A stretch of DNA of 54,327 nt, taken from assembly GCA_002772545.1 (NCBI GenBank), contig PFDR01000065.1, positions 1 to 54,327 on the forward strand, read 5' to 3'. The notes under the pieces were generated by a model. It saw nothing but the letters and a program-made list of their open reading frames with translations. It did not search any database and had not been told where the DNA came from. This stretch comes from Candidatus Peregrinibacteria bacterium CG10_big_fil_rev_8_21_14_0_10_49_10 (GTDB lineage: Bacteria; Patescibacteriota; Gracilibacteria; Peribacterales; Peribacteraceae). Of the stretch, positions 1 to 54,327 are shown one piece after another. Each line of letters opens with the position of its first letter. The first letter of the stretch is position 1. A program made the translations under genes and the position numbers.

Positions 1-147
1 GAAACCCTGTACCGAACGCTCTATAAATTGAGGAGGAACCAATGCACCATTCATTCCCGACCTTACGGTCGGGCGTTCTGGTACACGGGTAAAAAAAGTC
101 CAATTCCCAATTTCAAAGTTACGCCAAAGTCGCTACCCTACCTCCAA

Positions 148-1047
148 ATGCCATTCATCCAATCTGCCAAATTCTTCTTTGCACTCTCCTCTGCACTTGT
201 TGTAGCAGGGATAGTGCTGTTCTTTATTCCGGGTCCGGTACTCAGCATCGACTTTACGGGAGGAACCCTCATAGAGCTTGACCTGCCGGCAGAAGTGACA
301 AAAGAGGCACTCACTTCTGCTCTTGCAAGTATCCCGGGGGAAACACCACTCGGGAATGTGGCTCTTTCCCGCACCAAAGATGGGAGCGTTCTGCTGCGTA
401 TGCGCGATATAACCAACGAAGAACATGTGGCTCTGATAGCACATCTGGAAGAGGAATTTGGGGCTGTGACCGAACACCAGTTTACGACTATAGGACCCAC
501 CGTCGGTGCATCTCTTAAGAAACGCGCCGTGTGGGCATTGTTCATTGCCTCTGTTGCCATAGTGGTATACATCGCCTTTGCCTTCCGTAAAATTCCACGC
601 AGATTAAGTCCGTGGCGCTTTGGAATTGTTGCTGTTGTCACGCTGTTGCATGACATTATTGGCACTGTGGGAATTTTTGTGATCATGAGCCACTACACAT
701 CTTTTGAGGTAGATACGCTCTTTGTTACGGCATTGCTCACCATTCTTGGCTACTCAGTAAACGATACCATCGTTATTTTTGACCGTATTCGGGATAACCT
801 CGCAAACCAGGAACGGGGAGAGCCTTTCGCAGTCGTCGCAGAACGAAGCCTGAAGGAAAGCATTACCCGCTCCTTCAACACCAGCTTCTCCACGCTCATT
901 ATGCTCTTTGCTCTCTACTTCCTGGGCTCCGAAAGTATCCGCTGGTTCGTGCTCACACTCTGTGTGGGCACCATCATCGGAACATACTCCTCTATCTTTA
1001 TAGCTACACCACTTCTGGTCTACTGGCAGAAGAATCCCCGCGCATGA
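148..1047 (+). CDS. secF: Protein translocase subunit SecF
   Basis: SecF-type sequence: N-terminal TM then 'GPVLSIDFTGGTLIEL', C-terminal 'LGYSVNDTIVIFDRIRDN', 'SFNTSFSTLIMLFALYFLG'. The ORF opens at 28, but the first 40 aa are unlike SecF and cover an intergenic hairpin; ATG at 148 preferred. Confidence 0.95.
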   Translation: MPFIQSAKFFFALSSALVVAGIVLFFIPGPVLSIDFTGGTLIELDLPAEVTKEALTSALASIPGETPLGNVALSRTKDGSVLLRMRDITNEEHVALIAHLEEEFGAVTEHQFTTIGPTVGASLKKRAVWALFIASVAIVVYIAFAFRKIPRRLSPWRFGIVAVVTLLHDIIGTVGIFVIMSHYTSFEVDTLFVTALLTILGYSVNDTIVIFDRIRDNLANQERGEPFAVVAERSLKESITRSFNTSFSTLIMLFALYFLGSESIRWFVLTLCVGTIIGTYSSIFIATPLLVYWQKNPRA

Positions 1048-2324
1048 CCACTCCTTCCACCATTCATCGCGAAGACAACGGACGTATTACCTGCACAGTT
1101 TCTTTCAGTGCAGAAGAAGCTACTTCTTCTGAGGAAAAAGCCCTCCAAAAACTCGGAACCAACGTACAGGTAGACGGCTTCCGGAAGGGCGCAGTACCCG
1201 GTTCCGTGCTCAGGGAGAAAATAGATCCGGCAAAGCTCTTTGAAGAGACGGTTCGGGGTTTACTCCCGGGTGCATTCACGTCGCTGGTACAGGAGCATGA
1301 CATCAAGCCGGTTATTTCACCCAAAGTGGAAATTACCGGAGAATCCCCCATTACCATTAAAGTAACTTTTGTAGAACGACCAAAGGTAAAAATAAAAGGT
1401 GCATCGAAAATCTCCGTGAAGATGCAGAAACCCATAGTGGAAGAAAAAGATCTCGAACAGATGATTGGCTACATGCTCAAACAACATCAAACGAGCAAGC
1501 CGGTCGACCGACCTGCGCAGGAAGGAGACAGAATCACTATGGATTTCTGGGGAGAGGCAGCAAACGGCAAAGAGATAGAAAGTATACGCACGAACGGTCA
1601 TCAGGTTGTTGTTGGCAGTAAGGTATTACTACCCGGTTTCGAAGAGCAACTCAAAGGCCTGAAAAAAGGTGCATCAAAAGACTTTACACTCCCCTTCCCC
1701 GAAAAACATCAGTCCGAAGAACTCCGCGGGAAGCCGGTAACATTCCATGTCATTGTAAAAGCAGTGGAGGAACTTTCTACCCCCGAGCTGACCGATGCAT
1801 TTGTACAGAAACAGATGCAGACAGATTCTGTCGACGCATTCAAAAAACAGGTGAGAGAATCCATGGAAGCACAGGAAGAATCCATGTTGCGCAGAAAAAC
1901 CGAAGAAGAAGCCTTTGAAAAAATCCGTGAAGCAACCAAGGTAGATATTGTTCCCGAATTCATCGAAGATGAAAAGCAATCGCTCTTTGAAGAGCTGGCA
2001 AAGCAACTGGATCGCCAAAAAATGAGTTTTCCGGACTGGTTAACACAAACCGGAAAAAAACCGGAAGAGGTAGAGAAGGATCTGGAAGAACAGGCAGAGA
2101 AGAGGATAACACTACGACTTGGCATCTCTGCGCTTATGGAAGAGAAAGAGATTGATGTAACGGACGATGAAATGAAAAAAGTAGTGGAAGCTCTCGTGTC
2201 GCCCCTTTCTGTGGAGGAACGCCTCAAGATTGCACCAAACTACGCCAAAGGAGAACAAGCCTACGAACAACTGAAGTGGCAGAAGAAGGTAGAGAAGTTG
2301 TTGGATTCGATTACTAGAAACTAG
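1044..2324 (+). CDS. tig: Trigger factor (ribosome-associated chaperone/PPIase)
   Basis: N-terminal ribosome-binding motif 'VDGFRKGAVPGSVL', central PPIase-like domain 'GDRITMDFWGEAANGKEIES', helical C-terminus; overlaps secF by 4 nt. Confidence 0.95.
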   Translation: MTTPSTIHREDNGRITCTVSFSAEEATSSEEKALQKLGTNVQVDGFRKGAVPGSVLREKIDPAKLFEETVRGLLPGAFTSLVQEHDIKPVISPKVEITGESPITIKVTFVERPKVKIKGASKISVKMQKPIVEEKDLEQMIGYMLKQHQTSKPVDRPAQEGDRITMDFWGEAANGKEIESIRTNGHQVVVGSKVLLPGFEEQLKGLKKGASKDFTLPFPEKHQSEELRGKPVTFHVIVKAVEELSTPELTDAFVQKQMQTDSVDAFKKQVRESMEAQEESMLRRKTEEEAFEKIREATKVDIVPEFIEDEKQSLFEELAKQLDRQKMSFPDWLTQTGKKPEEVEKDLEEQAEKRITLRLGISALMEEKEIDVTDDEMKKVVEALVSPLSVEERLKIAPNYAKGEQAYEQLKWQKKVEKLLDSITRN

Positions 2325-2459
2325 GAATTCAGTTTTGCATCTTTTATCTCTTGGGATTTTCTCATAGCTAAGAGCTAAGAGCTTTAAGTTCTAAGTTTTT
2401 GCAGGTATCTAAGGAACAAGGAAATGAAGTTCTTAAATCCTAATTTCTAGTTTCTAGGA
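2313..2459. repeat. Heptad-repeat locus A: inverted arms between convergent tig and rel, no ORF inside
   Basis: Left arm CTAGAAACTAGGAATT (2314-2329) vs reverse complement of AATTTCTAGTTTCTAG (2442-2457): 15/16. Middle 'atagcta agagcta agagctt taagttc taagttt' also has a 7-bp period. Both gene stop codons (tig 2322-2324; rel 2454-2456) lie in the arms. Confidence 0.7.
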
Positions 2460-4364
2460 AGAGGGCCACCACACGCGAATGAGTCGTTCCGGGTTGGCAT
2501 TTCCTATCATGCCGCAATCTTTGCGATGCACAACCACCACACCGGCACGCCCTACGACTCCCATGAGTGGACCATGAGGCCATTCATTGGGTTCGCAGCA
2601 CTTGGCTGTACGGGTAGGAAGAGGAACACTCCCTTCTACTTCAAACTGCCATTTTTGTGTCTGAGATTTTGGTAAGGAAGCTGTGTGCTGCTGCACAACA
2701 CGTTTTTCGGGCAGAACATCATTCAGGGCTTCCAGACGCTGCAGCATTGGCAGAATACGCTCGGATCGTTGCCCTATTTTCATAAGGAGATCTTCCCGCT
2801 CAGCCATACTCAGCACTTTGCCATCACATATACGCAGAAGAGATAGATCTGTATCTAACAATGGCAACTCAAGCTTCTTCAGTTCTTCATTCACCATCTC
2901 CCTGCCCTCGGTTACATAGTGAGGTCTGTTCTGTGCGTACAGGTACCGCTTGAGCTTGGAACGCGAAGAAGCCATCTTCAGCAACTGCATCCAGTGAGAA
3001 GATGGCTGCGGGTGCTTATTTTTTAGTACATCCACAATATCACCGTTCTCCAATATGTAGTCGAGCGAAACAATGCTCCCGTTCACCGTAGCACTCTTAA
3101 AGGAGAGACCAAGATCGGTATGTAACTGGAAGGCAAAATCCAAAGGCGTAGCACCCTTGGGCAGTTCCACAAGATCGCCTCGCGGTGTGAGTACATAAAT
3201 GTGATCTGCGAGGGCATCGGACTCCCCCTCCTCCTCCAGTGGCTGCTGCAGCGAAAGCATACTGCGCAACTGCACTTGCTGGAGTGCATGCGCAGCAGAA
3301 CCACGCTCTTTATACATCCAGTGGGCGGCCACCCCATACTCCGCATCGTGGTGCATAGCCTGAGTACGCACTTGCACCTCCACGCACAGTGACTCATCTT
3401 CCATCCCCGGCAAATGCATCAGCGTGGTATGGAGACTGCGGTATCCGTTGGGTTTAGGGAAAGCAATATAGTCTTTAAACCTGTTCGCTACAGGTTTTCC
3501 TATTTTGTGCAGAAGTCCGAGCACCTGGTAACACTCGGATTCTGTCTGGACAATAACGCGTATGGCAAAGAGGTCGTAGAGTTGCTGCACATGCGTGGCT
3601 TCCTTCTGCTGCATTTTACGGAAGATGCTGTAGATCTTCTTGTCACGCATCTCAATGGAAACAGAAACACCCGCTCCCTGCAGATAGTCTTTGAGTCGTG
3701 CGGCAGCATCATCCAGGAAGAGACCATAGCGGTTTCGCAGTTGCTGCAGCTGCTCCGTAAGGCGCTCAGCATCATTGGGGTACACAATGGGAAACGCACC
3801 GTGCTCCAACTTGTAGCGGAGTTTATACATACCGAGCCTGGCTGCAACAGGCGCAAAAAGCTGAAGCACATCCTGTGCCGTTTGCCGTCGCTCCGGTGTG
3901 GAAAGCTGAGGCAGACACTCCAGTAAAAACGCACGATCACACAGTATAAGGAGTACCGTTCGAATGTCGTCGGAAACGGTAAGGAGTATGAGACGCAAAT
4001 CTTCTACGGATCTGCGCTTATCACGCAATGTCACGTGGGAAAGGAGATGTGCACCGCTCACGAGCTCCCGCGTTTTGGCCCCGTATGTCTCTTCCAGTTC
4101 TGTGAGCATGCACCCCTTGCAATCCAGCATATGCTGAAGCAGACAGGCAACAATGGCTTCCTCATCGGGCTGAAACGGGAGAAGAATATTCAGAACTCCA
4201 ATGGCATAGTCCATGAGAGGAATACCGGTCCAGTGGGTCTTACCCTCGTACTCCTGCTCGGCATGCCTCCAGGCAGTGGCAATCCTCTTGGTATTGCAGG
4301 GAATATCTGCTGACTCTATCCGCTTCACAAGAAGATCGCATGTGTTGACCACGGGAATGTTCAT
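2454..4364 (-). CDS. rel: RelA/SpoT family (p)ppGpp synthetase with a degenerate HD hydrolase domain
   Basis: Synthetase motifs 'KKIYSIFRKM', 'RFKDYIAFPKPNGYRSLHT', 'EVQVRTQAMHHDAEYGVAAHW'; TGS 'LTPRGDLVELPKGATPLDFAFQLHTDLG'; C-terminal 'CCEPNEWPHGPLMGVVGRAGVVVVHRKDC'. ORF could extend to 4391. Confidence 0.93.
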   Translation of the reverse strand: MNIPVVNTCDLLVKRIESADIPCNTKRIATAWRHAEQEYEGKTHWTGIPLMDYAIGVLNILLPFQPDEEAIVACLLQHMLDCKGCMLTELEETYGAKTRELVSGAHLLSHVTLRDKRRSVEDLRLILLTVSDDIRTVLLILCDRAFLLECLPQLSTPERRQTAQDVLQLFAPVAARLGMYKLRYKLEHGAFPIVYPNDAERLTEQLQQLRNRYGLFLDDAAARLKDYLQGAGVSVSIEMRDKKIYSIFRKMQQKEATHVQQLYDLFAIRVIVQTESECYQVLGLLHKIGKPVANRFKDYIAFPKPNGYRSLHTTLMHLPGMEDESLCVEVQVRTQAMHHDAEYGVAAHWMYKERGSAAHALQQVQLRSMLSLQQPLEEEGESDALADHIYVLTPRGDLVELPKGATPLDFAFQLHTDLGLSFKSATVNGSIVSLDYILENGDIVDVLKNKHPQPSSHWMQLLKMASSRSKLKRYLYAQNRPHYVTEGREMVNEELKKLELPLLDTDLSLLRICDGKVLSMAEREDLLMKIGQRSERILPMLQRLEALNDVLPEKRVVQQHTASLPKSQTQKWQFEVEGSVPLPTRTAKCCEPNEWPHGPLMGVVGRAGVVVVHRKDCGMIGNANPERLIRVWWPSS

Positions 4365-4404
4365 AGGGAGAGATTTAGAAGTATAGCACATCTTCGTGAT
4401 GAAA

Positions 4405-4434
4405 AACTAGAAACGAAGAATTCTGAAGCTTATC
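4405..4434. repeat. Degenerate copy of the CTAGAAAC-type heptad repeat family
   Basis: 'actagaaacgaagaattctgaagctta' shares CTAGAAAC and TGAAGCTTA with the locus at 23500-23530. Confidence 0.4.
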
Positions 4435-4454
4435 ATAAAATCTCAACGGGATTC

Positions 4455-4482
4455 TTGACACACGAAACCCCTCGAATACAAT
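4455..4482 (+). promoter_or_regulatory. Predicted sigma70-type promoter for rplJ-rplL
   Basis: TTGACA (4455-4460), 16 nt, TACAAT (4477-4482). Confidence 0.65.
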
Positions 4483-4488
4483 AGTGAC

Positions 4489-4640
4489 TACCGTCCGAAG
4501 ACCGAGGGCATTAGGCTGATGGCCGAAGGTAAGCCCCTCCGAGGCACACAGCATCGCTCACTCGGCTCTTGCTTAGTGCGTCGTGTCGTTTGCCTCGCTG
4601 GTCTCCCGGATGGGAGACTGGCTTTATTTTTTGCAAGGAT
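4489..4640 (+). promoter_or_regulatory. Putative ribosomal protein L10 leader (autoregulatory mRNA structure)
   Basis: About 150-nt structured, GC-rich untranslated region directly before rplJ ('gaccgagggcattaggctgatggccgaaggtaagcccctccgaggc...gtctcccggatgggagac'). Position and hairpins fit an L10 leader; covariance model not run. Confidence 0.6.
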
Positions 4641-4654
4641 TACTCCACTGAACT

Positions 4655-5365
4655 ATGGCACTTACCAAGGACCAGAAACAGGCACAAGTGAAGGAGCTCA
4701 CCGAAAAGATGAATTCTGCTTCCTCCATTATCCTTGCACACTACATTGGACTCAGCGTGAGTGAAGTAAGTGAACTGCGCAAAAAGTTGCGCGAAAACGA
4801 TGCGGAAATGAAAGTGGGAAAGAAAACGCTTATGCATATAGCCGCAAAGGAGGCAGGCCTCCCGGAATTTGATGAAAAAAACATGGAAGGGCCCGTTTCT
4901 CTCATTTTCAGTTTTGGTGATCCCCTCTCGGGCGCTCAGGTGGCCTTTAAGTTCGCGAAAGACCACGACAAGGTCAAACTGCTTGGCGGACTCTACGACG
5001 GCAAAGTGCTTACAAAGGAAGAGGCAGTGGCGCTGGCACAAATGCCAAGTCGCGACGTCCTTCTTGCAACATTCGTGTGTATGATTCGTTCTCCACTCGT
5101 GAGCTTTGCCGGCATATGTAACTCCCCGCTTTCCGGTTTTGCCCGTGCCCTAAAGGAATTGGCGGAAAAGGGAGGTGTGCACCCTGCAGGGGAAAGTGCT
5201 CCGGCAGAAACTGCAGAAGCAGAAAAGCCAACCGAGAGCGCTGCCCCAGCCGAAGCAGCCACGGAAGCAACCGTCGCTCCTGCTTCCACCCAAGAAGAAC
5301 CCAACGAGTCTGCGGAGGAAAACGCTCCTGACGCAGGTGCTCCCGAACCTACAGCAAACGCGTAA
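4655..5365 (+). CDS. rplJ: 50S ribosomal protein L10 with an Ala/Glu/Pro-rich C-terminal extension
   Basis: '[63 protein letters not shown]' is typical L10; followed by rplL. Confidence 0.95.
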
Positions 5366-5391
5366 TTTTATTTTATTTTCCCATTATTCCC

Positions 5392-5817
5392 ATGTCCGAT
5401 GATACAGCAACTGCAGAGGCTGAGGCGGTAAAACTCTCCAAAGAAGAGAAGGCCGTCATCGACGCTCTGGAAAAACTCAACGTTGTACAACTGAACAATG
5501 TCGTCAAATTCATGGAATCTGAGTACGGCATTTCTGCTGCTGCTCCGGTAGCCGTGGCTGCTGCTCCCGCTGCAGGTGGCGGTGACGAAGGCGGAGCTGC
5601 AGAAAAGAGCAGCTACGACATAGAACTCACGGAAGCCGGCGGCCAGAAGATTGCCGTTATTAAGGTCGTACGTGAAATCACTGGTCTCCCACTTGGTGAA
5701 GCCAAAGCAGCCGTAGATAATGCTCCCAAGGTAGTAAAGGAAGGTGTGCCAAAGGAAGAAGCAGAAACAATGAAGAAGAAGCTGGAAGAAGCCGGAGCCA
5801 AAGTGACTCTGAAATAA
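5392..5817 (+). CDS. rplL: 50S ribosomal protein L7/L12
   Basis: Hinge '[18 protein letters not shown]' and C-terminal domain '[56 protein letters not shown]'. Confidence 0.98.
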
Positions 5818-5843
5818 GACAGAAGATGATGCATCGCTTCTAG

Positions 5844-5869
5844 AGCCCGGGCCTAAGCCCGGGCTTTTT
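5844..5869 (+). terminator. Rho-independent terminator of rplJ-rplL
   Basis: Perfect 9-bp stem AGCCCGGGC-ctaa-GCCCGGGCT followed by TTTTT. Confidence 0.9.
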
Positions 5870-5920
5870 GTAACATCCCATGCGCATGACTGAAGAGTTC
5901 CATAAAAATCTGCAGAGTAA

Positions 5921-5949
5921 TTGACTTTTATTAAAATTTATTCTTTAAT
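5921..5949 (+). promoter_or_regulatory. Predicted promoter for the 6038 gene
   Basis: TTGACT (5921-5926), 17 nt, TTTAAT (5944-5949); followed by a long leader with hairpin AAGAGC-gtagt-GCTCTT (5973-5989) and an AGGAG-type RBS. Confidence 0.5.
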
Positions 5950-6037
5950 ATGTATATTGGAATGACCTTACTAAGAGCGTAGTGCTCTTGGGTCTCCAGT
6001 GTTCGTTCGTTGATGGAATTCAAAAAGGAGAACCAGA

Positions 6038-6364
6038 ATGAAAACCATCACTGTTTGTTACATCACGCTCATTCTCACCGCCACGACTTGTTTGGCTGAC
6101 AACACTGTCAAAACGTCCGGAATCGATCTGTGGACTCAACCACAGCTTGAATTTATGGACTTTTCTCCGGTCAGATCTACAAAGGAAACATCCCGAATGG
6201 GGGATGAAAAAACACCGGGAATTATCCGGTTCTATTTTTTCCTCGATAGATATGATTTGCCTGGTAAGCGGCTTCTACGGCATGTTGAGTTGAACCTTCA
6301 CTCAGATGAAGAGGGTACCCATGTCGTGATCTTTGAATGGGTGGTACGCGTAGGCCGACGGTGA
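6038..6364 (+). CDS. Small secreted hypothetical protein
   Basis: Good RBS (aaaaggagaacc), signal peptide MKTITVCYITLILTATTCLA, own terminator downstream. Confidence 0.65.
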   Translation: MKTITVCYITLILTATTCLADNTVKTSGIDLWTQPQLEFMDFSPVRSTKETSRMGDEKTPGIIRFYFFLDRYDLPGKRLLRHVELNLHSDEEGTHVVIFEWVVRVGRR

Positions 6365-6384
6365 AAAGAGATGGAACGAATAGT

Positions 6385-6416
6385 TCACCCCTGCTGAAGA
6401 GCAGGGGTGATTTTTT
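6385..6416 (+). terminator. Rho-independent terminator
   Basis: Stem TCACCCCTGC-tgaaga-GCAGGGGTGA followed by TTTTTT. Confidence 0.9.
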
Positions 6417-6478
6417 CATTTTATCTGAATCCCTCACAATTGAGAATTTCTGTCAATTTTGGTACAATAGGAGACGAC

Positions 6479-6691
6479 ATGAAGAACATAACTCGCTCCC
6501 CCTGGTTTACCGTCTCACTCATTATTGTGGGTGTGATTCTGGGGTACAGCATTGTACTGGTACAGAATGAAGGAGCTCTGGCTGCCTGGTCATGCCCTGC
6601 AAAAGAACACTGCAGGAACGGAAACTGCAAACAGAACGCCGCATGTGCATCGGGTGAGTGCAGCACGGACTGCCCGGGGAACTGCCATTAG
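6479..6691 (+). CDS. Small membrane-anchored cysteine-rich protein
   Basis: 70 aa: TM anchor then 'WSCPAKEHCRNGNCKQNAACASGECSTDCPGNCH' with 7 Cys in about 33 residues; ATG preceded by TAGGAGA. Confidence 0.65.
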   Translation: MKNITRSPWFTVSLIIVGVILGYSIVLVQNEGALAAWSCPAKEHCRNGNCKQNAACASGECSTDCPGNCH

Positions 6692-6727
6692 GGACTCAGT
6701 GCAAATCATTTGGTATACTGCCACCCT

Positions 6728-7156
6728 ATGAAGACAAGTTTTTTGAAATCCACAGTTTTCTGGAAATGGACTGCGCTCACAGCTCTGTTGTGCGGCTTTT
6801 TCTTTGCGTGGGAACTGGGCATGTTTCCAGCTCTCCCCTCTTTACCACGCCCACCGGTAACACAAAACGAGATCCTCTATAGCATTGCTATTGCTGTTTT
6901 GATCTCATTCAACGCAGGATTGCTCGGCTGGAAAAAAGCAACAGGCACCTGCCCTGTTGGTTCCAAAAGAGCGGCAGAGATGGGTGGTGTACTGGGTGCA
7001 GCTGCTCTCCTCTGCCCCGTCTGTCTCATTGCACCCCTTACACTCTTTGGGGTGAGCATCAGTTTGAGTATCCTCGGACCATTTTTGCCCTTACTCAGAG
7101 TTATTGCCCTGGTTCTGCTGATCGCAAGCGGTTGGATGGTGCTTGTGCGTCCATAG
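6728..7156 (+). CDS. Multi-TM membrane protein with a CPVC motif
   Basis: Hydrophobic ORF 'MKTSFLKSTVFWKWTALTALLCGFFFAW...GAAALLCPVCLIAPLTLFGVSISLSILGPFLPLL'; reminiscent of small metal/thiol membrane proteins, family not assigned. Confidence 0.6.
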   Translation: MKTSFLKSTVFWKWTALTALLCGFFFAWELGMFPALPSLPRPPVTQNEILYSIAIAVLISFNAGLLGWKKATGTCPVGSKRAAEMGGVLGAAALLCPVCLIAPLTLFGVSISLSILGPFLPLLRVIALVLLIASGWMVLVRP

Positions 7157-7245
7157 AATGCACATTCCTTGCTATTCTGCTGAGGCTTTTGTGGCAAGCA
7201 AATTCCAATAAACAAATGACTTAGGAGGCTTTTTGCCTTACTCTA

Positions 7246-8787
7246 TTGCCCATGTCCTTCCATGTTCGCCACATAGAAGAAAAGTCCGACACGCCTCCCC
7301 GCTGGCGGAAGCTTGTTATAGGCGCTCTGGAGATTGGGAAGCCACTTATTGGCTGGTACGGCCTGTGGAAAGAACGCAAAGAAAAAGAGCAGCAGAAAAA
7401 GAAACGAGTGATGGTACTCAAACGGTTTCTGCTCATTCTCATTGCAGTTCTTCTGGGCCTTGTACTGTTTGCACAAACTGTAAGAAGCCTGACATCCATT
7501 CACCTGTTTAGCTTTGGAAACATTGCCTCGTTTGCCGGTTCGGAACTTTTACAGAATGAGAACGGTACCATCAACCTGCTCCTTACGGGACAAGGCAACG
7601 AAGAGCACGATGGCAAAGACCTCACAGATACCATCATGGTCGCCAGCATAGACCCCACCCAAACAAAAAGTATTGTGCTTCTCTCACTGCCGCGAGATGT
7701 ATACCTCCTGAGTACTGAGAAAATGGGTAAAGGAAAGATCAACAGCTTCTACAGAGACTACAAGGGCTATCTCCGGTATCAAAAGGGAATGGAGGAGCAG
7801 GAGGCTGCAGTGGAAGCACTCCGGGAAATAGGGAATGAAATAGGAAGAAAACTGGGAATGGAGATCAACTATACGGTCAAAGTAAATTTCACTGCCTTTA
7901 CAGAGGCAGTAGATGCATTGGGGGGTGTGGATATTGTTGTACCGGAAGACATAACGGATACCGAGTACCCGGACGAAAATTTTGGCTATGAAACCTTCAC
8001 GCTGGAGAAGGGACCACAACATTTGGATGGCGCTACTGCGCTCAGGTATGCAAGGTCACGGCACTCCAGTAGCGATTTTTCCCGCTCAGCCAGACAGCAG
8101 CAGCTCCTGGAAGCTATGGGAGAAAAAGCCAGAGGAAGCGGCAAGTTGAAAGATCCGGATTTCATCACTCAGATGATGCACACGCTTTCAGAAAATGTGG
8201 AAACAACCATGTCTGTAAGAGAATTGATTGGTTTGGCAGGTCTGCTGCGCAAGATGGATACGCACCGGGTTGTTTCCTTCCAACTCAATGACCGCAATGC
8301 ACTCTACGACAGTTTCATAGAACCCGGAGGTTTCCTGTACACCCCTCCCCGCTCGCTCTTTGAAAGTATGTCTGTTCTGCTCCCGGTTTCTCGTCCGGAA
8401 TTCCCCGTCACATGGAGGCAGCCACAGGCATTTGTGCACCTACTGCAATCGGCACGGGCCGTGTACCTTGCAAAGCCTACCATCCATATCCTGAATAATG
8501 GCGCGCCGAGCGGATCGGCAGGAAAATTAGCAACCGAGCTCATTCGATACGGTTTCTCTGTGGAAAAAGTTGCCAATGCCTCTCTCCCCAAAAAACAGGA
8601 ACAGTCTGTGCTCTTTGCAGGATCTCCTGAACGTGATGATCTTGCCCTCTTTTTCTCTACACTCCTTGGAATAGATAAGGACGAAAAACCGGTGGAGCTC
8701 CCACAGAACGAAGTGGCCGATATCACCCTTATCCTAGGAGAAGACTACGCGTACACTCCCCTGCAGAATCTCCTTCCCTCCTCTTAG
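7246..8787 (+). CDS. LytR-CpsA-Psr (LCP) family cell-wall ligase with LytR C-terminal domain
   Basis: 'NLLLTGQGNEEHDGKDLTDTIMVASIDPTQTKSIVLLSLPRDVYL', 'KVNFTAFTEAVDALGGVDIVVPEDITD', 'LDGATALRYARSRHSSSDFSRSARQQQ', C-terminal 'IHILNNGAPSGSAGKLATELIRYGFSV'. Confidence 0.93.
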   Translation: MPMSFHVRHIEEKSDTPPRWRKLVIGALEIGKPLIGWYGLWKERKEKEQQKKKRVMVLKRFLLILIAVLLGLVLFAQTVRSLTSIHLFSFGNIASFAGSELLQNENGTINLLLTGQGNEEHDGKDLTDTIMVASIDPTQTKSIVLLSLPRDVYLLSTEKMGKGKINSFYRDYKGYLRYQKGMEEQEAAVEALREIGNEIGRKLGMEINYTVKVNFTAFTEAVDALGGVDIVVPEDITDTEYPDENFGYETFTLEKGPQHLDGATALRYARSRHSSSDFSRSARQQQLLEAMGEKARGSGKLKDPDFITQMMHTLSENVETTMSVRELIGLAGLLRKMDTHRVVSFQLNDRNALYDSFIEPGGFLYTPPRSLFESMSVLLPVSRPEFPVTWRQPQAFVHLLQSARAVYLAKPTIHILNNGAPSGSAGKLATELIRYGFSVEKVANASLPKKQEQSVLFAGSPERDDLALFFSTLLGIDKDEKPVELPQNEVADITLILGEDYAYTPLQNLLPSS

Positions 8788-8791
8788 AAGG

Positions 8792-9709
8792 ATGAAACCA
8801 CGAGATGTGATTGCACAGGCATGGGTCATTACCAAAAAAGAGCGCATTCTGCGCAAGTGGGGTTTTGTGGGAGCACTGCTCAGAACCATGTTGAATGCAA
8901 AGCTCTTCCTCTTTCAGGCATGGCTCATTTACTCCTACTTCATTCTGCATAATCCCATTGGATTTTTTACAATTGAACGCACGCTTCTCACAAACCTTCC
9001 CACCTGGCTTGCCGTAAGTATCATTATGTTCTTCTTCTTGCTTCTCTTCATAGAGTGGCTCTTCCCGCACTTTGCCAAAGGCGCAATTATAGGACTGGGT
9101 GCAAAGGCCTACCGGAAGGAGGAAATAAAAGGAGGATTTATTTTGGGTCTGTACAACTTCTTCCCACTCTTTGCGCTGCATGAGATGCTGTTTATAAGTA
9201 CCTGGACGACAGCCATTACCCTCGGTTCGCTTGCTCTACGCTACGGAGCAGGTGCAGGCCCCATTGCCTGCGTGTTTATTATAGCGAGCTGGGCCGTCTC
9301 CAATATTGTGGAATTCTTCTGGGTATTTTCCGAAGAGGCGGTAGTGGTGAAAAAAACAGGCATCAAGGGGGGAATTCGCCAGAGCTTTAAACTTGTGATC
9401 AGTTACTTTGGACATGTGGTGTTTCTTGTGCTCCTTCTCTTTGTTATCGCCCTGCGGATTGTGGTGAACCTGTTCATGGTCATTTTAGTGCCCGCCGTTG
9501 TGCTGGGCCTGGGATTCGTTCTTGCTACCTTCCTACCCCCCGCAGTCAGCTACAGCATTACCACTCTTGCCGGACTGGTACTCATTGCATTTGCCAGCTA
9601 CTTCTTTGCCTACATAGAAGTGTTTCGGCAAACCGTGTGGACCATTACCTACATAGAACTCAGTGCGCTTAAAGAACTCGATGTGATTGAGGATGGAGAA
9701 GAGAAGTAA
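8792..9709 (+). CDS. Hypothetical multi-TM membrane protein
   Basis: Long ORF with several hydrophobic helices immediately after the LCP gene on the same strand. Confidence 0.7.
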   Translation: MKPRDVIAQAWVITKKERILRKWGFVGALLRTMLNAKLFLFQAWLIYSYFILHNPIGFFTIERTLLTNLPTWLAVSIIMFFFLLLFIEWLFPHFAKGAIIGLGAKAYRKEEIKGGFILGLYNFFPLFALHEMLFISTWTTAITLGSLALRYGAGAGPIACVFIIASWAVSNIVEFFWVFSEEAVVVKKTGIKGGIRQSFKLVISYFGHVVFLVLLLFVIALRIVVNLFMVILVPAVVLGLGFVLATFLPPAVSYSITTLAGLVLIAFASYFFAYIEVFRQTVWTITYIELSALKELDVIEDGEEK

Positions 9710-9757
9710 TACGTTTCAGCTCATGCTGCCAAATATCCGAAGTGGTATGTAACAGTC

Positions 9758-9803
9758 TTGACCGTGCACAATCGTACACCTACTATGGTGGACGATTGTC
9801 CCC
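9758..9803 (+). promoter_or_regulatory. lexA promoter with two putative LexA operators
   Basis: TTGACC (9758-9763), 17 nt, TACTAT (9781-9786). Spacer holds GTGCACAATCGTACAC (9764-9779); GTGGACGATTGTCCCC lies at 9788-9803, just past the -10. Confidence 0.7.
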
Positions 9804-9814
9804 CTTGCATACCT

Positions 9815-10423
9815 ATGTCTCCCCTCACTCCTCATCAGCGCACAGTACTTACCTACATTGGTGAATTCCAACGGAAGCGCGGGTACTCACCATCACTTTC
9901 AGATCTCGCTATTGCCTTTGGCGTGCGCAGTAAAAACGCCATCGCCAAAGTGATTACAGTACTGGTCCGCGAGGGGCACATAGAAAAAGACCCCAAGGGG
10001 CGTATTAAAATTCTGGAAAGAGCAGAAGCACTGGATGCTCCCCAGCCTATGGTGCTGCCTCTCTTCGGTCCCATTTCTGCGGGCTTTGCTGCCCCTGTAG
10101 AAGAGCAGGCAGAAGAACTTGTAAAATTGGATGATTACCTTATACGTGATCAGGCAGCAACATTTTTACTGCGGGTAAGAGGTGACAGTATGATAGACGC
10201 CGGCATCTTCGAAGGAGATCTGGTGATTGCAGAACGTGGAAAGGAGCCCAAAGCCAATGAAGTGGTTGTGGGAGTTCTGGACGGAGAATTTACTCTCAAA
10301 CGCCTAAAGAAAGAGAAGGGAAAGTACTACCTGCAGGCCGAAAATCCTGAGTACCCGGATATGTATGCACTGGAAGAGCTGAAAGTAGCGGGAGTAGTGC
10401 GGGGAGTCATTCGGAAATACTAG
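9815..10423 (+). CDS. lexA: LexA repressor
   Basis: N-terminal wHTH 'LTPHQRTVLTYIGEFQRKRGYSPSLSDLAIAFGVRSKNAIAKVITVLVREGHIEKDPKGRI', S24 protease 'LLRVRGDSMIDAGIFEGDLVIAER...VVVGVLDGEFTLKRLKKE'. ATG at 9815 preferred because 9758 would overlap the promoter. Confidence 0.95.
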   Translation: MSPLTPHQRTVLTYIGEFQRKRGYSPSLSDLAIAFGVRSKNAIAKVITVLVREGHIEKDPKGRIKILERAEALDAPQPMVLPLFGPISAGFAAPVEEQAEELVKLDDYLIRDQAATFLLRVRGDSMIDAGIFEGDLVIAERGKEPKANEVVVGVLDGEFTLKRLKKEKGKYYLQAENPEYPDMYALEELKVAGVVRGVIRKY

Positions 10424-10427
10424 CTTC

Positions 10428-10892
10428 GAATTAAGAATTAAGAATTATGAATGAAGATTAGCATGGCACAAGTAGTACAAAATAAAACGGCTCCGCACAA
10501 GAAGATACAATCTTTCACAGATCTAGATGCTTGGAAAGCAGGGCATAATCTTGTCATTACCGTTTATGAAATTGCAAAAAAATTCCCAAAATGCGAAGAA
10601 TTTGAACTAGCAAAGCAGCTAAAAAGAGCAGTGACATCTATTACTTCAAATATTGCGGAGGGATTCAGTAGGCAGTCGTATAAGGAAAAAATGTATTTTT
10701 ATAGGATAGCGCTCGGTTCACTTACAGAGGTGCAAAATCAATTACTGATTGGTAGGGATGTACAACTGATTACTCAAGATATTTTTTATAGAGCGACTAA
10801 TCAGGCTGTTACTGCAAGTAAAATCATCAACGGACTCATCAAATCAACAGGGATGAGAAGAATGCAAGTTCCTAATTCTTAATTCCTAATTC
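10428..10892. repeat. Heptad-repeat locus B: inverted arms bracketing four-helix-bundle gene #1
   Basis: Left GAATTAA GAATTAA GAATTAT GAATGAA (10428-10455); right CCTAATT CTTAATT CCTAATT (10871-10891). Arms 10428-10446 / 10874-10892 are 18/19 complementary. Confidence 0.8.
10451..10882 (+). CDS. Four-helix-bundle protein (23S rRNA intervening-sequence / S23-like)
   Basis: 'LDAWKAGHNLVITVYEIAKKFPKCEEFELAKQLKRAVTSITSNIAEGFSRQSYKEKMYFYRIALGSLTEVQNQLLI' matches the family pattern (AWK...L...VY..T..FP..E...L..Q+RRA..SI..NIAEG). Alternative start 10463. Confidence 0.92.
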   Translation: MKISMAQVVQNKTAPHKKIQSFTDLDAWKAGHNLVITVYEIAKKFPKCEEFELAKQLKRAVTSITSNIAEGFSRQSYKEKMYFYRIALGSLTEVQNQLLIGRDVQLITQDIFYRATNQAVTASKIINGLIKSTGMRRMQVPNS

Positions 10893-10900
10893 CCTGCCTC

Positions 10901-12091
10901 GTGATAACGCATATTGATGCTGACGCTTTCTTCGCCTCCGTACTCCAGCGGAAGTACCCCAAACTCCGCGGAAAACCCCTTTTGGCACTGGGAATGGGCG
11001 GTGGGTGTGTTATTGCAGCCAGTTACGAAGCGAAAGCGATGGGCGTACGTACGGGCATGCGCCTGGTGGAAGCCCGCAAGCTCTGTAAGGGTGCGATAGA
11101 AATGCCCTCGGATTTTGAGGAAACGGCCGTCGCTTCGCATCAGATTGCTTCCATTCTCGGAGAACAATGTCCGGTACTGGAAAAAATGTCGGTGGATGAA
11201 TGGTTTGCGGATCTCAAATTATTGCAGGGAGGACTCCCAAAGAACCCGGGGCTGTGGGCACAGAGAATGCAGGAAGATATTGTTCTGCGTGTCGGCATTT
11301 CTGTCTCTGTCGGCATAGCACAGAGCAAATTGCTCGCTAAAATGGCCAGCGAGTACCGCAAGCCTGCAGGAGTAACAGTGGTAGAACAGAAGGACATCGA
11401 AGCATTCTTACGGGATCGTCCTGCAGCAGCTATTCCGGGCATTGGAAAAAGACGTTCTCTGCATGCCGAAGCCAATCGCTGGGAAACAGCATGGGATATT
11501 GCCACCGCAGACACTGAGATCATCAACCGGCTCTTCGGCAAACCCGGAAGGGAGATGCAGCTTGAGCTCCTTGGACACCGCCTCTATGAGGTAGAGACTT
11601 CTTGCACACCTCCCAAATCTATTTCACGGTGCCGGAGCTTTCGTGCCGACGAAAACCGGGGTGCCATCTTCTCCTCTCTGCTTGACCATGTGAGTTACAC
11701 CATCCTCAAAATGCGCCGCCATGGGCTCGTGTGCCGGGAAATAACAGTATGGCTGCGCAACGGTGAATATCGGCACAATGGCAGAAATGCCAGGCTCCCC
11801 CAGCCTATGGATACCGAAGAACAGATTTTGCCGTATGTGCGCCAGTGCTTCGGCCGTTTGTACGCCGAAACGCCCCGCTGTACGCAGACAGGACTTGCTC
11901 TCTGTGGGTTGCAGTCAAAGGGCGTACTGCAATACTCCCTTTTTGAAGACGTAAAACGCACGGGTTCCAGTGAACAGATTCAGGAAAAACTGGATGAACT
12001 CCACACACGTTTCGGAAGAATGTCGGTGACACGGGGGTCAGCCATACCGGCTAAAAAAGAGAGCAGGCCGCACCTCAATATTTTGCATTAA
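10901..12091 (+). CDS. dinB: Y-family DNA polymerase (DinB/UmuC-like)
   Basis: 'ITHIDADAFFASVLQRKYPKLRGKPLLALG', 'VIAASYEAKAMGVRTGMRLVEARKLC', 'EKMSVDEWFADL', 'GISVSVGIAQSKLLAKMASEYRKPAGVTVV'. GTG start. Confidence 0.9.
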   Translation: MITHIDADAFFASVLQRKYPKLRGKPLLALGMGGGCVIAASYEAKAMGVRTGMRLVEARKLCKGAIEMPSDFEETAVASHQIASILGEQCPVLEKMSVDEWFADLKLLQGGLPKNPGLWAQRMQEDIVLRVGISVSVGIAQSKLLAKMASEYRKPAGVTVVEQKDIEAFLRDRPAAAIPGIGKRRSLHAEANRWETAWDIATADTEIINRLFGKPGREMQLELLGHRLYEVETSCTPPKSISRCRSFRADENRGAIFSSLLDHVSYTILKMRRHGLVCREITVWLRNGEYRHNGRNARLPQPMDTEEQILPYVRQCFGRLYAETPRCTQTGLALCGLQSKGVLQYSLFEDVKRTGSSEQIQEKLDELHTRFGRMSVTRGSAIPAKKESRPHLNILH

Positions 12092-14823
12092 GCCAAGCTC
12101 TGCAGGCGCTCTTGTATCTTTGCAAGCTTCTCCTGCGTACTCGTTAACTTCTCCTGCTCTCCCTGCACCACTTCCGCAGGTGCGGAAGAAAGGAATGTCT
12201 TGTTGTTGAGTTTTGCCTGTATTCCGGTAAGGAACTGCGAAAGACTTGCCTGCTCTTTTATTAATTTTGCCCGTACCTTCTCTTTGTCTACGAGTCCCTC
12301 CAGAGGCATATGCACTTCTGTTCCCTGTAGAAAAGTACTGGCTGCATTTTCATGCTGCTGTGGGTTGCCATCTATAGTCAGGTTTTCCAGACGCGCCAGA
12401 CGAATAATATGCTCACGTTCGTTCTCCAGAAGAGAACCGTGTTTGGAGTGAATAACAACATTCACTTTCTTTGCCGGCTCCAGGTCCTGCTCGGCACGCA
12501 TGACACGGATGGAGGAGATAACATCTATAACCACCTGTAGCTGATTAAAAGCCTCCTGATCGTGGAGCTTCGCATCTACCTCGGGCCAGGGCATCGTAAG
12601 AAGCATAGGAGCCTCCTGAGGCTTGCAATGCTCCCACAGGGCTTCTGTAACGAACGGACAGTAGGGATGAAGAAGTAGCAGAAGTGTACGCAGTGCATGA
12701 ACCAGTACGGCAGGATTTGCATCGCCCTTGGAAAGTTCTAAGTACCAGTCGCAGAAGTAGTCCCAGGTAAAGCTGTAGAGCCGCTCCCCCACATCACTCA
12801 GACGGTATGCTTCCATTCCTTCAGTGACATCCCGAATGAGATCCTGCAGAGCAGAAAGAAGCGCCCGATCCGCCAGCGAGCTGTCAGCTGATAGCTGATA
12901 ACTGATAGCAATTGTATGCAGATCTACCTTTGCCTCCTCACACTGCATGAATACAAACCGACTCGCATTCCAAAGTTTATTGATGAAGTTTCGGTACCCC
13001 GCAATCTTTTCATCATACAAACGTGAATCGTTTCCGGGACTCTGGCCGAGGATCATGGAAAGGCGCAATGCATCGGCGCCGTACTTGGGGATAATCTCGA
13101 GAGGATCTATACAGGTTTCGGGGTCGGACTTGCTCATCTTCTTCCCTTCCCGTGTGCGGATGAGACCATGGAGGTAGACGGTTTCAAAGGGTATGTTCCC
13201 CGTAGCGTAGGTTGTCATAAGGATCATACGAGCCACCCAGAAGAAGAGAATATCGTAGCCTGTTTCCATGACCTGCGTAGGATGGAACCGTTGGTAGTCG
13301 GGACTCTTTTCGAGGATGTCTTTGAGTGAAAGAGAGTAGTCTTCGGTCAGGCTTTTATCCACCAATGTGCTCCACGTCCAGAGAGCGGAAGAAAACCAGG
13401 TATCCAATGTATCGGAATCCTGCTCTACGAACTCTCCGCAATGTGGACATGTGGGAAGCAGCTGTACGGAGACGTACTGACCGCTTTCTGGACTACTGCT
13501 ATCACCACATTTCGTACAGTAAAAGACCGGCACCCTGTGCCCCCACCAGATCTGCCGGGAAATGCACCAGTCACGCAGGTTATCTATCCAATGGAAGTAG
13601 ATCTTGTTGAACTTCTCCGGAATAATTTTGATGTCCCCGGTATTCACAACAGTTTGCATCACCTCCTTTAAGCTCATTTTTTTCGGAGAAAGAACACCGA
13701 ACCGTTTGCCGCCCCACGGCACAACCTTCTTATTCACATCTATAAACCACTGCAAACGCACCTGCGGTTCTATCTTCCCTTTCCCACGGGAGTTGATGGC
13801 TACAGCATGTTCGTAGTTATCCTCTACACGCACGACAAGTCCTTTCTTCTCCAGTTTCTCCAGTACTTTCGGTCGTGCCTCCTCTATGGGTAAACCGGCA
13901 AACTCCTCTCCGGCAACCGAGAGCAGCTTCCCTTCAAAATCAATAATCTGACCGTAGTCGAGCTTGTGCCGCTGGGCAATTTCAAAGTCAGTATGGTCGT
14001 GCCACGGTGTAATGGTCATACAACCGGAACCGAAAGCAGGGTCTACCGCCGCATCTTTTATGACGGTAGCCGTGATGGGACCATTGATCCACTCGCACTC
14101 AAACGTATCACCGTGCTTGTACTCCCTGTAACGTTCGTCGTCCGGATGCATAACAACGTACTTGTCACCAAACTTGGTTTCCGGACGCACCGTACCTATC
14201 TGAAACGGCCCGTACTGAAACCAGTAGAAAGGATCTTTTCGGTTCACATGCTCCACTTCGTCATCCGAAACATTCGTTTGTAAATTTGGATCCCAGTTTA
14301 CGATGCGGTTACCGCGATAAATGAGACCGTCGTTGTACATCTGTACAAATACTTCATTCACACAGCGATTCAATGTGGGATCCATAGTATAGGCCTCACG
14401 GGACCAGTCGCAGGAGCTGCCCATTTTACGCACCTGCGAGCGGATGGTATCGCGACTGGTCTCTACAAATGCTGCAATCCGTTTGAGGAGCTCCTCTCGC
14501 CCCAGTTCTTCACGGGGATGCGCCATGCCCTCTTTTTGGAGTCGTGCTATGACCACATTCTCTGTGGCAATGGCAGCATGATCTGTACCGGGAACCCATA
14601 GGGCCTCCTTCCCTTTCATGCGCTCATAGCGAATAAAGATGTCCTCCAGTGCCAACATGACCGCATGACCAAGGTGCAGTTGCCCCGTCGCATTCGGCGG
14701 AGGCATGCTGATGGTAAATGTCTCCTTATCGCTCTCTGTACTGGGTGTAAAGGCGCCACTTTCCTCCCACATAGAATAGATGCGGTCTTCGGTACCCTGT
14801 GGATCATACGCTTTGGGCAACAT
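12088..14823 (-). CDS. valS: Valyl-tRNA synthetase
   Basis: 'MPPPNATGQLHLGHAVMLALEDIFIRYERMKGKEALWVPGTDHAAIATENVV', 'GHRVPVFYC', 'KMSKSDPETCIDPLEIIPKYGADALRLSMI', C-terminal coiled coil. ORF opens at 14883; conserved start MLPKAYDPQGTEDRIY is at 14823. Confidence 0.96.
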   Translation of the reverse strand: MLPKAYDPQGTEDRIYSMWEESGAFTPSTESDKETFTISMPPPNATGQLHLGHAVMLALEDIFIRYERMKGKEALWVPGTDHAAIATENVVIARLQKEGMAHPREELGREELLKRIAAFVETSRDTIRSQVRKMGSSCDWSREAYTMDPTLNRCVNEVFVQMYNDGLIYRGNRIVNWDPNLQTNVSDDEVEHVNRKDPFYWFQYGPFQIGTVRPETKFGDKYVVMHPDDERYREYKHGDTFECEWINGPITATVIKDAAVDPAFGSGCMTITPWHDHTDFEIAQRHKLDYGQIIDFEGKLLSVAGEEFAGLPIEEARPKVLEKLEKKGLVVRVEDNYEHAVAINSRGKGKIEPQVRLQWFIDVNKKVVPWGGKRFGVLSPKKMSLKEVMQTVVNTGDIKIIPEKFNKIYFHWIDNLRDWCISRQIWWGHRVPVFYCTKCGDSSSPESGQYVSVQLLPTCPHCGEFVEQDSDTLDTWFSSALWTWSTLVDKSLTEDYSLSLKDILEKSPDYQRFHPTQVMETGYDILFFWVARMILMTTYATGNIPFETVYLHGLIRTREGKKMSKSDPETCIDPLEIIPKYGADALRLSMILGQSPGNDSRLYDEKIAGYRNFINKLWNASRFVFMQCEEAKVDLHTIAISYQLSADSSLADRALLSALQDLIRDVTEGMEAYRLSDVGERLYSFTWDYFCDWYLELSKGDANPAVLVHALRTLLLLLHPYCPFVTEALWEHCKPQEAPMLLTMPWPEVDAKLHDQEAFNQLQVVIDVISSIRVMRAEQDLEPAKKVNVVIHSKHGSLLENEREHIIRLARLENLTIDGNPQQHENAASTFLQGTEVHMPLEGLVDKEKVRAKLIKEQASLSQFLTGIQAKLNNKTFLSSAPAEVVQGEQEKLTSTQEKLAKIQERLQSLA
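12879..12909. repeat. Heptad-type repeat embedded in the valS coding sequence
   Basis: 'agctgtc agctgat agctgat aactgat agc', 7-bp period, encoding 'AISYQLSADSSL' in ValS. Confidence 0.6.
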
Positions 14824-14987
14824 TAGAAGTGGAGAAACAGTACAAAGTCGCGAAGCGGAAGCTTGCTTTCGCTGGAGCGACACCTCTTAAGGGAAAGGGG
14901 TGTCCGTGAGGGGAAAACCGCAGGTTTGCCCCTCACGATAGAAATGCGGTCTTCGGTTCCCTGTGGATCGTAAGCTTTTGGGAGCAT
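14823..14987 (-). other. 54-aa uORF starting with a duplicated ValS N-terminus and overlapping the valS start codon (TAATG)
   Basis: ATG at 14987 gives MLPKAYDPQGTEDRIS...FLHF*, stop 14825-14823; its first 15 aa are identical to the ValS N-terminus. Confidence 0.6.
14905..14937. other. Strong hairpin in the valS leader
   Basis: CGTGAGGGG-a-AAACC-gca-GGTTT-g-CCCCTCACG; 9-bp plus 5-bp stems separated by one A.G mismatch. Confidence 0.6.
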
Positions 14988-15136
14988 GGAAAAGCAATGA
15001 GCTATGCGTTACAAGCAGCATAATGCTACCAGCAAAGAGCAGAAAGCTAAATCCAATGAATACATAGGCATCCCGCAAAGAAATTCAGAAAAACAATTGA
15101 GTCGGCTTGTGCTCAGGATTACAGTTATCCGCTAAC

Positions 15137-15643
15137 ATGACACTTTTTGCAAATACCCTTCAGGCCGCTCTGCGAAAGCGAAAATCCATCGCCATACCTC
15201 ACCTTGTGCAACTAAAAAGGGATATTTGCATACGCCACCTGCGTACCGACGGAATTCTACAGACTGTAGGCGCTCTTCCTCTGGCAGTGGGGGCTGGTGT
15301 AACAAAACTGGGAAACGCAGTTGTGGGAGATGTTGCTGTATTCTTCGGAGCACATGTAGAACCTATTCCCCTTCCCGAAGGATACTTTCCCTACACACGT
15401 AGGAACGTTGCTTCAATTTCAGAAAATATATCCAAATTAGTGCACAACATTCTGCATCTACACCTGCTACAGGCACTGGCGAACGCTGCAAAGAGCAGCG
15501 CCGACATCTTCGACCTGTTTGGGGATACTCTCCTGGATGCAGGAACAACCGTCTTCTGCCATACGTACTCCACCCGCAGAATACAGGAGCCACTTTTCAG
15601 TGATCCTTCCGAAGTTCTGCCACAATTTGGGCTCCCTGCCTGA
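15137..15643 (+). CDS. Hypothetical protein
   Basis: Uninterrupted ORF 'MTLFANTLQAALRKRKSIAIPHLV...'; no recognised family. Confidence 0.45.
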   Translation: MTLFANTLQAALRKRKSIAIPHLVQLKRDICIRHLRTDGILQTVGALPLAVGAGVTKLGNAVVGDVAVFFGAHVEPIPLPEGYFPYTRRNVASISENISKLVHNILHLHLLQALANAAKSSADIFDLFGDTLLDAGTTVFCHTYSTRRIQEPLFSDPSEVLPQFGLPA

Positions 15644-15691
15644 CGTTTGGAAAGCACAGAAAAGTGTTTTTCTTTGTTGATATAAAAAACG

Positions 15692-15712
15692 ACCGCCGGT
15701 AGAGGGCGGTCA
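15692..15712 (-). terminator. Possible minus-strand terminator hairpin
   Basis: GACCGCC-ggtagag-GGCGGTC followed on the minus strand by GTTTTTTAT; no clear minus-strand gene upstream. Confidence 0.35.
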
Positions 15713-15871
15713 TCTTCAAATGGGAGAAAGATCAATAACTTCTTTAGTTGAAGCCGACACTTTTTACAGCAAGATGTAAAACCGTGCAAGTATTTCTACA
15801 GGAAATCGTTGCCAAAAAGAGTGTTTCATACTATATTTCTCGTTCACATGCATGTAGATATAGGATCAGAA

Positions 15872-16324
15872 ATGGGCATGAAGGAACAGAGGCTTGTGTG
15901 GAAGCAGACTCCAAACACATTGGGAAGCAACACAGGCTTTTCTGAGCCATCCGACAGACTGTGTACTCTTACGGGCATTACACGTATTCGAGAGAGTACG
16001 GTGGATGCTGTGGGGGGTATTATGAAAGGAACTGGGAAGATTTTGAGCGGTGAGCCTCTCAAGGGATTGGCAAAGGTCGGTGAATCTGTATTCAATATAC
16101 TGGATATTCCTGCCAGTGCAGTCGCTGACTTCAGCACCGCAATCACCCGGCCTGTAGACCGTAAACCGGGGACTTCTGAATATGGTTTAAACGTTTCCCG
16201 TGCACTCGGATCGTTTAAAGAGGCAAAGAGGCCAACAGAATTTATCGGGGCTACCATAGATACGATACACGCCATCGGCTTCCGTGCAGGCAGCGACATT
16301 CTCCGCATCATTCAGAAGAACTAA
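15872..16324 (+). CDS. Hypothetical protein
   Basis: ORF '...ITRIRESTVDAVGGIMKGTGKILSGEPLKGLAKVGESVFNILDIPASAVADFSTAI...'; start ambiguous (15809/15848/15872/15878). Confidence 0.5.
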   Translation: MGMKEQRLVWKQTPNTLGSNTGFSEPSDRLCTLTGITRIRESTVDAVGGIMKGTGKILSGEPLKGLAKVGESVFNILDIPASAVADFSTAITRPVDRKPGTSEYGLNVSRALGSFKEAKRPTEFIGATIDTIHAIGFRAGSDILRIIQKN

Positions 16325-16527
16325 TGTCTGTGGAAGCAGCAGCACCGGCGAGTGAAGCCGCACTCAACACAAGTGCAGTAGCGGGTTCTGTGGAGCTTAT
16401 TCAGAAATTCTTCAGCCTGAAACTGGGAGAATACACTGTACTGGAGTACACAGGTGCCGCTTTCATTATTGCCGGTGTGGTCGGTTTGACGCGGTGGGCT
16501 TTTGCAAAAGCGTTCGGTTCCAACTAG
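16324..16527 (+). CDS. Small single-TM hypothetical protein
   Basis: ORF overlaps the preceding stop; hydrophobic 'EYTGAAFIIAGVVGLTRWAFAKAFG'. Confidence 0.5.
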   Translation: MSVEAAAPASEAALNTSAVAGSVELIQKFFSLKLGEYTVLEYTGAAFIIAGVVGLTRWAFAKAFGSN

Positions 16528-16563
16528 CAGACAGACGACGGAGCTGCTTCAATACACATCACT

Positions 16564-16884
16564 ATGCCTACGTTTGATTTTAAATGTACAGGTTGCAGCG
16601 CAGTGTTTGAATTTCATCGCCCCTTCGGGAGCACTAAAAAACCTGCGTGCCCGGAGTGTGCATGTAAGGATGTGCAGAAGCTTATTGCTCCGCCAAGCAT
16701 CCAGTTTAAAGGGGAAGGTTTTTACAAGACAGACAGCAGGAAAGAGGCCGAAAAACCTGTAAAGGACACAAAGAGCGACAAAGCAGCTCAAACGGCACCC
16801 ACAGCGGAAAAGAAGGAACCTGGCCCAAAACCCGGGGAGAAGACCCAAAAGGAGCAAAAGGATTCTAAAGAGAAGGCGAAATAG
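16564..16884 (+). CDS. FmdB-family zinc ribbon protein with charged C-terminal tail
   Basis: 'MPTFDFKCTGCSAVFEFHRPFGSTKKPACPECACKDVQKLI': two CxxC knuckles typical of FmdB. Confidence 0.88.
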   Translation: MPTFDFKCTGCSAVFEFHRPFGSTKKPACPECACKDVQKLIAPPSIQFKGEGFYKTDSRKEAEKPVKDTKSDKAAQTAPTAEKKEPGPKPGEKTQKEQKDSKEKAK

Positions 16885-16953
16885 CACGACTTCGTTGTAA
16901 AGTTTTGCCGTTACCTGCCTTGAATAAAGATTCCGTCCCCAATCATTAAGCTA

Positions 16954-16982
16954 TTTAAAGGCAGAGCCGTATAGGGTATAAT
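16954..16982 (+). promoter_or_regulatory. Predicted promoter of the ion-channel gene
   Basis: TTTAAA (16954-16959), 17 nt, TATAAT (16977-16982). Confidence 0.5.
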
Positions 16983-17000
16983 GGAGGGAACCCAACATAT

Positions 17001-17873
17001 ATGAACCAAAAAAAGCCTTTCCGCAATCACTCGTCGGTCTTCACTCGCTTCTTTGAAAAGCTGAACGATCTCACGTACTCACAACTCTTCCTGCTTTGGG
17101 CAGAACTCGCGTTGCTTTTTGCGTTTGGGTACTTTTTGTTTAGCACCATTGGCGATGTACAACACCACGGACCGGTCGCCTTGGTAGAAACCAAAGGAAT
17201 ATGGAATCGGTTTTTCAATAGTCTCTACTACAGCATTATTACAGCCACCTCTACAGGGTATGGAGATATTGTTCCACGGGGACTTTCTAAACTGCTCGCA
17301 AGTGCACAAAGCATGAGCGCTCTGCTCATTTTCGCTATATTTGTCACCAAGTTGGTTGCGCATCGCCAGGAAATTGCATTGCGCGAGGTGCACCGATTCA
17401 CCTTTGAAGATGTGTTTCATAATATCCGCGAAGGGCTCTTTATTATTCGTAAAGACTTCGACGGTATTATAGAACGGGTAGAGACGAATAAGCAGTTGGA
17501 AGAAGAGGACTGGGACACGCTTATTATCGCCTACAAACAGGCACAGAGTCTCTTTGCAGAAATTCCCGACTTCTATGACGAAGACAATCACCTCTTCACA
17601 CTGGACATGCGTCGTGAACAGCTCCTGCATGAGGCAGTCCATCGCACACTCCACCGCATAAACCATACGTTAGATGCCCTGAGCAAACATCATGTGGACT
17701 GGATTTCCAACGAGAAGAGCGTGAAAGAACTACGGGAACTTATGCTGGTGGTGAACAGGATCACACCGGTATGGCGGGAGAAGTCTCCCTATGACCGCAA
17801 GGAAGCATTTGAGGACATCATGCACTTAAAAGACAGTGTGACAAAAAGGATAGAAGGAGCATTGCCGGTATAA
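17001..17873 (+). CDS. Two-TM potassium-channel-type protein
   Basis: Pore helix and selectivity filter 'YYSIITATSTGYGDIVPRG' between two TM segments; long cytosolic C-terminus. Confidence 0.85.
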   Translation: MNQKKPFRNHSSVFTRFFEKLNDLTYSQLFLLWAELALLFAFGYFLFSTIGDVQHHGPVALVETKGIWNRFFNSLYYSIITATSTGYGDIVPRGLSKLLASAQSMSALLIFAIFVTKLVAHRQEIALREVHRFTFEDVFHNIREGLFIIRKDFDGIIERVETNKQLEEEDWDTLIIAYKQAQSLFAEIPDFYDEDNHLFTLDMRREQLLHEAVHRTLHRINHTLDALSKHHVDWISNEKSVKELRELMLVVNRITPVWREKSPYDRKEAFEDIMHLKDSVTKRIEGALPV

Positions 17874-18024
17874 CCGCAAAGAAGCGTGCAGGTATTCTGG
17901 ATTGGAAGGATAACGTGAGTAAGAAGAGAGGAGGGGCATTATAAAAGTGCATGTGTTCTGCGGAGCAATAGAACAGGTTTTGTGGCTTACTGAAGAGGAT
18001 TTTTCCTAACCGTAGAAAGAAAAA

Positions 18025-18479
18025 GTGGGCAGTGGCAAGTGGGCAGTCTCGCAATAGATACAATAGTGATATGACAAGACTACCCTATCAAAAATTGCAC
18101 ATCTGGCAGAAAGGCATGCAGTTAACCAAAAAAATCTATGCCATAACCAAATTGTTGCCTGCTGATGAACGTTACGGACTCATATCGCAAATGAATCGAG
18201 CAGCAGTCTCTGTTCCATCGAATATTGCAGAAGGCAGTCAGAGAATAACAAAAGAAGGAATGGGGCACTATTTGCGCATCGCAAGGGGATCACTGGTTGA
18301 ATTGGAAACACAAACCCTTCTCTGCAGAGAATTATTTTCGGTATGCAGTGACAGCATCACACTGCCAATTCTCAATGAAATACAGGAACTAAAAAAGATG
18401 ATGTACAGTTTCCAGCAAAAGCTACAAAGCGACAGCGAGCAAGTTTGCACATAAGCACTGCCCACTTGCCACTGCCCAC
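18025..18479. repeat. Heptad-repeat locus C: perfect inverted arms bracketing four-helix-bundle gene #2
   Basis: GTGGGCA GTGGCAA GTGGGCA GT (18025-18047) and its exact reverse complement ACTGCCC ACTTGCC ACTGCCC AC (18457-18479), 23/23. Confidence 0.9.
18071..18454 (+). CDS. Four-helix-bundle protein (S23/IVP-like)
   Basis: 'LHIWQKGMQLTKKIYAITKLLPADERYGLISQMNRAAVSVPSNIAEGSQRITKEGMGHYLRIARGSLVELETQTLLCREL'. Confidence 0.93.
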   Translation: MTRLPYQKLHIWQKGMQLTKKIYAITKLLPADERYGLISQMNRAAVSVPSNIAEGSQRITKEGMGHYLRIARGSLVELETQTLLCRELFSVCSDSITLPILNEIQELKKMMYSFQQKLQSDSEQVCT

Positions 18480-18519
18480 CTGTGGTACACGTGGGCAGCA
18501 GCAAAAGAATCATTCATCG

Positions 18520-20778
18520 CTATCTCCTTGGCGGTCCTCTCCTGTCCCCCCCTCTAAACCCTCCTCCATGACGTGGCGGTCCGCTGTGGCGTGGTCTGTC
18601 CGGCGGCATGCCGGCAGGGCGCTCTGTCATCTGCTTCAGCGAGAGACGAGTCTTACCTTCGGTGGCATTGTATTCCACACATTTTGCTTTTACTTCATCC
18701 CCCACCTTCAGCACGTCTTCCACCTTTTCGGTACGAGCCCACTGCAGTTCGGAAATGTGGATCATAGCATCCTTGCCTCCAAGGAATTCTACTATGGCAC
18801 CTATACCATCAATAATCCGCACAACCTTACAGTCGTACATAGCACCCTCTTCCGGCTTGGCTACAATTGTTTCTATCCATGCCTTCGCTTTTGCCATACT
18901 TTCACCATCCACAGAAGTTACAAAGATGAGACCACTGTCCTCTATGTCTATTTCTACTCCTAAGTCTCCGGTGATCTTCTGGATGGTCTCTCCGCCCTTT
19001 CCTATAACAAGACGGATGTCATCGGGATTGATTTGAATGGTTTCTATACGCGGAGCATACGGACTCATTTCCTTGCGTGGTTCCGCAATAGCCTTGAGCA
19101 TGGTTTCCATAATAGACATACGCCCCGTTTTTGCACGTTCCAATGCCTCTTTAAACACTTCGTCCGGGAGTCCTTTAATTTTAATATCCATCTGAATAGC
19201 GGTAACTCCCTTTTCGGTACCTGTGACTTTAAAGTCCATATCTCCTCCAAAGTCTTCTTCGTCTTGAAGATCGGAGAGAATGACGTACTTGCCCGCTTCT
19301 TCATCGGAAACGAGGCCAAGTGCTATACCTGAGACCGGAGCAGAAATGGGTACACCTGCCGCCATAAGAGCAAGGGTAGATCCGCATGTAGCAGCCATGG
19401 AAGAAGAACCATTACTCTCTAAAATCTCTGTGACGGTACGAATGGTGTAAGGGAAACTTTCTTCGGAAGGCAACACAGGCTCTATACCACGCTGGGCAAG
19501 ATTTCCGTGTCCTATTTCCCTATTCCCCACAAAGAGCCTGTTGCTTGTTTCTCCTACGGAGAACGGTGGGAAGTTGTAGTGATGAAAGTAACGATCTTTT
19601 TTCTCACCCATCATACCCTCTGTAAGTTGCTTATCTCCCGGTGCGCCAAGTGTGCAGGTGGTAAGCCCCTGTGTTTCTCCACGCTGGAACAGTGCTGAGC
19701 CATGTACCCGGTTTGGGAGCACATCTACCATTACTCCAATGGGACGAATTTCATCCACCTTGCGACTGCTCATGCGAAGTCCTTCTTCCAGAATGAGACG
19801 ACGCACTTCTCCTTTGACCACTTTATCCATGAGATCACCGGCATGTGCGTAGAGCTCAGCCAATTCTTCATTTCCTTCTGCAGAACCAAATTTCTCCTCC
19901 AGTTTTGCAGCAGCGCCGTCTATAAAAGTAGTGAATATTCCTCTGCGATCCAGCTTCTCCAACGGCTCTTTAATAGCCTTGTTTACATCTGCAAGCGCCC
20001 AGTCTTTGAGTACCTGTAATGCTTCCTTATGGGTGTAGGATGCGGGTGCCTCCCACTTTTCCTTCCCGATCTCCTTTTGAATGTCTGCAAAGGCTTTGGC
20101 AATTTTCTGTGCCCACTTCTTGCCAAACTCTATGGCACGCAGCACATCCGCCTCCGGAACCTGATTTGCTCCCGCCTCTATCATCACTATCTTTTCCTGT
20201 GAAGCGGTAAGGACCATATCTAAATCTGCAGTCTTGCGGACTTCGTGCGAAGGATTGAGTATCAACTCTCCACCTACCATACCCACACGCACCGTGCCAA
20301 TGGGACCATCTGCAGGGCAATCCGAAATGGCCACAGCGAGGCTGGCTGCATTGGCCGAAGCAATGTCGTGCTCATTCTCAAAATCGTAACTCAGGATGGT
20401 GCAAAACACCTGAATATCGTTGTGAATAGTCTTGGCAAACATAGGACGCAGGCCACGGTCTATGACACGGGCCATAAGAACATAGTCATCTCCGGGACGA
20501 CCTTCTCGCTTGCGGAAGCGGGAACCGGCAATTTTACCTGCCGCATAAAATTTCTCCTGATACACCACCTGCAGAGGCAAAAAATCCACACCGTCACGTG
20601 CCTGCTTACTCACGGTGACGTTGCTCATACACACTGTGTCGCCCAGTTGGCAAAGCACAGTTGCGTTTGCTTGCTGTGCAAGCATACCCGTTTTAAAAAC
20701 GAGCTTTTGATCACCGAGTTCAACGGTGTACTCTTTTTGGGGAGCTATGGCGCTCGACCCTTTTTTTAAACCAAACAT
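18520..20778 (-). CDS. pnp: Polyribonucleotide nucleotidyltransferase (PNPase)
   Basis: 'GSRFRKREGRPGDDYVLMARVIDRGLRPMF', 'RGETQGLTTCTLGAPGDKQ', 'VSDEEAGKYVILSDLQDEEDFGGDMDFKVTGTEKGVTAIQMDIKIKGL', KH and S1 domains. Confidence 0.97.
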   Translation of the reverse strand: MFGLKKGSSAIAPQKEYTVELGDQKLVFKTGMLAQQANATVLCQLGDTVCMSNVTVSKQARDGVDFLPLQVVYQEKFYAAGKIAGSRFRKREGRPGDDYVLMARVIDRGLRPMFAKTIHNDIQVFCTILSYDFENEHDIASANAASLAVAISDCPADGPIGTVRVGMVGGELILNPSHEVRKTADLDMVLTASQEKIVMIEAGANQVPEADVLRAIEFGKKWAQKIAKAFADIQKEIGKEKWEAPASYTHKEALQVLKDWALADVNKAIKEPLEKLDRRGIFTTFIDGAAAKLEEKFGSAEGNEELAELYAHAGDLMDKVVKGEVRRLILEEGLRMSSRKVDEIRPIGVMVDVLPNRVHGSALFQRGETQGLTTCTLGAPGDKQLTEGMMGEKKDRYFHHYNFPPFSVGETSNRLFVGNREIGHGNLAQRGIEPVLPSEESFPYTIRTVTEILESNGSSSMAATCGSTLALMAAGVPISAPVSGIALGLVSDEEAGKYVILSDLQDEEDFGGDMDFKVTGTEKGVTAIQMDIKIKGLPDEVFKEALERAKTGRMSIMETMLKAIAEPRKEMSPYAPRIETIQINPDDIRLVIGKGGETIQKITGDLGVEIDIEDSGLIFVTSVDGESMAKAKAWIETIVAKPEEGAMYDCKVVRIIDGIGAIVEFLGGKDAMIHISELQWARTEKVEDVLKVGDEVKAKCVEYNATEGKTRLSLKQMTERPAGMPPDRPRHSGPPRHGGGFRGGDRRGPPRR

Positions 20779-20814
20779 TGGAAAGAAGGAAAAAGATAGA
20801 GATCCCACCTTCGT

Positions 20815-20855
20815 TCGTCTTTCGACAAACTCAGGACAAACTTCGGCGGGAAGAC
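20815..20855. repeat. Candidate dispersed repeat (TTCGACAAACTCAGGACAAACTTCG type)
   Basis: 'ttcgtctttcgacaaactcaggacaaacttcggcgggaag' upstream of pnp; resembles a family that yields spurious 'VRLSTxSGQ' peptides in many draft genomes. Confidence 0.35.
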
Positions 20856-20963
20856 CTTTTCCCCCAGCGCAAACTGTACTGTTATGGATTCACACAGCAA
20901 TCTCTGTTAGTACGAATAGAGCGGAGTGGTATGCTTGTACAACATGCAATCGTTGTTCGTGAG

Positions 20964-21032
20964 TAGTTATTGGTTATTAGTTCGGTGTTTTTGATGTGAA
21001 CAACCTCACTAATAACAAACAACCAATAACTA
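20964..21032. repeat. Heptad-repeat locus E: short inverted arms, no gene inside
   Basis: TAGTTAT TGGTTAT TAGTTCG (20964-20984) facing ACTAATA ACAAACA ACCAATA ACTA (21008-21032); outer 12 nt perfectly complementary. Confidence 0.7.
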
Positions 21033-21238
21033 TCTTGTCAGTGCCAAGCAACAACCTATCACTACAAACGTGTCAGAGACTCTTGCGTAAACCCAGTACG
21101 GTAGAGCGGCGGTGGAGGGAAGGAACTGCGGGTAGTGTAGGGATGTTTGTGTGTGAAGGAAAGTGTTCTTAGAAGGAAAATTTCCTATGCAACTGGTTTC
21201 TGAGGCGACTGTGATTGAATGTTCTTAGGAGCATTAGA

Positions 21239-23296
21239 TTACGCACCTGTAATGAAATCAACAAAACTAGAAACAGTTGGAAAGTTTTTTTTGAAAAAAC
21301 TGGGACGCTCAGCAGCCGTCATACCCTTCGTTTCTTCTTCAGGAAGCACGCGTAAGAGAAAATCCGCCAGCATATCGTAACCATCCGTAGTGAGCACAGA
21401 CTCTACATGGAACTGCGAACCGGCAAACTTCTTACCACGCAGAGCATGCACTTCTCCTGTTTCCGGATCAGAGGAATACTGAACACCTTTCTCAACTTCA
21501 GGTTTTTTAGCAGCAAACGTATTGTAGAATCCCACACGTTGAAGATCTCCAAAGAAATCAATCTCCTTACAAACACCCTGTGCAGGATCCTGCTTCTGAA
21601 CCACATCCAATTTTAGTTCTTTGCAGAGAATTTGATGCCCCAGACATATGCCCAAGAGAGGCTGCCCCGTGCTCTTGAGATGAGCTGCAATTTCCCCGAG
21701 ACACTGCATCTTTTTACAATGCTCATCATTGGGATCTCCGGGTCCGGGACCCAGAATAACAATATCTGAACTATGATCATGAACCTTAAAATGATTGTAG
21801 CGTACTACCGTTACATCTGCCCCCATATGTTGAATCATATTACGTAATATGTAACAGAAATCATCTTCATTATCGATAATGGTTATCTTTTTACCTCTAA
21901 GTCTTGGGACTTCCAGACATTTCTTTCTCTGATCCTCAAAATGATATTCCGACAATCGGGTATTCCTTTTCTTTAAAAGATGTTCGACCTCAGATCTTAT
22001 TGCAGGAGGAAAACATTCAAGACACCGCTTTGCTGCAACAGCAACCGACTGCTCCAGACTGGCAAGCGGTGCAGCTAACTTTACAGAAGCCTCCCTTGCT
22101 TCATCTGGCGGATTGGAATCTCGCACAATGGTTGTTCCAGCCATCATTGTAAGCACACCACGTACTATCTCAATGGTACGAATGAGTATGGTGCTGTCCA
22201 ATGTATCCCGATTCTTCTTATCACGACCAAGCAGAACAAGGGCGGCACTATAGAAACGACGCGGTACGGAATCATGCTTTGCAATAACACGGCAAGCATT
22301 CTCCACCGGGCTGCCTGTCACTGTGGGTGCCCACATGGATTTTATAAGCAGTTCCAATACGTCCAACTCACTCATCCCCTCGAGTTCATACTCTGTGTGG
22401 AGCAACTTAGACATTTCTTTGAATTTTGGACCTTTTATTTTACCGCCCTTCTCACACATACGTGCCATCATTTTGAGTTCTTCATCCAGTACCATAAAGA
22501 GTTCCATAATTTCCTTTTCATCATTTAAAAACTCAGTGAGCTCTTTCTCAGAAAACTCAAATCCGTCATCTGCGGCATTTTTTGTTTTACGCAACGTACC
22601 GCTAATAGGATTCATCGTAACCTTATTGACATCTATTACTGCATCATCATCCAGCTCCAGTTCTCCCGGCTCTACCGTAAGCTGACGCTCTGGAGACGCA
22701 AATATAAGATAATCTTTTCCGTTGCTAAATACACCGGTCATGTATGTGCCAAACTCATTATTCAACAGTGTGTGAAAAATGGAAAGAGCCGAAGAACGCT
22801 GAAAACCCTCTATTTCTGCACTTTTGCTTCTTGGAAGCACAAAGTTGGCACCTTCTCCCTTGCCTATTTCGTTTTCAATAATGTTCCGCACCAATTCCTC
22901 ATATTCTTCATCGGTATGGCTGTCTGTAATTGTCCCCAGCTTAAGAGCATCCACAGGCAATCGACTCAGTAGTTCACGAAGCTTCATATGCGTCACTCGA
23001 GTCACCTGAAGGCATTGAATTCTTGCCTTATTCTCTCCATCCTCAGTAACAGCTGGGTATTCTCTTTCTGTTTTAATTGAAGAATAAGGGACTGCACAAA
23101 TGGTATCTACGATACCCGGCTGTGTGCGATTTTTACGCTTCTGAGCAACCTCATTGAGCGTATCCAAAAATTCCATGGTGCCTTCATACACATCTACTTC
23201 CTCTCCCCCCTCTCTTTGAATAATGGCAAACGGTTGATGGCCGTCCAAAATACGATTCAGAGCATCAGCCGATGAAGACGGTACCGTTTCAGACAT
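21239..23296 (-). CDS. PhzE-type chorismate-utilising synthase fused to a glutamine amidotransferase (ADIC/anthranilate synthase family)
   Basis: 'KVTMNPISGTLRKTK', 'LFMVLDEELKMMARMCEKGGKIKGPKFKEMSKLLHTEYELEG', 'MWAPTVTGSPVENACRVI', 'LLGRDKKNRDTLDSTILIRT', then GATase 'LGICLGHQ', 'AQGVCKEIDFFGDLQRVGFYNTF', 'FHVES'. Confidence 0.85.
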   Translation of the reverse strand: MSETVPSSSADALNRILDGHQPFAIIQREGGEEVDVYEGTMEFLDTLNEVAQKRKNRTQPGIVDTICAVPYSSIKTEREYPAVTEDGENKARIQCLQVTRVTHMKLRELLSRLPVDALKLGTITDSHTDEEYEELVRNIIENEIGKGEGANFVLPRSKSAEIEGFQRSSALSIFHTLLNNEFGTYMTGVFSNGKDYLIFASPERQLTVEPGELELDDDAVIDVNKVTMNPISGTLRKTKNAADDGFEFSEKELTEFLNDEKEIMELFMVLDEELKMMARMCEKGGKIKGPKFKEMSKLLHTEYELEGMSELDVLELLIKSMWAPTVTGSPVENACRVIAKHDSVPRRFYSAALVLLGRDKKNRDTLDSTILIRTIEIVRGVLTMMAGTTIVRDSNPPDEAREASVKLAAPLASLEQSVAVAAKRCLECFPPAIRSEVEHLLKKRNTRLSEYHFEDQRKKCLEVPRLRGKKITIIDNEDDFCYILRNMIQHMGADVTVVRYNHFKVHDHSSDIVILGPGPGDPNDEHCKKMQCLGEIAAHLKSTGQPLLGICLGHQILCKELKLDVVQKQDPAQGVCKEIDFFGDLQRVGFYNTFAAKKPEVEKGVQYSSDPETGEVHALRGKKFAGSQFHVESVLTTDGYDMLADFLLRVLPEEETKGMTAAERPSFFKKNFPTVSSFVDFITGA

Positions 23297-23499
23297 GAAG
23301 TAAAGATAAGGAAGTAACTATAACACAAATACAGCTGTATCCGTGCAGCGGGAAAGGACTTTTTAGTGCACCCTACTGCAACAGGAGTTTCACTGCGGAA
23401 CTCCAACGAACGGGCCGGAGAGGGATAAGATTCCTTTGCACCGCTACAACAGTACATTGTTTCTGTGCTTCATGCAAGAAATTTTTACGAAAACATAAT

Positions 23500-23614
23500 T
23501 AGAAACTAGAAACTAGAACTTGAAGCTTAGGCCGGGACCCTATTTTCTTAGGAAATTTTTGGTCCTAAATGACCAAGACACAAGAATATCTAGTGCTGAA
23601 TATTCTAGTTTCTA
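23500..23614. repeat. Heptad-repeat locus F: inverted arms between the PhzE-type and TrpR-like genes, no ORF inside
   Basis: TAGAAAC TAGAAAC TAGAACT TGAAGCT (23500-23527) facing TTCTAGTTTCTA (23603-23614); 12/12 complementary to 23500-23511. The TrpR-like stop codon lies in the right arm. Confidence 0.7.
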
Positions 23615-23914
23615 TGTATTCAACTTCTTCAAAAAATGCACAAATCCCCCACTGCCGTACTGCAGCATGCGGGATCCGCGTGTAATTTTGCTGATACTCA
23701 CTCCCAGTTCCTTTGCAATATTGCGCTGCGGCTCTCCTGCATGAAGCTTTTGGATGAGTTGCCATCGCTCTGCCAGGCTATCTACTTCCTGCGGGGTGAG
23801 AATGTCTTCCAAAAGAATTTTTGCCTCGTGGGTAGTTTCCACTGCAGCAAAAAGCATATAGAGATCCCGAAGGTATTCCTGAGGGGCAGGCACAGCCGTA
23901 GTGTAACGGTACAC
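23612..23914 (-). CDS. TrpR/YerC-family transcriptional repressor
   Basis: 'ILTPQEVDSLAERWQLIQKLHAGEPQRNIAKELGVSISKITRGSRMLQYGSGGFVHFLKKL', the TrpR HTH with ITRGSR. Confidence 0.85.
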   Translation of the reverse strand: MYRYTTAVPAPQEYLRDLYMLFAAVETTHEAKILLEDILTPQEVDSLAERWQLIQKLHAGEPQRNIAKELGVSISKITRGSRMLQYGSGGFVHFLKKLNT

Positions 23915-23916
23915 CG

Positions 23917-24186
23917 TTACTTTTTCAACTTATTCGCTTCCAGCACATTCTGGTACTGCTCCGGCTTATTCATTTTAAGGTAGGTAAGCAGTGTCCGGCG
24001 TCGCGCGACCTTGCTCAGTAAACCCTTGCGGGCAGAGTGGTCCTTTTCATGCTCCTGTAAATGCTTGGTAAGCAAACCAATTTCCTTTGTGAGGATGGCA
24101 ATTTGCACATGGGGGGAACCGGTATCTTTCTCGTGTGTGCGATGTTTGCTGATGAGTCGTTTTTTTATGGTTCTCTTCATGGACAT
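23917..24186 (-). CDS. rpsO: 30S ribosomal protein S15
   Basis: 'DTGSPHVQIAILTKEIGLLTKHLQEHEKDHSARKGLLSKVARRRTLLTYLKMNKPEQYQNVL'. Confidence 0.97.
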   Translation of the reverse strand: MSMKRTIKKRLISKHRTHEKDTGSPHVQIAILTKEIGLLTKHLQEHEKDHSARKGLLSKVARRRTLLTYLKMNKPEQYQNVLEANKLKK

Positions 24187-24341
24187 AGCTCAGAAGTGGG
24201 AAAGTGGCATTCCAACCACAGCCCCTAAAGCAGAACGCCTTACGTAGCGTGGTCGGCTTTCTATTGTATGCATGGATGAATCAAAATCAAGTATTTGGGC
24301 TATTTTTAGCAATTTGCCCTCTAAAAAGCCGAAAAAATGGA

Positions 24342-24370
24342 GTGGACAACTGTCCACCATTTGCTAGCAT
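24342..24370 (+). promoter_or_regulatory. rmuC-pcrA promoter with a palindromic putative LexA operator
   Basis: GTGGACA-ac-TGTCCAC (24342-24357), a perfect 7-bp inverted repeat containing a -35-like TGGACA (24343-24348); 16 nt to TAGCAT (24365-24370); ATG at 24377. Confidence 0.65.
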
Positions 24371-24376
24371 AGAGAT

Positions 24377-25495
24377 ATGGAAACCATAGTCGCATTTATC
24401 GTGGGGCTCGGGCTCGGGCTCGGGCTTGGCATCTGGGTCTATAAGAAGATCGCAACAGATTCCGAGAAGAATTTTAAGTCTCTCTCAGAGGAGGCACTGC
24501 GTTTGCAAACCGATCAGATTCTTAAGCTTACAGAGACCAAACTTGCCGGGAAGAAGGAAGCCATAGACGATACTCTAAAGACTATGCGGGGAGATTTGCA
24601 AAAGGTAGAAAAGCTGATGCGCGAGCTGGAAAAGGACCGGGAGCACAAGTACGGCGAACTGGGAAACAGGCTGGAAAACGCCGCAGAGGTGATTAAAAAA
24701 CTCAACACTCAAACAGAAGGACTCACCGCTGCACTCTCCAGTAACAGCAAGCGTGGTCAGTGGGGAGAGCGAATGGCCGAAGATGTTCTGCGGCTGGCGG
24801 GCCTTATAGAAGGAGTGAACTACATCAAGCAGAAAAAACTGGAAGATGCGGGCTCGCGACCGGATTTCACCTTTATGCTCCCCCACAATCTCAAGCTCAA
24901 TATGGATGTAAAGTTCCCCTTTAATAATTACGAAAGTTTTGTAGAAGCAAAAACAGACGCAGAGAAGGAGAAGTACAAGAAGGAGTTTTTAAACGACGTA
25001 AAGAAAAGAGTGCGGGAACTGCAAACGCGCGAATACATTAACCCCAACGACAACACGGTGGACTACGTACTGCTCTTCATTCCCAATGAACAAATTTTCA
25101 GCTTTATCAACGAAGTGGATCGTTCAATTGTAGATGAAGCTATGCAGGGCAAAACCATTCTGTGCTCACCACTCAGCCTCTATGCCATCCTTGCTGTTAT
25201 TCGCCAATCTATAGATAACTTCCAGTTCGAATCCAAATCACTCGAGATGCTCAAAGTCTTTGGCACCTTTAAAACACAATGGGAACGGTATAAGGAACAA
25301 ATCGCTACCGTGCGTGATCGCTTTGAAAAAGTACATAAAGAGTATGAAGATCTTGTAGGGGTACGGGAACGCCAACTGGATAAACCACTGGAGAAATTGG
25401 AGGAATTGCGGCAGGAAACAGACACTCTCCCCAGGAAGGTGATTACAAAAAAGATAGACGAAGTTCGGGAAGCGCAAAACGTAAAGACAAGGTAA
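24377..25495 (+). CDS. rmuC: DNA recombination protein RmuC
   Basis: N-terminal TM, coiled coil, 'KRGQWGERMAEDVLRLAGLIEGVNYIKQKKLEDAGSRPDFTFMLPHNLKLNMDVKFPFNNYESF', 'EQIFSFI...ILCSPLSLYAILAVIRQ'. Confidence 0.94.
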   Translation: METIVAFIVGLGLGLGLGIWVYKKIATDSEKNFKSLSEEALRLQTDQILKLTETKLAGKKEAIDDTLKTMRGDLQKVEKLMRELEKDREHKYGELGNRLENAAEVIKKLNTQTEGLTAALSSNSKRGQWGERMAEDVLRLAGLIEGVNYIKQKKLEDAGSRPDFTFMLPHNLKLNMDVKFPFNNYESFVEAKTDAEKEKYKKEFLNDVKKRVRELQTREYINPNDNTVDYVLLFIPNEQIFSFINEVDRSIVDEAMQGKTILCSPLSLYAILAVIRQSIDNFQFESKSLEMLKVFGTFKTQWERYKEQIATVRDRFEKVHKEYEDLVGVRERQLDKPLEKLEELRQETDTLPRKVITKKIDEVREAQNVKTR

Positions 25496-25506
25496 GATAC
25501 TTCCCC

Positions 25507-27780
25507 GTGCCTACCGCTCCCCACCCCACACTCGAAGGCTTAAATGAAATGCAGAGAAAGGCTGTGCTGCACGAGAAGGGGCCTGCACTCATTCTTGCAG
25601 GAGCCGGTAGCGGAAAAACGCGGGCACTCACGCACCGCATTGCCTACCTTATAGAACAGGGCGTCCCCCCGTGGCAGATTCTTGCGGTCACATTTACGAA
25701 TAAGGCGGCAAAGGAAATGAAAAACCGCATTGTAAACCTGCTGCATATTACCGGAGGGGAAGATCCAGGCAGTCTGTTTACTCTGAACCCGGGAAAACTG
25801 CCTGTTATGGGCACATTTCACTCCGTGTGTGTGCGCATGCTCCGCCGTGATATAGAGCATATTGGTGGAAACCGCAGCTTTGTTATTTACGATGCAGATG
25901 ACCAGGAGAAACTCATGAAGCAAGTACTCAAAGAAATGACCATAGATGAAAAAGAGCTTAAACCGCGTGCCGCACTCTCGTACATTGGCCGGTTTAAGGC
26001 GGAAGCCATGAGTCCCAAAGAAGCCGAGGGGCAAGCCACTACGGCACATATGCACCATGTGATAGATGCGTACAAACGCTACCAGTCTGCACTCAAGCAA
26101 GCCAATGCACTGGATTTTGATGATCTGATTCTCAAAACAGTGCATCTGTTTCATGAGTGTCCTGTAGTACTGGATCGGTACCAGGAAACATGGCGCTTTC
26201 TGCACGTAGACGAGTACCAGGATACGAACCATGCACAGTACTTGCTCATGTCTTTGCTCGCAAAGAAGTACCGAAATCTCTACGTCATTGGTGACCCGGA
26301 CCAGTCCATCTACTCTTTCCGTGGTGCGGACATCCGCAACATTTTGGAGTTTGAAAAGGAATACCCGGATGCCGTGCGCATAAAGCTGGAACAGAATTAC
26401 CGCTCCACGCAGCCCATACTCACGGCAGCAGATGCGGTGATAGCTGCGAATCCAAGCCGACCCGAAAAGCAGATGTGGACAGAGCGAAAAAAGGGTCCGC
26501 AGATCATTGTGAATGAAGTGGAAAATGAACGGAAAGAAGCAGAGGAGGTACTCGTATCTGCTCAGAAGTTGCGCGGAGAAGGCGTGCGCCTGAATGACCA
26601 AGTTGTTCTGTACCGCACAAATGCACAGTCCAGACTCTTCGAAGAGGCCTGCATGCGCAGCGGTATACCCTACCGCATAATTGGGGGTGTAAAGTTCTAC
26701 GCCCGCAGGGAAGTAAAAGACCTCCTGGCGTATCTCTACGTCATTTTAAACCCGCAAGACACACTCTCACTTCTGCGCATTATAAATGTTCCCTCACGTA
26801 AAATAGGACAGACCACAATCAGTCGTCTGCAGGCTTATGCATCTGCAAACGGTCTGACTCTCTGGGAAACACTACAGGCAGTGGAAGACATTGCTGATAT
26901 CAATGCTCCCACAAAAGACCGACTCGTGCAATTTGTGCAGAAGATTCAGCACCATAGAGAACGCGCCGAGGAAGAAGTGGTTTCTATTCTCTCCGAACAT
27001 CTGCTTGCTTCCATTGGAATGGAGAAGTGGTTACGGGATGAAACAGAAGAGGGAGAAACGCGCTGGCAGAACGTACAGGAGCTTCTCTCTGTAATGCACA
27101 AGTACGACAAACTGGACCCCCAACTTTCCCTTACGAGTTTTCTGGAGGAAGTCGCTCTCGTTTCAGAGGTGGATAAATTACATGAAGTAGAGGATGACGC
27201 TCTCACGCTCATGACCTTACACCTCTGTAAAGGACTTGAATTTGAGGCAGTGCACATTGCCGGTTGTGAAGAGGGAATCTTTCCACATAGCAATAGCCTC
27301 TTCGACCGCCAGCAACTGGAAGAAGAACGGAGAATAATGTATGTAGGAATGACACGGGCGAAAACGCATCTGCACATTCTCTGTGCCCGCTCCCGTATGC
27401 TCTGGGGAAACACGCAGAGCAATGCACCCAGCAGATTTTTGGATGACCTGCCGGAAGAGGTGCTGGAACGAAGAAGTGATGACGTACTGAGTGCATTTGC
27501 CTGGGCAAGTAAAAGCGGCTTACAGAAGGCCATTCACGAAATAGAACCCTTCCGCCAGCAGAGCGGCGAACGAATGGACATGGAATTCAACCAGGACATA
27601 CGTTTTGGCGACGATGACACGAATCAGGACGAAAATCTCCGGATAGGAAGCCGCATAGAACATCCCGTCTTCGGAGAAGGGACAGTTACTGCTCTCCGAG
27701 GAGACATAGCAGAAGTACAGTTTGACACCGGAGGAAGAAAAAACTTTGCTCTGAGCATAGCACCGCTCAAGCTTCTGTAG
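25507..27780 (+). CDS. pcrA: UvrD/PcrA-family DNA helicase
   Basis: Walker A 'LILAGAGSGKTRALTHRIAYLI', 'VTFTNKAAKEM', 'VDEYQDTN', 'VIGDPDQSIYSFRGAD', 'LEQNYRST', 'YVGMTRAKTHLHI', C-terminal 'HPVFGEGTVTALRGDIAEVQF'. Confidence 0.96.
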   Translation: MPTAPHPTLEGLNEMQRKAVLHEKGPALILAGAGSGKTRALTHRIAYLIEQGVPPWQILAVTFTNKAAKEMKNRIVNLLHITGGEDPGSLFTLNPGKLPVMGTFHSVCVRMLRRDIEHIGGNRSFVIYDADDQEKLMKQVLKEMTIDEKELKPRAALSYIGRFKAEAMSPKEAEGQATTAHMHHVIDAYKRYQSALKQANALDFDDLILKTVHLFHECPVVLDRYQETWRFLHVDEYQDTNHAQYLLMSLLAKKYRNLYVIGDPDQSIYSFRGADIRNILEFEKEYPDAVRIKLEQNYRSTQPILTAADAVIAANPSRPEKQMWTERKKGPQIIVNEVENERKEAEEVLVSAQKLRGEGVRLNDQVVLYRTNAQSRLFEEACMRSGIPYRIIGGVKFYARREVKDLLAYLYVILNPQDTLSLLRIINVPSRKIGQTTISRLQAYASANGLTLWETLQAVEDIADINAPTKDRLVQFVQKIQHHRERAEEEVVSILSEHLLASIGMEKWLRDETEEGETRWQNVQELLSVMHKYDKLDPQLSLTSFLEEVALVSEVDKLHEVEDDALTLMTLHLCKGLEFEAVHIAGCEEGIFPHSNSLFDRQQLEEERRIMYVGMTRAKTHLHILCARSRMLWGNTQSNAPSRFLDDLPEEVLERRSDDVLSAFAWASKSGLQKAIHEIEPFRQQSGERMDMEFNQDIRFGDDDTNQDENLRIGSRIEHPVFGEGTVTALRGDIAEVQFDTGGRKNFALSIAPLKLL

Positions 27781-27815
27781 AACGTCACAAGTGGTCAGTG
27801 GTCAGCTGATAAGTG
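27781..27815. repeat. Heptad-repeat locus G: single-sided array downstream of pcrA
   Basis: 'aacgtca caagtgg tcagtgg tcagctg ataagtg', approximately 7-bp period; no facing arm found. Confidence 0.45.
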
Positions 27816-29537
27816 CTATTGTTCATAGTACGTTCCCCGGACCACAGGACTGCCAAAGGGGACCCAGGTGAGACTTTCGGATCCATCGGTCCAGGTAATG
27901 TCCCCTGCGGAACTCGGACTACCCGGCTGGTTGATGCTTGCAGAGAGAGACGCCTTGAGTGCATTACCCGGTATGCTCACATCAGCCTTAAGCTCTAAAA
28001 TGAGAGGACCGTCCTCAAATGAGCCGATGGTATCGGGAATGGCAGAACAGGTAATCCGGAAGGAGGAAAGGCTGCAACTGTGCCGACTGTCTATACCCTG
28101 CCGCATGAGTTCTATATTGGAAACAGTGACTCCCCCAACGGAGGAAAGAGTGAATGTGATGTCTGTGACTGCCACATCGGCCTGACCATCGCCTCTCTTT
28201 CCGCTAAAGAGATAGGACCCAATGGTGAGATCTGTTCCTTCACTCAGAACATCCCTGCCGCTATCGGGATTGGAGATAGTGGTGATGCGGGAGCGAGCCG
28301 TTTGGAACAGAGGAAAGGTGTCACTGGAATTTTTCGTGTAGGACCTGTTGCTCCACCCACCGTCTCCTTCAACCGTAACGGAAGAGACGGTGAATGACTC
28401 TCCGCTCACCCCACCCAGAGTAAAGGGCTTAAGACGTGCACGAATGTAAAAGGAGTAGTCTTCGCGACGCGGAATAGTAATATGACTGTTCTTCACGCTC
28501 AGGATGTAGGTACCACCGGATTCCCGGAACGCACGACCGAGGTATGCGCCAACGTGATCGTAAACAAGTAGCGAATCGATAGAAGAAACTGATGTATTTA
28601 AGTTGATGGTAACGGAATTGAGATTCAACGGTTCGGTATCACTGAACACATTCACCCCCGCAAGAACCGGTGAGGCATCATCACCCAGAAGCAAAACGTT
28701 GTTGTACTGAGAAACATTGGAATCGGGATCGTAGGAGACAGCGGGAGATGAAACAGACGATGTGGAAGATGACAGTGATGAGAGAGATGGGGAGGAAGAA
28801 GAGGAAGAGGCTGACAATGAGACAGTAACGTTCGATGAAACGAATGAGGAAGATGAAGAAGTGCTCTGTTGCGCCTCAGCTGTTCTGTAGGCTGCAAGCT
28901 CTCCGGACGCATTGGCAACAAATGCAACAGTCAGCCTTGCCATATCGGCACGAGAGAGAGTGATACCTGCCAGATTATCGGAAGCAAGATCAGCATTGCG
29001 GAAATCAAAGACGGGATCGGCCTGAAGCACAGGAAATGCCGCTGCAAAGTACCCCGCATACCAAGGCTCTTGCGGAGCTTGTACCTGGACCGGGATATCA
29101 AAGACTTCCACAAGTATTTTTACTGCTTCAGCTACATTCACACTGCGCTCAGCAGCAAACGGCCGGTCTCCTGCCGGCGCACCGGGCAGATCGTTGCCGC
29201 TCACTATTCCCAATGCTTTTGCCCGGCATACCGGTACTGCATACCACACATTCGGAGAAACATCGGTAAAACAGCTCAGACCGTAGGGTGTGCCGTCATC
29301 CGGGACCAAGCCCATCACTATTTTTACAAACTCTGCTCTGTTTAAAGAGTTGAGCGGCCTAAATGTTCCATCGGGGTTCCCCTCAACCACACCCATTTGA
29401 GTGAGAGTGCTTATGGCTACGGCACTGTTGGTGCCAGACCTGACATCGCTATATCGCAACGTAATCACACCATAGGATCGTGCAAAGAGAATGCCCGGTA
29501 CAAGCAGAAAGCCGATGAGTAGAATGAAACGTTTCAT
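27816..29537 (-). CDS. Secreted SLH-domain surface protein with Ser-rich linker
   Basis: Signal peptide MKRFILLIGFLLVPGILFA; SLH repeats 'GVVEGNPDGTFRPLNSLNRAEFVKIVMGL', 'FTDVSPNVWYAVPVCRAKALGIVSG'; Ser-rich linker then beta-rich C-terminus. Confidence 0.85.
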   Translation of the reverse strand: MKRFILLIGFLLVPGILFARSYGVITLRYSDVRSGTNSAVAISTLTQMGVVEGNPDGTFRPLNSLNRAEFVKIVMGLVPDDGTPYGLSCFTDVSPNVWYAVPVCRAKALGIVSGNDLPGAPAGDRPFAAERSVNVAEAVKILVEVFDIPVQVQAPQEPWYAGYFAAAFPVLQADPVFDFRNADLASDNLAGITLSRADMARLTVAFVANASGELAAYRTAEAQQSTSSSSSFVSSNVTVSLSASSSSSSPSLSSLSSSTSSVSSPAVSYDPDSNVSQYNNVLLLGDDASPVLAGVNVFSDTEPLNLNSVTINLNTSVSSIDSLLVYDHVGAYLGRAFRESGGTYILSVKNSHITIPRREDYSFYIRARLKPFTLGGVSGESFTVSSVTVEGDGGWSNRSYTKNSSDTFPLFQTARSRITTISNPDSGRDVLSEGTDLTIGSYLFSGKRGDGQADVAVTDITFTLSSVGGVTVSNIELMRQGIDSRHSCSLSSFRITCSAIPDTIGSFEDGPLILELKADVSIPGNALKASLSASINQPGSPSSAGDITWTDGSESLTWVPFGSPVVRGTYYEQ

Positions 29538-29626
29538 AGAGGTAACAGTATACTCCCACCGGAAACGCGTGTCTTGAGTTTCAAAAAAGTATTGCCTATT
29601 GCGCTACGTGTACCGCAGTGACTATT

Positions 29627-31255
29627 TCAGGGTTTGTACTGCCCGACCTCTTTTGCCATGAGCACCTGGTAGACCGCCCAGACCGCTTCCCTGCGGATCA
29701 TGAGCAAATCGGGAGTAAAGAAAATCTGATCGTAGAGAAAGAAAACATACGTATCCGCTACCCCAACAAAAGGTGTGTACCACGCGCAGGGCTGTACATC
29801 TATGTACGAGTGCGGCAAATACTGTTCCAGCCGGAATGCTGAGCTCACCATCTTTAAAAATTCCGCATGGTTCACAGTACGCAACGGACGGAAAGTACCA
29901 TCCGGGTACCCCTGCATGATGGCGTGTGCAACGGCACTCATGGCGAAGAGCTCTTCCTCTGATCCGGGCGAGAGATCCGGGAAAACGCCGTCATTTTGGA
30001 CAGGGGAAACATGGTACCCGGCAGCAAGCAACAGCATGTGAGCAGCCTCTGCACGACTTATGCGCTCGTTTCCGTGGAACATGCCATCGGAGCCCAGCTG
30101 GATAATCCCCCGCTTCAGGAGTTCACGTACGGCTCTTCCCAGATTGCTATAGGGGTTCACATCCGACGGGAACGGAAAATTTCCTTCATTGAAAAACCCA
30201 ACGGTAATGACATCCTTCATTCCTACAGTTAGAAACGGACGTGAGTAGTAGTGGTATTTCCCAACATCCTCAAACGTATATTCAAATTCATTGTTCCTCC
30301 ACTTGGTAATAGGACCGGAAGAAAACAGGGCTCCGTCATCGGCACTCCACAGGCCATCACCGTCATCATCCGAGGTCACTGTGTGCGTGTAGTCGTCCGT
30401 TACGGCCCACCGCACGGTATCTCCGGGCCGAATGTGCATGCCCTTGGGACTGTAGCCCGAAACGTACTTGTCCCTGTTGATTTCTACTACATAGGTGATG
30501 GGCAAATCCGCAAATGCCGGATCCCGCGTACTGCCCGGACCATATGGCTCGGCATCGAACTCATTGAGAATGCCATCACCGTCGGCATCGGGATCTTGAG
30601 CATTCGGAATATCGTCTCCGTCCATATCATCATCTTGGTTATTTGGGATGCCATCGCCATCGATGTCATCATCCTGGTCATTTGGAATACCGTCTCCATC
30701 TCTGTCGTTTGGATCAAAACGTACAACAGAAGAGCGTGATGAAGAAGACGATACAGAAGAGGACAGAACGGAAGAGCTGGAAAAAGATGAACGACGGGAA
30801 GATAGAGAGGAACGTCTGCTACTGGAACTCTTGGAGAGTGCAGAAGAACTGGAAGACGAACGGCTGGAAATGGAAGAGGAGGAAAATGAAGAAGAGGAGA
30901 AGGAAGAAGAAGAAGAAGAAGAAGAAGAAGGCACTGAAGAAAAAGAACGGGAGCGGGAAAACGATCTGGAGGATCCCGCACTGGAACTCCCTCCGAATCC
31001 CCCACTACTCCCCGCAGTTCTCTCTCCGCAATCGCGATGGATGGTGAACGGCGCAAGACCATGCACGACAGAATCACCCCGCTTTGCACTCGGCAGATAC
31101 TCATACAGATTTGGAACTGGACCAAATACGCAGGGATAGTCCGTGGAAGGAATAGGCCCAAAGAGTGACTGTGCGTAGAGGGGTAGAGCTACGAAAGCCA
31201 TCACCAAAGTGAGGACTCCGACTACTGCAAACCGATGTAAACGATGCTTGAACAT
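29627..31255 (-). CDS. Secreted SLH protein with Ser-rich linker, thrombospondin-3-like Ca-binding repeats and a cupredoxin-like domain
   Basis: Signal peptide MFKHRLHRFAVVGVLTLVMAFVALPLYAQ; 'DPNDRDGDGIPNDQDDDIDGDGIPNNQDDDMDGDDIPNAQDPDADGDGILNEFD'; 'RPGDTVRWAVTDDYTHTV...FTFEDVGKYHYY'-like fold; C-terminal SLH 'AIMQGYPDGTFRPLRTVNHAEFLKMV'. ORF opens at 31426. Confidence 0.85.
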   Translation of the reverse strand: MFKHRLHRFAVVGVLTLVMAFVALPLYAQSLFGPIPSTDYPCVFGPVPNLYEYLPSAKRGDSVVHGLAPFTIHRDCGERTAGSSGGFGGSSSAGSSRSFSRSRSFSSVPSSSSSSSSSFSSSSFSSSSISSRSSSSSSALSKSSSSRRSSLSSRRSSFSSSSVLSSSVSSSSSRSSVVRFDPNDRDGDGIPNDQDDDIDGDGIPNNQDDDMDGDDIPNAQDPDADGDGILNEFDAEPYGPGSTRDPAFADLPITYVVEINRDKYVSGYSPKGMHIRPGDTVRWAVTDDYTHTVTSDDDGDGLWSADDGALFSSGPITKWRNNEFEYTFEDVGKYHYYSRPFLTVGMKDVITVGFFNEGNFPFPSDVNPYSNLGRAVRELLKRGIIQLGSDGMFHGNERISRAEAAHMLLLAAGYHVSPVQNDGVFPDLSPGSEEELFAMSAVAHAIMQGYPDGTFRPLRTVNHAEFLKMVSSAFRLEQYLPHSYIDVQPCAWYTPFVGVADTYVFFLYDQIFFTPDLLMIRREAVWAVYQVLMAKEVGQYKP

Positions 31256-31373
31256 GAAGTGCACCATTCTGAGATCCGAAGTGGAGAGAGTCAACGCAGG
31301 GTTGTTCTGGTTTTGTATACAGAAAAGGCTTTCTGCAGAGAGAATCTGCTCCTGATAGAATGTAAAAAGAAAT

Positions 31374-32423
31374 CTAACCCCTTTGCCGTACGTAATCAGC
31401 CAACTCTTCGAAGAGTGACTCTGCATTATCTATTCCAATACACGGATCGGTAATAGATAGACCCTCCATATTCATATCAGGACCAGCCTTTTGCTTTCCT
31501 GGAAGAGTAAACACCTCTGTCATAATGCCACGGAAGTGACGGTATGCCTCCGGATAATCAAACCTGTTCTTCACCACTGCTCGCAGAACACGCATTTGTT
31601 CCTCCACAGTTTTTTCTCCACTCTTTCTATCAATACAATTCGCATGGCTGCAATCCACAATGACTGCAGGGTTTTTTACCTGTGCGTCACACAACATGTC
31701 AGTTATGTTTCCAATAGCGTGAGGTTCCCAGTTAGGGCCATTTGCTTCGGAGCCGCGTAAGATAGCGAATGCGTGAGGATTGCCAGAGACAGACTGTTGC
31801 TTCATCTGTAGAATAAGATGATTGCCCGGAGTTTGGGCAACAATCACTCCATCTACTGCAGATTTCAGATCGCCACTCATGTCATGCTTCATCCCCATGG
31901 GAAATTCCATACCTCCCGCCGCTCGCCTATGCCACATTGCACAAGCATTGCGAGCTCCTATGGCACCACAGCAGAGAAGATCGTTGAAGTAATCTTTTAA
32001 GTCCGGATTGAGAATTTCATCCATCACTCCTATATGCGGAGCAACCTGATGAAAAGCAGAACGGGTAGCGTAGATGCCCTCCACAATATTCACACCACCG
32101 TTATGAGGCTTATTGGGGTAAGGATTGAACTGAATCCCTTCCCATCCATTATTCGTCCGTGGCTTAATGGAATACACACGTTCTATGAAATAAAAAACAT
32201 CACCAAATCTTTTATTGAAGTCTGCTATACGCTTTGCATTTTGCACTCCTGCCTCAATAGGAAAAAATGAGCAGGGTCCGGCACCAACGAGCAAACGCTG
32301 ATCCTTTCCCTCTAAAATGCGCCGAATGCTTTCGCGCTGTTGCTCAACAACCTCAGGCATTGCCGGGTACGTTTGCAGTACTTCCTGAATGGGTGGGAGA
32401 TCACGCTCTACTGTGAATGCCAT
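31374..32423 (-). CDS. 3-deoxy-7-phosphoheptulonate (DAHP) synthase, AroFGH class
   Basis: 'LLVGAGPCSFFPIEAGVQNAKRIADF', 'KPRTNNGWEGIQFNPYP', 'VDGVIVAQTPGNHLI', 'VIVDCSHANCIDRKSGEKTVEEQMRVL'. Confidence 0.85.
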   Translation of the reverse strand: MAFTVERDLPPIQEVLQTYPAMPEVVEQQRESIRRILEGKDQRLLVGAGPCSFFPIEAGVQNAKRIADFNKRFGDVFYFIERVYSIKPRTNNGWEGIQFNPYPNKPHNGGVNIVEGIYATRSAFHQVAPHIGVMDEILNPDLKDYFNDLLCCGAIGARNACAMWHRRAAGGMEFPMGMKHDMSGDLKSAVDGVIVAQTPGNHLILQMKQQSVSGNPHAFAILRGSEANGPNWEPHAIGNITDMLCDAQVKNPAVIVDCSHANCIDRKSGEKTVEEQMRVLRAVVKNRFDYPEAYRHFRGIMTEVFTLPGKQKAGPDMNMEGLSITDPCIGIDNAESLFEELADYVRQRG

Positions 32424-32444
32424 AAGGAGAAGAGGTAAGAAATA

Positions 32445-33701
32445 CTATGGTTCTACAGGCTCAAGAGCCTGAAGCTCTTTGAGTGAATCGGTGGAACAAA
32501 TCCATACAACATTTCGTATATGGGAGTTATAGCGCAGTTGGTTGAAAAGAATGTTCATACGACTCGGAGATGTTTTGCTTGCATCCATCTCTAAAAGAAA
32601 GGCGTATGTCTTTGGGCCAATGGGTCGCGAGTGAATAGACGTAAGATTCACATCGGATGTTGCAATATCACCTGTAATATCAAACAGAACACCCGGATAA
32701 TTATCCGGTATGACCTCCACACAATGGTAACGACGACTGGTATCGAGTTCTGATCCCTGTACTATCCGATCTGCTCTTTCATAAGCCGAATTTCCCATAC
32801 CAATGGAAGGAGAAGCAATGTGATGGTTCCAGCTACCCAACCACTGCATTGCCCTTACTGCAGAACAGTTTTCCAGTTTGCGACGCATAAGTTCAAATGC
32901 TGTACCATCTCTGCAGGAATCCATTTCCATAAAAAATCTGTATCCATCTCCACCGTCAATTTTCTGTGAATGAAGAGAGCGAAGATCTGTTCCCGCATTA
33001 CGAATAATCCCCAGAATATTGTGTAGTATGCCAATACCGTCCTTTTCCGGAATAACAATAGCCGCATGATGTTCTTTCTGGATATCCGGGAGATCTACTC
33101 CCCCATTCATATGCATGAGATAAAACTGCGTAATGTTTCCCACACCCTTCTGATTTGCCATATCTTCACGAAGCACATTCAGTCCCCATTCCTCAATGGC
33201 AAGACGAGAGGCAAGACAAATACGATGAGGATCTTTCAGCTCAGCAACATGCTGAGGAGCATCTGCCGTTACGGCTTCTATTACATGGTTCTTATCTGTG
33301 AGTCCCAACTCAGCGAGAGCGTCGCCGCACTGCGCTATACCCATAGGATGTGAATGCACATAAGATATGTCTTGCAAATCCGTATTGGGCAAAACACCTA
33401 AACACATACGTACATGCAGTTCTATTTCACCACATATAGCTTCAGAACTGTTATCTCTCAATTGGTTAAGGTGTTTCCAAACGGGTCCCTTTGATGAATT
33501 TTCCACTGGAACTACTCCATAATCACCCCCCGCAATACCTTCCCAAACACCCTCAATAGTATCGGCATAGTGAATACGGGTTGTAGGTACTTCTTTTTGC
33601 ACAAGCCGTGCTGCTTCATCCGAAAATGAGAGTTTTTTCATGGCCCAGAGATTTGATTGCTCAGGAAGAATGGACGATTCTGATGAAATTTTTTGAGTCA
33701 T
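32445..33701 (-). CDS. Prephenate dehydratase-like protein with two ACT domains
   Basis: PDT-like 'GGDYGVVPVENSSKGPVWKHLNQLRD', 'YVHSHPMGIAQCGDALAE', 'GNITQFYLMHM'; ACT domains 'AAIVIPEKDGIGILHNILGIIRNAGTDLRSLHSQ' and 'HCVEVIPDNYPGVLFDITGDIATSDVNLTSIHSRP'. Confidence 0.8.
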   Translation of the reverse strand: MTQKISSESSILPEQSNLWAMKKLSFSDEAARLVQKEVPTTRIHYADTIEGVWEGIAGGDYGVVPVENSSKGPVWKHLNQLRDNSSEAICGEIELHVRMCLGVLPNTDLQDISYVHSHPMGIAQCGDALAELGLTDKNHVIEAVTADAPQHVAELKDPHRICLASRLAIEEWGLNVLREDMANQKGVGNITQFYLMHMNGGVDLPDIQKEHHAAIVIPEKDGIGILHNILGIIRNAGTDLRSLHSQKIDGGDGYRFFMEMDSCRDGTAFELMRRKLENCSAVRAMQWLGSWNHHIASPSIGMGNSAYERADRIVQGSELDTSRRYHCVEVIPDNYPGVLFDITGDIATSDVNLTSIHSRPIGPKTYAFLLEMDASKTSPSRMNILFNQLRYNSHIRNVVWICSTDSLKELQALEPVEP

Positions 33702-33857
33702 AGTCTGAAGCAGGTAACAAACAAAACACCTCCGCTGCGTGGGGAAGTGCGTAGAGTCTGCTTGATTTTTTTAATCGATTACATCAGACGCATCGGCTCC
33801 TTCCCCGCACTAAAGGGGGAGAAATAGAAGCCGTAGCTAAAGGTCTGCTGTATCACG

Positions 33858-34724
33858 TTGAACACACTTTACTTGTCTTACACAGGATGTCAAGCTACGG
33901 ACGTGCAAAAACTGGAAGAACACGTCCGGCAGTTCTGCAAGACCTATGCCCTCAAACTCAACACAGACCTCGGTCAGCACTTTCTTGTAGATCAGGAAGT
34001 GCTGGATGCCATTGTGGATGCATCCGGCATTCACACGGAAGACACGGTGGTAGAAATAGGACCGGGCATAGGGGTGCTTACAAAAGAACTACTCACACGT
34101 GCCGCAAAGGTTGTAGCGGTAGAGCTGGACGCACGCCTGATTCCTCTGCTGGAAACATATGTGGAAGATGACCCCAGGCTCGAGGTCATACAGGGAAACG
34201 CACTCCGGGTGCCCCTGCCAAAAGAACCGTACAGAATTGTCGCCAATATTCCCTATCACATTACCTCGCCGCTGCTGCGACATGCTTTTTTAGAATCAGA
34301 CATAACACCGGTCTCTCTTACACTTCTCATACAAAAAGAGGTGGCAGAAAAAATCTGCGATACACAGCACACCGGCCTTCTTACCATTCTTGTAGGTCTC
34401 TTTGGTACACCCGAGATTATTGCAGATGTTCCGCCTTCTTGCTTCCTGCCACCACCACAGGTCGACTCGGCGGTGCTGCACATACAGTGTTTTCCGGAAC
34501 CTATTGCTTCTGCCGACGAACTCAAGAAGATTTTTTCTCTCACAAAAATTGCCTTCTCCCGGAAGAGAAAAATGCTCAGTAACAGTATAGGAAAACAACC
34601 GGGTGGCGCAGAGATGCTAAAAAAAGCGGGAATACATGCAGATAGAAGACCGGAAACACTCACGGTGGAAGAGTGGGTGAAGCTTGCGAAGGTCGACCTC
34701 ACCCCCACGTTCTATCACCCTTAA
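33858..34724 (+). CDS. rsmA: 16S rRNA (adenine1518-N6/adenine1519-N6)-dimethyltransferase RsmA/KsgA
   Basis: 'LNTDLGQHFLVDQEVLDAIV', 'VVEIGPGIGVLTKELL', 'IVANIPYHITSPLL', 'LTLLIQKEVAEKI'. TTG start at 33858; a downstream GTG is also possible. Confidence 0.93.
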   Translation: MNTLYLSYTGCQATDVQKLEEHVRQFCKTYALKLNTDLGQHFLVDQEVLDAIVDASGIHTEDTVVEIGPGIGVLTKELLTRAAKVVAVELDARLIPLLETYVEDDPRLEVIQGNALRVPLPKEPYRIVANIPYHITSPLLRHAFLESDITPVSLTLLIQKEVAEKICDTQHTGLLTILVGLFGTPEIIADVPPSCFLPPPQVDSAVLHIQCFPEPIASADELKKIFSLTKIAFSRKRKMLSNSIGKQPGGAEMLKKAGIHADRRPETLTVEEWVKLAKVDLTPTFYHP

Positions 34725-34822
34725 GAACAGTTTTTAGGCTTTATAAAGCCACATATCCATATGTATCGGAGAAATTTTTCACAGGGGACATACAGAGGAA
34801 AAAATGAGAGGAAACTATAGGT

Positions 34823-36334
34823 ATGCATGCCCGCAGATGTTCCTACACCTTCCTTCTCAGTTTTCTTATTGGCATCTTTCTGTTGCAGTGGAACCAGCAA
34901 AAAATGTATCCGCCGGATGTCTGGGAACTCCTGCTCATGCTCGGAGCGCTGGGTGCGGTCTCCGTTTGTATACCGCAGACAAGGAAGATGGGAGGCATAG
35001 CCCTGGCCATGGCACTGGGCATTGCCGTGTCTCTGAGTACCGTGGAACGCACAACACATGTGCCAACGGCATTGACTGTAGATACCTATGCAACGGAGCA
35101 GTTCGTAAAAGTGTATGGAACCATTGCCGCAGAACCCGACAGAAGACCTATGCAAACTAAATACACCGTAGACGTACATCAGATTCAAACTGCATCGGGC
35201 ACCATTCTTTTTCCCGTACAGGGAAAGGTACTTGCTACGTACGGGAGCTGGCCACGCTTTGCCTATGGAGAGGATGTCGTAGTGCAGGGCACACTCCAGG
35301 CACCCCGTGCCATAGAAACCTTTCAGTACGACCGCTATTTGAGCCGCTATGGAGTCTATGCAGTCATCTATAGAGCGGGTATGCAGAAGAAACAAAGTGT
35401 CGCACCGAAGGATGACATCTGGGCAAGGTTCAAATCCTCTCTCTTTACACTCAAAGACCACTTTGAATACCGGATCAATACTCTGTATGCAGAACCACAT
35501 GCTTCATTTATGGCAGGTCTGCTTACAGGTTCCCGACGTGGCATACCCGATGCATTGCTGAAGGATTTCAATACCACAGGTCTCACACACATTATTGCTA
35601 TTTCCGGCTACAACATCACCATTGTTATCACCATGATTTCAGGAATGCTCTTCTGGTTGCCACTGAAGAAACGGTTCTTCCCCGCAGTTGCTGCCATCAT
35701 TGCATTTACGCTTTTTGTGGGAGCAAGCGCCGCTATAGTTCGTGCAAGCATTATGGGAATACTCGGACTGCTTGCACTGCAAACAGGACGCCAGTCTGAA
35801 GTGCGACTGAGCGTACTGTGGACCCTCTTTTTCATGCTCCTGTGGAACCCAAAGTACCTGTGGTACGACGCAGGCTTCCAGCTCTCGTTCCTTGCCGTGC
35901 TGGGGCTCATAGAAGTAGCTCCGCTGCTCGACCCCCTCTTTCAATACATTCCTCAGACACTCGGTATTCGTGAAGCACTGCAAATGACCGTATCCGCACA
36001 GCTGAGTGCGGTACCGCTCATTATTTTTTTGTTTGGCAGACTCTCCCTTATAGCACCCATAGCAAATCTCCTTGTTGCTCCTTTTATACCGCTTGCCATG
36101 TTGTTTGGATTCCTCGGAACGGTAGCAAGTTTTGTATGGTTCCCTCTGGGGCAAATGCTCTCCTATATTGCATGGGGATGTCTGGAGTGGATTGTAATCG
36201 TGGCACATCAACTTTCTAATATTCCCTTTTCATCGGTAGAACTAGGAAAGATAAGTAGTATAGTTATTGTGGGGTATTACTGCCTTCTCCTTCTTGTGTT
36301 GTATCGCCATCAGCGAATGGTTGCTTGTTACTAG
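34823..36334 (+). CDS. comEC: ComEC/Rec2-family competence membrane protein
   Basis: 'FMAGLLTGSRRGIPDALLKDFNTTGLTHIIAISGYNITIV' followed by a multi-TM ComEC domain; no C-terminal metallo-beta-lactamase domain. Confidence 0.9.
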   Translation: MHARRCSYTFLLSFLIGIFLLQWNQQKMYPPDVWELLLMLGALGAVSVCIPQTRKMGGIALAMALGIAVSLSTVERTTHVPTALTVDTYATEQFVKVYGTIAAEPDRRPMQTKYTVDVHQIQTASGTILFPVQGKVLATYGSWPRFAYGEDVVVQGTLQAPRAIETFQYDRYLSRYGVYAVIYRAGMQKKQSVAPKDDIWARFKSSLFTLKDHFEYRINTLYAEPHASFMAGLLTGSRRGIPDALLKDFNTTGLTHIIAISGYNITIVITMISGMLFWLPLKKRFFPAVAAIIAFTLFVGASAAIVRASIMGILGLLALQTGRQSEVRLSVLWTLFFMLLWNPKYLWYDAGFQLSFLAVLGLIEVAPLLDPLFQYIPQTLGIREALQMTVSAQLSAVPLIIFLFGRLSLIAPIANLLVAPFIPLAMLFGFLGTVASFVWFPLGQMLSYIAWGCLEWIVIVAHQLSNIPFSSVELGKISSIVIVGYYCLLLLVLYRHQRMVACY

Positions 36335-36838
36335 TTGCTTGTAACTTGTTATGGCTATATTTATTACATTCGAGGATATAAAGGCTTGGCAGGAAGGTCG
36401 CAAGCTCATGCAAACCATACGCCAATACTGCAATAGAGCTCGTGCCAAAAGAGACTTTGCATGGGCAGACCAAATCAGCAGATCCACTCTTTCTGTTATG
36501 GCCAATATTGCGGAAGGACATGATGCACTTAGTAAAAATGAATTCATTAGGTTTTTAGGATATGCAAAGCGCTCATGCGCAGAAACAAGATGTCACTTGT
36601 ACTATGGTTTTGATGCTGGATACATCACAAAAAAAGAATTCCAATCTACAGCTTTACAGGCAAAACAGATTTGCGCTCAAATTGCTAGCCTCATCAAGTA
36701 TCTAAGAAGTAGCAAATGAGCAACAAGTAACTAGTAACCAGCAACAAGTAACTAGTAACCAGCAACAAGTAACTAGTAACCACTAACCAGCAACTAGTAA
36801 CTAGTAACCACTAACCAGCAACTACTAAACAAGCACCA
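36318..36838. repeat. Heptad-repeat locus D: inverted arms bracketing four-helix-bundle gene #3, long right array
   Basis: Left TGGTTGC TTGTTAC TAGTTGC TTGTAAC TTGTTAT (36318-36352). Right: about 16 heptads from 36720, including three perfect 21-bp copies GCAACAAGTAACTAGTAACCA (36720-36782). Arms 36320-36336 / 36729-36745 are 16/17 complementary. Confidence 0.9.
36351..36719 (+). CDS. Four-helix-bundle protein (S23/IVP-like)
   Basis: 'FEDIKAWQEGRKLMQTIRQYCNRARAKRDFAWADQISRSTLSVMANIAEGHDALSKNEFIRFLGYAKRSCAETRCHLYYGFD'. Confidence 0.9.
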   Translation: MAIFITFEDIKAWQEGRKLMQTIRQYCNRARAKRDFAWADQISRSTLSVMANIAEGHDALSKNEFIRFLGYAKRSCAETRCHLYYGFDAGYITKKEFQSTALQAKQICAQIASLIKYLRSSK

Positions 36839-36840
36839 GT

Positions 36841-37374
36841 CTACCACACATACATCCGGAGCTTTCTCTGGCCCGTAAGCCAAGGAACCGATTTCTCCTG
36901 TACCGGTTTTTTATGTGGAAATTGAAATGCATAGGAAACCACCTTTGTTCCGGGTTTGAGTTCCGCATCAAATTTCTTTTCCAATTTTGTAAGGAGACTG
37001 GGAATAAGGTAGAGAAAAATACAATCCGCGTCCGAAACATCCTGCTTGAGCACATCTTTCAAACGCAGTTCTACCGTTTGCCGGGAAATCCAAATACGTA
37101 CCTTTCCAAGGAGCCACACTGTGGGCACAAACTCTACTCCTATGGCAGTGATGGAAGGGTATTTTCGCTTTGCATAAATGAGCAGGCGGGCATCCCCTGC
37201 TCCCAGATCGTAGAGTGTTTCACTGCCCTGCAGACCAGCAAAATGGAGCATCTCTTCTCCCACATGTTTGGGCGTGGGGATAAAGGGGACAGCTATCCAG
37301 ATATGCGCCACGACCGTCACTACAATAAAGAGAGTGATGAGAATGGCGAAGAGAAGCAGTACATCTAGAAACAT
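36841..37374 (-). CDS. Membrane-anchored class I SAM-dependent methyltransferase-like protein
   Basis: N-terminal TM then 'ETLYDLGAGDARLLIYAKRKYPSITAIGVEFVPTVW' motif I. Confidence 0.75.
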   Translation of the reverse strand: MFLDVLLLFAILITLFIVVTVVAHIWIAVPFIPTPKHVGEEMLHFAGLQGSETLYDLGAGDARLLIYAKRKYPSITAIGVEFVPTVWLLGKVRIWISRQTVELRLKDVLKQDVSDADCIFLYLIPSLLTKLEKKFDAELKPGTKVVSYAFQFPHKKPVQEKSVPWLTGQRKLRMYVW

Positions 37375-37462
37375 ACAATGACTGTAATACGGTTAGATTG
37401 TTTGCATGGCATGAACTCAGCGTAACGCTTGCACAGAAATATAACCATGCAAGAATAGACGC

Positions 37463-38167
37463 ATGAACTTTACAATTTCTCCTACTGTCTTTGAAAAGCA
37501 TCCCGGTCTTACCGTGGGTGTTATTGTCACCACACAAATAGATAATGCAAAGACACACCCGGAAATAGCACAGTTGCTGCGCCAGGAAGAAGCACATATT
37601 CGCAGCAGTATGGACCCCGACACCTTTCGGGACCATCCGCACATCGCTTCGCTGCAGGAAGTGCATCGCTCGTTTGGCAGTAACCCCAACAAGTTCCCTC
37701 CTTCCGTTCAGGCACTGGTGAAACGCGTGCTAAAGGGCGGTACATTGCCGAGTATCAATTCTCTTGTGGATGTGTATAACATCATTTCCCTGCGCTACGT
37801 CATCTGTGCAGGCGCAGAAGATACCGATGCCTGCAACGGAGACATCCAGCTGGCTTTTGCAGATGGCAACGAAGCGTTCCTGCCCCTTGGTGAGCAGGAA
37901 CACGCACCACCGGAAGCAGGTGAACTTGTGTACAAAGATCATGCAGGCATCATCTGCCGCAAACTCAACTGGCGGGAAGGCGACCGGACCAAAATTACAG
38001 ATAGCACAAAGAATGCCGTGGTTGTCGTGGAAGGATTTCCACCGTTCCCAAAGAAGCAGTTGGAGCAGGCACTGGAAGAACTGGCAAACCTCCTGCAAAA
38101 GTATTGCCGGGCAACGACAAGAATAGAAGTATTACATACAGATAAGACGGATTGCATAGTCCACTAG
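37463..38167 (+). CDS. B3/B4 (tRNA-editing) domain-containing protein
   Basis: 'SFGSNPNKFPPSVQALVKRVLKGGTLPSINSLVDVYNIISLRYVICAGAEDTDACNGDIQL' matches the stand-alone B3/4 domain pattern. Confidence 0.8.
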   Translation: MNFTISPTVFEKHPGLTVGVIVTTQIDNAKTHPEIAQLLRQEEAHIRSSMDPDTFRDHPHIASLQEVHRSFGSNPNKFPPSVQALVKRVLKGGTLPSINSLVDVYNIISLRYVICAGAEDTDACNGDIQLAFADGNEAFLPLGEQEHAPPEAGELVYKDHAGIICRKLNWREGDRTKITDSTKNAVVVVEGFPPFPKKQLEQALEELANLLQKYCRATTRIEVLHTDKTDCIVH

Positions 38168-39084
38168 GGAACTAAGTGAATCCTTCCCTGCCTCTTCAGT
38201 GTAGATACATACTGCCCGCAGTTGCTGCCTATCTGGTTTTCTTCCAGAGCTCCTATACTCACCAAACTCTCAAAACCATGCCGTGCAAGATCCTCTACAA
38301 GTGCCTGGACCGACTGACCGTCGTACGGATCTAACTTTGTTTGAAGATGATTTGTTTCTGCCATACCTGTGGGATTCAAAGGCGTAAGCTTGATAATAAA
38401 CTTTGCAGGATCAAAGTGCTGCGCAAGTACGGTGGGTTCAATGGGATACTCCTCCATCACAATAAAGTTGAGGGTAATCTTTCTGTCTCCCTCTTCGTAG
38501 AAACGCTCTCCAAATGCAGCAATGTCATCCAAATCCATTTTGCGGATGGGAATGAGTTTGTCTCTCATTTTTTTATCCGTGGTATGAACCGAAAACTGCA
38601 TCTGGAACATACCACTCCCATACAATCGCTTTTTAATCTCTGTAAGGCGCCGAAGGAAACCGTGGTCGTTCTTGGGCCCGACCGTAGAAACCGATGGGAT
38701 GAGCCCGGGGGCATGGTAATGGTGTGGCAGTTCCTCGAGTACATCCAAAATAGCAGGACAAAAAACTGGTTCCCCCATGCGGGTAAACTGCACCTTGAAC
38801 TTCTTGCAGGGAATTGTTCCGGTCGGGTACCGCCGCATGACCATATAATCGATTTGATCGAAAATTTGCTGCTCCGTAAGCACGCCGTGGCACTCCTGCC
38901 CCGCATCGCACATAAGACACTGCACAGGACACCCAATAAGACAGGAAAGAACAAGTACCCACTTTTCTTCACGTGTGTGGGGAGGCTGAATGGATTCGAC
39001 AAACTCAATAGTATGACCGTTGATCTCTGCCACATAAACTTTGGCAAGACTGTCACTACCGAATTCTTTGATGACGTTCAGCAT
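38164..39084 (-). CDS. Radical SAM protein, RlmN/Cfr-like
   Basis: 'LSCLIGCPVQCLMCDAG' (CX3CX2C), 'FTRMGEPVFCPAILDVLEEL', 'MQFSVHTTDKKMRDKLIPI', C-terminal 'NQIGSNCGQYVSTL' resembling the RlmN/Cfr 'xACGQL' Cys motif. Confidence 0.75.
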   Translation of the reverse strand: MLNVIKEFGSDSLAKVYVAEINGHTIEFVESIQPPHTREEKWVLVLSCLIGCPVQCLMCDAGQECHGVLTEQQIFDQIDYMVMRRYPTGTIPCKKFKVQFTRMGEPVFCPAILDVLEELPHHYHAPGLIPSVSTVGPKNDHGFLRRLTEIKKRLYGSGMFQMQFSVHTTDKKMRDKLIPIRKMDLDDIAAFGERFYEEGDRKITLNFIVMEEYPIEPTVLAQHFDPAKFIIKLTPLNPTGMAETNHLQTKLDPYDGQSVQALVEDLARHGFESLVSIGALEENQIGSNCGQYVSTLKRQGRIHLVP

Positions 39085-39922
39085 GAGGAGTAAGAAGAGA
39101 AAAAGTGATATCCATGGCAATACGCAATGCATCGCCGGCTGCTATGTGCACCTGACGAAATCGACTGCCGTGCACATCTCCCGCAAAGTGGATACCGGAT
39201 CGATTGTATGCAGTAATACGAGGGTAATAGGGTTCCCTGCCTACGGCAATTAATACGTAGTGTGCCTGAAGTGTTTGATTCGCACACTGTACTTCTATGC
39301 CATCACCCTTCCCTCGTACGCCCAATACGTCCAGATGTTCCAGAAAGGGAATTCCCTTCTCTTCTGCACGCACACGTAACATGGGCAAGCAGCATGCTTC
39401 ACTTCTTGTAACAAGAGTGGGAAAGTGCCCCTGTCTGTGCAAATGGAGTGCATAGTCAAATGCCGCATCTCCTCCTCCTACTACCACTATAATTGCATGA
39501 CGTGCCTCCTCCGGTACATCAGCTACTTCATAAAAAAGGGTAGTCCCCACAAGCTCTTTTTCTCCCGGAAATCCCGCCTGCTTGGCAACAGTTCCTGTGG
39601 CTATAACCACTGTGGCTCCTGTATAGCTTGCTGCTGCTGTTTTTACAACATACGCATCTTCCTCCCCACCTATCTCCACAATTTCTTCCCGAATGAGCGG
39701 TACCTGATTCTTTATGAGATGATCCTCAAAGTATGCAATGAGTTCTTTACCGGAAATACCATCCGGAAACCCCAGATAGTTCTCCACTCTGTTGGCATTA
39801 CGTAACAATCCTCCAATTCGTCCCTTTTCAAAAAGCGCTACCTTGAGACCTGACCGCTTCATGTGCACTGCAGCGGTAATGCCTGCAGGACCGGCGCCAA
39901 TGACAATACTGTCGTACGTCAT
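39056..39922 (-). CDS. NAD(P)/FAD-dependent oxidoreductase (thioredoxin-reductase-like fold)
   Basis: 'YDSIVIGAGPAGITAAVHMKRSGLKVALFEKGRIGGLL', 'ATVVIATGTVAKQAGFPGE', 'IVVVGGGDAAFDYALHL', 'GIHFAGDVHGSRFRQVHIAAGDALRIAMDI'; the CxxC of canonical TrxB was not seen. Confidence 0.85.
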   Translation of the reverse strand: MTYDSIVIGAGPAGITAAVHMKRSGLKVALFEKGRIGGLLRNANRVENYLGFPDGISGKELIAYFEDHLIKNQVPLIREEIVEIGGEEDAYVVKTAAASYTGATVVIATGTVAKQAGFPGEKELVGTTLFYEVADVPEEARHAIIVVVGGGDAAFDYALHLHRQGHFPTLVTRSEACCLPMLRVRAEEKGIPFLEHLDVLGVRGKGDGIEVQCANQTLQAHYVLIAVGREPYYPRITAYNRSGIHFAGDVHGSRFRQVHIAAGDALRIAMDITFSLLTPHAERHQRIR

Positions 39923-40650
39923 GCACCCAGCATATCAGAAGTACAAAGCGGTGTTGCGAAACCGTACGAGAGATTTTGCAGGCTCAAAAGATGCATTTCT
40001 TCTGTGTAAGTAGCCAAAGCATCTGCTGGTACAAATACATCAAACCCCAAACAAAATGCTTCACGTGCTGCAGTTTCGCAACAGAGATTGGTAAGTACGC
40101 CGGTTACCACAAGACTCTGTACCTCCTTCTTTCGTAAATATTCTTCCAATTCCGTTCCCTGGAACGAGCTGTACGAGGACTTTCGTAAAAGTAGCTCCCC
40201 TTCCTGCGGTACAAGCTCCGAAGTAAGAAGGCTTTCTGCTGATCCATCCGGAACCGACTCTCCCCACCAGCGCAAAATAGGATCGTCTTCACCTTCCTGT
40301 ACCGCAAAGTATGTAAAGATAACGGGACGACCATGCCCACGAAAATGACCAACAAGATCTAAAATATTGGGAAGGATAGCTCTTCCGCTCTCCACAAACG
40401 CATGAGAGGAAGGATCCAGAAAATAGTTCTGCATGTCTATAATCAGGATTGCAGAATGCTCCACATCAAATGCATTCCAATGGAAAGAATTTTCCCGGAG
40501 TGCTGTACTCCACGCTTCTACTTTCTTCGCATCCTGTGGTCCACGGTAGTAAGACTGCTTCTGCATGAAGAGATTCTGGAAGGTTGTGAATGGGAGTTCA
40601 ACGAATTCCTGATGATTTTTATGACAATCAAATGCTGAAAAATGTTTCAA
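39919..40650 (-). CDS. Isochorismatase-family (cysteine hydrolase type) protein
   Basis: 'SAILIIDMQNYFLDPSSHAF', 'LLRKSSYSSFQGTELEEYLRKKEVQSLVVTGVLTNLCCETAAREAFCLGFDVFVPADALAT'. Confidence 0.85.
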   Translation of the reverse strand: MKHFSAFDCHKNHQEFVELPFTTFQNLFMQKQSYYRGPQDAKKVEAWSTALRENSFHWNAFDVEHSAILIIDMQNYFLDPSSHAFVESGRAILPNILDLVGHFRGHGRPVIFTYFAVQEGEDDPILRWWGESVPDGSAESLLTSELVPQEGELLLRKSSYSSFQGTELEEYLRKKEVQSLVVTGVLTNLCCETAAREAFCLGFDVFVPADALATYTEEMHLLSLQNLSYGFATPLCTSDMLGA

Positions 40651-40686
40651 GGCGTATACTCTGACGTATCTCCCCCTTCTCCCATT

Positions 40687-41064
40687 ATGGAATCCTCCAC
40701 TCTCATTGCACAGCTGCTGAGCCTGGTCTACATCATTATCGGCCTCGGTATACTCGCCGATACCACACGGTACCGTTCACTCTTTGAGTCAATGCTCGGG
40801 AACCAGGTGTTTCTTTTTTTGGCAGGTATACTCTCACTGGTCATTGGATTTGTAATCGTCAAATTCCATAACACCTGGCAGGCAGACTGGAGTGTGCTCA
40901 TTACTGTAATAGGATGGATTGCCCTGGTAAAAGGAGTATTGCTCATCGTATCTCCCGATGCACTCCTGAAACAGGCACACTACTGGCTGGAGCACCTGCA
41001 GTTGGTTGCCCTGGTCACCATAGTGCTCGGACTCGCACTGGGGTATATGGGCTTTGTGGCATAG
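40687..41064 (+). CDS. Small multi-TM membrane protein
   Basis: Hydrophobic ORF 'MESSTLIAQLLSLVYIIIGLGILADTTRYRSLFESMLGNQVFLFLAGILSLVIGFVIV'. Confidence 0.65.
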   Translation: MESSTLIAQLLSLVYIIIGLGILADTTRYRSLFESMLGNQVFLFLAGILSLVIGFVIVKFHNTWQADWSVLITVIGWIALVKGVLLIVSPDALLKQAHYWLEHLQLVALVTIVLGLALGYMGFVA

Positions 41065-41131
41065 CACCCATAAAGTGCATAAAAGAGGATCTATTGGTTC
41101 TTTAGAGCTATTATTTTGGAGTTGAGAATAG

Positions 41132-41159
41132 TTGACATTAATGGAAAGTTAATTATAAT
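41132..41159 (+). promoter_or_regulatory. Consensus sigma70-type promoter
   Basis: TTGACA (41132-41137), 16 nt, TATAAT (41154-41159). Confidence 0.8.
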
Positions 41160-41186
41160 GTACTTCCATTTTTACTCTTCTCTTTT

Positions 41187-42272
41187 ATGAGTACCTCAGA
41201 AAACCAGGAACAAAGCGATGGTGGTGAAGATATCAGCTTACAGGATACACAGGCAGTAGAAGTAATAGAAGCAGAAACGCCATCATCTAGCTCTGAAGTT
41301 GATACAGGTGCAAGCACCAAGGCTGTTATAGCTTCTCAGGAAGGCACATCTTCTGCACTCAGGGAAACAATTGCACCGGACTCTCCAGAGGAATTGAGGA
41401 AATTGCTCTCAGAAGCAATGGAACTTTTGGATGCAACAAAGGCACAGGAAAAAGTGTTGATGAGAGAAAAAGAAGTATTGGCTGCTGAAATAGTAAGATT
41501 AGATAAAAAGTTAGTGGAAATAACCAGTCAACAACAATCAGATAGTGCAGAGCTAGCACATACCGTACGTAATGCCTTATCTGCACCAATCGGAATGACC
41601 GAAATCCTCCTAGAAGATGAAGAGAAAGATTTAGAAGAACAAAGGAGGCTGTTAAAAATAATACTATCAGGCATGCAACAGACGATAAGATCCTTAACTG
41701 CTTTTGTAGCATCGACCGGAGTAGTAGTAGCAGAACAATCTGTAGCTGCAATGGGTGAAAGAACATCAACTGAAGAGAGAGCTCAATCGACAACAGAAGC
41801 ATCGCTGGAATTACCAGCTGCCCGAAAAGGAAGCATTCTTATTGTGGACGATGAACTTTCCATTAGAGAGTTGCTGCCTTTGCAATTGGAAGCAGCCAGT
41901 ATTCCTACCATCACCAGTACCAAAACAGCTGCTTCTGGAGAGGAAGCCCTGAAGCTCTGGGATGAAAACGATGGATTTGATCTTGTGATTACTGACGTAA
42001 GAATGCCGGGCATGACCGGTCCTGCATTAGCTGTAAAACTCAGAGAGAAGCAACCCTGCGTAAAGATACTCTTCATTACTGGCCAGGCTGGAACCGAACT
42101 GGATGATATCTATAAGGTTCTTGGGGAAAATGGTTGGGTACAAGGCCTGAGCAAGCCATATGATTTGGATGAACCAAAAGAAGGCAGGCGAAGAAATAAT
42201 CCCGATCAACCTACTCTAAAAGAACTTATACTGGATGCATTGCCTACTGACCAGGAGAAGGCTCAAAAATAA
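41187..42272 (+). CDS. Response-regulator protein: HisKA-like H-box helix plus REC domain, no HATPase
   Basis: 'SAELAHTVRNALSAPIGMTEILLEDEEKDLEEQRRLLKIILSGMQQTIRSL' resembles HisKA; REC 'SILIVDDELSIRELLPLQLEA...DLVITDVRMPGMTGPALAVKLREKQPCVKILFITGQ...GLSKPYDLDE'. Confidence 0.8.
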   Translation: MSTSENQEQSDGGEDISLQDTQAVEVIEAETPSSSSEVDTGASTKAVIASQEGTSSALRETIAPDSPEELRKLLSEAMELLDATKAQEKVLMREKEVLAAEIVRLDKKLVEITSQQQSDSAELAHTVRNALSAPIGMTEILLEDEEKDLEEQRRLLKIILSGMQQTIRSLTAFVASTGVVVAEQSVAAMGERTSTEERAQSTTEASLELPAARKGSILIVDDELSIRELLPLQLEAASIPTITSTKTAASGEEALKLWDENDGFDLVITDVRMPGMTGPALAVKLREKQPCVKILFITGQAGTELDDIYKVLGENGWVQGLSKPYDLDEPKEGRRRNNPDQPTLKELILDALPTDQEKAQK

Positions 42273-42286
42273 ATGTAGTTATTTAG

Positions 42287-42329
42287 ATGCGCCACTTTAT
42301 CTAAACAGATTGAAGTGGCGCATTTTTTT
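42287..42329 (+). terminator. Rho-independent terminator
   Basis: Stem ATGCGCCACTT ... AAGTGGCGCAT followed by TTTTTTT. Confidence 0.9.
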
Positions 42330-42348
42330 GGTTTAGTACCCGTGACCT

Positions 42349-42480
42349 GGAGCCGCACCCAAGGAACAAACAGTACCTAAGAAGCCTCATTCAAGGAGGC
42401 GCACTCCGGAGCCGCACCCAAGGAACAAACAGTACCCTAAGGAGCCTCATTCAAGGAGGCGCACTCCGGAGCCGCACCCA
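42349..42480. repeat. About 60-bp tandem duplication with a third partial copy
   Basis: 'ggagccgcacccaaggaacaaacagtacc(c)taagRagcctcattcaaggaggcgcactcc' at 42349-42407 and 42408-42467, then 'ggagccgcaccca' at 42468. Confidence 0.9.
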
Positions 42481-42497
42481 CGAAGGGGTGCGGCTCC
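42468..42497. terminator. Hairpin between convergent genes (possible bidirectional terminator)
   Basis: Perfect 12-bp stem GGAGCCGCACCC ... GGGTGCGGCTCC; poor T-tract. Confidence 0.5.
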
Positions 42498-42508
42498 TTC
42501 ATAACGTT

Positions 42509-42949
42509 TTACTGAATTTTGAGCGTCCTCCCCTTGCCCTTCTCCTCTTCTTTTCTCTTGGGAATGGTCACAGTGAGTTTGCCATTCTTCATGGCACACT
42601 CTGCTTTTGCTTCTTCTGCGGTAGCAGGCAAAGAAATCTGACGACAGAAGCTGCCGGAAGAACATTGTTTGCAGTAGTACTTCCTTTCTTGCTCTTCCTG
42701 TTCCTGATGCATGGTACCGGAAATGGTGAGGAGACCGTCTTCCACAGTGACCTCTATGTTTTCTTTGTCGTACCCGGGAAGGTCGGCAACGACTTGTACT
42801 TCTTTCTCTGTTTCACAGAGGTCTATCTTCGGGAGGAACATATTCCCGGACTCCTGGAAGAGTGTGGGGAAACTCCAGAAGGAGTCATCGAAGAACCGGT
42901 CAAAGGGGCTTACAAGCTGCCCCCTGTTTCGGCGTGATATAAGCTGCAT
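42509..42949 (-). CDS. Hsp20/alpha-crystallin family small heat-shock protein
   Basis: 'PKIDLCETEKEVQVVADLPGYDKENIEVTVEDGLLTISGTMHQEQEEQERKYYCKQCSSGSFCRQISLPATAEEAKAECAMKNGKLTVTIPK'. Confidence 0.95.
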   Translation of the reverse strand: MQLISRRNRGQLVSPFDRFFDDSFWSFPTLFQESGNMFLPKIDLCETEKEVQVVADLPGYDKENIEVTVEDGLLTISGTMHQEQEEQERKYYCKQCSSGSFCRQISLPATAEEAKAECAMKNGKLTVTIPKRKEEEKGKGRTLKIQ

Positions 42950-42972
42950 ACTATAAGGGGGAAAAGGATAAA

Positions 42973-42999
42973 TTAGCACTCTCCAGTGTAGAGTGCCAA
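42973..42999. promoter_or_regulatory. CIRCE element (HrcA operator) upstream of hsp20
   Basis: TTAGCACTC-N9-GAGTGCCAA; one mismatch to consensus TTAGCACTC-N9-GAGTGCTAA. Confidence 0.9.
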
Positions 43000-43013
43000 C
43001 TCTAGAAAGTCAA
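42985..43013 (-). promoter_or_regulatory. hsp20 promoter overlapping CIRCE
   Basis: Minus strand TTGACT (43013-43008), 17 nt, TACACT (42990-42985). Confidence 0.7.
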
Positions 43014-43074
43014 GATTCTCCTTACAATTTTCCCCTCTCCTTGCAGGTCATATCTATAAGAAAAATCAAGACCG

Positions 43075-43148
43075 AACCTTCCCTCTCCCCGCACTGAATG
43101 GAAGTGGAGGAGAGGGGTGCCCCGACCTCTAGGAGGGGCAGGGTGAGG
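43075..43148. repeat. Candidate dispersed GC-rich repeat overlapping the 3' end of the cusA-like gene
   Basis: 'cttccctctccccgcactgaatggaagtggaggagaggggtgccccgacctctaggaggggcagggtgaggtc' is internally self-complementary. Confidence 0.4.
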
Positions 43149-46100
43149 TCATCTTCTCCCGCAACATGGCAAACAACACCGGTAGTACAATGAGCGAAAG
43201 GAAAATAGATGTGGTAAGACCGGCTACCACAACCAATGCGAGCGGTTTTTGCACTTCTGCTCCTGTTCCTGTGGTTATGAGCATGGGCAGGAGTCCGAGG
43301 ATGGAAGTAAACGCTGTCATAAGAATGGGACGCAGACGGAGCGTGGCTCCTTCCAATACCGCTGCATGAATCCCCTCTTTGGTAATGCGCTGCGCCGGAT
43401 CACGCATGTACGCACCTTCTTCTTCCATAAGAGGTAAACCGAACTGCGCACGGAAGGCATTTTCCAGGTACACAATGATCACCACTCCCGTTTCCACGGC
43501 ATTACCGAAGAGTGAAATAAAGCCCACCCACACTGCCACCGAAAAGTTGTAATCTGCAATGAAGAGCGCAACCACTCCTCCTACAAGACTGAGTGGAATG
43601 GTAAGCATAACAATGGAAACAAGGCTGAGATCCTTATAGGTAAGATAGAGCAGAAGGAAGATGATAAAGATAACAATGGGTACGACAACAGCCAACTTCT
43701 TCTTGGCACGCAACTGGTTCTCGTACTGCCCTGTCCACTCCAATGCGTACCCTGTCGGGAGTTCCAGATTCTGTTCCAGGTACTCCTGTGCACTTCGCAC
43801 AAAAGAGACAAGGTCTATGCCCTGCGCATCGGTTTGTACCACAGCAAGCAACCTGCCATTCTCACTCTTAATCATAGCGGGCCCATCCACAAGACGAATG
43901 GTTGCCACACTGTCCAAAAGTACCTGAGTGCCGTTCGTACCATGAAGAGGCAATGATTTTACGTCTTCAAGATCCTGCCGGAAGGATTGCTGCAGGCGTA
44001 CCTGTACGCCATAGCGCTCACGCCCCTCTATAGTTGTGGTCACGAGCGCCCCGCCGACCCCTGCGGCGATGGTTTTGAGAGCATCACCTTTGAGGATGCC
44101 ATACTGCGCCAGAAGCTCATCGTTTAAATCTATATTGAGATAGCGCAAACCCATGGTGCGAATGGCAACGGTATCTGCTGCACCCGGAACATTGCCGAGC
44201 ATGCCCTCGATCTGTAGAGCAATCTTTTCGAGTTCCACAGGATCATCTCCAAAAATCTTCACACCTATTTGGCTCCGAATGCCGGTAGAAAGCATATCCA
44301 CACGCCCAATGATGGGCTGCGTAAAACTGTTCCAGAGATTTTTTGTACGGGTGGCTTTGTTTATTTCCGCAATGAGCTTCTGTTTGGTCATGCCCTTGCG
44401 CCACTGTTCTTTGGGCTTGAGCGTAATGAATGTTTCAAACATGGCAAGAGGAGCAGGGTCTGTGGCGGTATCTGCTCTTCCTGCTTTGCCGACCACTGTT
44501 TCCACTTCGGGGAATTGTGAAATAATTTTATTGGTCTGGAGCAGAAGTTCCTGTGCACGCTCTTCGGAGACATCGGGGATGGTAATGGGCATATACATGA
44601 TGGATCCCTCGTTGAGGGGAGGCATGAATTCCGAACCAATCTGCATCATGGCAACGACACCCGAAAGAATCAGAATGCCCATAGTCACCAGAACCTTTCT
44701 GCGATGTTCCAGAGCCCAGAGCAGGAGCGGTTCATACTTACTCTGCAAGTAACGTACAACGGGAATTTCCTGGTCTCCCCGCAAGTTTCCTTTAAGGAAG
44801 AATACGGAAAGAAGGGGTACAAGAAACAAAGCTGCAATGAGCGCACCGAGCATGGCAAAAACATTGGTAAATGCCAGAGGTGCAAAAAGTTTTCCTTCCA
44901 TACCTTCTAAGAAAAAGATGGGAAGGAAGGAAAGAATAATAATAAAGATAGCAAACACAATGGGCCTGCCTACTTCCAGAGTGGCTTCCAGTACACGTTG
45001 TACCCTCTCTTGAGGGGAATGAGGCGGGAATTGCAGAAGCTTACGATAGGCATTTTCACTGATGACAATAGCGCTATCCACCATGGTCCCAATAGCTATG
45101 GCTATGCCTCCCAAACTCATAATATTGGAGGGTAAGCCAAAAAGGCGCATGAAAATGAATGTCATGAGCACACCCATGATGAGTGCAATGGACGTGATAA
45201 TGGTTGAGCCGATATGCCAGAGAAACACACCCAACACGAGAGCGGTAATAACCAGTTCCTGACTGAGTACGCTGCTGAGCGTATGGATAGCACTTAAAAT
45301 GAGAGACGTGCGATCGTAGAATGGTTTGATGGTCACACCAGTAGGCAGCGTCTGTTCCACTTCCGTGATTCTTTTCTGTACAGCATCTATAACGGCAAGC
45401 GGATTTTCTCCGTAGCGCATAACCACTATCCCCCCGACTTTCTCTGCTCTTCCGTCTGCAAGAATGGCACGCCGGAACATACCGGATGTACGTACTTCGC
45501 CAATATCTGTGATGGTAAGCGGCATACCGTCCTGCCGCATACCCACAGTAATATGAGCAATATCATCGGGGCTCTGGAAGAACCCAAGACCCTGTATGGC
45601 CACTTCCCGTCCGCCGGTATCCACCACCTTACCGGATACGTTGTTGTTTCCCTGCATAATGGCATCCATCACCTGCATGATGCGCAGGTTGTATTGCTGT
45701 AACTTTAAAGGATCCAGAACCCCCTGATACGTTTTTACATACCCGCCGACAGATGCGACTTCTGCGACCCCGGGAACACTCTGGAGCGCATAACGGACAG
45801 TAAAGTCCTGTATGGACCGCAGCTCTGTAAGTGAATGCGTATCACTCTCAAGTGTATACATAAAGATCTGACCGAGCCCCGTAGCATCGGGACCAAGGAT
45901 GGGCGTGACACCCATGGGCAACTGCATTTGAGCAAGACTCAGACGTTCGGAAACACGATCACGGGCAAAGTAAATATCTACATCGTCAGTAAAAATAACT
46001 GTGACCATGGAAACACCCAGCATGGAAGAAGCCCGAATAGTCCGAACACCGGCAAGTCCCTGCATGCTCACTGTGAGAGGATACGTAATTTGATCTTCTA

Positions 46101-46281
46101 TATTCTTGGGACTTTGCCCGGTCCATTCGGTCATCACCACCACCTGATTTTCGGAGAGATCGGGAATGGCATCCACAGGGGTTTGGATGACGGAAAGTAT
46201 GCCCACTATGGTCAGCACACCAAAGAATACAAGGGTCAGAAACCTGTTTTGAAGAGCCTTTGTAATGAGGAAATTGATCAT
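43129..46281 (-). CDS. cusA: CusA/CzcA-type heavy-metal efflux RND pump
   Basis: 1050 aa RND protein: 'TPVDAIPDLSENQVVVMTEWTGQSPKNIEDQITYPLTVSMQGLAGVRTIRASSMLGVSMVTVIFTDDVDIYFARDRVSERL', 'LGPDATGLGQIFMYTLES', 'GIAIAIGTMVDSAIVISENAYRKL'. Confidence 0.93.
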   Translation of the reverse strand: MINFLITKALQNRFLTLVFFGVLTIVGILSVIQTPVDAIPDLSENQVVVMTEWTGQSPKNIEDQITYPLTVSMQGLAGVRTIRASSMLGVSMVTVIFTDDVDIYFARDRVSERLSLAQMQLPMGVTPILGPDATGLGQIFMYTLESDTHSLTELRSIQDFTVRYALQSVPGVAEVASVGGYVKTYQGVLDPLKLQQYNLRIMQVMDAIMQGNNNVSGKVVDTGGREVAIQGLGFFQSPDDIAHITVGMRQDGMPLTITDIGEVRTSGMFRRAILADGRAEKVGGIVVMRYGENPLAVIDAVQKRITEVEQTLPTGVTIKPFYDRTSLILSAIHTLSSVLSQELVITALVLGVFLWHIGSTIITSIALIMGVLMTFIFMRLFGLPSNIMSLGGIAIAIGTMVDSAIVISENAYRKLLQFPPHSPQERVQRVLEATLEVGRPIVFAIFIIILSFLPIFFLEGMEGKLFAPLAFTNVFAMLGALIAALFLVPLLSVFFLKGNLRGDQEIPVVRYLQSKYEPLLLWALEHRRKVLVTMGILILSGVVAMMQIGSEFMPPLNEGSIMYMPITIPDVSEERAQELLLQTNKIISQFPEVETVVGKAGRADTATDPAPLAMFETFITLKPKEQWRKGMTKQKLIAEINKATRTKNLWNSFTQPIIGRVDMLSTGIRSQIGVKIFGDDPVELEKIALQIEGMLGNVPGAADTVAIRTMGLRYLNIDLNDELLAQYGILKGDALKTIAAGVGGALVTTTIEGRERYGVQVRLQQSFRQDLEDVKSLPLHGTNGTQVLLDSVATIRLVDGPAMIKSENGRLLAVVQTDAQGIDLVSFVRSAQEYLEQNLELPTGYALEWTGQYENQLRAKKKLAVVVPIVIFIIFLLLYLTYKDLSLVSIVMLTIPLSLVGGVVALFIADYNFSVAVWVGFISLFGNAVETGVVIIVYLENAFRAQFGLPLMEEEGAYMRDPAQRITKEGIHAAVLEGATLRLRPILMTAFTSILGLLPMLITTGTGAEVQKPLALVVVAGLTTSIFLSLIVLPVLFAMLREKMTSPCPS

Positions 46282-48107
46282 AAGGAAGTAGGGGTACTTT
46301 CAGGAGACTCTTCGGTCGGAAGAGCAATCGTGCCGGGAGAATCAAGAATAATACGGGACTCCGCTGTAATGTTTCCGGTCACTTCCGCAAATTCGCCATC
46401 TTCGGAACGTACACTTACACGAGCTTTATATGGTAAGTTTGATTCTTCATTCAGTACCCATAGAACATTGCCATCATCCTCCCGTTTTACAGCAAAAGAA
46501 GGAATGCGGAACAGAGGAGTAGCACGATCCACAATACGAACACGCACACTGGTATGGTGAGGAAGATTGAGACTGTCATCCACTTTCGCCTGCACCGTAA
46601 CCGTATGTGTCTGCCTGTCCACCTGCGGACTGATGCGTGCAACCTCGGCTTGGTACGTCTTTTCTTCCGATTCCGGAAGGAAGAAGACCAGAGTCTCACC
46701 TATGTGTAATGCTCCTGCCAGATGTTCCGGTAGACCAAACTGGATTTCGCTCTTTGCTTTCTTGGCCAGACTGGTAGGGACATCCGTGAGTTCAAATGCC
46801 GTCATGGAGGATGCAACAATTTTTCCGACTTCTATGAATCGCTTGGATACGGTTCCGGAGAACGGCGACCGGATTTCCCGGTGCCCGCTTTGTGCAACTT
46901 CGGATTGCAGCTGAGCATTTGCCACATCAACCATGGTTCTATATCTCTCCACCATCTGCTGCTGACTGGCATCGGTCAGTTCGTAGTTGTTTTGTATGGT
47001 ACGCAGCTCGGATGTCATCATGCGTACCTTATTGCTCATCGCAGCTTCTGTTTTACCACTGCGGTATGCTTTATAGAGTTCCGGCTCAGCAGCAATAAGC
47101 TTTTCGTACATGTTCACTGCATCTTCTATCTTCTCCTGCATTTTTAAAATGCTCTCCTGTGAAGCCAAAACTTTGTTGGTGAGGTTGGCAAGTTCCTGCT
47201 GCGTATAAAATCCTGTCTGCATGGTAGGCACCGATGGTGTCGCACTGAGTAACGTGATGGTTCCATTCAGTGCGTCATTGGCCAGATGTAAAATTTCCAC
47301 AATGTGCTCTTGTTTGCGTGCATCACTCACTGAAGGATACGCCTGCTCGGCGTCGTAAAGAGCGGTAAAGAGCGGAGCAACATCGTGTCGTGTCTGCCTA
47401 CTCAGCTGACCAAGCTGGTCAAGAAGGTCTTCTTCCTGCACGGTATCGCCCGGACGGGAATTGGAACCGATAAGGATTTGCTCTGTAACCTGCCTTGCCT
47501 GCCGTACGGTGGTAAAACCTTGGTCTACCATTTGCCGTACATTGGCAGCCTGTTCTGCAAATTGTTGCAGAAAGGAATCCTGCTCCCGTTTTGCTATAAA
47601 CAGAGCGGTTTCCTTCTCCTGAATCTTCTGCTGTGCGTTTATGAGCGTTTCCTGTGCAACATTTTGCGTGGTGACGTAGTCCGACTGCGCCTGCGCCTTA
47701 CGCGCATTCTTCTCTGCAATAACTGCGGTGCTCTGCCCTTCTACACCCTTGGGGAGCAGGAGAGCCACCACCTGGTTTTTGGTGACCTTGTCACCGATAT
47801 CAACATAAATGTCTTCCACTATCCCCTCCCTGCGGGGAAAGATGTTCGCCGTTTCGTGCGAGAGCACGGTACCCAGAAGAATAATGGAAGAAGACTGACT
47901 GAGGAGAACAGGTTGCAGGGTCGTGAATGCAGGTTCCTGCATAACTGCAGCCGCACCTGCTTCCACAAGGAGAGGCGGCTGCGTAGAACTAAAGGAAGCA
48001 AAAACGCTGTAGCTGACGCCTGCAGTAAGCAGGAGTGCAGCACCCGCAATACCTTTTCGTCCGGAGCGAGTCATGAGCCTATAGAGGGATAAAAACATAT
48101 TTTTCAT
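46278..48107 (-). CDS. RND periplasmic adaptor / membrane fusion protein (CusB/HlyD family)
   Basis: TM anchor, 'EGIVEDIYVDIGDKVTKNQVVALL' lipoyl-like motif, long coiled coil, 'HREIRSPFSGTVSKRFIEVGKIV', beta-barrel; overlaps cusA by 4 nt. Confidence 0.88.
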   Translation of the reverse strand: MKNMFLSLYRLMTRSGRKGIAGAALLLTAGVSYSVFASFSSTQPPLLVEAGAAAVMQEPAFTTLQPVLLSQSSSIILLGTVLSHETANIFPRREGIVEDIYVDIGDKVTKNQVVALLLPKGVEGQSTAVIAEKNARKAQAQSDYVTTQNVAQETLINAQQKIQEKETALFIAKREQDSFLQQFAEQAANVRQMVDQGFTTVRQARQVTEQILIGSNSRPGDTVQEEDLLDQLGQLSRQTRHDVAPLFTALYDAEQAYPSVSDARKQEHIVEILHLANDALNGTITLLSATPSVPTMQTGFYTQQELANLTNKVLASQESILKMQEKIEDAVNMYEKLIAAEPELYKAYRSGKTEAAMSNKVRMMTSELRTIQNNYELTDASQQQMVERYRTMVDVANAQLQSEVAQSGHREIRSPFSGTVSKRFIEVGKIVASSMTAFELTDVPTSLAKKAKSEIQFGLPEHLAGALHIGETLVFFLPESEEKTYQAEVARISPQVDRQTHTVTVQAKVDDSLNLPHHTSVRVRIVDRATPLFRIPSFAVKREDDGNVLWVLNEESNLPYKARVSVRSEDGEFAEVTGNITAESRIILDSPGTIALPTEESPESTPTSL

Positions 48108-48125
48108 AGTAAAAAGGGGGATGCA

Positions 48126-48353
48126 TTACATATCCATACCCTCCATGTTCATACTGCCTTCATCCTGAACCATTCTGATATGATCTTCGAACTTCATACC
48201 CATACGGGCAGCGGCAGCTTTTTCTTCACGGTAGCGCTCTACGGTCATACCGTACTGAGCAGCCTGCTCATTTTCTGTAAGAGGCTTCTGCGATGCACAA
48301 CCTGTGAAGAGAACAACAGAGAGGATAAGAATTGTGGAAAAAAGTTTTTCCAT
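48126..48353 (-). CDS. Small lipoprotein with Met-rich tail
   Basis: Lipobox 'LFTGC', C-terminus 'GSMNMEGMDM'; in the metal-efflux operon. Confidence 0.7.
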   Translation of the reverse strand: MEKLFSTILILSVVLFTGCASQKPLTENEQAAQYGMTVERYREEKAAAARMGMKFEDHIRMVQDEGSMNMEGMDM

Positions 48354-48428
48354 AAAAAAATGGGGAAAAAGAAATACAGTCAGTCTTTGCAGTACATGTG
48401 TATTACAAAGCTAACAGACGTAATGGAT

Positions 48429-48797
48429 TTACACTCTCAATACCACCGTTCCGGTGAGCAGTATTTCCGGGAAAGGCGGCCCTGCACTGGCAATAGATAC
48501 AGTGGATTTCTTCAAAAGATCGGAAGCGCCTTTCAAATCGAAAGGGCTTACTGCAAACATAGGAGCAAAACTCGCAGAAACAGACAGAGTGGGCGCGGAC
48601 GCAATAGCAAGCTCCTGACCTTTCTGCTCACAGCGTTCACACGTCATATCTTTGTTTTCCTGACTCCTTTGCATCATGTGTGCCATCACTTGCTGATCGG
48701 AATGGTTCATGGGCATTGCCCCCATATTCATAGGACAAATACTCGCACACAGCGTGGAGAGGCTGAAACCGATGAGTGCAAACAGTGATGGATTCAT
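48429..48797 (-). CDS. Secreted/anchored Met-, His- and Cys-rich putative metal-binding protein
   Basis: 'CPMNMGAMPMNHSDQQVMAHMMQRSQENKDMTCERCEQKG' after an N-terminal hydrophobic segment. Confidence 0.7.
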   Translation of the reverse strand: MNPSLFALIGFSLSTLCASICPMNMGAMPMNHSDQQVMAHMMQRSQENKDMTCERCEQKGQELAIASAPTLSVSASFAPMFAVSPFDLKGASDLLKKSTVSIASAGPPFPEILLTGTVVLRV

Positions 48798-48812
48798 AGA
48801 GACAAAGAAATG

Positions 48813-49088
48813 TTAGCGACTTGTAACGTCGCATGCACGCATAATTTCATCTGCAAATTGTTCTTTGGCTTTTCTGCCACCTTTTCCGAGTTTCTTGGCA
48901 CTGCAAGTAATAAGATGACTCTGAAGAACATAGTAGTTTGTCTTTTTCAGTAATCCGACTCCGGCATTTACCTGCTGAGCAATGTCCATACAATAGTCAC
49001 CTTTTTCAATCATCTTCACCAAACGGTCTATTTGGCCGGCTGCCTTTTTAAGGTTGGTAAGGGCTTTGGACTTGTAGGGATCGATCAT
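48813..49088 (-). CDS. csoR: CsoR/RcnR-family metal-sensing repressor
   Basis: 'KALTNLKKAAGQIDRLVKMIEKGDYCMDIAQQVNAGVGLLKKTNYYVLQSHLITC': Cys...His-x3-Cys ligand pattern. Confidence 0.9.
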   Translation of the reverse strand: MIDPYKSKALTNLKKAAGQIDRLVKMIEKGDYCMDIAQQVNAGVGLLKKTNYYVLQSHLITCSAKKLGKGGRKAKEQFADEIMRACDVTSR

Positions 49089-49093
49089 GATAT

Positions 49094-49156
49094 AGGGATT
49101 AGGGATTAGGGATTAGGGATTAGGGATTAGGGATTAGGGATTAGGGATTAGGGATT
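49094..49156. repeat. Heptad-repeat locus H: nine perfect AGGGATT copies in the csoR 5' leader
   Basis: 63 nt = 9 x AGGGATT (minus strand AATCCCT), ending 5 nt before the csoR ATG. Confidence 0.97.
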
Positions 49157-49165
49157 CCCTTAAAC

Positions 49166-49202
49166 CATGACCTATGGTACAGGTTATGCTGCAGGAACGC
49201 AA
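49166..49202 (-). promoter_or_regulatory. Predicted csoR operon promoter and operator
   Basis: Minus strand TTGCGT (49202-49197), 17 nt, TACCAT (49179-49174), overlapped by inverted repeat CATGACCT-N7-AGGTTATG (49166-49188; 7/8). Confidence 0.55.
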
Positions 49203-49261
49203 GAAAATAGTGCACACACAAAACCAGCTACCACGCATAGATCACTACCTACAAGGGGCAT

Positions 49262-49603
49262 TCATTCTCTCTGCTCACTACCACCTTCAAACAACATCTT
49301 GATTGAATCCCATGTTTCTTTCACTGTTGTAGCCAAAGAGCACAATCTATCGACACTCTTTCTCAAGCGCAGTTGATCAGCACCTTCTGTATAACTGGTC
49401 CGCAAAGCCCATATGCCACCGATATTTTCAATCATATGCCTTTCACGAATTTTTGGGAGCATTGTTTGTATTGAACCGGGATAGTACTGATGCGCAACCA
49501 CATACTCCGCCTGCTCACGCGTAAGACCGGGCATTAGAATAAAGTATCTCTGCCCTTTTCCCGGTTCAGAACTTTCCCGCACTTCAGCTGTAAACTCTGG
49601 CAT
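49262..49603 (-). CDS. Hypothetical protein
   Basis: ORF 'MPEFTAEVRESSEPGKGQRYFILMPGLTREQAEYVVAHQYYPGSIQTMLPKIRERH...'. Confidence 0.5.
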   Translation of the reverse strand: MPEFTAEVRESSEPGKGQRYFILMPGLTREQAEYVVAHQYYPGSIQTMLPKIRERHMIENIGGIWALRTSYTEGADQLRLRKSVDRLCSLATTVKETWDSIKMLFEGGSEQRE

Positions 49604-49675
49604 AGCAATTGACTTGTGAACTATGGAAAAGACTACGTTCATAGTGAAGAAGTTATATATATTATATATTATTTA

Positions 49676-49951
49676 TTATATTTTGTCAACTATCCCAAAA
49701 CACTGCTTTCCACTCAATACGAGTTTCTCTTTCTCTACTTTCTCCCATTTTTTTACCTCTGCCTCCCTCTTCATGGCTGCAGAACGGGTGGGAAACTCCT
49801 CGCTGTGCAGGATACGCACGGGGAGCCTGGCACGCGTGTACCGGGCACCTTTCCCGGCATTGTGTACCCCTTCCCTCCCGTGAAGATCTTTGCAGTAGCC
49901 GGAGTACAGAGAGCCATCGCTGCAGCGAGCAAGGTAGAAGTAGTAGGGCAT
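49676..49951 (-). CDS. GIY-YIG endonuclease domain protein (UPF0213/YhbQ-like)
   Basis: 'MPYYFYLARCSDGSLYSGYCKDLHGREGVHNAGKGARYTRARLPVRILHSEEFPTRSAAMKREAEVKKW'. Confidence 0.9.
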   Translation of the reverse strand: MPYYFYLARCSDGSLYSGYCKDLHGREGVHNAGKGARYTRARLPVRILHSEEFPTRSAAMKREAEVKKWEKVEKEKLVLSGKQCFGIVDKI

Positions 49952-49979
49952 AGGAAGAAAGTGTACAGTACCGCGTAGT

Positions 49980-50345
49980 ATGAAGATCAGAGAAATTTTC
50001 CGGCTCACATGGCTGCCTGTGGTAGGCGCTTCGCTCTGCTGCTTAAGCCCTGTGATCATAGTCCTTTTGGGACTCGGAACCGTAACTGTTGGCGGGTCAT
50101 TGGCAGATACTCTTTACGGAGAGTACAAGTGGATCTTCCGTTCCATCGGGCTTGTTCTCCTTGTTGTTGCTCTTGTTCTCCACTTCCGAAAAAAAGGAAT
50201 CTGTACGCTGGATAGCGCAAAGCGCCATCGTAACGAAATTCTGAATACCGTACTTCTCACACTGTTTGCGGGAGTAGTGGGATACATCGTCTTTCTCTAT
50301 GTGATAGTGCATTACATAGGAGTATGGCTGGGGTTGTGGGTGTAG
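49980..50345 (+). CDS. MerT-like membrane protein
   Basis: 'VVGASLCCLSPVIIVLLGLGTVTVGGSLADTLYGEYKWIFRSIGLVLLVVALVLHFRKKGIC': TM1 Cys pair and topology as in MerT-type transporters. Confidence 0.7.
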   Translation: MKIREIFRLTWLPVVGASLCCLSPVIIVLLGLGTVTVGGSLADTLYGEYKWIFRSIGLVLLVVALVLHFRKKGICTLDSAKRHRNEILNTVLLTLFAGVVGYIVFLYVIVHYIGVWLGLWV

Positions 50346-50437
50346 GAAGAGAAAAAAATACGAGAGAGAAATGCTGCAAAAAAACAGGATAACATGTTTG
50401 TTCGCAGGCAAATACTGTTTACAATTCTCTCCTTTTT

Positions 50438-51418
50438 ATGAGTGAACAGAGTCCAATAGAAGCGGCGGAAGTAAGAACAGAAGCAATGCTGAATGGTGAA
50501 CTGTCACAGGAAGACATCCTCACTATTTTTCGGCAGATGGAAGAAACGGGCATAGCAGCAGCAGACATTATGGGAGGCCTGCGTGCCATGCGCAAAAGGA
50601 CATCACCCATTACAGTACCGGAAGATGCCATAGAAACATGCGGCTCCGGCGGAAGCGGACTCGTCACCTTTAATACTTCCACTTTCAATGCGTTTCTGCT
50701 GGCTGCTGCGGGTCTGAAGGTGGCCAAAAGCGGCAACCGCTCGGCAAGCGGCAACTCAGGATCTATGGATGTGGTGGAAGCGCTGGGTGCAAAGGTGGAC
50801 CTTACACCTCAGCAGGAAATAGCCATTTTTAAGAAGGTAGGCCTTGTTTTCAAGTTCCCGAAATCCCGTAACCCTCTGCATGCAGAAAGCCCGCTTGCAG
50901 CGGCCAGAAGAGCGTACGGGAAACTCACCATCTTTAACCTGCTGGGGTGTCTTGCAAACTCCGTAGGAACAAAAAAGAGAATGACAGGTATAGCCAAAGA
51001 AGCATACGCACCTGTGGTACGGGAAGTTGCCTCCCAGGAAGGTACGGAGGGGAAGATAGTCACAGGCTTAGATGGGCTGGACGAAGTAACGGTCTGCGCT
51101 CCCACTCGCATATGGGATATTGCCTCCGGCGAAGAATCTCTCTTTAAGCCGCAAATGCTGGACATACCCACATCTGATGCCGGAGACATAGAAGGCGGAA
51201 CACCGCAGGAGAATGCGCGTACCATGCGGGAACTGTCCTATGGGAGGACATGTGGCCCTCTTGTAAATCTGGTGCTGGTCAATGCGGCGCATGCAATACA
51301 GATTTGCAGACCCGAGTTGAGCCTGCGGCAAGCCTATGAAATAGCCAAACAGACGCTGGAAAGCGGAAGCGTCCATAGCAAAATCATGGAGTATGTAAAA
51401 AGCTCACACGAGACATAA
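50438..51418 (+). CDS. Anthranilate phosphoribosyltransferase (TrpD)-family protein
   Basis: 'ETCGSGGSGLVTFNTSTFNAFLLAAAGLKVAKSGNRSASGNSGSMDVVEALGAKVDL', 'FKFPKSRNPLHAESPLAAARRAYGKLTIFNLLGCLANSV'. Confidence 0.85.
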   Translation: MSEQSPIEAAEVRTEAMLNGELSQEDILTIFRQMEETGIAAADIMGGLRAMRKRTSPITVPEDAIETCGSGGSGLVTFNTSTFNAFLLAAAGLKVAKSGNRSASGNSGSMDVVEALGAKVDLTPQQEIAIFKKVGLVFKFPKSRNPLHAESPLAAARRAYGKLTIFNLLGCLANSVGTKKRMTGIAKEAYAPVVREVASQEGTEGKIVTGLDGLDEVTVCAPTRIWDIASGEESLFKPQMLDIPTSDAGDIEGGTPQENARTMRELSYGRTCGPLVNLVLVNAAHAIQICRPELSLRQAYEIAKQTLESGSVHSKIMEYVKSSHET

Positions 51419-51421
51419 AAC

Positions 51422-51814
51422 CTACTTCCGAAGATCCACCCAAAAAATATCAAGATACTGCCGCACAGGATGAAGATCTCTGGCATTTACCTTCCGCCGC
51501 AAAGGAACCGGGTGTGCTTTTTGGTTTCGGATGATGAAGAGCGCATGCAAACTGCAACCGAGAAGAATAAGGAGCATACCCAGTGCTACCAGTCCTCCCT
51601 GTGTTTGTTCTGTGAGCGCTGCATAGTGCACGCTTCCCTGTACAAATGCCTGACCCTGCGCAGGAACGGAGAGTGCTACGGAACCGGGTCCGCTGTACGG
51701 GGTAATATCTGCACGAAGACCCTGCGATGTTCCCGCAATGAGAGATGCTATGCCCGCAATAACGAGGCATCCATTTACAAGACTGATGATAGGATTGGGT
51801 TGTGTGTTTGACAT
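51422..51814 (-). CDS. Hypothetical two-TM membrane protein
   Basis: Hydrophobic ORF with 'LVNGCLVIAGIASLIAG' and 'LVALGMLLILLGCSLHALFII'. Confidence 0.55.
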   Translation of the reverse strand: MSNTQPNPIISLVNGCLVIAGIASLIAGTSQGLRADITPYSGPGSVALSVPAQGQAFVQGSVHYAALTEQTQGGLVALGMLLILLGCSLHALFIIRNQKAHPVPLRRKVNARDLHPVRQYLDIFWVDLRK

Positions 51815-51904
51815 ATTTTGTATATATTATATAACAAAATAGTATTTCTTTCAAGTCTCCGGTGTACTCGCACAGCAATTTTGAGTAACCTAGGGCAAGC
51901 TCTA

Positions 51905-51979
51905 GGCCCCGTCGTCTAACGGTTAGGACGCCAGATTTTCAATCTGGTAACGCGGGTTCGATTCCCGCCGGGGCTGCCA
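51905..51979 (+). tRNA. tRNA-Glu (anticodon TTC), CCA encoded
   Basis: ggccccgtcgtctaacggttaggacgccagattttcaatctggtaacgcgggttcgattcccgccggggctgcca; acceptor ggccccg/cggggct, anticodon loop ttTTCaa. Confidence 0.97.
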
Positions 51980-51994
51980 CACAAGTAAAGAAAA

Positions 51995-52025
51995 ACAGCC
52001 CGCTCCAAGGAGCAGACTGTTTTTT
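51995..52025. terminator. Terminator-like hairpin downstream of tRNA-Glu, U-rich on both strands
   Basis: ACAG-ccc-GCTCC-aa-GGAGC-aga-CTGT with TTTTTT on the plus side and TTTTT on the minus side. Confidence 0.75.
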
Positions 52026-52041
52026 GGGATTACGAATCGGC

Positions 52042-52086
52042 TTAGTGACTACAACCGCCGCCGCAACCACCACCATCAGTGAACAT
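52042..52086 (-). CDS. Possible 14-aa Gly/Cys-rich micropeptide MFTDGGGCGGGCSH
   Basis: Minus-strand ATG...TAA between an extended -10-like TGCTATACT and the bidirectional terminator hairpin. Confidence 0.3.
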   Translation of the reverse strand: MFTDGGGCGGGCSH

Positions 52087-52157
52087 AACGGAGATGGGAA
52101 AGATATAGAACACGGCGAGTATAGCACATCACCTGTATGTTTTCTGTGCAAACACCG

Positions 52158-53021
52158 TTAAAACTCATGTTTCTTCCCCAAATCATCCCGATGGTATTTG
52201 CCAAACTCCTCTATCTTCCTGCAGATCTCCCCTTTTACTACGGGCCCGTCTACGCAGAGCCGAATACCCAAAGGATCTACCACACAGTTTCCGCAAATGC
52301 CAAAGCCGCACTTCATGTAGCGTTCCAAAGAAAGTTGGCAGGGTACACGATGCTTTTCAGAGATATCCAGCACAGCCTTGAGCATCATCTCCGGACCGCA
52401 GGCAAAAACCTTATCGATGGGTGGATCTTTGGTGTTGGGATCTGCAGCTACCTGCAGAAGCTCATCCAGGACTTCGGTGTTGTACCCCTTATGCCCCATA
52501 GAACCGTCATCGGTAGCAACGTGCAGTGAAACATGCTTGAGAGATTCCAATTCTTTGAGATACAGCAGATGTTCCGTACCGCGCGCACCGACTATGGCTT
52601 CCAGTGTACAGCCGTGCTTTACCGCCTCGGATGCCACAAAGAACATGGGCGCAGCGCCGTAGCCGCCTGCGACAAGGACGATGTGGTCACCGGCATCCCA
52701 CTGATAGTGGGTGCCGAAAGGACCACGCAACCCGACCAGATCTCCTTTTTTGGCTTGTGCCAACGCCTCGCTCATAGGCCCCACGGCAAAGAATGTAATT
52801 TTGGTCTCCGCACCGTCATCAAAGGCAACGGAGAACGGTTTTTCATCCACACCCGGGAGCCACACCATCACAAACTGCCCCGGTTTCGCTCCGAGTGAAC
52901 CGTCGAAGATATAGGTGCGCACCATTTCCGTCTCCTGAACAATATTTTTTATGCGGTAGGTCTTGGGGAGCGTAGATGCGAGTTCTATGGAAGACATGTC
53001 CGTAGTATAGAGCGGACCCAT
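52158..53021 (-). CDS. pyrK: Dihydroorotate dehydrogenase electron-transfer subunit (PyrK-like)
   Basis: 'GQFVMVWLPGVDEKPFSVAF', 'GLRGPFGTHYQW', 'LVAGGYGAAPMFFVA', 'SLERYMKCGFGICGNCVVDPLGIRLCVDGPV' [2Fe-2S] motif. Confidence 0.9.
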   Translation of the reverse strand: MGPLYTTDMSSIELASTLPKTYRIKNIVQETEMVRTYIFDGSLGAKPGQFVMVWLPGVDEKPFSVAFDDGAETKITFFAVGPMSEALAQAKKGDLVGLRGPFGTHYQWDAGDHIVLVAGGYGAAPMFFVASEAVKHGCTLEAIVGARGTEHLLYLKELESLKHVSLHVATDDGSMGHKGYNTEVLDELLQVAADPNTKDPPIDKVFACGPEMMLKAVLDISEKHRVPCQLSLERYMKCGFGICGNCVVDPLGIRLCVDGPVVKGEICRKIEEFGKYHRDDLGKKHEF

Positions 53022-53023
53022 GA

Positions 53024-53060
53024 TGAGGGCTAGGCTTAGGGAATAGGGTTAGGGCTAGGG
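53024..53060. repeat. Heptad-like locus I between divergent pyrK and pyrD
   Basis: 'gagggctaggcttagggaatagggttagggctaggga': degenerate TAGGG units with 6-7-bp spacing. Confidence 0.5.
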
Positions 53061-53125
53061 AGAACCTGACCATATTCTTCTTCACACCCTAGATCTCACT
53101 CCAACCCTCACGTATTATCCAGGTA

Positions 53126-54073
53126 ATGAACCTTGCCCAAAATGTCCTCGGTGTAGACTTTGAGAACCCCACCATTCTCGCCTCCGGTATTTGGGGAATT
53201 ACAGCAAACGGATGGAAGGAGGTAGTACGCAATGGTGCCGGTGGTGTTACAACCAAATCACTCTGGCTTAAAGAACACAAAGGACATCCGAATCCTACTA
53301 TTATTTCCACAGAGCATTGGATGCTCAATGCTGTTGGCGTACCTGATGCAGGAGTGGAAAAGGCAAGAGAAGAAATTGGATTGTATATGGAAACAAAGCC
53401 GGCACCGCTCATTGCAAATATTATTGCAGGAAGCATAGAGGACTACGCAAAAACAGCGGAGGGCATTCTGCCACTTCAGCCTGACTTCCTGGAAGTAAAT
53501 ATTTCCTGCCCGAATGTGGAAGATGAATTTGGCAGACCTTTTGCCTGCAGCGCACCGGATGCCGCTGCCGTAACAAAGAAGGTAAAAAGTGTAAGCGGTA
53601 ATACGCCTGTGTTCATTAAACTTTCTCCCAATGTAGAACATATTGCAACAATTGCCCTTGCCTGCGCAGAGGCCGGAGCAGATGGCTTTACCGCAATTAA
53701 TACGGTGGGCCCCGGTATGGCTATAGATCTCCGGAGCCGCATGCCCATTCTGGCAAATAAAGTAGGCGGTCTCTCCGGACCGGCCATTAAACCTATTTCC
53801 GTTAAATGTATTGCAGATGTCTACGCAGCCACAGAAGGAAGACTACCCATTATTGGCACAGGCGGAGTGTACACGGGAGAAGATGCCATAGAACTCATGC
53901 TTGCAGGAGCATCCCTTATAGGAATAGGAACAGCTGTTTCAACCAGAGGAGCAGACATTTTTGCGAAAGTCTGCAAAGAAATGCAGTTTTGGTGTACAAA
54001 CGAAGGAGTGGATGCCGTATCGGAATTGGTTGGAGGAATGCATAAGGAACTTTCAAAAAGGAGTGAGAAGTAG
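53126..54073 (+). CDS. pyrD: Dihydroorotate dehydrogenase, class 1B-like
   Basis: 'NPTILASGIWGITANGWKEVVRNGAGGVTTKSLWLKEHKGHPNP', 'LEVNISCPNVEDEFG', 'PVFIKLSPNVEHI', 'GLSGPAIKPISVKCIADV', 'IIGTGGVYTGEDAIELMLAGASLIGIGTAV'. Confidence 0.95.
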   Translation: MNLAQNVLGVDFENPTILASGIWGITANGWKEVVRNGAGGVTTKSLWLKEHKGHPNPTIISTEHWMLNAVGVPDAGVEKAREEIGLYMETKPAPLIANIIAGSIEDYAKTAEGILPLQPDFLEVNISCPNVEDEFGRPFACSAPDAAAVTKKVKSVSGNTPVFIKLSPNVEHIATIALACAEAGADGFTAINTVGPGMAIDLRSRMPILANKVGGLSGPAIKPISVKCIADVYAATEGRLPIIGTGGVYTGEDAIELMLAGASLIGIGTAVSTRGADIFAKVCKEMQFWCTNEGVDAVSELVGGMHKELSKRSEK

Positions 54074-54096
54074 AACCTTCGCCCTACTCCATCACT

Positions 54097-54327
54097 CTAT
54101 ATCTCCCGTTCCTGCGGGAATAACGTATCTCGTCTCCACCATACTGCTCCAAAGAGGATCAACCCAAAAAGAATGAGCCGGACCGGACCAAGGACAGCCG
54201 GCGAAAGCGGAACAAAACGCAGAGCTTCTTTGAGGGAAATGAGGAGAATAGATGCCAGAGTGACACCCGGCACACTCCCCGGCTTCCCTGCTACTATGAC
54301 CATAACGTCAAAGACGAGCACGGGGAA
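54097..54327 (-). CDS. C-terminal part of an ABC-type branched-chain amino-acid permease (LivM-like), truncated by the window end
   Basis: 'GSVPGVTLASILLISLKEALRFVPLSPAVLGPVRLILFGLILFGAVWWRRDTLFPQ' resembles the LivM C-terminus; frame is open to the window edge. Confidence 0.45.
   Translation of the reverse strand, partial: FPVLVFDVMVIVAGKPGSVPGVTLASILLISLKEALRFVPLSPAVLGPVRLILFGLILFGAVWWRRDTLFPQEREI

Follow-up and report, generated by a model that had tools for sequence, protein, structure and literature searches.

The genes lexA and dinB in the window, the whole stretch of 54,327 nt that was analysed, are separated by a 465 bp unit (positions 10428–10892) that consists of a left arm, an S23 gene and an inverted right arm. 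This unit, here named element 1, and its neighbours are arranged as follows.

9758–10423, forward strand: lexA, the left neighbour (S24 peptidase and LexA DNA-binding domain)
10428–10451, forward strand: left arm of element 1, GAATTAA/GAATTAT heptads, the G-rich strand pointing into the gene
10451–10882, forward strand: S23 (23S_rRNA_IVP, four-helix-bundle) gene, 143 aa, alternative ATG at 10463, PF05635 and TIGR02436
10869–10892, reverse strand: right arm of element 1, inverted heptads, with the stop codon inside the overlap
10901–12091, forward strand: dinB-type Y-family polymerase gene, the right neighbour (IMS domain)

The left arm begins after a gap of 4 nt from the lexA stop (10423), and 8 nt separate the right arm from the GTG start of dinB (10901). 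A sequence-only reading of this DNA had proposed an S23-like ORF within inverted heptad arms that were complementary at 18 of 19 positions, with the stop codon in the right arm, the start in the left array and a spacer of about 0.46 kb parting lexA from dinB. The arms proved to be even longer, with 22 of 24 nt complementary (92%), and the other points held: the stop codon (10880–10882) is within the right arm, the first possible start (ATG at 10451, the other candidate being that at 10463) sits on the inner end of the left array, and both neighbours of the 465 bp unit were confirmed by domain matches. The inverted-repeat score of element 1, 38, was not equalled in any of 5000 dinucleotide shuffles, the highest of which scored 29, and the heptad pattern has four matches at the locus against 0.02 expected over the whole window. 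The ORF belongs to both PF05635 (5e-33, 113.9 bits, curated cut-off 33.8) and TIGR02436 (3e-32, 111.2 bits, cut-off 24). When 10428–10892 was folded as RNA, a check that the same reading had suggested, the arm stem closed the whole element in the predicted minimum-energy structure, and the total folding energy was ordinary (z = −0.99).

Avd, from diversity-generating retroelements, is a distant homologue of the element 1 protein (NF033474, E = 2e-4). Identification of this protein as Avd was rejected, as the match reached 21.7 bits against an 80-bit cut-off. The neighbouring genes are lexA and dinB.

Arms of S23 genes in this genome and elsewhere

A search of the contigs of this genome with PF05635 found nine S23 copies on seven contigs, three of them within the window. 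The other two elements in the window, and a solo array, are listed below.

18024–18047, forward strand: left arm of element 2, AGTGGGC/AGTGGCA heptads
18071–18454, forward strand: S23 gene of element 2, PF05635 7e-32
18457–18479, reverse strand: right arm of element 2, 23/23 complementary to the left arm
36320–36351, forward strand: left arm of element 3, GTTGCTT/GTTACTA heptads
36351–36719, forward strand: S23 gene of element 3, PF05635 2e-27
36719–36828, reverse strand: right array of element 3, expanded to approximately 14 heptads
49093–49156, forward strand: solo perfect array (TAGGGAT)9, no S23 gene adjoining

The S23 copies of this genome are flanked by arrays of a short unit in inverted orientation, and the unit changes from copy to copy. 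The 7 nt units include GAATTAA, AGTGGGC/AGTGGCA, GTTACTA, GTTACTG and AATTGAT, and the longer ones include ACATGGTT (8 nt) and TAGCGTTAC (9 nt). In the ninth copy the inverted match is short, at only 11 nt. As the arms of element 2 agree at all 23 positions, including the order of the variant units, they behave as inverted copies of one another. The (TAGGGAT)9 array has no inverted partner nearby and is possibly the remnant of a gene-less element.

To place these copies in context, 233 S23 loci were surveyed, 97 of them from the clade of the window genome and the remainder from cyanobacterial plasmids, from Xanthomonadaceae and from named genomes that span many phyla and include Methanophagales archaea. 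The S23 loci taken from each genome are a sample, and neighbouring genes were called from open frames. Arms were scored as the best inverted match between the 200 nt upstream and the 200 nt downstream of the gene, with a threshold score of 26. Inverted arms reaching this score enclose 198 of the 233 S23 loci (85%), compared with 3.4% of 179 neighbouring ORFs (Mann–Whitney U, p = 3e-56), and 15% of the S23 loci have no clear arms. In 80 independent loci, the arms of different elements match one another far worse than do the two arms of one element (median 17 versus 34.5). Within arms, identity at lags of 7, 14 and 21 nt is 0.58, 0.56 and 0.54, against 0.32 in shuffled sequence, and the best period is 7 in 130 of the 198 armed loci, 8 in 32 and 9 in 27. 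At both ends the strand that reads inward is G-rich and C-poor (32% G and 11% C, a G:C ratio of 3:1). The architecture is conserved across the surveyed set. A weak excess of AAGCG/AAAGC next to the arms was seen as an inner motif in Lysobacteraceae only.

Relative to tandem neighbours, 129 S23 elements lie in the sense orientation and 26 in antisense, which suggests that host read-through drives expression or that antisense insertions are selected against. This bias would suit an RNA element resembling the intervening sequences (IVSs) of 23S rRNA genes, with arms kept for a stem that RNase III cuts to release the S23 segment from an operon mRNA, making the insertion tolerable; mobility would then be an infrequent event that the arms do not serve. 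We consider this account rather unlikely, and give it weight because the stem is predicted in the RNA fold and rRNA IVSs are cut by RNase III; in Coxiella, the IVS holds S23p in a 28 bp stem cut by this enzyme, with tandem heptads (GACAGAT) before the ORF, as in the S23 elements here (PMC4990558). However, imperfect arm pairs contain 258 sense-type and 336 antisense-type mismatches, with no excess of the G–U pairs that would be tolerated in sense RNA; thus the arms seem to be kept at the DNA level or by copying, and upkeep of the stem at the RNA level is disfavoured. The account also leaves unexplained the 7 nt period, the gene-less copies found genome-wide and antisense insertions such as that between nrdB and nrdA, and none of 238 S23 loci contained the 23S or 16S rRNA motifs searched for.

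No match to S23 was found in 50,697 phage records, and carriage of the element by phages was rejected; just 32 plasmid records had a match.

The lexA junction and other sites in related genomes

The sequence-only reading took the unit to be an insertion into an SOS operon and pointed to the lexA–dinB junctions of relatives, where possession of the gene by all of them, between non-complementary flanks, would have argued otherwise. In the 30 lexA loci from relatives that were read, the gene is often absent, and arms are complementary where present. Orthologous S23 genes occur at seven of the 30, with arms that are complementary inside each element and differ in sequence between elements; the median matching score is 36 within and 15 across lexA-linked elements. 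The arm types of the S23 genes at this junction are GAATTAA, GTATGTC, TAGGGGT, GTATTAA, GAATRNN, GTATTGG and TTTTGAG, and one of these armed genes (L021) has an internal stop codon. At two of the 30 loci the S23 gene is truncated, and at no fewer than four (L013, L014, L025 and L033) the gene has been lost and the arms are left. Approximately nine of the 30 have nothing but a short lexA–dinB spacer of 30–70 nt. One genome of the same genus, G001, also has no S23 gene at the junction and carries an unrelated REP-like palindrome instead.

As relatives have the gene with complementary arms, remnants or an empty spacer, we conclude that what separates the two genes here is an inserted unit whose arms are complementary. 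It is, however, neither recent nor confined to this genome. A tree of 241 S23 proteins groups the lexA-linked ones in a single clade (SH-aLRT 98), and most of these therefore derive from one old insertion that was inherited and repeatedly lost. Arms are turned over in place at this site: those of the old insertion have changed completely in sequence and yet have remained complementary. In the orthologues dN is approximately 0.35 and dS is above 1.2 or saturated, and the coding sequence is thus under constraint from purifying selection.

Orthology and purifying selection would also be expected of a domesticated SOS gene, that is, an S23 protein partnering LexA and DinB in damage tolerance with arms that control its expression, and a different S23 subfamily is located between lexA and uvrC in G041. 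We give this explanation almost no credence, since the gene is absent or degraded at the junction in most relatives, including those of the same genus, the same S23 clade also occupies an ATP synthase operon and the eight other S23 copies of the genome are located elsewhere.

In L016 and L026, RAYT-like (REP-associated, Y1-type) transposase genes directly follow lexA, in the place taken by the S23 element in relatives, which makes the site downstream of lexA a hot spot shared by different kinds of element. REP-like palindromes have apparently been inserted at about one shared spot early in the dinB coding frame in L032, L034 and L038. Four genomes of the same class (G069, G076, G078 and G087) have an in-frame TGA in the lexA reading frame, which suggests that TGA is recoded there. 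From this trait of class relatives and from genome size, the window genome appears to be of a Patescibacteria/Gracilibacteria type.

Movement between operons is evident from the lexA-linked clade itself, which includes two S23 genes (L256 and L282) situated between atpD and atpC with arms of their own; a single genome, G048, carries both a lexA-site and an atp-site copy. Comparison of congeneric genomes revealed further changes. At the L009 site the element is missing from both sister genomes. The L007 site contains a short palindromic remnant in one congener and is empty in the second; at the L006 site the heptads have been retained and the S23 gene lost. At two sites, sister genomes hold S23 genes of unrelated subfamilies, a pattern indicative of hot spots or successive replacement. 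A site downstream of a carA-like gene in two congeneric species (L008 in G000 and L251 in G002) has S23 genes of unrelated subfamilies, and L008 is enclosed by an outer inverted repeat, GGTTCTTTG/CAAAGAAC. The sites compared gave no sign of a target-site duplication, an excision product or a transposition event, and the flanks of empty sites are just 66–75% identical, too diverged to define a target.

Gene-less arrays and the S23 arm unit

S23 genes in Xanthomonadaceae have arms of the GGGATTC/GGGAATC type. A GGGAATC repeat family with at least 70 convergent pairs per genome was described in 2015 with no agent given (PMC4692102). Among 79 Lysobacteraceae genomes, 100 or more GGGANTS triplets were found in 16 of the 35 with S23 and in one of the 44 without it (p = 2e-6, uncorrected for phylogeny). 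Two S23 genes in this set have GGGACC arms instead, and a search for GGGACC triplets ranked exactly these two genomes first, with 61 and 40 hits. In the family of the window, further AGCTNTG arrays were present in all seven genomes that have an AGCTTTG-armed S23 gene and in four of 50 others (p = 1e-6, uncorrected for phylogeny). Thus, the prediction that the arm unit is also the unit of the genome-wide arrays held in two unrelated groups, and the gene-less copies are tied to the unit of the S23 gene.

Opposed pairs less than 600 bp apart in a 400 kb stretch of G159 point inward in seven of seven cases, and one gene-less unit occurs twice in G157, 85% identical and with different flanks. Irrespective of the unit, 39 period-7 arrays were counted over 400 kb in five S23-rich relatives and five in five S23-free relatives, a small comparison uncorrected for phylogeny; periods of 10–15 gave 16 arrays in each set. 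Arrays are present and S23 is absent in G105, G141, G008 and G010, and arrays can therefore persist without it.

Hairpin repeats could also arise passively, with slippage and template switching at quasi-palindromes making and homogenizing the arrays at numerous intergenic locations, and S23 merely lying inside them or using them as terminator or promoter. Literature cited in PMC4692102 holds that heptads promote polymerase slippage, which is in line with this, as are three gene-less heptad pairs (L342, L343 and L344) that fit exactly around an intrinsic terminator hairpin located between converging genes. So is a gene-less site in two Xanthomonadaceae genomes, with flanks 97% identical, at which the left arm and spacer have been replaced and the right arm is unchanged. 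We nevertheless regard a purely passive origin as quite improbable, because it does not account for the enclosure of S23 genes so much more often than of neighbouring ORFs, for the identity of unit that ties an S23 copy to the arrays of its genome or for array numbers that follow the presence of S23.

Relationship to known elements and proposed mode of spread

We favour the interpretation that element 1 is a copy of a widespread mobile element with S23 as its sole gene and inverted tandem arrays, usually of a 7 nt unit, as its ends, and that S23 probably acts on those ends. It is best read as an element without a recognisable transposase that is related to 23S rRNA IVSs and organized like RAYT/REPIN systems. 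The idea of mobility is older, as IVSs had already been proposed by earlier authors to be mobile elements or remnants of transposition (cited in PMC4990558).

Like the IVSs of Coxiella and Leptospira, element 1 has a gene of the S23p family inside a terminal inverted repeat able to form a stem. It differs in location, between lexA and dinB and not in an rRNA gene, and the elements described here are found in protein-coding operons, have an element-specific arm unit and are accompanied by gene-less copies genome-wide. The likeness to RAYT/REPIN (PMC3116915) lies in one gene copy with many gene-less inverted hairpin doublets, in the repeat beside the gene being the repeat that has spread and in singlets that resemble remnants; gene-less inverted doublets with the repeat of the gene copy were found in relatives and in Lysobacteraceae genomes. 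However, S23 is not a Y1/HUH transposase, and element 1 contains no Y1 tyrosine transposase (PF05635 was the only match). The S23 ends are tandem heptad arrays whereas those of RAYT/REPIN are single palindromes, and S23 is often present in several copies per genome. The GGGAATC heptads of Xanthomonas and the STRR-type heptads of cyanobacteria correspond to Xanthomonadaceae S23 arms in unit and convergent pairing, but the published description treats them as G-quadruplex repeats and attaches no gene to them (PMC4692102).

Two solved S23 homologues, 2gsc and 2rld, have five chains each. An S23 pentamer of this kind may bind the repeat array or hairpin of both arms and, together with host replication or repair enzymes, could copy the element and its gene-less derivatives to new sites and swap elements at old ones. 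The S23 gene would be expressed by host read-through, with the element mostly sense-wise inside operons, and the same kind of unit inside a 23S rRNA gene would be the known IVS. Several findings count against the mobile-element interpretation. S23 has no known catalytic motif, and the 129:26 sense bias is not what plain DNA transposition would lead one to expect. Neither a transposition event nor a target duplication was seen at the compared sites, some S23 loci have no clear arms and some S23-free genomes have arrays.

A crystal structure of an S23/IVP protein has been available since 2006, and to our knowledge no function has been assigned to these proteins. Our literature search on S23 and repeats found nothing relevant, in a scope that excluded preprints and subscription journals, where an earlier description is possible. 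The Xanthomonas and Nostoc heptad families have been catalogued without an agent, and the searched text of that source makes no link from S23 to heptad repeats (PMC4692102). As far as this literature shows, three findings are new: inverted heptad ends are a general feature, they turn over at orthologous sites, and the unit in the S23 arms is linked to heptamer families found genome-wide. The link makes S23 and the heptads testable together, with one small gene per genome, a defined DNA unit and the prediction that the units of arms and genome-wide arrays coincide. It also supplies a frame for why S23 genes split lexA–dinB, atpD–atpC, nrdB–nrdA and cas loci. The package, present in bacteria and archaea with a repeat that nearly always differs by copy, looks like a little-known kind of mobile DNA and could account for the abundance of seven-letter repeats in bacterial genomes. 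More tentatively, and with slightly less than even confidence, S23 proteins may define a large bacterial and archaeal class of transposase-less mobile DNA. Such elements would build inverted ends of short repeats and spread them, would have gene-less derivatives in many genomes, would count rRNA IVSs among their special cases and would be the chief origin of heptamers, the most abundant intergenic tandem repeats of prokaryotes.

S23 genes in cas loci were noticed earlier (PMC3936711). Plasmids of Pseudanabaena (L180) and Anabaena (L183) each have a type I-D CRISPR locus in which an S23 gene is found between cas6 and cas4; the two genes have different arms and a shared arm architecture, and their proteins do not group as sisters in the tree. 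On a Nostoc plasmid (L181), an S23 element lies antisense between nrdB and nrdA.

Follow-up and report, generated by a model that had tools for sequence, protein, structure and literature searches.

The element at positions 18,025 to 18,479 of the window (the whole stretch of 54,327 nucleotides analyzed here) is most probably a small mobile element of selfish nature, intergenic but of the same kind as the S23-coding intervening sequences (IVSs) of rRNA genes. We count it with the IVSs because it works like one, although the defining location within an rRNA gene fails. The evidence, much of it from related elements, consists of the architecture, the pairing kept between the arms, insertion polymorphism, near-identical copies in diverged plasmids, a sense bias, recurrent sites of insertion, and purifying selection on the gene.

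The element and its setting in the window

In the window element, a gene for a four-helix-bundle protein lies within the 409 nt that separate two inverted arms (Table 1). An earlier note on this stretch had claimed exact 23-bp inverted arms framing the gene (they hold, at 23 of 23 positions) and an additional unit to the right of the right arm (it holds, as gtgggcagcagc, in direct orientation). The description of the arms as heptads holds in part: the unit of the window element is 7 nt, but periods from 6 to 9 occur across 97 loci. The predicted RNA, with a long stem and the open reading frame in the loop, also stands as a predicted fold (−135 kcal/mol, z = −3.6) in which the arms pair over their full length. 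The 127-residue protein matches PF05635 (E = 7.2e-32) and TIGR02436, “four helix bundle protein” (5.3e-30); the only PDB homolog found by sequence is 2gsc, which is XCC0516 (E = 3.6e-21).

Table 1. Coordinates of the IVP elements, hairpins, and related features (window positions unless a locus is named)
Feature	Position	Strand	Remarks
Whole element: arm, S23/IVP gene, inverted arm	18025-18479	+	455 bp
5′ arm, GTGGGCA-GTGGCAA-GTGGGCA-GT, period 7	18025-18047	+	23/23 complementary to 18457-18479
3′ arm, exact inverted copy of the 5′ arm	18457-18479	-	begins 3 nt past the stop codon
S23/IVP four-helix-bundle gene, ATG start, 127 aa	18071-18454	+	PF05635, TIGR02436
Partial extra unit gtgggcagcagc	18491-18502	+	outside the right arm; direct, not inverted
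Second element, GAATTAA units	10428-10892	+	arms 10428-10451 / 10869-10892; between lexA and a dinB-type polymerase gene
IVP gene of second element	10451-10882	+	PF05635 type
Third element	36318-36824	+	5′ arm 36318-36351; after a comEC-type gene
IVP gene of third element	36351-36719	+	
Long 3′ array of third element	36719-36824		TAACTAG-type units
Gene-less heptamer hairpin, TAGTTAT units	20964-21032	.	31 nt separating the arms
Gene-less inverted pair, ACTAGAA units	2313-2456	.	
Gene-less inverted pair, ACTAGAA units	23500-23614	.	same unit as at 2313-2456
Armed IVP genes in cas loci	L129:1992-2351, L133:1986-2354, L138:2001-2357		

Upstream of the window element lies a K+-channel-type gene in the same orientation; pnp, downstream, is on the opposite strand. 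Neither a sense promoter-like site nor a terminator-like site was found at this locus. The missing promoter is consistent with transcription from the host operon, for which there are no transcript data. A search with Rfam models gave only tRNAs, and no rRNA gene, for the window and for the remaining IVP loci of the genus. The PADLOC models of anti-phage defense do not match the window element, and no homolog of the IVP was found in phages.

The three best close inverted repeats of the window (scores 23, 18, and 17) are its three IVP loci, with repeat positions 10428/10869, 18025/18457, and 36320/36723-36744; the next best (score 14) is unrelated. Twelve short-period arrays occur in the window, against zero or one in shuffled sequences. 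This ranking over the whole window, together with the cross-locus control described below, shows that the window arms are not due to chance. For the second element, the orthologous site in relatives is occupied, reduced to a remnant, or empty. The unit of the gene-less hairpin at 20964-21032 resembles the arms of two other IVP loci of the same genome (L005 and L006). Elsewhere, nine tandem TAGGGAT heptamers run in one direction at 49093-49156 without an inverted partner nearby (a relic arm is possible), and two to three copies of direct repeats of ∼60 bp (GGAGCCGCACCC...CCTAAG) at 42349-42480 are unrelated to the heptamer arms.

Inverted arms around IVP genes

The source genome contains nine PF05635 genes; all eight complete loci are armed and the ninth runs into a contig end. 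Within this one genome, the units and their periods vary: TAGCGTTAC (9), GAATTAA (7), ACATGGAT (8), and TAATTGA (7), the weakest arms being those of L003, with a 6-mer unit over 11 nt. In the family of the window's organism, the gene is present in 64 of 74 genomes, with 369 matches in total and 0 to 21 per genome, and inside one genus the copy number is 9, 7, or 1.

To score the arms, the upstream flank was compared with the reverse-complemented downstream flank, and the best match without gaps was taken. A locus is called armed at a score of 13 or more, and flanks paired across different loci serve as the control; the scores were computed only at individually retrieved IVP loci, not genome-wide. 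In the 97 loci from the window's family and from plasmids, 91% reach the cut-off, against 1.8% of the cross-locus pairs; only 0.3% of all cross-locus pairs score 20 or more. Among 85 gene copies from other phyla, 64% are armed, against 2.0% of cross-locus pairs, and the other 36% have arms under the cut-off. That broad set was picked by similarity to a few query proteins and is mostly from Bacteroidota, with Bacillota, Pseudomonadota, Acidobacteriota, Chloroflexota, and others. Arms are likewise present around IVP genes in plasmids of cyanobacteria and of Gemmatirosa. The earlier note would have been refuted by homologous genes without arms; instead, arms occur at nearly all homologs in the genome and the family, and at most of those in other phyla.

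Over the 97 loci, the period is 7 in 61, 8 in 17, 9 in 14, and 6 in 5, and G exceeds C in the 5′ arm at 81. The median length is 450 bp (n = 117 armed elements). Of 145 unit consensuses, 69 contain an AG dinucleotide; a motif present in every one was not found. The unit follows the kinship of the protein: at protein distances below 0.3, nine of nine pairs have the same unit, against 0.4%-4% at distances above 1.2.

Since the arms cannot be aligned, the comparison of own-arm with cross-locus scores is the only feasible test of the covariation that the earlier note had proposed to analyze. In a tree of the IVPs (a quick FastTree), ten form a clade (support 0.97) with nine located downstream of lexA. 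In that clade, scores of 12-22 for a locus's own arms contrast with 4-10 across loci, one close pair excepted. Within this monophyletic group of lexA-IVP-dinB loci, the arms have kept their pairing through a turnover of their sequence. The kept pairing could result from selection for pairing or from arm-to-arm correction by template switching; it fits both. The protein is conserved as well. Nearly all listed IVP matches are uninterrupted frames. dS was measurable in seven pairs; six of them have a dN/dS of 0.05-0.10 and the seventh one of 0.21. The IVP gene is thus under purifying selection.

Placement at gene junctions and insertion polymorphism

Mobility, sense insertion at operon junctions, and gene-less hairpins were not mentioned in the earlier note. 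Among the 117 armed elements for which both neighbors could be identified, the two have the strand of the IVP gene in 69 and the opposite strand in 14, a strong sense bias (p = 7e-10). The neighbors are mixed in the others, with the upstream gene on the same strand and the downstream gene on the opposite strand in 24 and the reverse in 10. The bias is 42 to 2 in the set from other phyla and weak (27:12, p = 0.02) in the window's family and plasmids. The arms lie at a median of 10 nt past the upstream stop codon and 13 nt ahead of the next start codon.

Some junctions recur: fadB-fadA, gmk-nadD, sdhA-sdhB, carA-carB, and lexA-dinB (the last named by Pfam, the others read from translations). Across 15 genomes, the fadB-fadA junction contains an IVP gene with arms in seven (all sense), a gene-less hairpin in four or five, and neither in the remainder. 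At 30 lexA-dinB loci, eight have the gene, one a truncated gene (L083), and about five a gene-less hairpin; the remaining ones have a short spacer alone or other sequence. Full, gene-less, and empty states are therefore all seen at both junctions, the truncated gene at lexA-dinB only. Unrelated IVPs can be found at one junction (L008 and L017; likewise L172 and L190).

In cyanobacterial plasmids, armed IVP elements occur between cas6 and cas4, and between cas10 and cmr3. The function 23S_rRNA_IVP has been listed among those found in cas loci (PMC3936711). Because the IVP genes at the three cas loci of Table 1 are armed, the published CRISPR-locus IVP may be an insertion only. One IVP element of the source genome, at L007 / L252 (G000:C80), lies upstream of its RNase III gene, at a distance of ∼0.6 kb.

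The comparison of occupied and empty sites in Nostoc plasmids shows that the elements insert cleanly. At site A, the element is present in L140, L151, and L150, whereas L152-L155 lack it and have the two genes almost in contact. At site B, it is present in L135 and L144 and absent from L145, L146, and L149; at site C, it is present in L143 only. The empty sites have no arms, and the arms therefore arrive together with the element. The L140 and L151 copies are 99.3% identical, with flanks at 92.5% and 89.9%; the L135 and L144 copies are 99.4% identical, with flanks at 83.1% and 94.5%. In both pairs, the flank differences extend into the 100 bp adjoining the element. The simplest reading is that of recent independent insertions at the same site, in a homing-like manner, although short recombination tracts are not excluded. 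A gene-less hairpin, built of the same CAGAAGT-type unit, interrupts the IVP gene of L150, and another, with AGGGAAC units, occupies site B in L147. At site A, TTCTA is a possible target-site duplication that is indistinguishable from arm sequence. At a plasmid junction that holds IVP elements elsewhere, L148 has a gene-less hairpin with ATTCAAA arms and unrelated cargo (700-1080).

For the window element itself, no comparable empty site exists, because the K-channel/pnp neighborhood is not conserved in the genomes G001, G002, or G046. The mobility of that copy is inferred from its relatives, without an occupied/empty comparison of its own.

Mechanism, rival explanations, and known systems

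In the explanation we prefer, a promoterless four-helix-bundle gene flanked by inverted arms of short tandem repeats would insert between a stop codon and the next start codon, mostly in sense. An element so placed would be co-transcribed with the operon of its host, and its RNA would form a long hairpin whose loop contains the gene. RNase III would probably excise the hairpin, by analogy with the rRNA IVSs (PMC4990558), for which excision without ligation is a criterion; an RNase III gene is encoded in the source genome, but there are no RNA data, and the RNase III-type processing raised in the earlier note is only inferred. The IVP, probably an oligomer, would be needed for spread and may serve as an accessory factor that binds nucleic acid or the hairpin of its own element, with the cutting and copying enzymes supplied by the host. 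Gene-less hairpins would be either decay products or passengers moved in trans. Without transcript or protein data, expression, cutting by RNase III, and the mechanism of movement are proposals only. The element has no catalytic domain and no partner enzyme was identified.

A sub-case of this explanation is RNA-mediated mobility: once excised, the hairpin RNA would enter an mRNA or a DNA site, and a reverse transcriptase (RT) of the host would copy it, with the IVP acting like Avd. In its favor, the elements enter transcribed junctions in sense, like the IVSs of rRNA. Also in its favor is the homology to Avd, seen for P0002 with NF033474 (E = 2e-4) and phrog_3206 (E = 3.5e-8), the Avd model itself being below cut-off. 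Genomes with an RT are richer in IVP genes (7.7 vs. 3.4 per genome, p = 0.003), a weak and confounded point, uncorrected for kinship. Against it, the element has no RT, and five or more IVP genes are present in each of 16 genomes without a detectable RVT_1 gene. Carriage therefore does not require a resident RT, and perhaps movement does not either. On balance, we consider this sub-case less likely than not.

A classical DNA transposon, MITE-like with a passenger gene, would have the arms as terminal inverted repeats and a transposase in trans. The inverted ends, the insertion polymorphism, and the gene-less derivatives with the same unit (one of them inside the L150 gene) agree with it, but the terminal repeats are not conserved among copies, even at one site and inside one protein clade, with units common to close relatives only. 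Tandem-repeat arms of variable period also differ from transposase end sequences, the sense bias is strong, and the target duplication is not fixed; we regard this as unlikely. About as unlikely is a host device for regulation or mRNA processing (an operon splitter), with the IVP an RNA-binding regulator. The operon position, the lexA-IVP-dinB order kept in one clade, and a pairing that outlasts sequence change favor it; it is contradicted by the sporadic occurrence among relatives at each junction, the unrelated IVPs at the same junction, and the near-identical copies in diverged plasmids. Least plausible of all is that the arms have nothing to do with the gene and arise in any spacer as by-products of replication slippage and template switching. 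Short-period arrays are typical products of slippage and gene-less arrays do occur, but the pairing is locus-specific (91% vs. 1.8%), empty sites are armless, and the unit follows the protein. Template switching might still keep the two arms alike. The selfish element of the IVS kind thus remains the preferred reading.

The earlier note had proposed a free-standing, intergenic analog of the S23-type 23S IVSs, and this is supported. A PF05635 protein, complementary ends with the open reading frame in the loop, and (in the relatives) a sporadic, mobile distribution are IVS criteria that are met; the one that fails is location, since the window element is not inside a 16S or 23S rRNA gene. The IVS in helix 45 of the 23S rRNA of Coxiella burnetii ends in inverted repeats of 28 bp and contains tandem GACAGAT heptamers beside an S23 ORF described as decaying (PMC4990558). 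It resembles the present elements in protein family, length (∼430 nt), inverted ends, sense ORF, and scattered distribution. Unlike it, they lie between protein genes, in several copies per genome, with arms of locus-specific sequence and period, and their gene is under purifying selection rather than decaying. IVP-coding inserts occur at several 16S and 23S sites in rRNA genes of CPR (PMC11270868); the IVP domain is common to both, and the relevant passages of that paper do not mention inverted repeats or copies outside rRNA.

Intergenic tandem heptamers are known in Xanthomonas (GGGAATC) and Nostoc (GGGGA(C/T)T), with 70 inverted heptamer pairs in X. campestris, no general link to mobile elements, and no mention of S23 (PMC4692102). 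They share with the present arms the seven-base intergenic unit, and XCC0516 is also from X. campestris. In P6b of the Nostoc tRNA-Leu intron, the sides of the stem are complementary 7-nt repeats, and one motif class replaces another with the structure kept (PMC4476775); a gene in the loop is not described there. STRR and small dispersed repeats have also been studied earlier in cyanobacteria. REPINs and MITEs are short, intergenic, hairpin-forming mobile DNA, probably moved in trans when gene-less; their families keep a conserved sequence, whereas here the unit differs from locus to locus. Avd of the diversity-generating retroelements is a homologous four-helix bundle (PMC10053308), but the element has no RT, template repeat, or variable repeat and fails as such a retroelement; the single RT match of the source genome is on another contig (C8). 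In open-access text (most subscription papers could not be searched), we found no paper uniting S23 genes and heptamer repeats as one mobile element.

A bolder reading is that of an unnamed class of mobile element without a catalytic enzyme of its own, homing to operon junctions in bacteria at large and consisting of a self-matching tandem-repeat hairpin plus a four-helix-bundle protein, with the cyanobacterial and xanthomonad heptamer repeats as its gene-less forms and the rRNA IVSs as a special case. Taken jointly, these statements could as well be wrong as right. The reading raises the question of how an enzyme-less element moves and how its two arms change in sequence together. If true, it would explain the 23S_rRNA_IVP of cas loci as an inserted element and not a cas gene, and it would unite the S23/IVS inserts of rRNA, the heptamers of cyanobacteria and xanthomonads, and the “four helix bundle protein” genes of operons.
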